Source: Gammaproteobacteria bacterium bin55 (lineage in GTDB: Bacteria > Pseudomonadota > Gammaproteobacteria > Pseudomonadales > Azotimanducaceae). Taken from it: 43,168 nt of DNA. The notes under the pieces are model-generated. The model had not been told where the DNA came from, did no database searches, and saw only the letters and a program-made list of their open reading frames with translations. Made by a program: the position numbers and the translations under genes. The DNA lies in NCBI GenBank assembly GCA_002238665.1, contig MPMU01000012.1, forward strand, positions 1-43,168. The letters are read 5' to 3'. Numbering within the stretch: the stretch's first letter is position 1; each line of letters starts with the position of its first letter. Shown here one piece after another: positions 1-43,168 of this stretch.

Positions 1-719
1 GTGTCATCCAAGATTTCCCAGATGGTACCCAAGTTATAGTTGGCGATTTCATCTTCTGGTTCATGCAACAACACAGACTCATAACACGCTCGAGCAAGCG
101 CATAGTCACCCTCGACTGTTTGGTATAACCGGCCTAGGTTAATGCTGGCATCGTGATTCAACGGATTGGTTTCGAGTTCCTTCTTATAACTGAGAATGGC
201 ATCGTCCATCTTGCCTTCCGATTCTTTGACTAAAGCCAATTTGTACCATGTAGTTTCATCTTCCTCGAGAGATGTCTCTTCCGAGTCATTCCTTCGGAAA
301 TTCAGGACGCGTCCTTCGGCCTGATTTGCCGAATTAGCTTTGACCGCGCTATGAGGTGGATGAAAGTCTAGCTGGTATTCACCTAACGCGGGACTATACA
401 GAAAGCTACTGTCTCTCACATAAAGGCGGTTTTCGATTTCCTTAAATGACATGCTAGTCAAAGGCTGACTAGCCTCAACACTTTGTCGCAATACTTGCAG
501 GTCGCGATACTTGTGCTTCTTGGATACGTTCTGATCAAAGAATGTCTTGATCTCCTTGAACAATTTCAAGTCGAGTAAGGAGAAATAGTGTTTCTTGCCA
601 ACGAGTGTCGGCTTGAGAATTTCCTTTTTAACGAGTGTTCTCACTTGACTGCGAGAGAGACCCGTGAGTTCCTCGACCTTTTGGAGGTCGTAGCCTTTGA
701 TTACGTTACTTTGAGACAT
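1..719 (-). CDS. MerR-like HTH and TPR protein, 3' end cut by window
   Basis: Reading from the ATG at 719, the frame stays open for 239 codons to the window edge, so the C-terminus is missing. Residues 8-60 look like a MerR-type winged helix-turn-helix: a short helix, then LTGLSRSQVRTLVKKEILKP, then a wing with KHYFSLLDLKLFKEI. A linker follows, including an acidic stretch near 145-156 (SEETSLEEDET). From about 157 the protein has TPR-type helices, with the pattern W..LA...E..G..D.A and N.....LG..Y visible at 158-201. It is probably a cytoplasmic DNA-binding or scaffolding protein in which TPRs mediate contacts. The target is unknown. The HTH/TPR order is seen; regulation by the protein is inferred. 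Confidence 0.75.
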   Translation of the reverse strand, partial: MSQSNVIKGYDLQKVEELTGLSRSQVRTLVKKEILKPTLVGKKHYFSLLDLKLFKEIKTFFDQNVSKKHKYRDLQVLRQSVEASQPLTSMSFKEIENRLYVRDSSFLYSPALGEYQLDFHPPHSAVKANSANQAEGRVLNFRRNDSEETSLEEDETTWYKLALVKESEGKMDDAILSYKKELETNPLNHDASINLGRLYQTVEGDYALARACYESVLLHEPEDEIANYNLGTIWEILDD

Positions 720-776
720 TCATTAAGTTGACTAGCGAGTTCCTACCCGATCAAGATTGATTGAAATCTACTTTTT

Positions 777-805
777 ATTGTAGCTCGGCTATTACTCTGA
801 GTCCA
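777..805 (-). promoter_or_regulatory. Predicted sigma-70 promoter for the HTH/TPR gene
   Basis: On the minus strand TGGACT (805-800) and TACAAT (782-777) are separated by 17 bases. They match the -35 and -10 consensus at 4/6 and 5/6. The -10 lies about 57 bases before the ATG at 719, in the gap after the DUF6491 gene. It is a sequence-only prediction. Confidence 0.4.
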
Positions 806-817
806 TTTCCTCATAGG

Positions 818-1345
818 TTACTTTGTCCGACCTGACTTGAGACCTTCTTTCAACAACCCGATCTGATAATCGCTGATTGGCTCAAATTCAGAGACCCAGC
901 ATGGAGCACCCCACGAAACTCCACCAAATTCTTCAAAAGACCATTGAATGGTGTCGCCTTTGCAAAATCCTATCGAACTGCGTTGCTCTGTTTTTAGGAT
1001 GGCGTTCCGAGTCATACCTTGGCAAGGAGTTCGCGTCGTAATCAGAAATTTATCGCCACCTTTCATTTCCAGAACAAGATTTTGTCGATTCAAGACCTCG
1101 TAAGTTCTGATCTGTCTGCTGTTAATACATGACCGAGTTTTCTTGTAGCTGCCTTCGTCAGCTTCCGTTGCCAAAATCTCTTCAAGAGTCATTGCAACAT
1201 CCTCTCCCTCATCCTCCACTTCGGTTTCGGTGGACTCCTCTTGCACCTCAGTGTCTTTGTTAGTTTGCTCTTCCGTTTCCTCGGCTAAAACAGTCCATCC
1301 TAGGAGTAACACAAACAAACATACGAAAGTAGAAATGTTCTTCAT
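818..1345 (-). CDS. Exported DUF6491-like protein
   Basis: The frame is open from 1399, but I place the start at the ATG at 1345. There the protein begins MKNISTFV, followed by a hydrophobic core and VLAEE, a clear signal peptide with likely cleavage after Ala. A highly acidic, low-complexity linker rich in E and T comes next. The last ~100 residues show the DUF6491 pattern: a CI...IR motif, a C.GM motif, FCKGD.I, then C...EFEPIS. The four spaced cysteines suggest disulfides in the periplasm. DUF6491 proteins are small exported proteins of proteobacteria with no assigned role. The gene follows the sirtuin by about 105 bases on the same strand. Confidence 0.7.
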   Translation of the reverse strand: MKNISTFVCLFVLLLGWTVLAEETEEQTNKDTEVQEESTETEVEDEGEDVAMTLEEILATEADEGSYKKTRSCINSRQIRTYEVLNRQNLVLEMKGGDKFLITTRTPCQGMTRNAILKTEQRSSIGFCKGDTIQWSFEEFGGVSWGAPCWVSEFEPISDYQIGLLKEGLKSGRTK

Positions 1346-1450
1346 ATGAGACTTAGACACCCACCTAGGGAAAAGATTTTTTACTACTCGGGATTGCATA
1401 AAAAATGCTAGCTTATTCCTGACATAAAAAGTACGAGTTTCACCATATCG

Positions 1451-2275
1451 TCAAGACGACAGTGCATCTACCAATCGCGGTAAGATCTCTTCCACGGGTT
1501 GTTCCAGCTTGATTTGCAGGAGATCGTCAGCTCTCGTCTTTCCGACGTTGATGGCCGCGATTGGTAATCCTAATTGATCTGCTTCACGCACATGACGATA
1601 GCACGAATAGACCTGAGCTGTCGTACCGAGCAAGAGAACTCCTCTAGAAGCCCGTACTGAGTGCCGGGCAGATTGCTTGACTTCCTCGGGGACGGAATCT
1701 CCGAAAAAGACCACGTCCGGCTTGATTATTCCGCCACATGCATCGCATGCAGGTATCAAAAAAGTTTCGTCTATAGGTACTGTATATCTTGCCTCCCCAC
1801 CATCGACCATCTGTTCCGAATGCTCCAGAAAATACTGGTTTTCTCGTTCTAGCGATGCTTGTATTTTCTCCCTTGATATTTGGTGACCGCAAGTCAGACA
1901 TGTGACTGTGGCCAAAGACCCATGTAGCTTGACAAGCTTCTGTTGGCCTGCGACTTCGTGAAGTTTGTCCACATTTTGTGTAATCAGATTGGACATGTAG
2001 TCTCTTTCTTCGAGTTCTGCAAGTGCGTGGTGGGCGGGATTAGGTTGTGCCTGCAAGAACCGCGGAAAACCTAGCATGCTCCGAGCCCAGTACTGTCGCC
2101 GCGAGCGAGACTTGGTTAGAAAGTCTTGGAGATATACAGGTTCAGGTCGTTTCCATTGGCCTTCTTCGTTTCGGTAGTCATAAATTCCCGAAGGAGTGCT
2201 GCAACCTGCGCCAGTAAACACGCACAGTGGTGCCTGTTCTCGTACAAATTCTGCCAAGAGATTCAGGTTCGACAT
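1451..2275 (-). CDS. NAD-dependent protein deacylase, SIRT4-like (class II) sirtuin
   Basis: A complete 274-residue sirtuin. The NAD-binding loop is TGAGCSTPSGIYDYR (21-35), where the usual GAGIST...GIPDYR carries Cys and Tyr instead of Ile and Pro. TQNVDKLH (99-106) is the NAD-ribose motif and H118 in KLHGS is the catalytic base. C126/C129 and C177/C180 form the zinc site, followed by KPDVVFFGD and GTTAQVYS. RRQYWARSMLGF near 59-70 and the early RP resemble the SIRT4-like subgroup. Family members remove acyl groups from lysines using NAD. The substrate here is unknown. It is divergent from the gene at 2371. Confidence 0.9.
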   Translation of the reverse strand: MSNLNLLAEFVREQAPLCVFTGAGCSTPSGIYDYRNEEGQWKRPEPVYLQDFLTKSRSRRQYWARSMLGFPRFLQAQPNPAHHALAELEERDYMSNLITQNVDKLHEVAGQQKLVKLHGSLATVTCLTCGHQISREKIQASLERENQYFLEHSEQMVDGGEARYTVPIDETFLIPACDACGGIIKPDVVFFGDSVPEEVKQSARHSVRASRGVLLLGTTAQVYSCYRHVREADQLGLPIAAINVGKTRADDLLQIKLEQPVEEILPRLVDALSS

Positions 2276-2370
2276 ATTAGAGATAGTAGCTAGTGATAAC
2301 CTGCGCTCCAGATATTTCCGAATTTCACTAAGATAATTGCATTAGCAATCAACTCAGGAGGAACACAGGG

Positions 2371-2745
2371 ATGGCGCAAAGTAGCGTATCGAATGGGCGA
2401 TTTCGATTTGAATTGAACTACCGTAATTTGCGAGGTGACGAAGGATTATCCATTCGGGTCCTGGGCCCTGTTCAAAGCCAGGATAAGGAACTTCTCCGAT
2501 TCGACTGTTTTGAGAAGACACCGCATTACCATATCGGTGTATATGACAAGAACGAGATCACCGGTATTTCGGAGCAGAATCCCTTGGAATTTGCATTGTC
2601 GCACTTGGATGAGGATTTTTCAAAAATGGTAGAACAATCTGGAGGCGATGCACTTACGGAGGGAGAAATCTCTAGCCATCAAGCGACGATAGGCAACGTG
2701 CGCTCGGAAGCTGAGCGTGTCATTACCACTGCTAAAGCAACCTAG
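2371..2745 (+). CDS. Small soluble protein, unrecognised
   Basis: A 124-residue protein with a near-perfect ribosome binding site: AGGAGG at 2356-2361, nine bases before the ATG. No signal peptide or membrane helix is visible. The first ~85 residues look like a beta-rich domain (FRFELNYRN, LSIRVLGPV, LLRFDCFEKTPHYHIGVYD), followed by a helical acidic tail. The permease starts 15 bases after its stop, so the two are probably co-transcribed. I do not recognise the family with certainty. The strong initiation site and tight linkage are the evidence that it is a real gene. Confidence 0.7.
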   Translation: MAQSSVSNGRFRFELNYRNLRGDEGLSIRVLGPVQSQDKELLRFDCFEKTPHYHIGVYDKNEITGISEQNPLEFALSHLDEDFSKMVEQSGGDALTEGEISSHQATIGNVRSEAERVITTAKAT

Positions 2746-2760
2746 ACCGAACTTAATTTC

Positions 2761-4113
2761 ATGGCAGGGGTAAACGCCGGTAGCGGAGCTCCTGCTTCCC
2801 AAAAATTTGGTCTTCAGACAAGTACTGCCGTTGTACTGAGCAACATCATTGGGGTGGGTGTATTCACCAGCCTCGGTTTTCAAATTGCGGAATTTCGTTC
2901 TGGTTTCGTACTGCTTTTTCTCTGGCTGGTCGGTGGCGTAACCGCACTCTGTGGAGCGTTGACCTACGCTGAACTTGGTGCTCGCTATCCAAGATCTGGA
3001 GGCGAGTACAACTACCTAAGAGAAGCAGTTCATCCTGCGATGGGCCTAGCCTCAGGTATTGTGACCATCCTCATGGGATTTGGTGCCCCCATCGCGTTGG
3101 TGGCGATCACTTTCGGGGAATATCTATCCAGTTCCCTACCCGGCATCTCGCCGTTCTATGCCGCGATAGTCGTGACTATTTGCGGTACCTCACTGCATCT
3201 GTTTACCTATCGTACAAGCAGTCGTTCACAGTCCTCCGTGACTTACGTGAAGATCGGACTAATCATCCTGTTCTGCATAGCTTGTCTAGTTGCCGTGCCA
3301 AATTTCCAGGAGATCTCGTTTGTACCGACAACTAACGATGTTCCATTGGTATTCAGTGGCTCTTTTGCAGTCGCGTTGGTATTTGTCAATTACTCCTACT
3401 TGGGATGGAACGCCGTGAATTACATGTCTGGAGATCTTCGTACAGACAGCAATGTCTTGACCCATTCACTTCTGATCGGTACGCTCATTGTCTGTGCGCT
3501 GTACCTATTTCTCAATTACACATTTCTCACCGTAGCACCTTTAGATGCCATGGACGGTAAGATCGAAATCGGTATCATCGTAGCGAGAGAAGCTTTTAGT
3601 GAACAAGGTGCAATGCTCATGGGCATTGTCCTCGCAATTTCATTGATCGCCACAATCAGTGCCATGGTTCTTGCTGGTTCGAGAGTCATTCACCGTGTAG
3701 GTGAAGACGAGAGCTTGTTTACTTTTCTAGCAATTAGAAACAAGAACCATATCCCTTGGGTTGCCGTGTTGTTATTAGCAGGTGTTGCATTTCTCTTCAT
3801 ATTAACTTCAACCTTCAGGAACATTCTCCTGTATGCCGGCTTCGCACTGGGGATTAGTTCGTTTTTCACCGTACTGAGCATCTTCGTGATGAGGTATCGA
3901 GACAAAGGCAAACATACCGGATACACCATGCCGTGGTACCCAGTACCACCTATCGTGTTTTTAGTACTGATGGGAGGTACGTTGACCTACCTTTTAATTG
4001 AAGAAACGAGACAGTCGATCTTCGGCGCACTAACTTACGCTGCCGGTGCTTTCATCTACTATGGGCTTCGTTTCCTAGATCGATTCTCAGCTACCAAACC
4101 CGTAAAGGACTAA
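2761..4113 (+). CDS. APC-superfamily amino acid permease
   Basis: A 450-residue inner-membrane protein with about 12 hydrophobic segments spread along its length. Helix 1 carries the broken-helix substrate motif SNIIGVGVFTS (about 28-38). The first loops contain YAELGARYPRSGGEYNYLREA, a signature of APC amino acid/polyamine transporters, closest in flavour to L-type or APA permeases. The substrate cannot be told from sequence. It follows a small protein gene by 15 bases and has no strong Shine-Dalgarno of its own, consistent with translation coupled to the upstream gene. It converges on the CoA transferase gene with only 18 bases between stops. Confidence 0.88.
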   Translation: MAGVNAGSGAPASQKFGLQTSTAVVLSNIIGVGVFTSLGFQIAEFRSGFVLLFLWLVGGVTALCGALTYAELGARYPRSGGEYNYLREAVHPAMGLASGIVTILMGFGAPIALVAITFGEYLSSSLPGISPFYAAIVVTICGTSLHLFTYRTSSRSQSSVTYVKIGLIILFCIACLVAVPNFQEISFVPTTNDVPLVFSGSFAVALVFVNYSYLGWNAVNYMSGDLRTDSNVLTHSLLIGTLIVCALYLFLNYTFLTVAPLDAMDGKIEIGIIVAREAFSEQGAMLMGIVLAISLIATISAMVLAGSRVIHRVGEDESLFTFLAIRNKNHIPWVAVLLLAGVAFLFILTSTFRNILLYAGFALGISSFFTVLSIFVMRYRDKGKHTGYTMPWYPVPPIVFLVLMGGTLTYLLIEETRQSIFGALTYAAGAFIYYGLRFLDRFSATKPVKD

Positions 4114-4131
4114 TCTGAAAACACTGAATTA

Positions 4132-5352
4132 TCAACCAGTTGCTACGTCATCGCTCTGGTTATTCAGTCTTGTTACGATACCTTGCTCAAGTAGCTGACT
4201 GAGTTCAGATTCACTGTAGCCTAATTCATACACAATTTCTTCGGTGTGTTCCCCCAGATGCGGTGCGCCATAGCGAATTTCTGTCGGCGCACCCTCAAAC
4301 ATTGCTGCATTTCTGGCCTGTCTGAGCGTGCCTGCATGACGGTGTTCAGTCTTTACGACGATCTCGCTCGCCTGCACCTGTGGATGATGAATCATCTCAT
4401 GTCGACGCAGTACCGGTGCACAAGGTACGCCCTTTTCTTCCAAGATGTCTAACCACTCAGTGGCAGATTTCGTTAGGAGAGCCTCTTGCATCAAATTGAG
4501 CCGTTCATCCGCGAATCTATCCCTTCCAGCCGGATTCTTAAATCGCTCATCTTCCAGCAAGTCGGTGCGCTCTACTGCCTCGCAGAAGTGCTGCCATTGA
4601 TCGTTGGTCATGACGGAAACACTGATATAGTCCGTCTTTGTCTCGTAAATCAAATCAATAAATGTTGCTGCGGCCGCAACATCGACTTCCTTACCTACAA
4701 ATGTTTGACTACCCATATCACTTGACCAGAGGAATGCGACGACAGCATCTAACATCGAAAGCTTCACATGCTCACCTTTGCCAGTACGCTCTCGAGCAAA
4801 TAGTGCGGCGGAAATCGCTTGTGCTGAAGTTACACCCGTCAGTTTATCGGGCAAGATAGTTCGTATCAGGCGAGGTCGACTAGAGTCTGAACCTGCTTGA
4901 ATCGAAGCCAGGCCGGAGATTGCTTGAATAATCGGATCGTATACGGGTTTATGCGACCAAGGACCTTTTTCTCCCCAACCACTCATAGATACGTAAATCA
5001 GTCGTTCATTAATCTGCCGTAGGGCAGGCTCGTCAATCCCTAATCGTGCCATGACACCCGGACGAAAGTTCTGCACGAATACATCCGCTGTGCGAACGAG
5101 GTCGAGTAGAAGCTGATGACCTGCTGGCTGTTTCACATCAATGGCAATGGACCTCTTATTGCGGTTGTTATTGACGAAAGCCGCCGAAAAGTGTCTTTGA
5201 CTATATCCGGCACGCCGGGCGTGATCACTGGCAACCGGTGCCTCAACCTTGATCACCTCTGCGCCTTGATCAGCAAGAATCATCGTGGAGTATGGTCCCG
5301 CGATCATTGTCGTGAAATCAACTATTCGTATGCCGTCGAGTGGTCCTGCCAT
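4132..5352 (-). CDS. Family III CoA transferase (CaiB/BaiF type)
   Basis: A 406-residue protein of the formyl-CoA transferase/CaiB family. It begins GPLDGIRIVDFTTMIAGPYSTMILADQGAEVIKVE, the family's N-terminal signature. NNNRNKRSIAID (61-72), FVQNFRPG (92-99) and D139 in VYDP, the expected position of the acyl-anhydride-forming aspartate, are all present. Members move CoA between carboxylic acids, for example in carnitine, oxalate or bile-acid metabolism. No acyl-CoA dehydrogenase or hydratase is adjacent, so the substrate is open. The divergent DegT-like gene starts about 140 bases away. Confidence 0.9.
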   Translation of the reverse strand: MAGPLDGIRIVDFTTMIAGPYSTMILADQGAEVIKVEAPVASDHARRAGYSQRHFSAAFVNNNRNKRSIAIDVKQPAGHQLLLDLVRTADVFVQNFRPGVMARLGIDEPALRQINERLIYVSMSGWGEKGPWSHKPVYDPIIQAISGLASIQAGSDSSRPRLIRTILPDKLTGVTSAQAISAALFARERTGKGEHVKLSMLDAVVAFLWSSDMGSQTFVGKEVDVAAAATFIDLIYETKTDYISVSVMTNDQWQHFCEAVERTDLLEDERFKNPAGRDRFADERLNLMQEALLTKSATEWLDILEEKGVPCAPVLRRHEMIHHPQVQASEIVVKTEHRHAGTLRQARNAAMFEGAPTEIRYGAPHLGEHTEEIVYELGYSESELSQLLEQGIVTRLNNQSDDVATG

Positions 5353-5494
5353 GCAATCCTCAATAAACTATTCAGTGATTCCCGTCTGAATTTCTAGCAA
5401 CTAGGGAATCGAAGTTTGCATTGTAAAGTCCAACACATTGCAAATTGCGTTTAAGGGGGTGCGATGTTACACATATGTCGTGGCAAATGTTTCG

Positions 5495-6715
5495 ATGATC
5501 AAGCTTCAATTCGCACCTAAACGCACCGAGGTTAGTTGGCGAAAGTGGTTCCAAGCTTTAGTCGCAACCGTTTTTTCTAACGACCGACAAGGTCACATCA
5601 AGCGAATCCAAGCAATTTGTAGCGCGGACTCCGAGCTTGTCATCTGTTGGTCTGTTCGATCTGCTTTCGATCTACTCCTAGAAGCAATGCAATGGGGTGA
5701 AGAGGACGAGATATTGTTCAGTGGAGTCACCATTGCTGACATGCCCAAACTTGCTGAACTCAGAGGCATACGCGTTAAAGCTTTTGACATTGATCCAAAG
5801 ACTGGTGAGCCGGATATTTCCCATCTCAAAAGATTGGTGTCCTCTCGAACTAAGGCTGTAGTCGTTGTTCATCTATTCGGAACCCGGTATGACCTCAGTT
5901 CCTTGATCAGCTTTACGTCTAAACAGGGCATCGTCTTAGTTGAGGACTGTGCTCAAGCGTATAACGGACCCGGATGGAAGGGACACGAAGGTGCGGATCT
6001 CAGTCTATTCTCCTTCGGTCCTGTCAAGACAGCCACTGCTTTGGGAGGTTCACTCGCATACATTAGAAATGTGAAGATTCGTGAAGAAATGACTCGAATC
6101 CACGAGAGCTATCCAGTGCAGAGGAGGAGCGAATACATTACCCGGTTGCTCAAGTTCATTCCGATGTCCATTGGATCACAACCGCTTGTTTTCACCGTTA
6201 TAAATCTTGTCCTTCGTGGACTATCAATAGATACTGAACGATTAATACATTCCAGTTCGTCAAACCGCAAACTGAAAGAAAGTGTGACCCAGCTTCGGAG
6301 AAGACCTACAACTGGTCTATTGAAATTGTTGACCCTGCAACTCGAGGAAGGTGTAGAACCACTTGTTAAACGAAGACATCTAGCCGACACATTTCTAGAC
6401 GAACTCAGCCATACAGATCTCGTACCAACGGCTTCGATAGAAGCTCACAATTACTGGATCATGCCCCTAGTGCTTGACGGGACTAGCCTTACTAAAAGAG
6501 ATTTTCGAGATGCCGGAATCTTTGTGATTTCTACTCGGATGGTGAAATTGGACGGTTTGTCAGATGACTCTGGTGCAGCACGGATCGCCAATGCAATCAT
6601 GCTACCTTTTGATCCATACATGAAACCGGACGAACTTCGAATCTTGGCAGGAAAAGTCAATCAACTGTTCCACAGACAGAACCTCACCACATCCTTGACT
6701 GGTCAGTCTGTCTGA
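5495..6715 (+). CDS. DegT/DnrJ/EryC1/StrS-type PLP-dependent aminotransferase
   Basis: The frame is open from a TTG at 5438, but ATG at 5495 is the first conventional start and gives 406 residues. No good ribosome site marks either. The fold-type I signature is clear: VEDCAQAYNG (the Asp that binds the pyridine nitrogen) and LFSFGPVKTATALGGSL, where Lys is the expected Schiff-base lysine. Family members aminate nucleotide-linked ketosugars. Here no sugar-nucleotide gene is nearby, and the segment between about 190 and 270 is divergent (hydrophobic stretch FIPMSIGSQPLVFTVINLVLRGL). It may act on something else. The gene is followed by a short hairpin. Confidence 0.8.
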   Translation: MIKLQFAPKRTEVSWRKWFQALVATVFSNDRQGHIKRIQAICSADSELVICWSVRSAFDLLLEAMQWGEEDEILFSGVTIADMPKLAELRGIRVKAFDIDPKTGEPDISHLKRLVSSRTKAVVVVHLFGTRYDLSSLISFTSKQGIVLVEDCAQAYNGPGWKGHEGADLSLFSFGPVKTATALGGSLAYIRNVKIREEMTRIHESYPVQRRSEYITRLLKFIPMSIGSQPLVFTVINLVLRGLSIDTERLIHSSSSNRKLKESVTQLRRRPTTGLLKLLTLQLEEGVEPLVKRRHLADTFLDELSHTDLVPTASIEAHNYWIMPLVLDGTSLTKRDFRDAGIFVISTRMVKLDGLSDDSGAARIANAIMLPFDPYMKPDELRILAGKVNQLFHRQNLTTSLTGQSV

Positions 6716-6733
6716 GTCCTAACGGTTTAGGAC
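6716..6733 (+). terminator. Hairpin after the DegT-like gene
   Basis: GTCCTAA, a CGGT loop and TTAGGAC form a perfect 7-bp stem just after the TGA ending at 6715. There is no clear T-run behind it, so it is a weak intrinsic terminator or an mRNA 3'-end structure. Confidence 0.35.
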
Positions 6734-6810
6734 GTTAATAGCTGCTAAAGTCACTGGAATTCTCATTACACTACTTCCCCAATAATCCACTCTAGAACTA
6801 ACTTCATTAC

Positions 6811-8031
6811 ATGGGAAACCAAAAACACTTTGCTGAGACCGTACACAAGGTTGAAATTCCTACGAAGCACTATTCTCTGCTAGTTGCAGAAAATGGGAGT
6901 TTGCTTAACTGCGACACAGAAGCCAAGCTAGGCCTTACTGATCAGGGCAACGATAGCATTCTCTGGAACCAACTCGGGACGACTGAACTTCAGCACCTTG
7001 AGACGGGTGTTACGGTCAGTTTGAATTCGGCTCAAAACGGTTCTGATCGGCTGATACTTAATGCCGCTACTCAAACCTGGTCCGATGACGAAGAAATCGC
7101 GACCTCACAGAGTTTTACGGTAGAACATGGGCCGGCAGACAAACCATCGAATTATCTAGATCATCTTCGAACGCACGGCTGGGTATGCCTGACGAGCATA
7201 CTGTCAGATCAAATCGTCGAAGAACTGGAACGCACTGCTTGTACCGACCGCTACGAGCACCAGTCCTACGACATGAGCAAACCTGCGATCTGCCAGAATC
7301 CTGCAGTTGCGATCACAGCAGCCGAACCCATATCTCTTTGGATCATTCGCCAGTATATGCAGATTCCAGACATCAAGCTGGGGCACGTACCCGCGTTCGC
7401 AGTACTGAAAACCGATGATGGAAAACGCAACGTGCAAGGCTGGCACTCTGATTTCCCATACCACTGGGGTACCGGTGTGAGAGGCCAGGTTCCTACTCCT
7501 TCTGGTCAGACTGTGCTCGGAGTTCAGCGTAATGTCTGTGTCTCAGACTTCTCAAAAATTCGAGGTGCTACCGCCTTTAAATTAGGTTCGCACGCACTCG
7601 ACTCTGGTCCTCCAGACGAATGGGGCACCGCGCAAATTCACGGTCAGCCAGGTTATCGCGAGAAGAACGGATTGCCATATGGTGGACCGGAATCAGACAT
7701 AGTAGAAGCACCGGGAGGCAGCATCATACTTTATGACTCACGGACCTGGCACAGGGCAGGAGTCAACCGAACTGAACATCCTCGCGCGGCTATGCTTCAA
7801 GCCATGATTCCAACGTATATCTTGGCGAAAAACGATACTAGCCAGACATACAAGCAATTCCTGAAGTCCGATGTCTATTCAAAACTCCCGGATCGAGTGC
7901 AGACTGAAATTGAAAATCTAATGGTTCAGCAATTTATCGGTCCAGGTGGACGCTATGCGATCACGCCAGACGAAGAGTTATCAGAACGATTGCGACAGAG
8001 ACAAAAAGCCGTAATGAGCACTGGCTACTGA
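6811..8031 (+). CDS. Phytanoyl-CoA dioxygenase (PhyH) family protein with extra N-terminal domain
   Basis: A 406-residue Fe(II)/2-oxoglutarate oxygenase. The metal ligands are visible as GWHSDFPYHWG (H212, D214) and H314 in SRTWHRAG, with R320 nearby as the likely 2-oxoglutarate arginine. The PhyH domain starts near residue 114 (YLDHLRTHGWVCLTSIL). The first ~105 residues are an additional beta-rich segment with LLVAENGSLLNCD and LQHLETGVTVSLN, possibly a small sugar- or ligand-binding module. The family hydroxylates small molecules or acyl groups; the substrate here is unknown. It starts a plus-strand run, with the sulfurtransferase gene 18 bases downstream. Confidence 0.85.
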   Translation: MGNQKHFAETVHKVEIPTKHYSLLVAENGSLLNCDTEAKLGLTDQGNDSILWNQLGTTELQHLETGVTVSLNSAQNGSDRLILNAATQTWSDDEEIATSQSFTVEHGPADKPSNYLDHLRTHGWVCLTSILSDQIVEELERTACTDRYEHQSYDMSKPAICQNPAVAITAAEPISLWIIRQYMQIPDIKLGHVPAFAVLKTDDGKRNVQGWHSDFPYHWGTGVRGQVPTPSGQTVLGVQRNVCVSDFSKIRGATAFKLGSHALDSGPPDEWGTAQIHGQPGYREKNGLPYGGPESDIVEAPGGSIILYDSRTWHRAGVNRTEHPRAAMLQAMIPTYILAKNDTSQTYKQFLKSDVYSKLPDRVQTEIENLMVQQFIGPGGRYAITPDEELSERLRQRQKAVMSTGY

Positions 8032-8049
8032 CGTAGGAAAGAACTGGTA

Positions 8050-8865
8050 ATGACTGAGAACTTACTAATCGAACCTGAAGAGTTAGTCAAACAGGTGGGC
8101 AAAAGTGATTGGGTGATCGTGGATTGTCGCGCCGATCTGATGAACCATGAATTAGGCAGACAACAATATCTGGAAAACCACATTCCAGGGGCTCAGTTCG
8201 CAGATTTAGAGCTAGATATGTCCGCCACAGCAGGTATTCGGGGGCGACACCCTTTACCCGTGAGAATGAACTTCTGGGGATTCGTGCGATCGATTGGCAT
8301 TTCGAACGACACGAATGTGGTTGCTTACGACGACGGAAAAAGCGCTTACGCAACGCGGTTTTGGTGGCTTCTGAGATGGATTGGGCACGAGCATACTCGG
8401 GTACTCAACGGTGGATTTGATCACTGGACCCAAAAGAACCTTCCTGCGACTCCGACGATTATTGAACCCGAAAAAGGCAAATTCACCCTACGAAAAAGTC
8501 TTACCAAAGAAATTGCGATGCAGGACATTGATGGTGAGAAGCAAATGCTCATTGACGCTCGAACACAGGAGAGATTCGATGGCCTTGTTGAACCTATTGA
8601 TCACAAAGCCGGCCATATTCCCGGTGGCTCTTGCTTCCCGTTTGTAGATAATCTGAACGCTGATGGCACTTTCAATCGCGAAAATCACCGTTTTAACGAG
8701 ATTAAGAATGAAGACGATGTCGTCTGCTACTGTGGTTCAGGTGTAACCGCCACTCACAATATCTTCGCGATGATGTTGGCTGGATTTGAAGAACCCAAAC
8801 TTTATCCTGGTTCTTGGAGTGAATGGATTGAATATCCTGAGAATCCAGTGGCCACCGCGGATTAA
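8050..8865 (+). CDS. Thiosulfate/3-mercaptopyruvate sulfurtransferase, two-domain rhodanese
   Basis: A 271-residue protein with tandem rhodanese domains. The N-terminal inactive domain has VIVDCRADL (22-30), HIPGAQFADLELDMS and the GRHPLP loop. The C-terminal domain has LIDARTQERFDG and the active-site loop CGSGVTA with catalytic C228. CGSGVT is the loop seen in 3-mercaptopyruvate sulfurtransferases (SseA-like) rather than in true rhodaneses, so transfer of sulfur from mercaptopyruvate is the better guess. There is no signal peptide. It lies 18 bases after the PhyH gene. Confidence 0.9.
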   Translation: MTENLLIEPEELVKQVGKSDWVIVDCRADLMNHELGRQQYLENHIPGAQFADLELDMSATAGIRGRHPLPVRMNFWGFVRSIGISNDTNVVAYDDGKSAYATRFWWLLRWIGHEHTRVLNGGFDHWTQKNLPATPTIIEPEKGKFTLRKSLTKEIAMQDIDGEKQMLIDARTQERFDGLVEPIDHKAGHIPGGSCFPFVDNLNADGTFNRENHRFNEIKNEDDVVCYCGSGVTATHNIFAMMLAGFEEPKLYPGSWSEWIEYPENPVATAD

Positions 8866-8941
8866 AGAAAGACAACTCGATATCGCGTTTAATTGCGACA
8901 CCTTTATTCACATCACCCAACCAACTTATAAGGATACCTAG

Positions 8942-9907
8942 ATGGCAGAAATTACGTTTAGAACGGTAGAAACCAATGGCATAAACATGCACTTCGCTGA
9001 GGCCGGATCAGGCCCTTTAGTGATCATGTGTCACGGATTTCCTGAGTCCTGGTATTCATGGCGACACCAACTACGGTTTCTGTCCGATCATGGATTTCAT
9101 GCGGTAGCGCCCGATCAACGCGGCTACGGCAAAACTGATGCGCCGGAAGACATCGGAGATTACAACATCTATCAATTGGTAGGCGATATTGTCGGATTGG
9201 TACATGCACTTGAAGAAGAATCCGCGGTAATTGTTGGCCATGACTGGGGTTCACCTGTCGCTTGGAACTCGGCGATGATGAGACCTGACCTGTTTCGGGC
9301 GGTTGCTTCATGTTCAGTACCGACCAGCCCACGAGGCTCGCAAGCACCTTTGCAGGCAATCAAGAACCTATTTGGAGATAACTTTTTCTACCAACTTTAT
9401 TTTCAGACTCCAGGTGTCGCTGAGCATGAACTACAGAACAACCCTGCATTAACCATGCGAAAAATGCTCTTTGGCGCGTCTGGTGCGGTTAATCGAGGCA
9501 ATTTCCTCCAACCAGCTAATCCCGCTCACAAGTCTGCATTTATGTTAGAACGCATGCCAGACCCCGGCGACGACTTACCAGCTTGGTTAACCAAAGAAGA
9601 CTTGGAGTTCTTTACCAACGAATTTGCTCGAACTGGCTTCAGAGGTGGACTGAATTGGTATCGCAACATTGACCGGAATTGGGAAATGACTGGAGCTTTC
9701 CAAGGCAAGAAAATCAACCAACCGGCGCTTTTCATAACCGGCGACAGAGATGTCGTGCCTTATAACGAACAGGCGGGTAACGCCATGCGATTCCAGGTTC
9801 CAAACTTGACGAAGACAGTGGTACTTCCAGGCATTGGACACTGGACCCAGCAGGAAGCTCCAGACGATGTGAACCGAGAATTACTCGAGTTTCTACAGTC
9901 GATTTAG
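8942..9907 (+). CDS. Alpha/beta hydrolase, epoxide-hydrolase-like
   Basis: A 321-residue alpha/beta-hydrolase. The oxyanion motif HGFPESW (31-37) and PDQRGYGKTDAP (57-68) are typical of epoxide hydrolases and haloalkane dehalogenases. The nucleophile elbow is GHDWGS with D101, so an alkyl-enzyme ester mechanism is expected, not a serine esterase. The acid is probably D270 in GDRD and the base H300 in GIGHWTQQE. AAGGA about ten bases before the ATG supports the start. Its last 15 bases overlap the convergent symporter gene. Tyr residues in the cap (for example LNWYRN) fit epoxide opening. Confidence 0.88.
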   Translation: MAEITFRTVETNGINMHFAEAGSGPLVIMCHGFPESWYSWRHQLRFLSDHGFHAVAPDQRGYGKTDAPEDIGDYNIYQLVGDIVGLVHALEEESAVIVGHDWGSPVAWNSAMMRPDLFRAVASCSVPTSPRGSQAPLQAIKNLFGDNFFYQLYFQTPGVAEHELQNNPALTMRKMLFGASGAVNRGNFLQPANPAHKSAFMLERMPDPGDDLPAWLTKEDLEFFTNEFARTGFRGGLNWYRNIDRNWEMTGAFQGKKINQPALFITGDRDVVPYNEQAGNAMRFQVPNLTKTVVLPGIGHWTQQEAPDDVNRELLEFLQSI

Positions 9908-11362
9908 TTCGCTTTTGTTGAAAAAAGTCGTCACGGACTGAATTTCAACCGCAGGTTGTCGCCACGCTGACACCACGTAAACGATCGTGGAGAGAATAAG
10001 CGCAGGCACCACTTCGTGAAGTGTTGCGTTGTATCCGAGTCCTCGCCAAAGAGTGAGGACTAGCAATCCAGTACAGAAAGTCGCCATTACCGCAAACATC
10101 GATCCTTTTCGCCAGTGCAATCCGAGTAGGATGGGCGGTCCAAAACAGGCCGCGTAGAGACTTCCGGATAATGTGGTGATTTCCACAATCCCACCAAAAG
10201 GTCTCAGTGCAAACATTGCGGCGATTATTGCAGACAAAATAATGGCTAATCGAGTCAATAGCACCGACTGCTTCTCTGACAGTGGTTTCAAAAGACCTAT
10301 CACGTCTCGTGTCAATGTTGAACCAGACACAAGTAGCACACTATCCATGGAGGACATGGCTGCAGAAAGAATGGCAACCAACAGAAAATCCGCCACTAGA
10401 ATGGGAAAAATGTCAACGTTTTGAACCAACGTCGGGACAATCATGTCCGTGTCTTCAATATTTGGAATTAGATGATGCGCATAGATTCCAATAGGGAATA
10501 GCGAAAACTGGATGAGCAATAAACCAATGACTGCCCAGAAAATCCCTATCCGAATTCCCCTGTCGTCCTTCAGTCCGTAAAACCTGGAAATCTGACGCGG
10601 GTCAATCAGCAACTTCATAGCTCCCGCAAATGCGATCCCGAACAGGACAGCAAAGGGGATTCCGCCACTCCATTCGAACATCCACTCCTTATCGGGTAGA
10701 TTCTTGAGTTCGAAAATGCTTCCAATGCCACCACTGGCTTTGGTGATAAAGAAGAACAGCAATAGAGAACCTACGATCATGAGTCCTCCTTGCCATACAT
10801 CCGTCCTCACCACTGATACAAACCCACCCAAGGATGTATAGAACAGCACGACGACAAACATAATGCCAATAGAGGTCGAGTACGGTAGTCCCAAGAAAAT
10901 CTGGAAGAGATGTGCGGAGCCTTTGAATATCGCAATTAGATAGAAAATACTCGACACGAAAATAATCAGTCCTGCCGCCACACGAGGAATATTTGAACCG
11001 AATCGAAACGCGAAGTATTCCGGAATGGTTACTGCGTTGGTTTGTGCGGTGAACCGCCTCAATCCAGGTGCTACCAGCTTCCAAGAAAGAAACGCAAATA
11101 ACACCAGCATGGCTGCCATCAGCAACCAAGGTAGACCGTACTCATATCCTTTCCCGGAGAGTCCGAGATAGCTGTTACTGCTCGCGAAGGTTGCAACGAA
11201 CGAGATACCGATCACTACGCCGCTCATATTTCTGCTTCCTGTAAGGAATGCAGACATGTCGCTCTTTCGCCGGAAACCGATTTTCGCGTGGACGATCAAA
11301 AGCACGGTATAGAGTGCCAACAATGCCGCGGCGAACCAATGAATCGTGAGAAATTCTGTCAT
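9893..11362 (-). CDS. Sodium:solute symporter (SSS family)
   Basis: A 489-residue inner-membrane protein with about 13 hydrophobic helices. SSS-family features include SDMSAFLTGSRNMSGVVIGISFVATFASSNSYLG near 34-67, AITVAI-type helix 3 residues (TNAVTIPEYFAFRFG) and DPRQISRFYGLKDDRG in the central loop. The family couples sodium entry to uptake of proline, pantothenate, acetate or sugars; the substrate is not identifiable here. The gene overlaps the end of the epoxide hydrolase gene tail-to-tail by 15 bases. Confidence 0.9.
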   Translation of the reverse strand: MTEFLTIHWFAAALLALYTVLLIVHAKIGFRRKSDMSAFLTGSRNMSGVVIGISFVATFASSNSYLGLSGKGYEYGLPWLLMAAMLVLFAFLSWKLVAPGLRRFTAQTNAVTIPEYFAFRFGSNIPRVAAGLIIFVSSIFYLIAIFKGSAHLFQIFLGLPYSTSIGIMFVVVLFYTSLGGFVSVVRTDVWQGGLMIVGSLLLFFFITKASGGIGSIFELKNLPDKEWMFEWSGGIPFAVLFGIAFAGAMKLLIDPRQISRFYGLKDDRGIRIGIFWAVIGLLLIQFSLFPIGIYAHHLIPNIEDTDMIVPTLVQNVDIFPILVADFLLVAILSAAMSSMDSVLLVSGSTLTRDVIGLLKPLSEKQSVLLTRLAIILSAIIAAMFALRPFGGIVEITTLSGSLYAACFGPPILLGLHWRKGSMFAVMATFCTGLLVLTLWRGLGYNATLHEVVPALILSTIVYVVSAWRQPAVEIQSVTTFFNKSELNRL

Positions 11363-11439
11363 CTGTTGTCTATTGATTAGAGCTACATGAATTTTTCATA
11401 GATCTACAGGCACATCTCTTGATTCGCGTTCTTGTTCCG

Positions 11440-11631
11440 ATGATTATCCCACTTCTAATCATCATCATTGTTTTACTTGCCTCTTCACTAGTACTCAGCT
11501 ACCGCCAAAGATCGGTTCAACGTAGAGAAAAAGAAGGGACAAGCGACTTGAGCTCGTACGTGTTTCTATTTGTTCTAGCTTCATTCATTGGAACGGTGGT
11601 CGTCACGGTCACCCTCTACTTCATGGACTGA
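11440..11631 (+). CDS. Small two-helix membrane protein
   Basis: A short frame from ATG 11440 (or TTG 11419) with two hydrophobic segments, MIIPLLIIIIVLLASSLVLSY and VFLFVLASFIGTVVVTVTLYF, separated by a charged loop (QRSVQRREKEG). That pattern is typical of small inner-membrane proteins and unlikely by chance. No good ribosome site is seen, and the family is not recognised. It is divergent from the symporter and convergent with the zinc-ribbon gene. Confidence 0.5.
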   Translation: MIIPLLIIIIVLLASSLVLSYRQRSVQRREKEGTSDLSSYVFLFVLASFIGTVVVTVTLYFMD

Positions 11632-11657
11632 CTGACAAACGACTGGCGTTACACGTA

Positions 11658-11912
11658 CTAGTCGGCCAGGAACCTATGAGGATCGCTCAAGGTATTTTTC
11701 GATGCTGCGGCATCAACCATTTTGTCGTATTTTGGATCTAGCCGATCGAGCTTTGAGCGTTTAGAGAGCTGAACTGAACTCTTGGAGATGATTGATCGGG
11801 TATTCTGAGACTTGCAGTGCTCGCATGTAATCGACCGCGGTTTCTCTGTGATTGATGCTACTACGCTCGAAATGTTTGCACATTCATTACAACGATACTC
11901 ATAAATTGGCAC
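11658..11912 (-). CDS. FmdB-type zinc-ribbon protein
   Basis: Best started at the GTG at 11912, which gives the classic FmdB opening MPIYEYRC. Two CxxC knuckles follow: CNEC (near 8-11) and CEHC (near 30-33), with a basic, Ser-rich tail. FmdB-like zinc ribbons are often called regulatory proteins but have no settled function. The start overlaps the stop of the upstream gene by 14 bases, making it the fifth member of the diiron gene cluster. It could be an accessory or assembly factor for that system. Confidence 0.75.
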   Translation of the reverse strand: MPIYEYRCNECANISSVVASITEKPRSITCEHCKSQNTRSIISKSSVQLSKRSKLDRLDPKYDKMVDAAASKNTLSDPHRFLAD

Positions 11913-12303
11913 GACGGGCGTTCCATTGCGCACCTGCGTCTACAAACGCCTGAATAGACCGTTGATAGCGTTCAAAAAGTCTCCGCTTAAGCGGATTCGA
12001 TGCGGAGATTATGCTCTTGTCTACGTCTACGCTCTGTAACGAGTGAGTCGTACGTATTGCTCGCTGTTTCATGTAGCTATTCCAGTTCCTGGTTGACATT
12101 TCAACCATGACTTCGGCTTCTGAAAACGGCAAATCAGGGTCAAGCGACTTGATGTCACCTACCTCAAATCCATGAAAGTGCACCAAATTGCAGTGTTTAC
12201 CCGACTTGAAAGCGAGGCGTATATCCACACTACCAAGTTTTCTAAATTCAGAGGAGCTGTTGACTTCCTCTTTCGCGGGTTCCATCCAATCAAATACTGC
12301 CAT
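11899..12303 (-). CDS. SCP2-like small protein, second of two paralogues
   Basis: A 134-residue soluble protein. It resembles its upstream neighbour (148 residues) over most of its length. Shared features are a strand ending in HFHGFEVGD / TFEGQECTS, an acidic strand SEAEVMVEMSTRNWNSYM / ADADFYMSMDAVDWQEML, and a C-terminal helix RYQRSIQAFVDAG / RFNQTLQFFFDAS. The strand-then-W motif and closing helix fit the SCP2 sterol-carrier fold, which binds hydrophobic ligands. That assignment is inferred. Its start codon overlaps the upstream stop (TAATG), so the two are probably made in matched amounts. Confidence 0.65.
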   Translation of the reverse strand: MAVFDWMEPAKEEVNSSSEFRKLGSVDIRLAFKSGKHCNLVHFHGFEVGDIKSLDPDLPFSEAEVMVEMSTRNWNSYMKQRAIRTTHSLQSVDVDKSIISASNPLKRRLFERYQRSIQAFVDAGAQWNARRANL

Positions 12304-12749
12304 TAGCCAAATCTCGTGTCAATTCTGCTTGATGCGTCAAAGAAAAACTGAAGTGTCTGATTGAATCGAAAAAACATATCCTCTCGAAATTGATCACCAT
12401 GAACCGAGGTGGCAAGCCCGTCGAACCGATTTAGGTCCAAGGTATTAAGCGTGTAATCGCCGACAGCATGACCATGTTTGGAAATGTTTGCCAACATCTC
12501 CTGCCAATCTACCGCATCCATGGACATATAGAAGTCAGCATCTGCCAACGCTAATTCACCGCTCTGCTCTACTGAGGTGCATTCCTGCCCTTCAAAAGTC
12601 AAGACAAACACATCGTCACCTACTTTTACGCCAGCAACACAGTTACAATGCCCTGCACCGCGTCGGTGAAATTCCTCGTCGGTGTTGAATTCCTTTCGTA
12701 CTGCGTTGAACCACTCTACGGAAGGAAACGAAAGTTTCGCTCGACTCAA
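12303..12749 (-). CDS. SCP2-like small protein, first of two paralogues
   Basis: A 148-residue soluble protein starting with PSVEWFNAVRKEFNTDEEF, an SCP2-like N-terminal helix. The strands VGDDVFVLTFEGQECTS and ADADFYMSMDAVDWQEML follow, then a C-terminal helix with RFNQTLQFFFDAS. Start ATG overlaps the stop of the degenerate diiron paralogue by four bases. Sterol-carrier-like proteins form a hydrophobic pocket for acyl chains or sterols, which would suit delivery or shielding of a lipid substrate for the neighbouring oxygenase. Fold and role are inferred; paralogy with the next gene is seen directly. Confidence 0.65.
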   Translation of the reverse strand: MSRAKLSFPSVEWFNAVRKEFNTDEEFHRRGAGHCNCVAGVKVGDDVFVLTFEGQECTSVEQSGELALADADFYMSMDAVDWQEMLANISKHGHAVGDYTLNTLDLNRFDGLATSVHGDQFREDMFFRFNQTLQFFFDASSRIDTRFG

Positions 12750-13924
12750 CGTTTTCTCTTATCAGCCTGAAATATAGTTGGCATCTGTTCCAACTTGCGA
12801 TCTAGCTTGAGCCATGCACACAGTTCGAGATATTCCTTCACGTAGGTATCAAGCATTTCGTAGAAGGTATCTAGTCCGTCTTTGTTAACGCCATTGATTC
12901 CGGCACCGAAAATAATCGAGAGCGCTTCCTTTAAAACCGGATCACGAAGATCCCTTACCAGAAACGCATCGCCAATAGTAATCGAGATCCCAACGCTGGC
13001 GCGTTTCTCTGGATCCGCATTCATGGCATAGTGGAGATGATCAATGCCGTAACTGAGTATCCGTGCCAGATCCTGGCCCACATACTGATAGAGCTTGATT
13101 TCTGCTTCGTTGTATGCAAAGCGTTCAAGATATCGACAGATAGTTAATGCGAACAGCAGGCGGTTGAATACCCAAGTAGCAACGGTCTCAGTCCAACCGC
13201 CGGTACTCTCCAGAAGTACACGATTTACTTGGCATGTACTTTCCAGACCTAATCCACCACCATTAGATAAGGCTCGCTTACGAAAAGCCTCGTACCGACG
13301 TGCACCATCAAAGCTAGCTGTGGCGAGGTATTGTTTCACTTCGTGATAGCCATAGGCCATCTTGTGTTGCCAGTTCGTGATAACCTCGATGTCGGTATTC
13401 GCATATTGCATCAATTCGGTACAGACTTGACAGATTGCATGTTCAATGTCGTCTGGCAGTGGCGCGAGTTGATCCCAAGGAATGTCGGTAGCAGGGATCC
13501 ATCTCCTTTGGATGGCCTCTTCATAGAGTGTAGCAGCAGAGTTGGCCCATAAATCGGCCTTATCTTGAACACTTATGGCAAGTGGCAGACGTGCGCCAGA
13601 GGCGATTGCACCCCGTGGGTTCCGACCTCGGTCAGACCATGTGGTAGGTATTTCGCCATAGACACCTACATTAAGACTGCCAAGTGTTAAACCTTTCTCA
13701 CCAGGTAGGACTTTAACGCCCCATTCCCGAGTGATACCCATCCAATTTAGACGGGGTTCGGGGATCTCAATTTCTTCTTTCTTTGCTTCGAAGTTCTTAA
13801 GTTGCTTGACGTGTGTGCTGGTGGACTCTTCTGTCTTCTTCTTTACTTTCTTTGCCAATTTACGCTGCAGCCTGTTCCATAATCTCGGTGAGTCGAGAAC
13901 GACCATTTTCGAACCGTTCACCAA
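12746..13924 (-). CDS. Ferritin-like paralogue that has lost its diiron site
   Basis: A 392-residue homologue of the gene just upstream. Homology starts near residue 53 (EPRLNWMGITREWGVKVLPGEKGLTLG), runs through LYEEAIQRRW, PLPDD.E, FRKRALSNGGG and a GQD.AR block, and covers the ferritin-like bundle. Aligned to the upstream protein, five of six iron ligands are replaced: E130 by Q172, E164 by G207, H167 by R210, E244 by L286 and H247 by I289. Only E246 (their E214) remains. It is therefore probably a structural or regulatory partner, like the non-metal subunits of bacterial multicomponent monooxygenases. The start is uncertain: ATG 13924 or 13906 overlaps the upstream gene, while TTG 13858 falls just after its stop. 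Confidence 0.85.
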   Translation of the reverse strand: MVNGSKMVVLDSPRLWNRLQRKLAKKVKKKTEESTSTHVKQLKNFEAKKEEIEIPEPRLNWMGITREWGVKVLPGEKGLTLGSLNVGVYGEIPTTWSDRGRNPRGAIASGARLPLAISVQDKADLWANSAATLYEEAIQRRWIPATDIPWDQLAPLPDDIEHAICQVCTELMQYANTDIEVITNWQHKMAYGYHEVKQYLATASFDGARRYEAFRKRALSNGGGLGLESTCQVNRVLLESTGGWTETVATWVFNRLLFALTICRYLERFAYNEAEIKLYQYVGQDLARILSYGIDHLHYAMNADPEKRASVGISITIGDAFLVRDLRDPVLKEALSIIFGAGINGVNKDGLDTFYEMLDTYVKEYLELCAWLKLDRKLEQMPTIFQADKRKR

Positions 13925-14930
13925 ACCCTGCAGAAATTACTCGCTTCTTATACTCCATCAGCTGACGTCTTCGAATAGCAACCAACTTTCGCCACCCCTC
14001 ATCGAATTTCTTGATGCCGCCACCTAACAGGATTGCAAGAGATTCCGATGTCTGATTCAAAGTCCCGGCTGGATTCGCCGCAGACGTGAGCAGACCACCT
14101 TCCGCTTCATCCAGGTACGAGTGAATCTCATCTCTTCTTTCAGGCGCATGCTCAGACATATAGCGCATGTGCATGACTCCGAACGCAACGTGACGAGCTT
14201 CGTCCTGTGCACACAATCGGTAAATAGTCTTCTCAGCATCGTTATAGGCCATCAATTCGCCCATGCGGAAGATAGTCAGGACCGCACCTTCGCCAGAAAT
14301 ATGTAACCGCGACGACATCTCGGTAAAGTCTCTAGACAGATCAATGCCACCTACAAATCCGGCGGTTGATCCCGTCGACCGCATTAGACCACCACCGTTC
14401 GCCAGTGCACGCTTTCGAAATACGTCCATATGTCTGGATTCGTCGTTTACCTGAGCTAGGAGCACCTGTCGGGCTTCAAAAAAGTCAGGGGAAGTCTTAG
14501 CAACCCACCGGCTAGGTACATCGCCAGCTACAAATTCAACCTCTGTAAGAAACGTTGCCATTTGGCACTGGGCTTGCTCTACATCATCAGGAAGTGGTTC
14601 GATAGTTTCCCAAGGTACGTCCGTCGCCGAACTCCATTGCCGCTGAAGCGCTTCCTCATATAGAAAAGACGCATTGTCCATCCAGATTTCGCTCTTCTCA
14701 CGAACCGTATAGTTCCCTAGTCGCATACTATCAGGACGAGGTGCACTACCACGAGGGCGACCACTTAAGTTTCTTGAATAATCCGGAATCTCACCGTAAT
14801 CGCCAATCTGAATATCGGCGAGCGTAAGACCATTACGTCCCGGCTCAGCATTTGTATCCCAAGACCCTGTTTTATCCATCCATTCAAGGTCCATGTCAAC
14901 GTTTTGGTTCTGTGGAGCAACTTCAGCCAT
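13860..14930 (-). CDS. Ferritin-like diiron protein, putative oxygenase catalytic subunit
   Basis: A 356-residue helical-bundle protein with AAGGTG five bases before its ATG. The ligands fit an R2/monooxygenase diiron site: E130 (TEVEF; E132 is possible), E164xxH167 (NDESRHMD), E214 (SGEGAV) and E244xxH247 (QDEARHVAFG). The spacings of about 34, 50 and 30 residues are of the right order for such four-helix sites, and the EARHVAFG helix is characteristic. Family members activate O2 to hydroxylate, desaturate or form radicals. No reductase or ferredoxin gene is adjacent, so electrons must come from elsewhere. It heads a five-gene operon with a ligand-less paralogue, two SCP2-like proteins and a zinc ribbon. 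The substrate is unknown. Confidence 0.85.
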   Translation of the reverse strand: MAEVAPQNQNVDMDLEWMDKTGSWDTNAEPGRNGLTLADIQIGDYGEIPDYSRNLSGRPRGSAPRPDSMRLGNYTVREKSEIWMDNASFLYEEALQRQWSSATDVPWETIEPLPDDVEQAQCQMATFLTEVEFVAGDVPSRWVAKTSPDFFEARQVLLAQVNDESRHMDVFRKRALANGGGLMRSTGSTAGFVGGIDLSRDFTEMSSRLHISGEGAVLTIFRMGELMAYNDAEKTIYRLCAQDEARHVAFGVMHMRYMSEHAPERRDEIHSYLDEAEGGLLTSAANPAGTLNQTSESLAILLGGGIKKFDEGWRKLVAIRRRQLMEYKKRVISAGFGERFENGRSRLTEIMEQAAA

Positions 14931-14942
14931 TTACACCTTCAG

Positions 14943-14964
14943 AGTTTCGATTAAGTTTCGATTA
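14943..14964. repeat. Tandem 11-bp repeat upstream of the diiron operon
   Basis: AGTTTCGATTA occurs twice head-to-tail with no gap, 13 bases upstream of the diiron gene ATG and inside the 84-base divergent gap to the HIT gene. A one-helical-turn spacing suits cooperative binding of a regulator on one DNA face. The repeat is seen; the operator role is inferred. Confidence 0.5.
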
Positions 14965-15014
14965 AATTGAACACTAAGATTTTAGAGGTAACGTCCTTCT
15001 AATTTGACAATCCC

Positions 15015-15440
15015 ATGACAGAAAACTTCAGCGTACATCCAAAACTTTCTGAAGATTGCACATTCCTTGCAGAATGGGGGTTGTGCCAAGTACTGCTTAT
15101 GAACGACTCTCGTTTTCCTTGGCTGATTCTTGTGCCACAAAGAAGCGACTTGAGAGACCTGCACGAAATCGACAATGAGGATAGACTTCAGCTATTTCAA
15201 GAAATCGAAATCTGTTCTAGAGCTCTTCAAAAAATCGAGAATATCTCAAAAATCAATGTCGCCGCACTTGGCAATCAAGTCCCACAGCTACATGTCCACG
15301 TAATTGGGAGATCACAACAGGATGAAGCTTGGCCAGGACCGGTCTGGGGAGTCGGTGAAGTGAAGCAATATAGTGAGGACGAACTCGCTAGACGAATCGA
15401 TTTTCTGATTGGATGCTTTGCAACCATGAATCGAACCTGA
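15015..15440 (+). CDS. HIT-family (histidine triad) protein
   Basis: A 141-residue protein with the HIT signature QLHVHVIGR (91-99), where H93 and H95 are two of the triad and the third His position is Ile, as in a bacterial subgroup. RFPWLILVPQR (33-43) and DEAWPGPVWG (103-112) also match that subgroup. HIT proteins are nucleotide hydrolases or transferases acting on AMP-linked substrates, but members of this subgroup are mostly uncharacterised. It is divergent from the diiron operon and shares its short control region. Confidence 0.85.
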   Translation: MTENFSVHPKLSEDCTFLAEWGLCQVLLMNDSRFPWLILVPQRSDLRDLHEIDNEDRLQLFQEIEICSRALQKIENISKINVAALGNQVPQLHVHVIGRSQQDEAWPGPVWGVGEVKQYSEDELARRIDFLIGCFATMNRT

Positions 15441-15741
15441 AGGGAGTTATATGCTTTAGTGTACACAATTCGATAGATACTTCGCGTCTAATTTACGACT
15501 GTACATTTTTGTGTAAAAATGCGCACGTTACGAACACCAGCATTCCGTTTCACCAACCCTGCTCATGCACGAGTAGACAACGAAATGGAGTGAACTATTA
15601 CCAAAGACACTCTCTACTTTCAATGTCTACAAGCTCTTTCTGCGGACATCGGTTCATGCCTCTATGGCATTACCGCAGGTCTAGTTTCACATATGCACTA
15701 TTCTGCTACAATGGTTTGTCCGACAATCTAGAAAAAGAAAA
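15441..15741. other. Gap without a supported gene
   Basis: About 300 bases between the HIT gene and the nuclease-like gene. An A/T-only hairpin (15504-15521) and a promoter-like element near 15704 are the only structures seen. A long plus-strand frame crossing the region looks non-coding: it overlaps the real gene downstream in another phase. Confidence 0.5.
15704..15712 (+). promoter_or_regulatory. Extended -10 promoter element
   Basis: TGCTACAAT combines the TGn extension with TACAAT (5/6 to consensus) 29 bases before the ATG at 15742. No convincing -35 is present, which is acceptable for extended -10 promoters. It probably drives the PD-(D/E)XK-like gene. Confidence 0.35.
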
Positions 15742-16329
15742 ATGGTTCAGTGGTTGGATGGCAAAACGTGGCTTGACATTACTAGAGAAGAACGTAATTT
15801 TTGCGCAGATTTGTACCTTGAAATACGAGATCATCCTAAGGAGTTCGTTCGATTTATCAACGAATGTCATGTGTGCTCCAAGAATGCCTCAGGTAAGTCC
15901 CTCAATGAAACTGAGAATTGGGAGGTAGCATATGAGATGGCTTACTATCGCGATCTACGTCACTCAAACAAAGCCAAAGGGCACGAAGCCGAGGGAAACA
16001 AGCAACGGAAATTCGATCTCGCTCTCATTTCTGATCGGCAGCTTGTTATCGTTGAAGCCAAAGCACAGGGAGGATTTTCCAGCGATGACATAAAAAAATA
16101 TAAGAAAGATCTTGCTGATATCCGAGAGAGCCGAGAAGACCAAGATGTGTCTGTTTTCTTGGTCCTCTTATGTTCAAGCCGTTGGTTCTGTAGTAAGAAT
16201 AGGAAAGTAGAGACAAAAGATGTCGCAGATTACGTGATCACATGGAAGGATCTAGCGGGTAATTCAAGTATTGTTTGTAGTAAATCTAAAAGTTCATTTT
16301 GTCGTGCTGAAGAGGTTTACGGGGATTAA
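15742..16329 (+). CDS. PD-(D/E)XK nuclease-like protein
   Basis: A 195-residue soluble protein. D92 in RKFDLALIS and E105xK107 in LVIVEAKAQ form the D...ExK core of the PD-(D/E)XK fold, and the E63/E66 helix (EVAYEMAYYRD) could supply the outer acidic residue. The N-terminus has WLDITREERNFCADLY, a conserved-looking block seen before such cores. A weak purine-rich stretch precedes the ATG. It could be a restriction-like defence nuclease or a repair protein. No methylase or helicase gene is next to it, so it is not a classic restriction system. It adjoins a dead transposon, which fits an accessory insertion. Confidence 0.7.
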   Translation: MVQWLDGKTWLDITREERNFCADLYLEIRDHPKEFVRFINECHVCSKNASGKSLNETENWEVAYEMAYYRDLRHSNKAKGHEAEGNKQRKFDLALISDRQLVIVEAKAQGGFSSDDIKKYKKDLADIRESREDQDVSVFLVLLCSSRWFCSKNRKVETKDVADYVITWKDLAGNSSIVCSKSKSSFCRAEEVYGD

Positions 16330-16361
16330 CTAGCGTCTGCGTAAAAGCGGTTGAATACCTT

Positions 16362-16992
16362 CTAACCTTTCGTGAGGTGGTGTTGCCACTGACTCCAGCA
16401 CTTGTTCAGATATAACATTCCACCAACTTGCAACCTTGGGTCAGTATCGACCGCCTCTGATAGCAATTTAAACTTCGTAGGTGGATGGAGATTTATCTCC
16501 ACCACAAACGAATCAACTCGGGCGACGTAACAGTTGCCAGGGTCTCTTTCTTGCGACTGCTAAACCCTCCTGTACCAACAAATTGCTAATCTGATTCAGC
16601 ACCGCAACCGGTAGTAAGTCGACATTCTTTTGGATGATACGTTCGGTATAGTAATATCGGTCTTCTATCCCATGTTGCAACATCAGCCGTAGCGTGCTGT
16701 GATTATTAGATATGTCCTGTAGACGAGGATAGTCATAGTCCAAGCCCTTTTTCATTGTCGCCAATACCAGTACCCGCCACCAGTTCATCCCCGGTCGTCC
16801 AGTGTCATGGTCGCTGTCTAAAGTCACCTGATCACGCATCAAGGTCATCACCTGTTGCCGCAACTCCATGTTGCTGTACAGATACTGCAATCCAACGAAA
16901 ATAGCTGGAATATCGTCACGATTCCTTGTATCGATCTCAATCTTCTCAATAGGCAGGATGAAGACAGATTCCATTTCTTCAAAGCTACGCAA
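16362..16992 (-). pseudogene. ISNCY-type transposase remnant, frameshifted and truncated
   Basis: The intact part (16513-16992) encodes 159 residues resembling the N-terminus of ISNCY transposases: RNRDDIPAIFVGLQYLYSN, GRPGMNWWRVLVLATMKKGLDYDYPRLQDISNNH, then YYYTERIIQKNVDLLP. It stops at a TGA, but the next frame continues from about 16520 with VARVDSFVVEINLHPPTKF, the following conserved block (normally R.DSFVVETN.H.PTD). A one-base frameshift near 16520 therefore broke the gene. The second frame ends at TAG 16362 and the DDE catalytic region is absent, so more than half of a usual ~450-residue protein is missing. It cannot be active. Confidence 0.8.
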
Positions 16993-17244
16993 AGTCCGAC
17001 TCCTGACAGCATCTAATGAGGCGAAGATTGGGCAATATCGATCAACAATGCGTTAAAGCACCAAAAAAGCCCAGTCTACAGGAGCTAGATATTAGCGTTT
17101 TGAACCTGTAACACCAGAGATTTCACGGAAAATCGCAATTTAATTCAATTTCCTTTTAACGTACCGGTCTAGATGTTGGGTACTCAGACTATCTGATTTA
17201 TGTAATGAGGTTGTGGTTATGACTGATCCCGTTATCTGATTGGA

Positions 17245-17982
17245 TCAAAGCGATTCAATCGTAAATGTGACTGGTATATTGAACCTTAAAGAATCCTCGG
17301 ATAACGTGACGGGAAAGGGTGCAAAAGGTGCAGCTCTTTCGACCATCTCTAATGCAGCGTTGTCAAGAGTTTGAAATCCGGCAGAATTCTGTACCCCAAA
17401 CGAACTCACGCTCCCATCTCTATTGATCACCAAGTTCAGCATGACGATACCTTCATGGCCAGCTTGTCGGGCCTCCCTTGGATAAGTTTTAAAACGATTT
17501 AGACGCGCTGAGACTTGAGCCACATAGTTGATTCGTACAGACGGGTCGCCACCATAGGTTGGGGTTGCTCCGCTACCGAAACCGACTTGGGTCTGCATAC
17601 TCGACGTAATCTGTTCCTTAATCGAATCTAAATCAAAATCAAGGTCCGTCGAAATAGGTTGCAAGACCAGTGTTGGTCGATCAATCTGCAGTTCAATCAC
17701 CGGAATATCCGGCATACGCTCAGTCAATTCTGGAGTCTCAGGTACGGTCATAGCTGGTTCTACCAACTCTAGTTCTGCTTGCTCCGGAACGGGTTCGGGT
17801 ACCTCTGTGGGAGTAGCTAGACCTATTCCAACTTCAATGCCACCATGACCTTCTTGCTCAGCCCCATAAGGGTTCGCAATACTGTAGGTTGCCAGCACGA
17901 GTAAATGGACAAATGCTGCGACGAGCAGACAAACCACATTTCCGGTCCGTTGCTTTGCCCAAGACACCAATCGCTTCAACAT
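17245..17982 (-). CDS. tonB: TonB-family energy transducer
   Basis: A 245-residue protein with an N-terminal membrane anchor (about 15-35), a Pro/Glu-rich periplasmic spacer (50-110) and a C-terminal TonB domain. That domain has RFKTYPREARQAGHEGIVMLNLVINRDGSVSS and LDNAALEMVERAAPFAPFP. It links the proton motive force captured by ExbB/ExbD to the outer-membrane receptor. It is last in the Fur-box operon, 23 bases after the second ExbD. A 252-base stretch without a gene lies between it and the transposase relic. Confidence 0.9.
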   Translation of the reverse strand: MLKRLVSWAKQRTGNVVCLLVAAFVHLLVLATYSIANPYGAEQEGHGGIEVGIGLATPTEVPEPVPEQAELELVEPAMTVPETPELTERMPDIPVIELQIDRPTLVLQPISTDLDFDLDSIKEQITSSMQTQVGFGSGATPTYGGDPSVRINYVAQVSARLNRFKTYPREARQAGHEGIVMLNLVINRDGSVSSFGVQNSAGFQTLDNAALEMVERAAPFAPFPVTLSEDSLRFNIPVTFTIESL

Positions 17983-18005
17983 ATTGACCTACTCAGCCAA
18001 ATAGA

Positions 18006-18419
18006 TCAAGACGTACGTTGAAGGGTTGCGATGGTTACTTTCTGTAATTGCGCTTCTCTAAGACTTTCAAGTATCGGTTGAAGGCTACTCACAGGTAACT
18101 TTCCATCTGCTTTTATGAGTACATCGGGTGGTGTGTTGGTATTCTCGACCCAAGAGTCCTCAATTCGCTCTCGAATTTCGCTCGAATCCACTCTTGTATT
18201 CTCAAAGTAGATCTCGTTATCTACAGTCACGATCAATGTGAGTGGCTCTTCGGGCGGTATTGACTCACTCAGAGATTCTGGAATATCCACATCCACGATG
18301 TCAGACTCCATAAGCTGCCCAGTAATGATCAGAAAGATCAGTATCAGGAACACTACGTTAATGAGTGGGATAATCGAACTGTCCTGTAAGTTACTCGGCT
18401 GTTCTGTATTCGCTAGCAC
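18006..18419 (-). CDS. exbD: ExbD-family protein with Asn at the key Asp position
   Basis: A 137-residue bitopic protein starting with GTG directly on the upstream stop (TAGTG). The single membrane helix begins IIPLINVVFLILIFLIITGQL, where N21 (codon AAC) stands in place of the protonatable Asp that ExbD/TolR proteins use. The periplasmic domain with LIKADGKLPVSSLQPIL is intact. It probably forms a mixed dimer with the preceding Asp-bearing ExbD inside the ExbB pentamer. Asn at this position is known in some second ExbD copies. Confidence 0.88.
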   Translation of the reverse strand: MLANTEQPSNLQDSSIIPLINVVFLILIFLIITGQLMESDIVDVDIPESLSESIPPEEPLTLIVTVDNEIYFENTRVDSSEIRERIEDSWVENTNTPPDVLIKADGKLPVSSLQPILESLREAQLQKVTIATLQRTS

Positions 18420-18820
18420 TACTTTCCTTCCAGAATAGAGACGTTCGAGATGCCTGCCGCACTCAATTGATCGACAAAACTAATCAATCCTTGAATCTCA
18501 ACCTCATCAGCGCAAACAACTGAGTAGACGATTTTTGAATCGTTGACCAACAATGATTGAACTAACTCGAGGTCAGTCGCCTGATATCGAGAACCTAGAT
18601 AAGTAAACGTGTTTTCATTGTCCAACAGAGACAAAGTACGCACTTCGGGAGGATCGTTCGTATCCACTGAAATCGGGAAATTGACATCGATATTGTGAAG
18701 TAGATTTAGCTGAGTCGAAAGTAGGAAAAACAGCAACAGAATAAACACCACATCAATCAATGGCACCAGACTGACCTTGGATCGTTTTCGAACTAGCGCA
18801 ACACTCAGATTTCCAGGCAC
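18419..18820 (-). CDS. exbD: ExbD-family protein with canonical Asp
   Basis: A 133-residue bitopic protein. A basic N-terminus (RKRSK) precedes the membrane helix VPLIDVVFILLLFFLLSTQL with D23, the proton-carrying residue. A periplasmic domain follows, ending LSAAGISNVSILEGK. It starts three bases after the ExbB stop and overlaps the next ExbD by one base, so ExbB and two ExbDs are probably made in a fixed ratio. Confidence 0.88.
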   Translation of the reverse strand: MPGNLSVALVRKRSKVSLVPLIDVVFILLLFFLLSTQLNLLHNIDVNFPISVDTNDPPEVRTLSLLDNENTFTYLGSRYQATDLELVQSLLVNDSKIVYSVVCADEVEIQGLISFVDQLSAAGISNVSILEGK

Positions 18821-18823
18821 GGA

Positions 18824-19441
18824 TTAATCTTCCACTTCAACACCGCGTTGCGACGTGAATAACCGTGTGATTACATCGTCAAGCCAATTAGATGAACGCT
18901 GAACTTTTCGGTCTAGCCAGTTATACACAGCTAATGTAGGTATTGCGACGGTCAACCCAATTGCGGTCGTGAGTAACGCTTGCCAAATCCCTGCAGACAG
19001 AGTAGATGGATCCACTCTGCTCCCAGCGGCCTCCATCGCTTGAAAAGCTTCAATCATTCCTAACACAGTTCCCAGTAACCCCAAGAGAGGGCTCAGCGTA
19101 GCAATCGCCTCTAATGCCGGCAATAACGAACGAAGTCCGTTTAACTGCGCCAGCGCTCGCCTCTCTAGATCTTCTCTAAGAGCGGCCTCATTAGTTCCTT
19201 TCTGCATCCCATGCATGGCGCGACGCACAATATCTGCGCCAAAGCTATTCGACATCGCGGTTTTCAACCCGTCTTGTCTGTTTCCAGTAATCCACTCATG
19301 GAGGGCAGATTCAACGACCTCGTGCGCTTCTGGTCTAAGTTGAAACATTTGCCAGAGCTTGATCAATATGATGGTCAATGCGACCACCGACATGAGCAAC
19401 AACACCCAAACTACGGGACTTTCGGTAATCAATTCAGCCAT
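18824..19441 (-). CDS. exbB: ExbB/TolQ/MotA-family proton channel
   Basis: A 205-residue inner-membrane protein with three hydrophobic segments: near 10-27, 105-128 (LSPLLGLLGTVLGMIEAF) and 145-168 (GIWQALLTTAIGLTVAIPTLAVYNWL). The last two contain the conserved residues of the ExbB pore. The protein would form a pentamer around ExbD. It is separated from the receptor gene by an 86-base gap holding a strong hairpin. Confidence 0.9.
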   Translation of the reverse strand: MAELITESPVVWVLLLMSVVALTIILIKLWQMFQLRPEAHEVVESALHEWITGNRQDGLKTAMSNSFGADIVRRAMHGMQKGTNEAALREDLERRALAQLNGLRSLLPALEAIATLSPLLGLLGTVLGMIEAFQAMEAAGSRVDPSTLSAGIWQALLTTAIGLTVAIPTLAVYNWLDRKVQRSSNWLDDVITRLFTSQRGVEVED

Positions 19442-19486
19442 TTACTTTAGAGTAGAACTACCCATCGATCAACACCTTGTAGTACT

Positions 19487-19518
19487 GAAGAACTGTGAAC
19501 CCCAATTCACAATTCTTC
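19487..19518 (-). other. Strong intercistronic stem-loop between receptor and exbB
   Basis: On the minus-strand transcript a 13-bp stem (12 Watson-Crick pairs and one G-U) closes a six-base TTGGGG loop. It starts ten bases after the receptor stop. No T-run follows, so it is unlikely to be a full terminator. It may protect the receptor mRNA end or lower expression of exbB-exbD-exbD-tonB. Confidence 0.6.
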
Positions 19519-19527
19519 CATTTCCTC

Positions 19528-22032
19528 TCAGAACCTCACACCTAATTCCAATGAGAACCACCTTCCAGCCGTAAATCGTCTACGAGTGCTAATGAAACTT
19601 TGATCTGACACGTCATCGAACAGATTATTGACTATTAAAAGTAGAGTCGGCTCGAATGAATCAGAAACGGCTGGACTCCAACGAATCTGTGAGTTTACGG
19701 TAAACGTTCCGCCGAAATCGAAGTCCTCGTAGATGTCATATTCCATCCCTGTGGCGGGATCATCATAGTTATCTCGCGTATCCCGTGCGACGGTTCCACC
19801 CGCTCTGATGTTATAGAAATTGGTCCATTGGATGTTCCAACTAGGAAAATCGGTGACCGAGTGGAATGAAATTCCGAACGGAATGTTGTAGTCCCACGCT
19901 GGCAGTTCAGTGGGTTCGATCAATTTGTTCTTGTAATAAATCAGTTCGCGTTCGACATCTGCGTCATAGGCATCGTCACTCTGTGAATTGCCGGTGCTTT
20001 GACGATAGCTCAAATTGAGAAATAGCGATGTCTCCGATGGGCCCAATTCCAGCGGATTCACCAAACTGAGAGAGGACGTAAGACTGTATGTGTCGCTTTC
20101 TCGGTCATTGTTATAGTAGTAGAGACCATCTATACGAGATCTTGATACGCCGTCTCTACTCTGCCGCATTACAAGATTTGTCTTTGTGTTAAGACCGAAG
20201 AATGGTCGACTAAATCCAAACGATAGTTCATCTGAGTACGGTGACTTTAGGTCGGAAGCACCTGAGCGATTAGCGTATAACAGATGTGTACAGTTCGTGA
20301 ATGCTGGGATTGAACAAGGTACCTCCTCGCCGGGTCGACCACGAGGACGTGGCAGATTCGCATAACTTTCTCGCCAGCCGTAGATTGCGTCATTTAGCTT
20401 GTACCGTAAGAAGGAACGCCCGTAATAGCGATTGAGACCCACTGATAAGGTCAAGTCTTGGACGTTTTGAGGTTTCCAGGTAAGGACAGACCGAGGAGAG
20501 ATCGTGAATTCATTGAGAAAAGCTTCGGTATCGCCGCGCAACCCTAGTCGGAGATTAAACGGTCCAAACTCTATCAGATCTTCAACAAAAGCAGCACTGT
20601 CTCGGTAGCGCACACGTACTTTCCCAGTTTGATAAAAGAACCTTCGGTTTAGATATTCGTCACCGCTACTACTCAGACCGTCTCCGTCTTGATCGACGCA
20701 GCCATTACTACCGTTATCGCGAACGCAATAGTACTGCTCGTAGGTGATCGTTTCAGGCCGTTCGTAGAAACTTACAGTTTGCCGGACTTCAGCACCAATG
20801 GTAAATCGGTGTTCGTTACCAAAGATTTCTAGCGGCATGAACTCGTACGTTTCACTTAAACTGAACCGTGTTTGCTCCTGGTTCATGTCACCAAACGCCC
20901 CATCGAATCGAGAAATGCCACTGTTCTCAAGATACTCGTGATAGACGAACATGCTCGATTCGCTATCCATCGAGTCAGTCACTACATCGTAGGAGAATTT
21001 CAACTTCACACGACCCTCAAGCTCTAGAGGTTCCACATCTACTGAAAATCCATAGCCTTCGTGCTCTCTGACGAAACCTCCTGTGTAAGTGGTGGACGTG
21101 AGACCATCATGTGCACGATTGCTATATCGAACTGACATGCCGACTTCTGTACCGAACATGATCGTGTCGATCCTCCCAGTAAGGTTGTCTATGTTATCGT
21201 CGTAGTATATTTGCCGAATCGTGTCGGTGTCATCCTCATACTCTTGTGCGAATTCTGACGTCTTTCGGGATAGACCTATCAATATGCCAGTATTCTCAGA
21301 TATTGGTTGGAGAACTGAAACTGAAAGGTTGTTCTTTTCATAGTCTGGCGTGTAAACCCCGCGGTACTTGTCGGCAGTCGTAATGTCATCTTCTGTCAGG
21401 TGGTATTCTTCCCATTCGTCTCGTCTGTGCCCCCAAGTAATGCTGGCCTGTCGTTCACCGCTGTTCGCCTTTTTTAGTTCGGCGGATACAACACCTCCCG
21501 TGAATCGACCGAACTCCGCTGGAACATTGCTGTCGTAGACCTGCACCAAATCGACCAATGAAGTGTCTATGTAATACCCTTGCGGTGAACTGCCTCCAAT
21601 CGGGTTAACGAGGCTAGGTATTGCGAACTGGTCCTCCGACGAGCCAGGATTTAAATCACTGGTGGTATCCGCGCCGTCGATGAGAAATAGGTTCTGGTAG
21701 TACTCTTGTCCGTGAACCGAAATCTCGCCCGGTCGTAGGGAAGCCGCACCTGCTGAGAGTCCGCTATTTCTGGAAAAATCAACCGCAGGGTTGAGTTGTA
21801 AGAGATCTGATAGGTTTCGCTCACCAGGAGGACCGTTCTTAATGAGATTGGCAGAGTATTCATGCTTACCTAGCGGTAGAACGGTGGTTTCAACTTGAAT
21901 TGGGAGTACTACCGCCTCCCCTTCTTCCGCTTGTTCTTCGCTTTCACTTGGTTCTTGCTGTGCCATACAGACTGTAAACGCCAATACTGTGGCCAGTCCC
22001 GTAATAGCTTTAGTGGTTTGTAACGTGTTCAC
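19528..22032 (-). CDS. TonB-dependent outer-membrane receptor
   Basis: An 834-residue protein with a signal peptide (ending near CMAQQ), an acidic linker rich in Glu, a plug domain (about 55-195) and a 22-strand-type barrel ending in aromatic RWFSLELGVRF. The plug shows LSDLLQLNPAVDFSRNSGL, ISVHGQEYYQNLFLIDGADTTSDLNP and VPAEFGRFTGGVVSAELK. The extracellular loops include Asp-rich segments. A Fur box upstream of the operon points to an iron-containing ligand, such as a siderophore or haem. The ligand is not identifiable. The peroxidase gene lies 15 bases upstream. Confidence 0.92.
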   Translation of the reverse strand: MNTLQTTKAITGLATVLAFTVCMAQQEPSESEEQAEEGEAVVLPIQVETTVLPLGKHEYSANLIKNGPPGERNLSDLLQLNPAVDFSRNSGLSAGAASLRPGEISVHGQEYYQNLFLIDGADTTSDLNPGSSEDQFAIPSLVNPIGGSSPQGYYIDTSLVDLVQVYDSNVPAEFGRFTGGVVSAELKKANSGERQASITWGHRRDEWEEYHLTEDDITTADKYRGVYTPDYEKNNLSVSVLQPISENTGILIGLSRKTSEFAQEYEDDTDTIRQIYYDDNIDNLTGRIDTIMFGTEVGMSVRYSNRAHDGLTSTTYTGGFVREHEGYGFSVDVEPLELEGRVKLKFSYDVVTDSMDSESSMFVYHEYLENSGISRFDGAFGDMNQEQTRFSLSETYEFMPLEIFGNEHRFTIGAEVRQTVSFYERPETITYEQYYCVRDNGSNGCVDQDGDGLSSSGDEYLNRRFFYQTGKVRVRYRDSAAFVEDLIEFGPFNLRLGLRGDTEAFLNEFTISPRSVLTWKPQNVQDLTLSVGLNRYYGRSFLRYKLNDAIYGWRESYANLPRPRGRPGEEVPCSIPAFTNCTHLLYANRSGASDLKSPYSDELSFGFSRPFFGLNTKTNLVMRQSRDGVSRSRIDGLYYYNNDRESDTYSLTSSLSLVNPLELGPSETSLFLNLSYRQSTGNSQSDDAYDADVERELIYYKNKLIEPTELPAWDYNIPFGISFHSVTDFPSWNIQWTNFYNIRAGGTVARDTRDNYDDPATGMEYDIYEDFDFGGTFTVNSQIRWSPAVSDSFEPTLLLIVNNLFDDVSDQSFISTRRRFTAGRWFSLELGVRF

Positions 22033-22047
22033 TGTTTTACCTCGAAT

Positions 22048-23250
22048 TTATTCTGAGATGAGAAGAGGTTTTTCGTTGGTTGTGTGTAACTCTGAAACTT
22101 TGGTGGAAAGATTTGAACCCATGTTTGGAAGATCAGGTGTTCTCACAAAGTGCGGGATTCGGTTTAATGTGTGGAGGAACGACTCGAGAGCCTGGATTTC
22201 TTCCATAGTCATTCCCAAAGGTTGAATCAAGGGAGAAAGAGGCGGCGCACCTGGCTTTTTCTGAACTCGACTGTTGAACGTGATGCCGTGGTTATACATT
22301 CGCAATATGCCCGTGAAATTGGTGAATAAGCCGTTGTGCATCCACGGTCCGGTGAAACTGAGTTCTCTGAGTGAAGGTGTTCGGAATTTACCTCTATCGT
22401 CGTACTCTCCGGTGTGTTCAAAGCGACCAAGATCTTCAAATCGTCGATCGTAATAACTCAAACCAGTGTGATGAAACTGACCGTCTGACAACAACGGTCC
22501 ATGATGGCAATTCATGCACTTTGCCTTAGTTCGAAATAGATGCAGACCTTCAATCTGCTGCTCGGTCAAGCGCGAGTGTTCGCCTTGCATGAATCGGTCA
22601 AAGTCGTTTCGGAACGAGACCCGAGTGCGTACAAAGGAGGCTATCGCAATAGCCAAGCGTTCGGGTGTAAGTTGATCGCTATCGAACGCTTCTTGAATAA
22701 ATGGCCGATACCCGTCAATAGCATTGATTCGGTCAATCGCCTCGTCCAAATCAGAGTTCATTTCCATTGGACTCTGTATGGGTTTAAGTATTAGGTCCAA
22801 CAGGCCTTCTGCTCGGCCATCCCAAAACAGACTCTCAAAATATGCGACGTTGATTAACGTCATGCTATTACGAGTTCCCTCGCTTCGATCGTGCCCTGCG
22901 GAGACTCTTCTACCGTCTGTCCAACCCTGCGAAGGATGGTGGCAGCTCACACAGGCGAACTGACCAGACTTAGATAGACGGGGGTCGAAAAAGAGTTGCT
23001 TACCAAGGTTTTCAGTGGCAGGTGTATGCCATTCAACTTCAGGTAGTTGTGGAAGTGGTGCTAGCTTTTGCGCATTGACAGATTCATCCACCTCAATGGG
23101 TGGCCATTCAGAGATTGGCTGACGATATTGCTCAATCAGATTCTGCTTGCCATGTCCCATTGATCCAATTAACGCAACCACAATTAGGCTGAAAATCTTT
23201 ATCAAAGATTTGTTAAATGTCGAATCGTTGCGATTCGGATTTAGGGGCAT
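22048..23250 (-). CDS. Di-heme cytochrome c peroxidase, MauG/CcpA family
   Basis: A 400-residue exported protein: signal segment near 15-32, then two c-type heme sites, CVSCHH (100-105) and CMNCHH (245-250). Other family features are LGKQLFFDPRLSKSGQFAC, NSMTLINVAYFESLFWDGRAEGLLD, FRTPSLRELSFTGPWMHNGLF and MYNHG. Family members reduce peroxide or make protein-side-chain oxidations in the periplasm. I cannot tell these apart, as the second axial ligand needs a structural alignment. It is the first gene after the Fur box and directly precedes the receptor, so it probably serves iron acquisition. Confidence 0.88.
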   Translation of the reverse strand: MPLNPNRNDSTFNKSLIKIFSLIVVALIGSMGHGKQNLIEQYRQPISEWPPIEVDESVNAQKLAPLPQLPEVEWHTPATENLGKQLFFDPRLSKSGQFACVSCHHPSQGWTDGRRVSAGHDRSEGTRNSMTLINVAYFESLFWDGRAEGLLDLILKPIQSPMEMNSDLDEAIDRINAIDGYRPFIQEAFDSDQLTPERLAIAIASFVRTRVSFRNDFDRFMQGEHSRLTEQQIEGLHLFRTKAKCMNCHHGPLLSDGQFHHTGLSYYDRRFEDLGRFEHTGEYDDRGKFRTPSLRELSFTGPWMHNGLFTNFTGILRMYNHGITFNSRVQKKPGAPPLSPLIQPLGMTMEEIQALESFLHTLNRIPHFVRTPDLPNMGSNLSTKVSELHTTNEKPLLISE

Positions 23251-23321
23251 GTTCTAGTGTATTTCTTGGACCCTTAGGTTGGCTGGAATTTGATTTTCTC
23301 TCGATCAATCCAAATTCCGAT

Positions 23322-23340
23322 GTTAATGATAATCATTTAC
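23322..23340 (-). promoter_or_regulatory. Fur box
   Basis: GTTAATGATAATCATTTAC matches 16 of 19 positions of the Fur consensus GATAATGATAATCATTATC. It lies 72 bases before the ATG of the di-heme peroxidase gene. Iron-dependent repression of the whole peroxidase-receptor-Ton operon is the natural reading. Confidence 0.85.
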
Positions 23341-23390
23341 ATTAAGGAAATGAAACTTCGTTGGAGTAATTAGGAATATGCGTCAGTAGA

Positions 23391-24026
23391 TCATCTCGGA
23401 GAATCTCTCAAAGCGGCTAGTGTTTCGTTCTTCTCCTCGTCGAGGAAGCCAACATTGACGACCTTAGTCATGGCCCAGTAGTCATGCAAGCATCGCTGCT
23501 TTCCACCAAAAATGAACAGTACATCCACTAAGCTGACCAGTGTACCGAGAAGCCCGAAAATGCCGAGTAAATAGGCAATCCCTTCACGTAGCACCAGAGA
23601 AAATCTCAAAGGTGTGATTTCACTTGAGTAATAGTCCACTATCCGAATTTTCATTAACCACTTGCCAACGCTCTGTCCACGTTTTGCGAGTAGATAACCA
23701 TTGACGAGCGTATAAACGATGATCTGAAGCGCCAAAACTTGAAAACTAAATACGGTTCCAGTCCAGACAACATCAAGCGCACCCATAGAATCCTGCGGTG
23801 CAACTATCTCAGCTAGGAACGAATTGAGCCAGTCATCCCGGAACACAATGAAAAACACCAATATCAAGACCGGACTCAAAATGACTGCGTCAAGGATTCG
23901 TGCAACCAGTCTTCGCCAACGTTTCGCCAGTTGGACCACATCAGAATTTGCCGACGAAGGCTCTTCGGATAGAGGTGCACGATAAGGATTGATTGTTGGT
24001 CCAGGTCTATTTAAATCGTCACTCAT
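23391..24026 (-). CDS. RDD-family membrane protein (distal copy)
   Basis: A 211-residue protein with three or four membrane helices and the RDD motif (WRRLVARILDAVIL, about 37-50), then GQSVGKWLMKIRIVDY in the loop and a final LHDYWAMTKVV. RDD proteins are poorly understood; some act in ion transport. It is the last gene of the MoxR operon, starting immediately after the DUF58 stop. A second, different RDD gene opens the same operon. Confidence 0.82.
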   Translation of the reverse strand: MSDDLNRPGPTINPYRAPLSEEPSSANSDVVQLAKRWRRLVARILDAVILSPVLILVFFIVFRDDWLNSFLAEIVAPQDSMGALDVVWTGTVFSFQVLALQIIVYTLVNGYLLAKRGQSVGKWLMKIRIVDYYSSEITPLRFSLVLREGIAYLLGIFGLLGTLVSLVDVLFIFGGKQRCLHDYWAMTKVVNVGFLDEEKNETLAALRDSPR

Positions 24027-25316
24027 TTAGAGCTTCCCCGCTCTCTTAATTGTCCAATAAGCATTTGCCAAGTCTACATGGAGTTCCTGTGGAACTGAAT
24101 CAACAACCATGTGACAGTTTTTGGCACATCGGTATTGTAAGTTCTCTCTCTCTTGTAAATAGTTTGTGGCTCCTACAGAAGCCAAAGCGTCCTGAAATGA
24201 GCTGATATCCTGTCGTTGTACCTCTTCCAGTGCTCTCTCTCGAAGATTTGCCAGCACGACAACATGTCTTTTTCGTATCGTCCGCAACGCGTCGTTAAGT
24301 TCGTAGTCTTCGTCTCGGATGTTAGTCAACAGCATGGTCATTGCACGCTTTCGATGAACGCGTTCCAGTTGCTCAGCCATGTCCACATAATCCGAGGTCA
24401 CTGGACCACTATCAAGGTCAAATACTGAGTTCAGGATTCGTTTCATTGAAACCACACCTGAAACTGGCTGAATCCATCGGTTGTGCTTACCAAAGCACAG
24501 AACGCCCACTAAATCTCCTTGCCGGAGCGCAATATAACTGAGTAGCATCATTGCGTTGAGTGTGTGGTCAAAGTGTGACAACTCATCGTCTTTAGACCGT
24601 AATCGACGACCTGTATCGAGTAGAAAGATCAGTGTCTGATTCCTTTCATCTTCGAACTCCCGAGAAATGAGCGTTCGTCGTTTCGATGTGGCATTCCAAT
24701 CGATCCAATTGAGTGCATCGCCTTGGCGATAGTCTCGCAACTGCTGGAACTCCATGCCACTACCTCTTCTCTGTATCTGCTTCATACCGAGCGTCGAGGT
24801 ACGTTGGTCATGCAAAAGTTCAAGGTACTTCGTGATAGAAGCAAAGTCGGGATAGACCCTGATTTGGCTCGACTCAGTGACACGAATTCGCTTCCACCAA
24901 AGACCCAGTGGTGATCGAATCAGAAATCCTACCGAATCAATGCGGTGCAGGCCTCGGGTTGTTGGCTTAATCTCATAGCTAAGTGTTACACGATGACCTC
25001 TATCTATCCACCCCGTAAAGGTAGAAAAATCTGACGATAAATCAGGAGGGCAGTGGTCCACGACGCTCACATAGATTTTGGCTCTGTGCTCGTGAGAAAT
25101 AGTGAGCTGCACTTTCGCCTTCTTAAACACTGACACCGCAGACGGTACCGTGCGTTCTACTTTAAATTTCCGACGGAATGAGACTCCTATACCATCAACG
25201 ACGGCAAAACCCACCACAGCCGCCAACAAAATCGGCCACGATAACCAGCTTATCTGCAGGAGACTGATTACAAACACCCCTCCCATACAGCCGATGAGAA
25301 ACCAAGTTGGTTTCAC
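24027..25316 (-). CDS. DUF58 (VWA-like) protein, MoxR partner
   Basis: A 429-residue protein with two N-terminal membrane helices (about 5-45), a beta domain, then the DUF58 core: RRGSGMEFQQLRDYRQGDALNWIDWNAT (183-210), a hallmark. It continues LISREFEDERNQTLIFLLDTGRRL, a VWA-like strand with a degenerate metal site (DTGRR in place of DxSxS). DUF58 proteins pair with MoxR ATPases as probable maturation adaptors. Its start overlaps the MoxR stop by four bases. Confidence 0.9.
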   Translation of the reverse strand: MKPTWFLIGCMGGVFVISLLQISWLSWPILLAAVVGFAVVDGIGVSFRRKFKVERTVPSAVSVFKKAKVQLTISHEHRAKIYVSVVDHCPPDLSSDFSTFTGWIDRGHRVTLSYEIKPTTRGLHRIDSVGFLIRSPLGLWWKRIRVTESSQIRVYPDFASITKYLELLHDQRTSTLGMKQIQRRGSGMEFQQLRDYRQGDALNWIDWNATSKRRTLISREFEDERNQTLIFLLDTGRRLRSKDDELSHFDHTLNAMMLLSYIALRQGDLVGVLCFGKHNRWIQPVSGVVSMKRILNSVFDLDSGPVTSDYVDMAEQLERVHRKRAMTMLLTNIRDEDYELNDALRTIRKRHVVVLANLRERALEEVQRQDISSFQDALASVGATNYLQERENLQYRCAKNCHMVVDSVPQELHVDLANAYWTIKRAGKL

Positions 25317-26329
25317 GTTCGCGGAGCCTGAGTGGCGGTTAGCATTTGACTAATTGCCTCATCAACGTCGACCCCTTCAATCTCCAAATCAGCAGTTAAA
25401 CTCAGCCTGTGCCGAAGTACCGGTGCGGCGACATCCTTCACGTCATCGGGAGTCACAAAATCGCGGGATTGCAACAATGCACCCGCTTGTGCTAAACGTA
25501 TCATTGCAAGTGTCGCTCGAGGTCCCGCACCAATCGAGAAATTCCTGTTGACACGTGTCTCCCGGACGATGTGTACCACATAGTCAAGAACCGCTTCGTC
25601 GAACCTGACCTTAACGACCGAATCCTGAATCTCGTTGACTTGCTGAGCGGTTACGATCGGTGCAATCGATGTCACTTCAAGTGTGTCCCGCATTTCACCG
25701 CTGGCATAGTTAGTAGCTATCTGTCGTTCAGCACTGTGTTCTGGGTAGTCAATGAGAACCTTCAGCATGAAGCGGTCCAACTGTGCTTCCGGTAACGGAT
25801 AAGTGCCATCCTGTTCGATTGGGTTTTGCGTGGCGAGCACCATGAAAGGATGATCGATAGAAAAAGTGTCCAGCGCAATCGTGACCCGCCGTTCCTGCAT
25901 TACTTCCAAAAGTGCTGACTGGGTTTTGGCCGGTGCACGATTAATTTCATCGGCAAGGAGTAAATTCGTAAAGATCGGACCTTTCCGAGTTTCGAACTGT
26001 TCCTCTTTCATGTTGTAGAGTGAATGCCCCGTGACATCACTGGGCATCAGGTCCGGGGTGAACTGTATACGTTGAAACGCGCCATCAAAGCATCTTGCCA
26101 ATGCGCGAACCAAGAGTGTTTTCGCTAATCCGGGTACACCTTCTACAAGTACGTGACCGCCTGCTATGAAGCACTGTAATACTTGATCCACGACAGCTTC
26201 TTGTCCGATGACTACTTCGTTTACCGCCGTACGGATTTGCTGTAGTAAATCCTGTGAAACTGCAAGTTGATCAGTTTCGTGGCATTCCTCTTGTGGAGGA
26301 GCGTTGCTAGGGCTAGATTCTTCGTTCAC
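25313..26329 (-). CDS. MoxR-type AAA+ ATPase
   Basis: A 338-residue MoxR ATPase: Walker A GVPGLAKT (64-71), Walker B LLLADEIN (123-130), then RAPAKTQSALLEVMQERRVT and a sensor-1 LATQNPIEQDGTYPLPEAQLDRF. Family members act as chaperone-like factors that remodel or insert cofactors in partner proteins, with a VWA/DUF58 protein as adaptor. It overlaps DUF4350 and DUF58 genes by four bases each, showing tight co-expression. The client is unknown but is likely envelope-related, given the membrane proteins around. Confidence 0.92.
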   Translation of the reverse strand: MNEESSPSNAPPQEECHETDQLAVSQDLLQQIRTAVNEVVIGQEAVVDQVLQCFIAGGHVLVEGVPGLAKTLLVRALARCFDGAFQRIQFTPDLMPSDVTGHSLYNMKEEQFETRKGPIFTNLLLADEINRAPAKTQSALLEVMQERRVTIALDTFSIDHPFMVLATQNPIEQDGTYPLPEAQLDRFMLKVLIDYPEHSAERQIATNYASGEMRDTLEVTSIAPIVTAQQVNEIQDSVVKVRFDEAVLDYVVHIVRETRVNRNFSIGAGPRATLAMIRLAQAGALLQSRDFVTPDDVKDVAAPVLRHRLSLTADLEIEGVDVDEAISQMLTATQAPRT

Positions 26330-27504
26330 AATTTACGCCTTAGTAGATTGAGTGTTTTGAGTATTTCTATGAAAGTGCGTTTTTTCCTTCCTGGATCACT
26401 CTGTAATGCGGTTCGAATTTGCTCGGGTGTTAACTCTGATCGATCCGCGAGTGTACTTACTACGTCGGCAGAGCCAGTCTGTTTACTGACTTGCCTTCGG
26501 ATTTTGTTACGTTGATTCTCTAATAAATCCGTGCCTGCACCAGTTCGCCACTGAAGATGACTGATGCTCTGCACGTACTCAATAATTGATCTTGGACCTT
26601 GCACAGTAACCGGGAACTGTCGGAGATGTTGCATTGAGACTTTACGCACCCAGAGCAAGAAAATCGCCAACAGCAGGAGAATGGAGGCCGGATAGTTCTC
26701 CCAAAGCCTATCGGTTAACCACGCATAATCCTTTGGTTTGATCCAGACGAAGGACTCTTTCGCTGATCCAGAACTACCATAGTTGATCAATTGGTAGGCA
26801 AGTCTCGCATTGTCATTACAGAAGAATTGAAAGTTAGACCACTGGAAGCTACTAGGTACGGCTACCACCCATCCCGCACCATATCTATTAGCCTGTATTG
26901 CAGTTATCCGACTAACGCCATTCTCGACAATCAACTGAAAGTCGCGAAAATGAGAGAGCGTCACCTGTAGCCGCTCGCCATTAATGTTGACAGATCGGAG
27001 CGCTTCTTCGTCAACTGTGCAACCGGCTTGAAAAGGTCGAATTTTTGCGTTGAGCTGGCGTCTCCGCGCATTGTTTTCATAGTTCAGCTGGATGCCGGCA
27101 GCCTCCAGGATGGGATCGTTCTCACGCACACCCAGATCATCAAACGATCGATTGGCGTTATACAGGAGGGTGCCGCCTCGTTGGACCCAATCAAGCACTA
27201 ATTCAGCATCCACAGGTGCAAGAATACTGGTGGCGACAGGTAGGTAGATCGCAGTAGTTCGGGTGTTTGAATTCTCGAAAGTCTCTGTAAATTCGTCTGT
27301 TCTAGTAAAGGTAATCTCTCGTTTTTCCAGGTACTTCGACATGGCGAAATGGGAATCACGTGTAGCTTCAGGACTGAACCCGCGTTCAAGCGGGATAGTC
27401 ACCCATTCTTGAAAATAGAAAAAGGCAAAGATCAAAAGGAGTAGCGTAGCGACTCCTGCCAGCGTCAGTACAGAACTATTGAGTTGAACGCGAACCATGC
27501 TCAT
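26326..27504 (-). CDS. DUF4350-type membrane protein
   Basis: A 392-residue protein: N-terminal helix at 11-31, an extracytoplasmic domain of ~240 residues that includes SKYLEKREITFTRTDEF and LVLDWVQRGGTLLYNANR (DUF4350 signature), a second helix near 282-298 (SILLLLAIFLLWVRKV) and a cytoplasmic tail. The DUF4350 domain resembles the glutamine-amidotransferase-like fold of GldG-related proteins. It sits between DUF4129 and MoxR with four-base overlaps. Confidence 0.82.
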   Translation of the reverse strand: MSMVRVQLNSSVLTLAGVATLLLLIFAFFYFQEWVTIPLERGFSPEATRDSHFAMSKYLEKREITFTRTDEFTETFENSNTRTTAIYLPVATSILAPVDAELVLDWVQRGGTLLYNANRSFDDLGVRENDPILEAAGIQLNYENNARRRQLNAKIRPFQAGCTVDEEALRSVNINGERLQVTLSHFRDFQLIVENGVSRITAIQANRYGAGWVVAVPSSFQWSNFQFFCNDNARLAYQLINYGSSGSAKESFVWIKPKDYAWLTDRLWENYPASILLLLAIFLLWVRKVSMQHLRQFPVTVQGPRSIIEYVQSISHLQWRTGAGTDLLENQRNKIRRQVSKQTGSADVVSTLADRSELTPEQIRTALQSDPGRKKRTFIEILKTLNLLRRKL

Positions 27505-28952
27505 GCTTGGTGGAAGTACGTACGAAACTCATTTAGAGACTGCTCAAACTGGTCATTCGTAACGGTATCGCCTGCATAGGCGACTCTCTGCCAGAGTAAC
27601 GTTATGCGCCTGAAAGCATCATTGAGGTCCGAGCTTAGATGTCGAGTACGACGTAAACATTCAGATTCTGTTTGATCAACACCGATATTGCACCCTAAGT
27701 TCCTTTTTAGGTGTCGCAAACTGCCAAGATAAAGTAACGAAAACGCTCGACGTACATCTTTTTGTTCCCAGGCGGCAAGCACCAATGGGAGGATGTCCTC
27801 AGCAAGAGTTGTCAGAGGGTCCTGTTCAACGACTTGTGGCGGTGGCGCTCTCGTTCTCTTAGACGGACGCATCGCAGTAATATCCATCAGTTGAATGACT
27901 CGATACACGAAGTATGCGAACAAGGCGAGAACGGCAATCCAAAATGCTATTTCTGCCAACAAAGCCAGGGCCTTGAAAAATGTGGGAGTTTTTGTCGCAC
28001 TAGATGTGACTTCCTGCTCATTCAGCCAATCTCTGAGGTACTTGAGAACAATCGGTATTTTGACGGTGCGTTCGTGATTGAAATCAGGTGAGTTCCGCAC
28101 CTCTTCGATCGCGGTTTCGTGGTCTACAGGTTCTTGAGCGTGGATATCGGCTGGAACAATCAACACCAGGCAGAGAGTGAGAAGACCTAGCCTTTGAATG
28201 AGTTTTTTAAATCCAACTTCGATATCCCACCCTTCAAGAATGGTGCGACGATTCAGATATAGGGAAAAACCAGACGCTACATAGAAGGGGAGAGTACACA
28301 GCATACAACCCGACAAGATGGTTAAGTACACCACACGCTCGGCAAACGTACTATCGACAAAGATGCTTCTAAAACCTAAAACGGTGTTGACGACGACATC
28401 ATCATCCAAGAACCTTGCATCCGTAGTCGCATTTTCACTGATTTCGAAAAAAGTAGTGATGGACTGAAAGACCACGACGGACAATACCAATTCAAACCAA
28501 AACCCAAGGAATCCCAACCAAAACAGAGACCCCGCTCCGTCACGGTAGAGCACTTTACGACGTCTAGCGAGGTCGTGGTACCGACCATCTTCCAGGCAGA
28601 TCGCCGACACTGCAGATCGGCGCCAAGAAAACCGGAACACCGTCAGAGACAGCAACAACTGTGCATCAACCACCTTGTTTAGCATCTCCAAAAATGACCC
28701 TGGCTCTCGAAAGACAGCACTACCGAGGTAATACAAAGGTAGCCGTTCATAAATGGGTTTGAACCACCACAAGAGCACGATCGCCCAGAACAAATTGCTG
28801 ATAGTACAGGCCAGGATAAGCCAAGGTAAGAGAAGAATCCCACCCCTTAAACACATCGGCACCCACCAAGTACGCGCCAGACTAAATCCAAGATCGATTG
28901 CTCCCCAGTCCGGTCTTGGCCGGACCACGAAACTTAGTCTGTCAAGTTGCAC
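27501..28952 (-). CDS. DUF4129-containing multi-helix membrane protein
   Basis: A 483-residue inner-membrane protein with a GTG start 11 bases inside the upstream gene. Several hydrophobic segments occur in the first ~250 residues and another near 335-355 (ALLAEIAFWIAVLALFAYFVYRVI). An extracytoplasmic stretch falls between them. The last ~110 residues are the soluble DUF4129 region with AWEQKDVRRAFSLLYLGSL and LNEFRTYF. DUF4129 proteins accompany MoxR/DUF58 systems; their function is unknown. Confidence 0.75.
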   Translation of the reverse strand: MQLDRLSFVVRPRPDWGAIDLGFSLARTWWVPMCLRGGILLLPWLILACTISNLFWAIVLLWWFKPIYERLPLYYLGSAVFREPGSFLEMLNKVVDAQLLLSLTVFRFSWRRSAVSAICLEDGRYHDLARRRKVLYRDGAGSLFWLGFLGFWFELVLSVVVFQSITTFFEISENATTDARFLDDDVVVNTVLGFRSIFVDSTFAERVVYLTILSGCMLCTLPFYVASGFSLYLNRRTILEGWDIEVGFKKLIQRLGLLTLCLVLIVPADIHAQEPVDHETAIEEVRNSPDFNHERTVKIPIVLKYLRDWLNEQEVTSSATKTPTFFKALALLAEIAFWIAVLALFAYFVYRVIQLMDITAMRPSKRTRAPPPQVVEQDPLTTLAEDILPLVLAAWEQKDVRRAFSLLYLGSLRHLKRNLGCNIGVDQTESECLRRTRHLSSDLNDAFRRITLLWQRVAYAGDTVTNDQFEQSLNEFRTYFHQA

Positions 28953-29916
28953 GTCGACCTACAAAGATGAAGTAGTACGCCACCGATACCCACAAAACCG
29001 CGCCAACTGCATATTTGACCCAGTCTTCTATGTTTCTACTGGAAGACCAAAACGCTTCTATGAATGCCGCTAGCGCCAACATGACTATGACACCGATCAT
29101 GATTTGTATGGCTTTCTTCATGGACTCTTTCAGCGCACCCATTCTCGTCTGTCTACCGGGTACCAAAAGTGAGTAACCCACCATCAGCCCGGCAGCTCCA
29201 GAAAAAACAAGCGCGGTCAATTCAAATGCACCGTGTGCGATCACAAATGTGTAGAAAGTCGATGAATACCCAATGTTGGTGAGGTGGTAGGTAATCGCGC
29301 CAATGTAGACGCCATTGAAACAAAGAATGAGAATTGAGCCTACCCCAAAGAGGATGCCCCAAGCGAAGGTACGTAGAGCTATCCCAATGTTGTTGAAAAT
29401 GTAAAAGCCAAACATGCTGAAGTCACTATCAGAGGCTCTTTCTCTCCCTGTCTTGATAGCTGATGGGTCATACATCCTTTCGATTGATTCAAGATTTCCG
29501 GGTGCCACCACGCTGTAAAGGTAGGACGGATCAACTAATACAATCAGTACGAGCAGAACCGCAGGTGGAATTAGGAATGCAAAAGTTGCAATCGTTACAT
29601 AAACCTTCGCCTCACGAATCTTGGAGGGAAACCCGCTAACCATGAAACGCCAAATGGCCTCCCACCAATTCGTACTCTCCACATGTACGAGCTGATGCCC
29701 TCGATTCACCAAATCATTGAGGTGTTCGATCAGTCCTTGGCTGTAACCTCGACTCTGTGCTAGTGCAAGATCGCGGTTGAGAGATTTATATTGAGTCAGA
29801 AAGCGGTCTATTTCAAACGATGTAGCGCTTCTCGGTAGCTTCCCAACACCTTCTATGTATGCTTCAAAAGCATCCCAGACAGGCTTGCGTTGCCGTTCGA
29901 AAGTGTCCTGTTTCAT
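28942..29916 (-). CDS. SpoIIM-family (stage II sporulation protein M) membrane protein
   Basis: A 324-residue protein: a helical cytoplasmic N-terminus (about 1-100), then roughly six membrane helices. LFGVGSILILCFNGVYIGAITYHL and the conserved HGAFELTALVFSGAAGLMVGYSLL are strong SpoIIM features. In a non-sporulating Gram-negative it is an inner-membrane protein of unknown role, often next to RDD and MoxR genes. It overlaps the RDD gene by four bases. Confidence 0.88.
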   Translation of the reverse strand: MKQDTFERQRKPVWDAFEAYIEGVGKLPRSATSFEIDRFLTQYKSLNRDLALAQSRGYSQGLIEHLNDLVNRGHQLVHVESTNWWEAIWRFMVSGFPSKIREAKVYVTIATFAFLIPPAVLLVLIVLVDPSYLYSVVAPGNLESIERMYDPSAIKTGRERASDSDFSMFGFYIFNNIGIALRTFAWGILFGVGSILILCFNGVYIGAITYHLTNIGYSSTFYTFVIAHGAFELTALVFSGAAGLMVGYSLLVPGRQTRMGALKESMKKAIQIMIGVIVMLALAAFIEAFWSSSRNIEDWVKYAVGAVLWVSVAYYFIFVGRRAT

Positions 29917-30608
29917 CCCGACCGGCGAATGCCTTCTGCAATACCCAGCACTACTCGGGTCGACTCTGTTTTTTTCTTATTGGTCAACGGATACAGAGTT
30001 TCACACAACTCAACCTGTCGATTTTCGGAGAACCGATCGAATCGATCTTGAAAATCCAGGAAATTCAACCGTTCATTTTGCTCCAGCGGAACCGGCAGAC
30101 TATGCACATGGTCAACACGTTTTGCCACATGCTCGACCTTCGGCTTGTCGTAGACAACCATCGTACCGGCGGCTAGATCTCCAAGGCGGCTGAAGTGTCT
30201 GGTGACCGAGATACTCACGATACCACAAATGTAGAACGAGGGTAGGAAGTCAGCGATCAACAGTACCGACCGCACAAATGAACCAGCAAGTGAAATCGGA
30301 GTCCCATCGTTATGAACGGTACGGATACCCATGGCTATTTTCCCCGGCGGTTTCCCATTATTGGCGACATCCCAAATAACGAAATAGAACCAGTCCAGCA
30401 GAAAAAAGACAATAAGAAACAGCCCTATACCAAACGATCCAATAGAAACGAGAACAACCGCAAACACTATTAAGAGCATGAATTTGATTACAAGGTCTAT
30501 CAGAAACGCGGCGGCGCGGACTGGCAAGCCAGCAGGCACATGGGCCAACTCAACACCCAGTGGTGTCTCAAATTGCTTGACGTTGTCTATAAGTGCCGTT
30601 GATGCCAT
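29913..30608 (-). CDS. RDD-family membrane protein (proximal copy)
   Basis: A 231-residue protein with membrane helices between about 30 and 120. The RDD-type block is PAGLPVRAAAFLIDLVIKFMLL (PVRAAAFLID), followed by WDVANNGKPPGKIAMGIRTV and a SRLGDLAAGTMVVYDKP exit motif. The last ~70 residues form a charged cytoplasmic tail. It opens the seven-gene operon; the upstream 58-base gap to the PhyH gene holds no convincing promoter. It differs clearly from the distal RDD copy. Confidence 0.85.
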   Translation of the reverse strand: MASTALIDNVKQFETPLGVELAHVPAGLPVRAAAFLIDLVIKFMLLIVFAVVLVSIGSFGIGLFLIVFFLLDWFYFVIWDVANNGKPPGKIAMGIRTVHNDGTPISLAGSFVRSVLLIADFLPSFYICGIVSISVTRHFSRLGDLAAGTMVVYDKPKVEHVAKRVDHVHSLPVPLEQNERLNFLDFQDRFDRFSENRQVELCETLYPLTNKKKTESTRVVLGIAEGIRRSG

Positions 30609-30666
30609 GATTAGGGCAGTGCGAGACTGATTTCCTGAGTGTCTTTGTAAAGGTAAGAGAAGCTAT

Positions 30667-31596
30667 CTAGTCGAATTGAGTTCTAGGCTGAGAGCTAAAC
30701 TTACTCCAGTCCGGTCCACTTGCATCCCAGCCGTACGATTGCTGTTGATTGAGTAGAGTGAGCATTTGCGGATTGTTCGCATGCCGTCGGAGGAATTCTT
30801 CGGGTACATGCTCTCCGAATTTTTCTTGGGTCACTATGTATTGCCGACAGAAATAGTTTGCCAAGTTGATTCGAATACCTGGCTGGTTACGACGAAACGA
30901 TCCATGCCATGTATTACCGTGCCAAACCACGCAATCACCAGGGTCCAAATCAATCGATACCGCTTGAGGGTTCAGATTCTTCGCACCTAACCCCATTTCG
31001 TCCTCGCGGGGTGAACGGCATAGCCGGTGGCTTCCAGGAACCATCGCCAGTGCACCTCGTTCCTTACTATACTCAGTGAGTGCGTAGTTCACATTAGCGA
31101 CTTGCGAGATCATGCTGAACGGCGATGGAATGCCGTTGCCATTGTCTGAGTGTAAAGCGAGAGGTCGGCCACCTTGAGCCTTGAAATGACAGGTCATACT
31201 ACTCAAAACCGCCCGCCGACCGAGTAGGTAATGGATGAGGGCAAGTGGTCTAGATGACTGCACAATCTCCTCAAAGACCGAATCCGCAAAAAGCAAGTAG
31301 TGAGCCAATGACATCCCTTCCCAGTGACTACCAGATTCGTTCTCTATGTCCACAGCATTCCCGGTCTTTTCCTCCATGACGCGAGCGATCGCGTCCTTAG
31401 CTCGGTTCACTTGGTCCTCGTTTAAAACGCCTCGAAGCCTTGTATAGCCGATTACGTCCAATTCCATGAGATTGTCTGTTAAGTTCAATTCCGTAATATC
31501 CTGCATAGTCCTGTCGAATGCAGGGTTGTTCGTTCTCGGTAGCTCAATGGCGTTAGGTGCGCGTTGCATTGCTTTCTCAGAAAAATGTTGACTCAA
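30667..31596 (-). CDS. Phytanoyl-CoA dioxygenase (PhyH) family protein
   Basis: A 309-residue Fe(II)/2-oxoglutarate oxygenase of typical PhyH length. Ligands are H149 and D151 (LALHSDNGN) and H231 (NTWHGSF), with R242 as the probable 2-oxoglutarate contact (GIRIN). GALAMVPGSHRLCRSP precedes the last strand, as in the family. It likely hydroxylates a small metabolite; the substrate is unknown. It is one of three 2-oxoglutarate oxygenases in the window. Confidence 0.88.
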   Translation of the reverse strand: MSQHFSEKAMQRAPNAIELPRTNNPAFDRTMQDITELNLTDNLMELDVIGYTRLRGVLNEDQVNRAKDAIARVMEEKTGNAVDIENESGSHWEGMSLAHYLLFADSVFEEIVQSSRPLALIHYLLGRRAVLSSMTCHFKAQGGRPLALHSDNGNGIPSPFSMISQVANVNYALTEYSKERGALAMVPGSHRLCRSPREDEMGLGAKNLNPQAVSIDLDPGDCVVWHGNTWHGSFRRNQPGIRINLANYFCRQYIVTQEKFGEHVPEEFLRRHANNPQMLTLLNQQQSYGWDASGPDWSKFSSQPRTQFD

Positions 31597-31884
31597 CGAA
31601 GTCGCTCCTCAATAATTACAACAATGAGGTCGACAAACTCATTTTAAGAGATGATGTGTAGCCAGCGCATGAACTCTACAGGATGCAAGATATCTTGAGC
31701 TCCACCCACACAAAGTGCAGGCTACATTCGTCGTAAACCGACAATTCAGAATCTTCCTCTGCTCTTTCATTAAAGTGTTAAAACAATGACTCGGGCCAGA
31801 TAGCGCATGGACCAATTCAAGCAGTGTCCAGCACATGTAACGGATGATGGTGTATGCTAGTGTTTTTCAAAATAGGTACCCGGC
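31597..31884. other. Gap without a supported gene
   Basis: A 288-base divergent gap between the PhyH gene and the NTF2-like gene. A short minus-strand frame (31639-31836) has an odd Cys- and His-rich composition and no ribosome site, so I do not call it. Both neighbouring promoters should lie here, but no strong -35/-10 pair stood out. Confidence 0.45.
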
Positions 31885-32583
31885 TTGAGCAGAGACAGTG
31901 CTTTAGATGCTTACTGGAATTTCTTCCGGTCATTCAATACCAGAGATGCTTACGAGTTTTCCGCAGCTCTGCACTATCCCCATGTCCGGTTTTCGTGGCG
32001 TTCGGATCCAGTCATCCTTGCGGATTTAGAAGCGCATGCCTTAAGAATGTCGTGGAAACCCTTCATCGCTATGGGATGGGATCACACCAATGGTCTTGAA
32101 CCTGAAGTCGTTCACGAGTCTGGAGACAAATGGCACATTAAAGGTGGTTGGACTCGAGTAGATAAGGACGACAACCCGATTCTCAGTAACCGCGTGACTT
32201 ACATCGTTACTAGATTGGAAGGATCTTGGGGCATTCAGTGTCGGTACGGTACCGACCCCAACAACGTACGACCGAGCGACGATATAGAGAATCAGAGTGC
32301 TCTAGACATTGCCAGAGAATGGTATGTAGCACTTCACGCACAAGACGAGGAACTGGCAAAATCTCTGTGTGCTAAAGCGTATTATGAAATCAATGCAGGA
32401 AGTGTCGCCAAGCAATCAATGGGTACCGACCTCGAACTGGATTCCTTGTCAAATATGGAAATCAAGACGATTCAAGGTGGCTCGAATTCGGCGACTGTCG
32501 CACTAAACGGGATGGCCACAAGCGTGCTAGTCTACCTTACTAAAGCAGAACAATGGACAATAAAGGCAGTGTCATGGATATAG
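31885..32583 (+). CDS. Two-domain NTF2-like protein
   Basis: A 232-residue protein with a TTG start (31885). It appears to contain two NTF2/SnoaL-like halves. The first is YWNFFRSFNTRDAYEFSAALHYPHVRFSW...WTRVDKDDNPILSNRVTYIVTRLEGSWGIQCRYG. The second is AREWYVALHAQDEELAKSLCAKAYYEI...EQWTIKAVSWI. NTF2-like domains form cone-shaped pockets for small hydrophobic molecules. Its end overlaps the aldo/keto reductase start by 10 bases, implying joint function. The exact activity is unknown. Confidence 0.7.
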   Translation: MSRDSALDAYWNFFRSFNTRDAYEFSAALHYPHVRFSWRSDPVILADLEAHALRMSWKPFIAMGWDHTNGLEPEVVHESGDKWHIKGGWTRVDKDDNPILSNRVTYIVTRLEGSWGIQCRYGTDPNNVRPSDDIENQSALDIAREWYVALHAQDEELAKSLCAKAYYEINAGSVAKQSMGTDLELDSLSNMEIKTIQGGSNSATVALNGMATSVLVYLTKAEQWTIKAVSWI

Positions 32584-33569
32584 AAACCAGAACAATTGGA
32601 AAAACAGATATTTCGGTCACCAAACTCGGATTTGGTGGAGCACCTTTAGGTGCCGTCGGGGACTATCTCAATCCCGAAAGCGTCAATCAGATACTAGATA
32701 CAGCGTGGGATGGCGGAATTCGCTACTTCGATACGGCACCCCTTTATGGTCACGGTTTGTCTGAAAAACGACTCGGCGGCTACCTCTCAAATAAAACCAG
32801 AGATGATTTTGTACTTTCTAGCAAAGTTGGTCGACTACTAGTCCCAGAGAAAGAAGGTGAACGCTTCGCCGGAATGCGAGATCACGAGCCTGTCGCGATC
32901 CAGTATGACTTCTCAGCTTCTGGCGTGAGACGGTCGCTGGAGGATTCACTAACACGACTAGGACTTGATAGAGTCGACATTCTGCTGTGTCACGATATCG
33001 ATACATGGACACATCACGAGCAACAACCTGAAATCTATCGCGCGGCCGCAGAGGGAGCGTTGCCGGAAATGCATCGTATGCGAGAAGAAGGTCTTGTAAG
33101 AGCAATAGGTTTAGGAGTCAACGAGTCAGCAGTATGTACAAGAGTTCTGAAAGAATTCGATCCAAATTGTTTTCTTCTAGCTGGACGATTCACACTCCTA
33201 GAACAAGAACCACTAGATGAGATGCTGCCACTGTGTTTGGACAGGAATGTTTCCGTGATTATTGGTGGACCATATAACTCTGGTCTTTTAACGAATGTAG
33301 AACGAAGACGGGCCACATACGACTACAAACCGGTACCGGATGATCTTTGGGACCGAGCGCAGGAGATCAAGTCTGTCTGTCAGGCTCATTCCACCGATAT
33401 ACGTGCCGCCGCCCTCCAGTACCCTCTCCAGCATCAAGCAGTTGCCGCGGTTATTCCTGGAGTAATTTCAGTTGAAGAAACGAACGAGAATCTAGAGCTC
33501 GTGAACAGAGAAATCCCAGAGTCGCTATGGATCGATTTGGCTGAAAACGGACTGTTGAGGGAGTGGTAA
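32574..33569 (+). CDS. Aldo/keto reductase
   Basis: A 331-residue NAD(P)-dependent oxidoreductase with the full catalytic tetrad: D53 (YFDTAPLYG), Y58, K84 (LSSKVGR) and H140 (LLCHDID). ATG 32574, with AAAGG upstream, is preferred over the upstream ATG 32553, since TRTIGKTDISVTKLGFGGAPLG then starts the protein as in its family. It resembles the D-threo-aldose/L-fucose dehydrogenase group more than the classic aldose reductases. A sugar or pyridoxal substrate is plausible; none is proven. Confidence 0.88.
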   Translation: MDIETRTIGKTDISVTKLGFGGAPLGAVGDYLNPESVNQILDTAWDGGIRYFDTAPLYGHGLSEKRLGGYLSNKTRDDFVLSSKVGRLLVPEKEGERFAGMRDHEPVAIQYDFSASGVRRSLEDSLTRLGLDRVDILLCHDIDTWTHHEQQPEIYRAAAEGALPEMHRMREEGLVRAIGLGVNESAVCTRVLKEFDPNCFLLAGRFTLLEQEPLDEMLPLCLDRNVSVIIGGPYNSGLLTNVERRRATYDYKPVPDDLWDRAQEIKSVCQAHSTDIRAAALQYPLQHQAVAAVIPGVISVEETNENLELVNREIPESLWIDLAENGLLREW

Positions 33570-33623
33570 TGAGGGAGATTCTCTTAGAGTACTCGAATCT
33601 ACCTATAGAGAGCTAATTTCAAT

Positions 33624-35183
33624 CTAGTTCAGAACAAGCCGGTCCACTTCAAACGAAGCGATATTTCGCTCCTTAGCACTGAACTCGATACCAATCAAAG
33701 TCACAGAAGTGGATGGCGTGCGATATTTTTCTGCATAGTTTCGAGACTTCAGTTGTGCCATTGCAGTCCCCTCAGCGGCCTGCTCGAGTACTTTGAATTC
33801 AAAGATATAGACACGGTCTTCAAAAGTAAAAGACAAATCCAATCGACCTGCATTGGTACTGTCTTCAACGGATATTCCCAACCCCAACCCAATGATTAAC
33901 GAGTAGAACACGCTCACATAGTGACCTTCAAAGCGAGCAATATCGTTGTTTGTGTACCACTCAAATGGAATACTTGCATAGAACGCACGTAAGACATTTC
34001 CAAATCCCTTGAGATCATCTGCCAATATTCGTTCATAGAGTGGCAGTCTGTATCTATTCCTGCTAGATTGATTCCCTACCATATAGTCCAGTAGCGCACC
34101 ATTAAGACTTTGCCGCACTTCCCTATTAGGATACCGTAATCTGTAGTATGTCTCTCCAGCTACATGCTCCTCGGATTCGATAGTTAAATATCCGGTTTGA
34201 AACAACAACGCTTCTGGTGCAATGGCTTCCACATCAAATGAGGACAGTAAGTCGCTGCGAGCCTTTAAACCGTCCAGTTGTACAGAACTGATCCTGCGAC
34301 GAATCAAGGTTTCCACTAGAAACTTAGGCGTGCCAGTCTCACTCCAATAATTGTCAAACTCGTGATTGGCAAATAACAACAATATATCAAATGGGTTGTA
34401 TACCTTAGTCTCACCGCACCAAGAATAGCCGTTGTACCAATCGCGGATAGCCTCACGGTCTAGTGATACTAGCTCAGGGGCGAAAATCTCGTCTAGGTCC
34501 CTATCTGTATACCCACATATTGCGGAATATTGAGGAGACAACGTAATGTCTCTCAGATTGTTAAGCCCCGAAAACAAATTTACTTTCGAGAATTTGCTCA
34601 CTCCCGTGAGAAAACTGAAACGAATGTGAGAATCCAGAAATTTGATGCTCGAATACAGTCCGCGCAAGTAATCTCGAAATTTCCGTGCTTGCTCTGGATT
34701 ATCGAGCGTACTAAGAATCGGTGCGTCATATTCATCAACGAGCACAACTACTCGTTGACTGGTACGTTTGTGTAAAGTCGTAACCAAGTTTCGAAATCGA
34801 TGAGGAGCAGTTTGGTAGTTGCCTGAAATGCCATGAAGAGACTCTAGATTAGCGAGTTGGTCCATGACATCAATATGAAGACTATCTGATTCGCTGAAGC
34901 TCTCTCCGCTAAAATCCAGACGTACGACAGGATACTTAACGGACCAATCCCAATTGTCGTGAATTGTCAAATCTGAGAAAAGCGTCTCATTTCCTTCAAA
35001 CAGCTCTTTCATAGTGTCCACCAGTAGACTCTTACCGAATCGTCTCGGACGGGAAAGAAAGTAGTGCTTCCCTCCATTTATTAGCTGCTGAATAAAGGAT
35101 GTCTTGTCAACGTAATAATGATCTTCTTCCCGCAATTCGCGGAACGTCTGTATGCCAATTGGCAGTTTTTTACGATTTGACAT
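33624..35183 (-). CDS. AAA-ATPase with C-terminal PD-(D/E)XK nuclease domain
   Basis: A 519-residue protein when started at ATG 35183 (MSNRKKLPIGIQTFREL), where the family's usual N-terminus begins; the frame extends upstream to 35249. It has an AAA-ATPase-like domain with FLSRPRRFGKSLLVDTM (Walker A, about 43-58), VVVLVDEYDAPIL (Walker B, 145-157) and FLTGVSKFSKVNLFSGLNNL. The C-terminal domain has D449 (GRLDLSF) and E462xK464 (FEFKV), a PD-(D/E)XK core. The family (AAA-ATPase_like plus PDDEXK_9) is widespread and often multi-copy, with unknown function; defence or selfish roles are guessed. Confidence 0.88.
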   Translation of the reverse strand: MSNRKKLPIGIQTFRELREEDHYYVDKTSFIQQLINGGKHYFLSRPRRFGKSLLVDTMKELFEGNETLFSDLTIHDNWDWSVKYPVVRLDFSGESFSESDSLHIDVMDQLANLESLHGISGNYQTAPHRFRNLVTTLHKRTSQRVVVLVDEYDAPILSTLDNPEQARKFRDYLRGLYSSIKFLDSHIRFSFLTGVSKFSKVNLFSGLNNLRDITLSPQYSAICGYTDRDLDEIFAPELVSLDREAIRDWYNGYSWCGETKVYNPFDILLLFANHEFDNYWSETGTPKFLVETLIRRRISSVQLDGLKARSDLLSSFDVEAIAPEALLFQTGYLTIESEEHVAGETYYRLRYPNREVRQSLNGALLDYMVGNQSSRNRYRLPLYERILADDLKGFGNVLRAFYASIPFEWYTNNDIARFEGHYVSVFYSLIIGLGLGISVEDSTNAGRLDLSFTFEDRVYIFEFKVLEQAAEGTAMAQLKSRNYAEKYRTPSTSVTLIGIEFSAKERNIASFEVDRLVLN

Positions 35184-35487
35184 TGTTTGATTAGGGGTTC
35201 TAAAGCAGACTCTTACGTTTATATTGAGGTAGCGATTTCCGTATACCAACTTTCTCTATTCAAAATCCTACACTCTTTCAAACTCGTAGCTTAGTATGAG
35301 TTGAGATCCTAGAACACTTAAAAGAGAAACAAACTTAATCAGGAATCATCAGTTGCGTACTCGGCATTACGCTCAAAGGGAACTGGAAGAGTAGATCAAG
35401 AACCTGCTTGAGAGTTGGAGGAGTGTTCATATTTAGATAGCACTTTCACCGTAAAATCGGCGCGCCGACATTCTGAATATCTACTCC
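35184..35487. other. Divergent gap between ATPase-nuclease and aquaporin genes
   Basis: About 300 bases without a gene. A perfect 12-bp palindrome at 35457-35468 is the only notable element. The ATPase frame can be extended to 35249 without a conserved sequence, so that part is treated as untranslated. Confidence 0.5.
35457..35468. repeat. Perfect 12-bp palindrome before the aquaporin gene
   Basis: TCGGCGCGCCGA is a GC-rich inverted repeat in an AT-richer control region, about 20 bases before the probable TTG start at 35488. It may be a regulator operator or a 5' UTR hairpin. A role is inferred only. Confidence 0.4.
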
Positions 35488-36171
35488 TTGTCTTTGAGCA
35501 CCGACTTACCACGCAAACTTTGTGCTGAAGCGATCGGTACGTGCCTATTACTGACGACCGTCGTAGGCTCAGGCATCATGGCGGCATCCTTGTCCGAAGG
35601 CAACAATGCAATTGCGCTCCTTGGTAGCACTCTCGCGACCGGGTGCATCCTCTATGTCTTAATCACAGTCTTTGGGCCAATTTCTGGCGCACACTTCAAT
35701 CCTGCTGTTACTCTCGGCTTCTTCCTACAGAAGCAGGTGACCGCTCAGTTAGCTTGTCTCTATCTGCTTGTACAAGCCATCGGAGGCGTTCTTGGTGTAT
35801 GGCTCGCGCACTTGATGTTCGAACTGCCCATATGGCAAATAGGTACGAATGCTCGTACTGGCGTGGCACAATGGATTTCAGAAGGTGTAGCCACCTTTGG
35901 CCTAGTGTTTGTCATTCTTGCAGGATTGAAATTCAGACCCCAAGCTGTGGCGGCACTTGTCGGAATCTATATCTCCGCCGGCTACTGGTTTACAGCCTCA
36001 ACCTCTTTCGCTAATCCTGCAGTCAGCCTCGCCAGGTCTTGGACAGATACTTTTTCAGGAATTGATCCCTTTCACATGCCTGCCTTTATCGTTGCACAAA
36101 TAGTTGGCGCAATTGTCGCGGTGTTGGTTTACAAATGGCTCATCCCCTCACCAGCTACACAAGACTCATAA
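35488..36171 (+). CDS. Aquaporin (MIP family) channel
   Basis: A 227-residue membrane protein with about six helices and both NPA boxes: GAHFNPAVTLG (NPA 71-73) and SFANPAVSLARSWTD (NPA 176-178, with filter Arg R183). The opening VVGSGIMAASLSEGNNAIALLGSTLATG resembles the bacterial MIP clade found with arsenic genes, though no arsenic gene is nearby. No in-frame ATG exists near the start; TTG at 35488 or 35494 must serve. Water, glycerol or neutral metalloid passage is likely. Confidence 0.88.
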   Translation: MSLSTDLPRKLCAEAIGTCLLLTTVVGSGIMAASLSEGNNAIALLGSTLATGCILYVLITVFGPISGAHFNPAVTLGFFLQKQVTAQLACLYLLVQAIGGVLGVWLAHLMFELPIWQIGTNARTGVAQWISEGVATFGLVFVILAGLKFRPQAVAALVGIYISAGYWFTASTSFANPAVSLARSWTDTFSGIDPFHMPAFIVAQIVGAIVAVLVYKWLIPSPATQDS

Positions 36172-36219
36172 GAAATCTGATCATACCTCATTGTCTGTCG
36201 CTTCTTTACATCACGGGAG

Positions 36220-36239
36220 TGACAAATCCTGTCATTTTT
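36220..36239 (+). terminator. Weak intrinsic terminator after aquaporin
   Basis: TGACA, loop AATCC and TGTCA form a short stem directly followed by five T. The stem is only 5-6 bp, so efficiency is doubtful. It overlaps the end of the convergent DUF4340 gene. Confidence 0.4.
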
Positions 36240-37173
36240 AATCAGTTCCGGGAGAAATTTCGGATTCTGCCTCGGATTCCTCGGTAACGTCCTCTACCAT
36301 TTCAGATTCCTCTTCTACCTCTACCAGCAAATCCTCAAATTCTTGATCCATGTCTTCGGCAATATAGGTTGAAATACCGAACTGGCCGGCTACCCGACTT
36401 GATGTGGCAAGCCAATCCTCTTCTTCCTCAACAAAGAACAAATCTATCTCAAATTCACCCGACTCATCAAGCAACACAAAAGACGAACGAGGTACTGCCG
36501 GCAATTCTGATTCATCAATCTCATATACGGTTAAATTGGTAAACCGTTGCACAAATGACTCTACGGACCCCGAGTCTAATTCCCCTTCCTCCGATGCGGT
36601 CCAGCCTTCGTCGCTATGCGTGAGTACAAAATTACCAATCTTTTCAATTCTGTTGATTCTGCCTTCAGGTCTAAGTAGCTGTTTGTTTAACCATGACGAT
36701 GCCTTAGAACCAAATTCATAGTTGGATAACTTCACACTATAGACAGGACCGTCTGTTCGAGCATGAACACGCTGGTACCCTGGTGAAGTACCCAGAAAAA
36801 AATCCGCCAGTACATTATCGTTGCTCTTCAGTGTAACCCGCTTTTGGAAATTCTCTTCAGTCACCTCAAAACGTTCTGCGGTGGACGCACTCGTAGCTAC
36901 CGGCCAGCCTGCATTGAGATTCGAGATTTTCTCGATCAAGTCTGAGATTTTGTTCTGATCTGCGGGCAGTCCATTGGAAAGTTCCCACAGTTCGTCGTTC
37001 TTACGCAAGTCAACAGTTTCTTCATCGGACACGATTGTCATCGCATTGACACTGGATGGATCGAAATCTAAAAACTGACCTGGTCCCTCAGGACTTTGAA
37101 ACTGTGCAGCAAAAACAATGCCGATGATCAACACTTGTACCGCAAGTGCACCTAGTAAGATCGAGACTTTCAT
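36238..37173 (-). CDS. DUF4340-domain envelope protein
   Basis: A 311-residue protein with one N-terminal membrane helix (about 5-22) and an extracytoplasmic domain. The DUF4340 pattern includes VDLRKNDELWELSNGLPADQNKISDLIEKISNL and a second copy near LTHSDEGWTASEEGELDSGSVESFVQRFTNL. The C-terminal 35 residues are strongly acidic. The ATG overlaps the upstream stop by four bases and has GGGAGAT before it. DUF4340 proteins accompany Gld-type ABC operons; the role is unknown. Confidence 0.85.
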   Translation of the reverse strand: MKVSILLGALAVQVLIIGIVFAAQFQSPEGPGQFLDFDPSSVNAMTIVSDEETVDLRKNDELWELSNGLPADQNKISDLIEKISNLNAGWPVATSASTAERFEVTEENFQKRVTLKSNDNVLADFFLGTSPGYQRVHARTDGPVYSVKLSNYEFGSKASSWLNKQLLRPEGRINRIEKIGNFVLTHSDEGWTASEEGELDSGSVESFVQRFTNLTVYEIDESELPAVPRSSFVLLDESGEFEIDLFFVEEEEDWLATSSRVAGQFGISTYIAEDMDQEFEDLLVEVEEESEMVEDVTEESEAESEISPGTD

Positions 37174-40103
37174 GCGCTATCTCCCAACATGATTTGGTAC
37201 CTTCGGTGTCTTCGTCGTCTTGAAGACCATGCGAGAACATACGTAAGGAGGACTCCTAGAATCGCCAAGACATAAATCGTAACCTCCCATACGAATTGAG
37301 TCTCTTCGTTCATAGGTGGTAACGTTCGATTGAATTGCCCTCGACCGCGAATGGACATGAGTGAACTATCTTCCACACTCCAATCCACGACATTGGCGAC
37401 TAATTGCAACGACTGACTGTATAGCGATCCGCTCGCGGAGCTAAGAAGGCGAATAGATGTATCGGAAATAAACTCAGACGAGCCTATCACAACCAAACGT
37501 GCGGACTCTGGAGAACGTTCAATTACCGAAGATACGGTACCCAAGTTATCAATTTCAATTTCTTCCTCAGATTCCTCTTCGTCTTCGTCTTCTCCTAATG
37601 CAATGTCTTCATCGTTCTCGGCTGGAGTCTCCTCGGGTTCCATCTTTAGCAATGGCGATTCATCGAAGAAACTGTCGAATCGACCTTCTACACTGATAGC
37701 TAATAACTGCGACTCAGTTACCCCTAGCGGCATAAAGGGCGTCGAGTCTGCACTCACTCGAGGCATCAGATCTGGATTCGTTTCTGTCCAGCTCTCGTCC
37801 GTACTACGAAGTAGCTCGGTGACAGTGCGACCTGCGTTGGTTTCAGCATCGACCAATATTGGCGAAGACCAAGCCAACGCGACTTGATCTAGATTTTGGG
37901 TAATCTGCGTCTCCTGTGGGAAGCCATCCGAACGAATGTCTACAAAATACGGATAGTCGAACATTTGGATTTCTTGAAACGATAATCCGCCAACCTGGCG
38001 AGTCACCGGTAATGGGAAGCGCGCGTTTTGCCGATCTAGCACCATAGTACTATCGATGGTCAATCCATGATGTGCCAGCCAATCCTCCAACCCCGTGACG
38101 GTGGGTGTAGCAGATAAAAACTGTTGGGTAAACGTGGTGCCGAACGAACTAGATGCAACGACCACGGTGCCTCCTTGCATCAGGAACTGATCAAGATGGA
38201 ACACAGCCTCTTCCGATAAGTCCTTCGGCTCTACGACAACCAGTACGTCGGTAGCGGGCTTGACTGGTCCACCTAGGTAATTTGTCTCAACTTGAAACTC
38301 AGTTTCGAGAAAAGAACGGAGTTCGTTGTATGTGGTTTGAACTTGCTGTTGTTGTTGCATGTACGGATTTTGTGGCGCGGGTACCGGTGTACTGAGGGCG
38401 ACGGTGTTCATCAGTCCGCTGGCGAACCGTTTTAATCCTTCCTCAAACGCCTTTTTGATCGGAGCTTCCTCTCTAGATTCTGGTAGACCCACACTCACGA
38501 GCACTTCATCGTCGGAAAATGTCAAATAAAAATAGAAGGTATTTGCATCAAACAAACTTGCCGCCATCGGGCGAAAACCATAGTCCGTAGAGATTTGCTG
38601 CGCTAGCGCTCCGTCCCCAGCCTCCGGGTCAACAATCTCCCATGTGAACTTCCCGTCTGATTCATCTTGCAACTCTTCAAGTACATTCTGAATGTTCTCT
38701 TTTGCTTCTACCAACTCCTCTGGTAAACGCGAGTCGTCCGAGACGTAGCCAACAAACTTTATCGGCGTGTTTATGTATGAGAACGTGGTACCACCACTCT
38801 GAAATCCTGAAATTACGGTCTTGATCGCACGAGTCAGTGCGTATTCGGGGTTATTCAGAACGACGTCAATGTTGGCTTCGTCCTGCGCTTTGATTTCGAT
38901 CAGGTCTCGAAAACCCAGTACTTCGTACTCATCGCCATACTGTACCAGGACATCGAAGTAGGAATTGACCAAGCTCGCTTGATACCGGTCCTTGATCTGA
39001 AACGGAACCGGTCGGATGCCGTACTTTGTATTTGCCTCATCTTCCATCTCCGGCGACTGCATCGGATCTACTACCTCGACGCGTACGTTAACACCGCCAG
39101 CGACTGCATATTCCTGCAACAAATCTGCCATCTGCGGCGCGAGAGGGGCTAATAGCGGATGCGTTTTTGAGCTAAAGTACCCACGAATCAACAGCGGCTC
39201 AGTCAATTGACTGAGGTAATTGTCGGTGACGGACGAAATCGAATACTGTTGAGTCTCGGTGACATCCCAACGCAGTACCTTTACAGTACTTAACCAAATG
39301 TTCGCGGCCAATATGTTTGCAATCACCAGACCAGTGACTAACTGAATGGTTCGTGGCTTGGACTTGAAGGACCTGCGGGTCCAGCCTAACTGTTGCAGTG
39401 ACAGGACATTCAGCACCAAGAAAGTGGCAGCAACAGATCCATAGTAGTAAAGATCCCTAAAGTCAAGGACACCGCGTGAAATTGATTCAAATCTTGAACC
39501 GGCTCCCAGACTTCGCAGAAATTCAGCTAGACCATGCGTGACCAAATCGGTCAACAACGGACTTCCTAGCATGTACAGCACACCACATAGGAAGGTGGTG
39601 AGAATTAACGCCACAATCTGATTGTCCGTGCGTGCGCTCACGAATACGCCGATACTCAGATAAGTAGCCCCCAACAGAATAGCCGCGGCATACCCTGCAA
39701 TTACCGGTCCCCAGTCTACATTTGAGACCAGTGAGACTGAGATCGGTAATGGGATTGTCAGCAACAGAGCGATCAACAGCAGAATCACACAGGCAATGAA
39801 TTTGCCGAGAACTAGCTCCCAGGTCTTTGCCGGTAACGTAGTAAGAAACTCGATTGTGCCTGTTCGTCGCTCGTCCGACCAGATCCGCATGGTGATTGCC
39901 GCAGCAAGAAAGATGAGCAGAATCGGCAACCACTCAAACATGGGTCGAACATCTGCAATATTCCTTGCAAAGAACGACTCAACCCAGAAGAAAACGAACA
40001 GTGTGACGCCAAGATAAACCGCTAGAAACAGATAACCAATCGGCGACGAAAAATAAAGTGCGATCTCTTTGAACGCAACCTGGTTTATGGCATTAATTCG
40101 CAT
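37170..40103 (-). CDS. ABC permease fused to GldG-like domain
   Basis: A 977-residue protein (start ATG 40103, with GGAGGG just before it; a GTG at 40115 is less likely). The first ~240 residues are an ABC-2 type permease with six helices (GldF-like), then a further helix near 260-285. An extracytoplasmic GldG-like domain follows, with TQQYSISSVTDNYLSQL and DDSRLPEELVEAKENIQNVLEELQ. After an acidic low-complexity run (EDEDEEESEEE near 845-860), a last helix precedes a basic RRRRHRR tail. In Flavobacteriia GldF and GldG support gliding; here the fused form suggests a transport or envelope role. Confidence 0.9.
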   Translation of the reverse strand: MRINAINQVAFKEIALYFSSPIGYLFLAVYLGVTLFVFFWVESFFARNIADVRPMFEWLPILLIFLAAAITMRIWSDERRTGTIEFLTTLPAKTWELVLGKFIACVILLLIALLLTIPLPISVSLVSNVDWGPVIAGYAAAILLGATYLSIGVFVSARTDNQIVALILTTFLCGVLYMLGSPLLTDLVTHGLAEFLRSLGAGSRFESISRGVLDFRDLYYYGSVAATFLVLNVLSLQQLGWTRRSFKSKPRTIQLVTGLVIANILAANIWLSTVKVLRWDVTETQQYSISSVTDNYLSQLTEPLLIRGYFSSKTHPLLAPLAPQMADLLQEYAVAGGVNVRVEVVDPMQSPEMEDEANTKYGIRPVPFQIKDRYQASLVNSYFDVLVQYGDEYEVLGFRDLIEIKAQDEANIDVVLNNPEYALTRAIKTVISGFQSGGTTFSYINTPIKFVGYVSDDSRLPEELVEAKENIQNVLEELQDESDGKFTWEIVDPEAGDGALAQQISTDYGFRPMAASLFDANTFYFYLTFSDDEVLVSVGLPESREEAPIKKAFEEGLKRFASGLMNTVALSTPVPAPQNPYMQQQQQVQTTYNELRSFLETEFQVETNYLGGPVKPATDVLVVVEPKDLSEEAVFHLDQFLMQGGTVVVASSSFGTTFTQQFLSATPTVTGLEDWLAHHGLTIDSTMVLDRQNARFPLPVTRQVGGLSFQEIQMFDYPYFVDIRSDGFPQETQITQNLDQVALAWSSPILVDAETNAGRTVTELLRSTDESWTETNPDLMPRVSADSTPFMPLGVTESQLLAISVEGRFDSFFDESPLLKMEPEETPAENDEDIALGEDEDEEESEEEIEIDNLGTVSSVIERSPESARLVVIGSSEFISDTSIRLLSSASGSLYSQSLQLVANVVDWSVEDSSLMSIRGRGQFNRTLPPMNEETQFVWEVTIYVLAILGVLLTYVLAWSSRRRRHRRYQIMLGDSA

Positions 40104-41004
40104 GAGTCCCTCCACTTACATCTCGGAAGAGCACTTCCAAATCTCTTCGCTCCGTCTCAATGCCTTGAACTGGTATTGATTGACCAACCAGTTCGGGTAA
40201 CAGCCTCTCAATGAGCTTTTCTGGAGGTTCATCTTTAGCCGATAAAAAGAATCCCCCCTCAGCACTTTCAATCTCAACAGAATCGCCAATAGCTGATGTG
40301 AGTTGCGATTGTGCCACCGGTGTGTGGAGATACACACGGCTACTCTTTCGCAGTTCTGACAGGCGTTCGTCGATCACTAGCTTGCCGTTTTGCAGAATCA
40401 GAACGCGATCACAGATTGCCTCGACTTCCTGCATGATATGTGTAGAGAGAATCACCGTTGCCGATTTGCTGAGTCCCAGGATCAGGTCCCGCATTTGTTG
40501 AGTTTGCGACGGGTCCAAGCCATTAGTTGGTTCATCCAGAATCAATAGTTTTGGTTTATGCAAGATCGCTTGTGCAACGCCAACACGCTGCTGAAATCCT
40601 CGCGATAGCGTGCCAATGGGCTCAAGCGCCCGATTAGTTAAATCCGTGGCCGCGACAGTTTCCTTGATACTCGAAGCAGACTCTGCTTCGTCCATCTGGC
40701 GCATTTTGGCTGCGAATAGAAGGTAGTCCATAACGGATAGTTCCGTATAGAGCGGACTATTCTCTGGTAGATAACCAATCTTCACTCGAGCGGCGGTCGG
40801 ATCCTGCAACACATCCGTCTCGTCTATCGTGATTGATCCAGAGTTAGGTTCCAAAAAGCCAGTCAGCAATTTCATCACGGTAGTTTTGCCGGCACCGTTG
40901 TGTCCGAGGAGACCAATGATCTCCCCTTCACCTATTTCAAAAGACACATCGTCGACTGCGACGACACTACCGAATTGACGTGATAAGTTCTCAACCTTGA
41001 GCAC
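40093..41004 (-). CDS. ABC transporter ATPase, GldA/CcmA-like
   Basis: A 303-residue ATPase with Walker A GHNGAGKTT (34-42), Q-loop LPENSPLYTELSVMDYL, signature LSRGFQQRVG (128-137) and Walker B LLILDEPTNGLDP (152-164), with H-loop STHIM. The last ~80 residues form a regulatory tail typical of exporter ATPases. It overlaps the permease-GldG start by 11 bases and heads the three-gene operon. Confidence 0.92.
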   Translation of the reverse strand: MLKVENLSRQFGSVVAVDDVSFEIGEGEIIGLLGHNGAGKTTVMKLLTGFLEPNSGSITIDETDVLQDPTAARVKIGYLPENSPLYTELSVMDYLLFAAKMRQMDEAESASSIKETVAATDLTNRALEPIGTLSRGFQQRVGVAQAILHKPKLLILDEPTNGLDPSQTQQMRDLILGLSKSATVILSTHIMQEVEAICDRVLILQNGKLVIDERLSELRKSSRVYLHTPVAQSQLTSAIGDSVEIESAEGGFFLSAKDEPPEKLIERLLPELVGQSIPVQGIETERRDLEVLFRDVSGGTHAN

Positions 41005-41048
41005 GAAAATCTCCTAATCCCGAGGTTTTTTCGAGAGCGAATTTTATT

Positions 41049-41077
41049 TTGACGAATAGGTACGAACGACGAATAAA
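41049..41077 (+). promoter_or_regulatory. Predicted sigma-70 promoter for the D-threonine-aldolase-like gene
   Basis: TTGACG (41049-41054) and AATAAA (41072-41077) are 17 bases apart (5/6 and 4/6 to consensus), pointing to the plus-strand gene at 41201 with a ~120-base leader. The leader holds a short TCCCTA/TAGGGA hairpin at 41104-41122. Confidence 0.4.
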
Positions 41078-41200
41078 GGAAATAAGCTATTTCTGTTGGT
41101 GATTCCCTACTTCATCTAGGGAGATAAAGATGCAACTACTCGATAGTTGGTTTCAAGGGAGTCACCCGTTATCCGACTTTCTCACTAGTGGATCTCAATT

Positions 41201-42343
41201 ATGAGAAATATTCCTCCAGTCAATGCAGATCTCATAGGACAGCCAGACGGAGTGTTGCTGCTAGAAACTCCTGCCTTGATTGTCGATCGAGCATCGTTTG
41301 AGCAAAACCTCGAGATTATGGCTAAGCACTGTGAGGAAAATCAATGCTCTCTACGTCCTCACGCAAAAACGCATAAATCCGTAGAAGTCGCGAAACGCCA
41401 AATACAGGCTGGAGCAGTAGGCATCTGTTGTGCCAAGATTGGGGAAGCGGAAGCATTAGCGGCTGGCGGCATTCAAGACATTTTGCTGACATCCCCGGTG
41501 GTAACTGAACGGTCTTTTGAACGGGTATTCCGCCTAGTTGAACAAGGCATTCAGTTGCAGATGGTTGTCGATGCATTCGATGTGGTCGAAAGACTTTCCA
41601 AACGGGCAGGGCAAAGAGGTTTGGCTGTTAAGGTGTTCGTCGACGTAGACACCGGTATGCACCGTACTGGCATTAGTTTCTCAGATGTTGAAAATCTCAT
41701 CAGAGTCATAGAGAACTCTCCACAGCTGAATTTTGGTGGGCTCCAAGTCTATGCCGGCAACTTCATGCATGTTCACTCGTATGACCAAAGAAAGGTGCGT
41801 GCAACCAACCTCTCGATTCGGATCAATGAACTAAGTCACAAGCTCGAAGTAGCTGGAATTCAGGTGCCTTGCATATCGGGTGGCGGTACCGGAACTTTTG
41901 ACATGGACCCGACCTTTGGTACGTTCACGGAGCTCCAAGCAGGGTCATATGCTTTCATGGATGACCAGTATCAGGCCATAGAGTACGCCAATAACCAACC
42001 TGCACCTTTTCAAACATCCCTCTTCGTTGCGACACGAGTCATTTCTAGTAATTCTCCGGGTCTAGTCACGACTGATGGTGGTTTCAAGGCGTTTGCGACG
42101 GACGACAGTCCACCTCGTCTACGAGACTTTTCATCCGATGAGTTTGAGTATCGGTTCATGGGAGATGAGCATGGTGCTGTAGTAGGCGAAAGTGCTTCCA
42201 AAAGTTTTGATCTAGGCGAGCTGATCTTCGCGGTGACTCCTCATTGCGACCCAACCATCAATCTCTACGACCATATTCATGTCATTAACGGCACGACCTT
42301 GGAGGATATTTGGGAAGTCTCTGCAAGAGGACGTTCTGCTTGA
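41201..42343 (+). CDS. D-threonine aldolase / D-hydroxyaspartate aldolase-like enzyme
   Basis: A 380-residue fold-type III PLP enzyme. LRPHAKTHKS (51-60) carries the PLP lysine K56; GICCAKIGEAEAL and DVDTGMHRTGI follow. The C-terminal metal site is PHCDPTINLYD with H348 and D350, expected to hold Mn or another divalent ion. Such enzymes cleave D-threonine or D-3-hydroxyaspartate to glycine/glyoxylate-type products, or dehydrate D-serine. The present substrate cannot be fixed. The neighbouring 2-oxoglutarate oxygenase gene could be linked metabolically. Confidence 0.88.
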   Translation: MRNIPPVNADLIGQPDGVLLLETPALIVDRASFEQNLEIMAKHCEENQCSLRPHAKTHKSVEVAKRQIQAGAVGICCAKIGEAEALAAGGIQDILLTSPVVTERSFERVFRLVEQGIQLQMVVDAFDVVERLSKRAGQRGLAVKVFVDVDTGMHRTGISFSDVENLIRVIENSPQLNFGGLQVYAGNFMHVHSYDQRKVRATNLSIRINELSHKLEVAGIQVPCISGGGTGTFDMDPTFGTFTELQAGSYAFMDDQYQAIEYANNQPAPFQTSLFVATRVISSNSPGLVTTDGGFKAFATDDSPPRLRDFSSDEFEYRFMGDEHGAVVGESASKSFDLGELIFAVTPHCDPTINLYDHIHVINGTTLEDIWEVSARGRSA

Positions 42344-42382
42344 CTTACAAACCCAAAGCGCTTCTGGAAAAATCTTCAGTCC

Positions 42383-42411
42383 ATTAAAATCTCGGTAAAA
42401 GTGGATACAAT
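42383..42411 (+). promoter_or_regulatory. Possible promoter for the TauD-like gene
   Basis: TACAAT (42406-42411) is a good -10, but the -35 at 17 bases (ATTAAA) matches only 3/6. It lies 51 bases before the ATG at 42462. Read-through from the aldolase gene is equally possible. Confidence 0.25.
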
Positions 42412-42461
42412 CTCCATGAATACCACCCCTCATCTCAAGCAACTTTTACTGGTTAAAAATC

Positions 42462-43168
42462 ATGGCTGAAGTACAAGATCTGAACCTCGAAGAAGTACCC
42501 CTTTACCAACAACGGTCCCAAAGGGCTAAAGCAGATAAACCGCCTTCTCGTTCGTCGGGGCTAGGTGCGGTTGCACTCGCCCGACATCCTGAAGTAGAGA
42601 GTAGGCAAGAATTAGCGAACAAGATTCGCTCTCAAGATGACGTGTTGGAAACTGGGCACTTCGGTACGGTAAGGTATCTGCCCGTCACCGTTAACGGTCT
42701 TGAACTCAAACTTGAACCTCTCCAGCCAAGTATTGGCACGGTGGTGCACGGTATAGACCTCGCCACGGATATACATGATCCTGAAGTGGTTGATTTCCTG
42801 CGCAATTTATGGCTCGAACGTCGAGTGATCATGTTCCGCAACCAAAACCACCTTACACGACACCAACTAGCCGATTATGCCAAGAAGTTTGGCGAACTAG
42901 GTGCACAGTTTGGCGAACGCGAACACATGCCAAATTCACCGCAGGATATCAATCTTCAGCTTAAGGACGAGACTTTACCTGAGCTATTGATCCTGCCTTC
43001 TGACGAGGCAGTACCGAACGCCGCGTCCGGCTGGCATGCTGATGCTACGTGGCAACCCAAACCACCTATGGGCTCTGTTCTCATGTGTCGCGAGGCACCT
43101 CCAGTTGGTGGTGATACCTGCTTCTGTGACTGCTACGCCATGTGGGAAGGACTTCCCCTTAAAACCAA
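42462..43168 (+). CDS. TauD/TfdA-family dioxygenase, 3' end cut by window
   Basis: An open frame of 235 codons runs from ATG 42462 to the window end. An unusual N-terminal extension of ~85 residues (charged, RQELANKIRSQDD) precedes the TauD fold, which starts with LEPLQPSIGTVVHGIDLATDI (85-105). RRVIMFRNQNHLTRHQLADYAKKFGEL follows, then H192 and D194 (GWHADATWQ) as iron ligands and EAPPVGGDTCF. The distal His and Arg lie beyond the window. The family hydroxylates sulfonates, carnitine precursors or phenoxyacids; the substrate is unknown. Confidence 0.85.
   Translation, partial: MAEVQDLNLEEVPLYQQRSQRAKADKPPSRSSGLGAVALARHPEVESRQELANKIRSQDDVLETGHFGTVRYLPVTVNGLELKLEPLQPSIGTVVHGIDLATDIHDPEVVDFLRNLWLERRVIMFRNQNHLTRHQLADYAKKFGELGAQFGEREHMPNSPQDINLQLKDETLPELLILPSDEAVPNAASGWHADATWQPKPPMGSVLMCREAPPVGGDTCFCDCYAMWEGLPLKT

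Follow-up and report, generated by a model that had tools for sequence, protein, structure and literature searches.

The five genes A to E, which lie abutting on the minus strand at positions 11658-14930 of the 43,168-nucleotide stretch analysed here (the window), very likely encode an oxygen-using metal enzyme composed of a working subunit, a metal-free sister subunit and small helper proteins, the complex and its chemistry both being predictions. A more specific reading, to which we give even chances, is that they form a heteromeric dimetal oxygenase that acts on CoA-activated acids, analogous to PaaABC without detectable homology to it, and served by an unlinked electron donor. We infer the complex, its O2 chemistry, its CoA substrate, its electron donor and the roles of C, D and E along the following lines. 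The products of A-E would form a heteromeric carboxylate-bridged dimetal oxygenase, either diiron or Mn/Fe, in which A would hold the metal pair and activate O2, and B, as an old duplicate of A with its metal site lost, would make up the structural half of the heterodimer that it forms with A, much like PaaC with PaaA. The small SCP2-like proteins C and D might attach to A-B or act as substrate carriers, and the zinc ribbon E, with its family-specific tail, could aid assembly or dock a partner. The substrate would most likely be a carboxylic acid converted to its CoA thioester: in gammaproteobacterial hosts the adjacent symporter would import the acid and the linked class III CoA-transferase would activate it, leaving A to hydroxylate or epoxidise the CoA-activated acid. 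The electron donor would be encoded elsewhere in the genome, a free [2Fe-2S] ferredoxin being the simplest candidate, and would not be a PaaE/MmoC-type reductase.

Gene order and distribution of the cluster

Gene A (13860..14930, minus strand, as are all five) encodes an R2-like ferritin-fold protein with a full dimetal ligand set, the predicted catalytic subunit, and gene B (12746..13924) a paralogue of A without metal ligands, the predicted structural or regulatory partner. Gene C (12303..12749) encodes a small protein with no Pfam match, gene D (11899..12303) its paralogue, and gene E (11658..11933) an FmdB-type zinc ribbon with a conserved LDPxY tail. The initial annotation described a five-gene cluster here with starts and stops touching or overlapping. 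All five open reading frames are indeed present, and the 4-base overlap of B with C and the single base shared by C and D stand, whereas the listed 65-base overlap of A with B is probably the product of a mechanical start call. Since homologues suggest other starts for two of the genes, B likely begins at the TTG at 13858, directly past the stop of A, and E at the GTG at 11912, which would leave a 14-base overlap with D.

Failure of the five genes to co-occur elsewhere would, according to the initial annotation, have counted against its proposal, which has survived this comparison. In a survey of 79 related loci from named genomes, A adjoins B in 75, and the order is A-B-C-C-E in 50 and A-B-E-C in 9; contig ends cut 10 of the remaining 20. 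The hosts are MAGs of uncultured gammaproteobacteria/Pseudomonadales and Chloroflexota, and as the same order is found in two phyla, the arrangement is not due to chance. B beside A is not universal, given that A lacks an adjacent B in 4 of the 79 loci, and the five genes do not constitute an indivisible set, because of these solitary A genes, because the A-B-E-C lineage has only a single C-type gene and because no C or E was found alongside eight distant A-B pairs (L154-L161). Two genomes (G970 and G984) hold a B-C pair without adjacent A as well as A genes without adjacent B, and each also has one complete A-B pair; a third (G032) has a divergent C'-B'-A' set. A plasmid search returned one match, at 27%, from Xenorhabdus. 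No description of the cluster was found in the titles and abstract openings listed by searches of open-access papers.

Metal site, kinship and fold of the subunits

Both the full ligand set of the ferritin-like protein and its ligand-less paralogue, as originally proposed, are borne out across the family. The six ligands of A (E132, E164, H167, E214, E244 and H247) do not vary in any of the 80 A rows, and the B of the window has A, G, R, L, L and I at the same positions. Of 77 B reading frames, 7 were excluded for length; among the 70 rows used, one (L104:7881-9044) is a second A with the complete ligand set, and all four carboxylates are missing in the other 69, so that a conserved ligand-less protein stands beside a metal-binding one. 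The same split between ligand-bearing and ligand-less proteins is seen in the more distant A-B pairs. A and B are 35% identical and clearly akin (hhalign E 1.6e-72), and in an 85-row tree, calculated by a quick method with no bootstrap, most B sequences (37 of 39, SH-aLRT 99) form a clade of their own, as do most A sequences (40 of 46, SH-aLRT 97), with subclades that mirror each other. Sequence distances are correlated among A, B, C and E, with r of 0.80-0.89 across 32 non-redundant loci and 0.74-0.79 when only the 22 gammaproteobacterial ones are taken, a correlation that in part reflects shared ancestry. Judging from these sequences, A and B mostly stem from one duplication and were passed on as pairs.

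The structural model of A (pLDDT 88) matches RNR R2, MMOH alpha (E 2e-4), VlmB and R2lox (TMt 0.58-0.60) in Foldseek searches, and the predicted fold is R2/R2lox/MMOH-like. In sequence, R2lox is the nearest curated model, matched weakly by 69 of 69 A members (best E 2e-9). Among these 69 members, at E 0.01, there was no match to the Pfam hydroxylase families of multicomponent monooxygenases, and only one (E 0.0015) to the ribonucleotide reductase R2 family PF00268. One could speculate from the ferritin-like fold, the zinc-ribbon partner and the lack of a linked reductase that A-E are not an oxygenase but an iron or redox sensor, or a stress complex; we consider this very improbable, as the nearest folds of A are R2, MMOH and R2lox, A has a six-ligand dimetal site, and transport and CoA genes are linked to the cluster.

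The weak but family-wide matches to R2lox, in sequence as well as in fold, and the fact that SCP2 proteins bind lipids, would also be consistent with A as an R2lox-like dimetal oxidase of free fatty acids or other lipids, with B as chaperone or regulator, C and D delivering the lipid, and the nearby CoA genes belonging to general acid catabolism. This appears unlikely to us: a CoA-transferase is linked in 21 of 38 loci (see below), and we know of no conserved metal-free partner of R2lox. Moreover, A itself falls outside the R2lox family, as the A of the window scores 27.2 bits against the NCBIfam R2lox models, with a cut-off of 194, and the Val-Tyr cross-link pair, placed in PMC6060897 at E69+3 and E167-5, is replaced at the matching offsets by an invariant Ala135 and a nearly invariant Leu209. 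By the residue numbering of the same paper, the His-Glu and Glu-Glu spacings are 62 and 35 in R2lox, compared to 47 and 30 in A. A further feature of R2lox is its bound long-chain fatty acid.

In a sequence comparison with the PDB, the A profile matches a VlmB homologue best (6d9f/8wvr, E 0.0012), although this match is local (~60 residues), and Pfam AurF is matched by one A member (E 8e-4). Together with VlmB among the Foldseek matches, this might suggest that A-E make or modify a natural product by N-oxygenation, azoxy formation or aldehyde deformylation, like the VlmB- or AurF-type diiron proteins. We regard this as distinctly improbable, considering that the cassette is common to many genomes, that no biosynthetic genes were recognised in the flanks read (mostly judged by eye, not by profile), and that, to our knowledge, VlmB has neither a conserved metal-free partner nor such a five-gene set.

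The two proteins described at the outset as SCP2-like paralogues are homologous to each other (hhalign E 6.8e-45), but the likeness to SCP2 is weak. An AlphaFold model of C, the one of the two that was modelled (pLDDT 94), has UbiJ-SCP2 and SCP2 as its best Foldseek matches, at E 0.01-0.06 and TM 0.4-0.6, with none below E 0.001; the Pfam SCP2 models match 0 of 90 C/D members at E 0.01, and a PDB sequence search with C/D gave five weak matches (best 2cx7, E 0.14). The modelled fold of C is thus weakly SCP2-like. Weak Pfam matches of B (for which one member was scanned) or C/D to RLIG1, Maf and coronavirus 6B/7B were taken as chance. The assignment of E as an FmdB zinc ribbon is confirmed by scores above the cut-offs of PF09723 (41.1 bits, cut-off 34.4) and TIGR02605 (45.4 bits, cut-off 31.3), and each of its four cysteines is kept in 61 or 62 of 62 members.

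Neighbouring genes, substrate and electron supply

A sodium:solute symporter gene (9893..11362, minus strand) lies 295 bp past E on the same strand, and a class III (CaiB/BaiF) CoA-transferase gene (4132..5352, minus strand) follows downstream, past the symporter and several opposite-strand genes. Across the 38 gammaproteobacterial loci having 5 kb downstream, a same-strand downstream symporter occurs in 21 (in 17 of these no more than 0.62 kb from E), a close relative of the CoA-transferase in the same position also in 21, and both in 18, while the CoA-transferase is absent at 17; synteny common to one family does not, however, amount to independent evidence. A long CoA-transferase gene begins 75-530 bp downstream in L100, L101 and L106-L108 (that of L106 having two Pfam domains), a contig-cut one lies 103 bp downstream in L109, and another adjoins the divergent set of G032. 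Genes for enoyl-CoA hydratase, thiolase-like proteins and acyl-CoA dehydrogenase are found near some relatives. In Chloroflexota, 31 of 42 loci have no CoA-transferase in the stretch seen, including all seven A-B-C-C-E loci, three of which have less than 1.4 kb downstream. Cluster-bearing genomes contain 14 to at least 93 CoA-transferase genes, so that a nearby copy may be due to chance. This applies most to Chloroflexota, whose 46 to at least 93 CaiB copies per genome weaken such linkage as proof of a CoA substrate.

The neighbourhood provides a hint towards a CoA-activated acid. The lipid or sterol-like substrate originally suggested for the cluster is set aside as a specific claim, as nothing beyond the weak SCP2-like fold speaks for it. 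An alpha/beta hydrolase gene (8942..9907, plus strand), whose membership in the system is doubtful, encodes a GHDWG motif that we take to be typical of epoxide hydrolases; its nearest NCBIfam models (haloalkane dehalogenase) score far under cut-off. Close relatives occur near 7 of the 38 loci, an eighth (L074) being a weak same-strand match, and given these numbers and the opposite strand we do not derive epoxidase chemistry from it.

As already noted in the initial annotation, the cluster contains no reductase gene, and searches for PF00175, an FNR-type domain, found none in the genome of the window (88% complete) or in 8 of 10 further cluster-bearing genomes, which makes 9 of 11 overall. Fer2 is present in all 11.

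Comparison with known systems

Heteromeric diiron oxygenases are known for hard substrates such as methane, toluene and phenylacetyl-CoA. If our reading is correct, A-E would represent an extra oxygenase, not detectably related to PaaABCD and with A, C and D outside any Pfam family, for groups including SAR202; it would be another example of a dead paralogue turned fixed partner, and the electron supply of an enzyme of this kind that lacks the customary reductase would become testable. SAR202 have been proposed as oxidisers of recalcitrant ocean carbon (PMC5395668), and a word search of that paper returned neither 'diiron' nor 'ferritin'.

PaaABC(D)E of E. coli K-12 (L169) resembles A-E in combining a diiron catalytic subunit, a metal-free paralogue and small proteins, and possibly in its CoA substrate. 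The ligands of PaaA, given in PMC4498308 as E42, E72, H75, D126, E155 and H158, are likewise six and similarly spaced, and PaaA and PaaC are 17% identical, compared to 35% for A and B. Sequence kinship is not detectable between A or B and PaaA or PaaC (hhalign probability 1-2% against the single E. coli PaaA sequence), nor between C/D and PaaB, and PaaABCDE includes the FNR-type reductase PaaE, of which A-E have no linked counterpart. Membership of A-E in PaaABCDE is rejected for want of sequence support, and B, although it shares with PaaC the role of metal-free paralogue, is kin of A. The hydroxylase of soluble methane monooxygenase, like other bacterial multicomponent monooxygenases, also pairs metal-bearing and metal-free paralogous subunits with small proteins, and the model of A matches MMOH alpha; no effector or reductase gene is recognised in A-E, however, and the resemblance is one of fold only. 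Somewhat short of an even chance, in our estimate, is the more far-reaching proposal that A-E are a separate invention of the diiron oxygenase with a working and a dead subunit. On this view A and B would have arisen by duplication inside the family itself, SCP2-like subunits would carry the substrate, a zinc ribbon would serve as partner and an FNR-type reductase would be lacking; Dehalococcoidia and Pseudomonadales would oxidise CoA-activated acids with it, the genes having moved between both phyla as a single cassette.

Composition and distribution of the cluster

All five reading frames claimed in the initial annotation are present as described and lie on the minus strand, namely the dimetal protein A (13860-14930), its metal-less paralogue B (12746-13924), the small paralogues C (12303-12749) and D (11899-12303), and the zinc ribbon E (11658-11933), on a contig (C27) from an assembly that is 88% complete. 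B and C overlap by four bases and C and D by one, and comparison with homologues suggests that B starts at the TTG at 13858, one base past the A stop, and E at the GTG at 11912. Divergent from A lies a HIT-family protein (15015-15440), and many of the gammaproteobacterial loci likewise have a relative of it upstream, on the opposite strand.

The genes proposed in the initial annotation to encode, possibly, a new heteromeric diiron oxygenase do co-occur elsewhere, so that the proposal survives its first check. In a scan of named genomes we retained 79 loci, the less distant ones among 177 relatives (A identity 53-83%), with record titles of Gammaproteobacteria, Pseudomonadales, Proteobacteria, Klebsiella (two) and Chloroflexota (Dehalococcoidia, Chloroflexi and one SAR202); 56 are treated here as gammaproteobacterial and 23 as Chloroflexota. 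A and B stand side by side in 75 of the 79, counting locus L090, where 1.8 kb separates them, and four loci have A without B. The order A-B-C-C-E, where C denotes C or D, occurs in 50 loci and A-B-E-C in nine, all Chloroflexota; 16 clusters are partial, 10 of these cut by a contig end. Two cluster-bearing contigs (L075 and L083) belong to one MAG record titled Klebsiella pneumoniae, a label that is very probably wrong.

The distribution of A across genomes is patchy. In the relatives set of 58 genomes, 23 gave a match to A at E 1e-3, 17 of them with a close A (the window's own counted) and one, G032, with a divergent pair. At 1e-20 there were matches in 5/293 order-level genomes, all of the window's family and one its own, and in 11/301 genomes of a Chloroflexota draw, centre genome counted; at 1e-15, 2/398 phylum-level genomes matched, again including the window's own. 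Among 18 genomes of the window's genus, ten carry A and B, seven carry neither, and G010 holds an apparent remnant (L020), a shortened B-like and a D-like reading frame with no A or C seen, near reading frames that by eye resemble transposase.

Ligands and folds of the five proteins

The six ligands of A (E132, E164, H167, E214, E244 and H247) are invariant in 80/80 rows. For B, seven of 77 reading frames were dropped for length, and one of the 70 remaining rows (L104) is a second A; in the other 69 all four carboxylates are gone, position 244 is Lys or His in 47, and each of the two ligand histidines is retained in slightly more than half. More distant pairs combine an A with the full ligand set and a B with other losses. 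In the C and B genes of L162 (8893-11000) and L163 (8526-10376), which have no adjacent A, B shows an unusual A-D-A-D-K-H at the ligand positions.

No Pfam model matched A better than E 1e-4 among 69 members, no hydroxylase family was hit at E 0.01, and DUF455 matched eight. The closest curated model, that of the R2-like ligand-binding oxidase R2lox, matches 69/69 members; the window's A scores 27 bits with it, far below the cut-off of 194. Modelled with AlphaFold (pLDDT 88.3, pTM 0.86), A matches RNR R2, the alpha subunit of methane monooxygenase hydroxylase (MMOH), the azoxy synthase VlmB and R2lox, with E about 1e-4.

For the model of C (pLDDT 93.8, pTM 0.89) the best fold matches, UbiJ-SCP2 and archaeal SCP2, are weak (E 0.01-0.06, none under 0.001), with MreB-type proteins next at lower probability. 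A C/D profile gave five weak matches to PDB sequences, the best being SCP2 (E 0.14), and 0/90 C/D members matched the Pfam SCP2 model. E belongs to the FmdB-type zinc ribbons; its four Cys are each kept in 61 or 62 of 62 sequences, and its conserved tail has D66 and Y69 in 62/62.

Inheritance and gene neighbourhood

In a quick maximum-likelihood tree of 85 A and B rows, made without bootstrap, one clade takes 37/39 B (SH-aLRT 99) and another 40/46 A (SH-aLRT 97), with matching subclades. Most A and B thus trace back to a single duplication and have been passed on as pairs. The L164 pair, the L168 pair and four solo genes fall outside both clades on long, unsure branches. A separate clade consists of solitary proteins that keep all the ligands (L165, L166, L167 and L112); in the three Chloroflexota loci among these, an acyl-CoA dehydrogenase-like gene adjoins (profile-tested in L165 only). 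A also occurs without adjacent B (L152 and L153 in genome G970, L151 in G984), and both genomes have a C-B pair without adjacent A on other contigs (L162 and L163, respectively) as well as a complete A-B pair (L157 and L156). For 32 non-redundant loci, drawn from the 62 carrying A, B, C and E, the distance matrices of the four proteins are correlated (r 0.80-0.89), as they are within the 22 gammaproteobacterial loci (r 0.74-0.79, permutation p 0.001), which shows co-inheritance, not contact. In both the A and the B half of the tree, gammaproteobacterial rows are interspersed with those of Chloroflexota, which suggests that the cassette was transferred from one phylum to another; A identity across the two reaches 70%.

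Downstream sequence of 5 kb or more is available for 38 gammaproteobacterial loci. In 21 of these a sodium:solute symporter follows on the same strand, in 21 a class III CoA-transferase does, and in 18 both do. Of the 21 symporter genes, 17 lie no more than 0.62 kb from E, and four lie -3 to +4 bases from it (L034, L062, L063 and L082). In the window, the symporter (9893-11362) and, past opposite-strand genes, the CoA-transferase (4132-5352) share the strand of A-E. Three proteins in the same 43 kb (6811-8031, 30667-31596 and 42462-43166) look by eye like PhyH/TauD-type oxygenases.

Of 42 Chloroflexota loci, 11 have a CoA-transferase in the stretch seen. It lies 75-530 bp downstream on the same strand in L100, L101 and L106-L109 (the L109 copy is cut); Pfam shows two domains in L106, and the other five were assigned by length and similarity. 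A flavoprotein follows it in L106-L108, TcuA-like by NCBIfam in L106. An opposite-strand copy adjoins an enoyl-CoA hydratase in L097 (Pfam-tested) and L098 (by similarity). In G032, of the window's family, a CoA-transferase adjoins the C'-B'-A' set, and L164 has thiolase-like and ChsH2-like genes past C'. Chance proximity is nevertheless a serious alternative, most of all in Chloroflexota, because none of the seven A-B-C-C-E loci there has a CoA-transferase in the stretch seen (three with less than 1.4 kb downstream) and the number of CoA-transferase matches per genome ranges from 14 to at least 93 (eight genomes counted).

Electron supply and known systems

As claimed initially, there is no reductase inside the cluster. 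A search for the FNR-type NAD-binding domain PF00175 found none in the genome that holds the window (G000, 88% complete), nor in eight of ten further cluster-bearing genomes (G005, G006, G009, G014, G017, G023, G690 and G691); six of these eight are 95-100% complete, and completeness is unstated for G690 and G691. The domain was found in 0/7 further gammaproteobacterial genomes (six 95-100% complete, one unstated) and 2/3 Chloroflexota genomes; the same search was positive in 10/14 control genomes. Absence of this domain is unusual for aerobic bacteria. For most of the hosts tested, these results argue against a reductase of the PaaE or MmoC type. Fer2 ferredoxin domains are present in all 11 cluster-bearing genomes.

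Our preferred reading, at about even odds, is that A-E encode a heteromeric dimetal oxygenase which acts on CoA-activated acids; that A, B, C and E form a functional unit is much more certain than the substrate. Literature searches within an open-access library showed no description of the cluster in the titles and abstract beginnings that they listed. It has no detectable sequence relationship to E. coli PaaA-D, of the phenylacetyl-CoA epoxidase, and the alpha subunit of MMOH matches the A model in fold (E about 1e-4) but not A through its Pfam family. The arrangement of the cluster would nonetheless work like those of PaaABC and MMOH.
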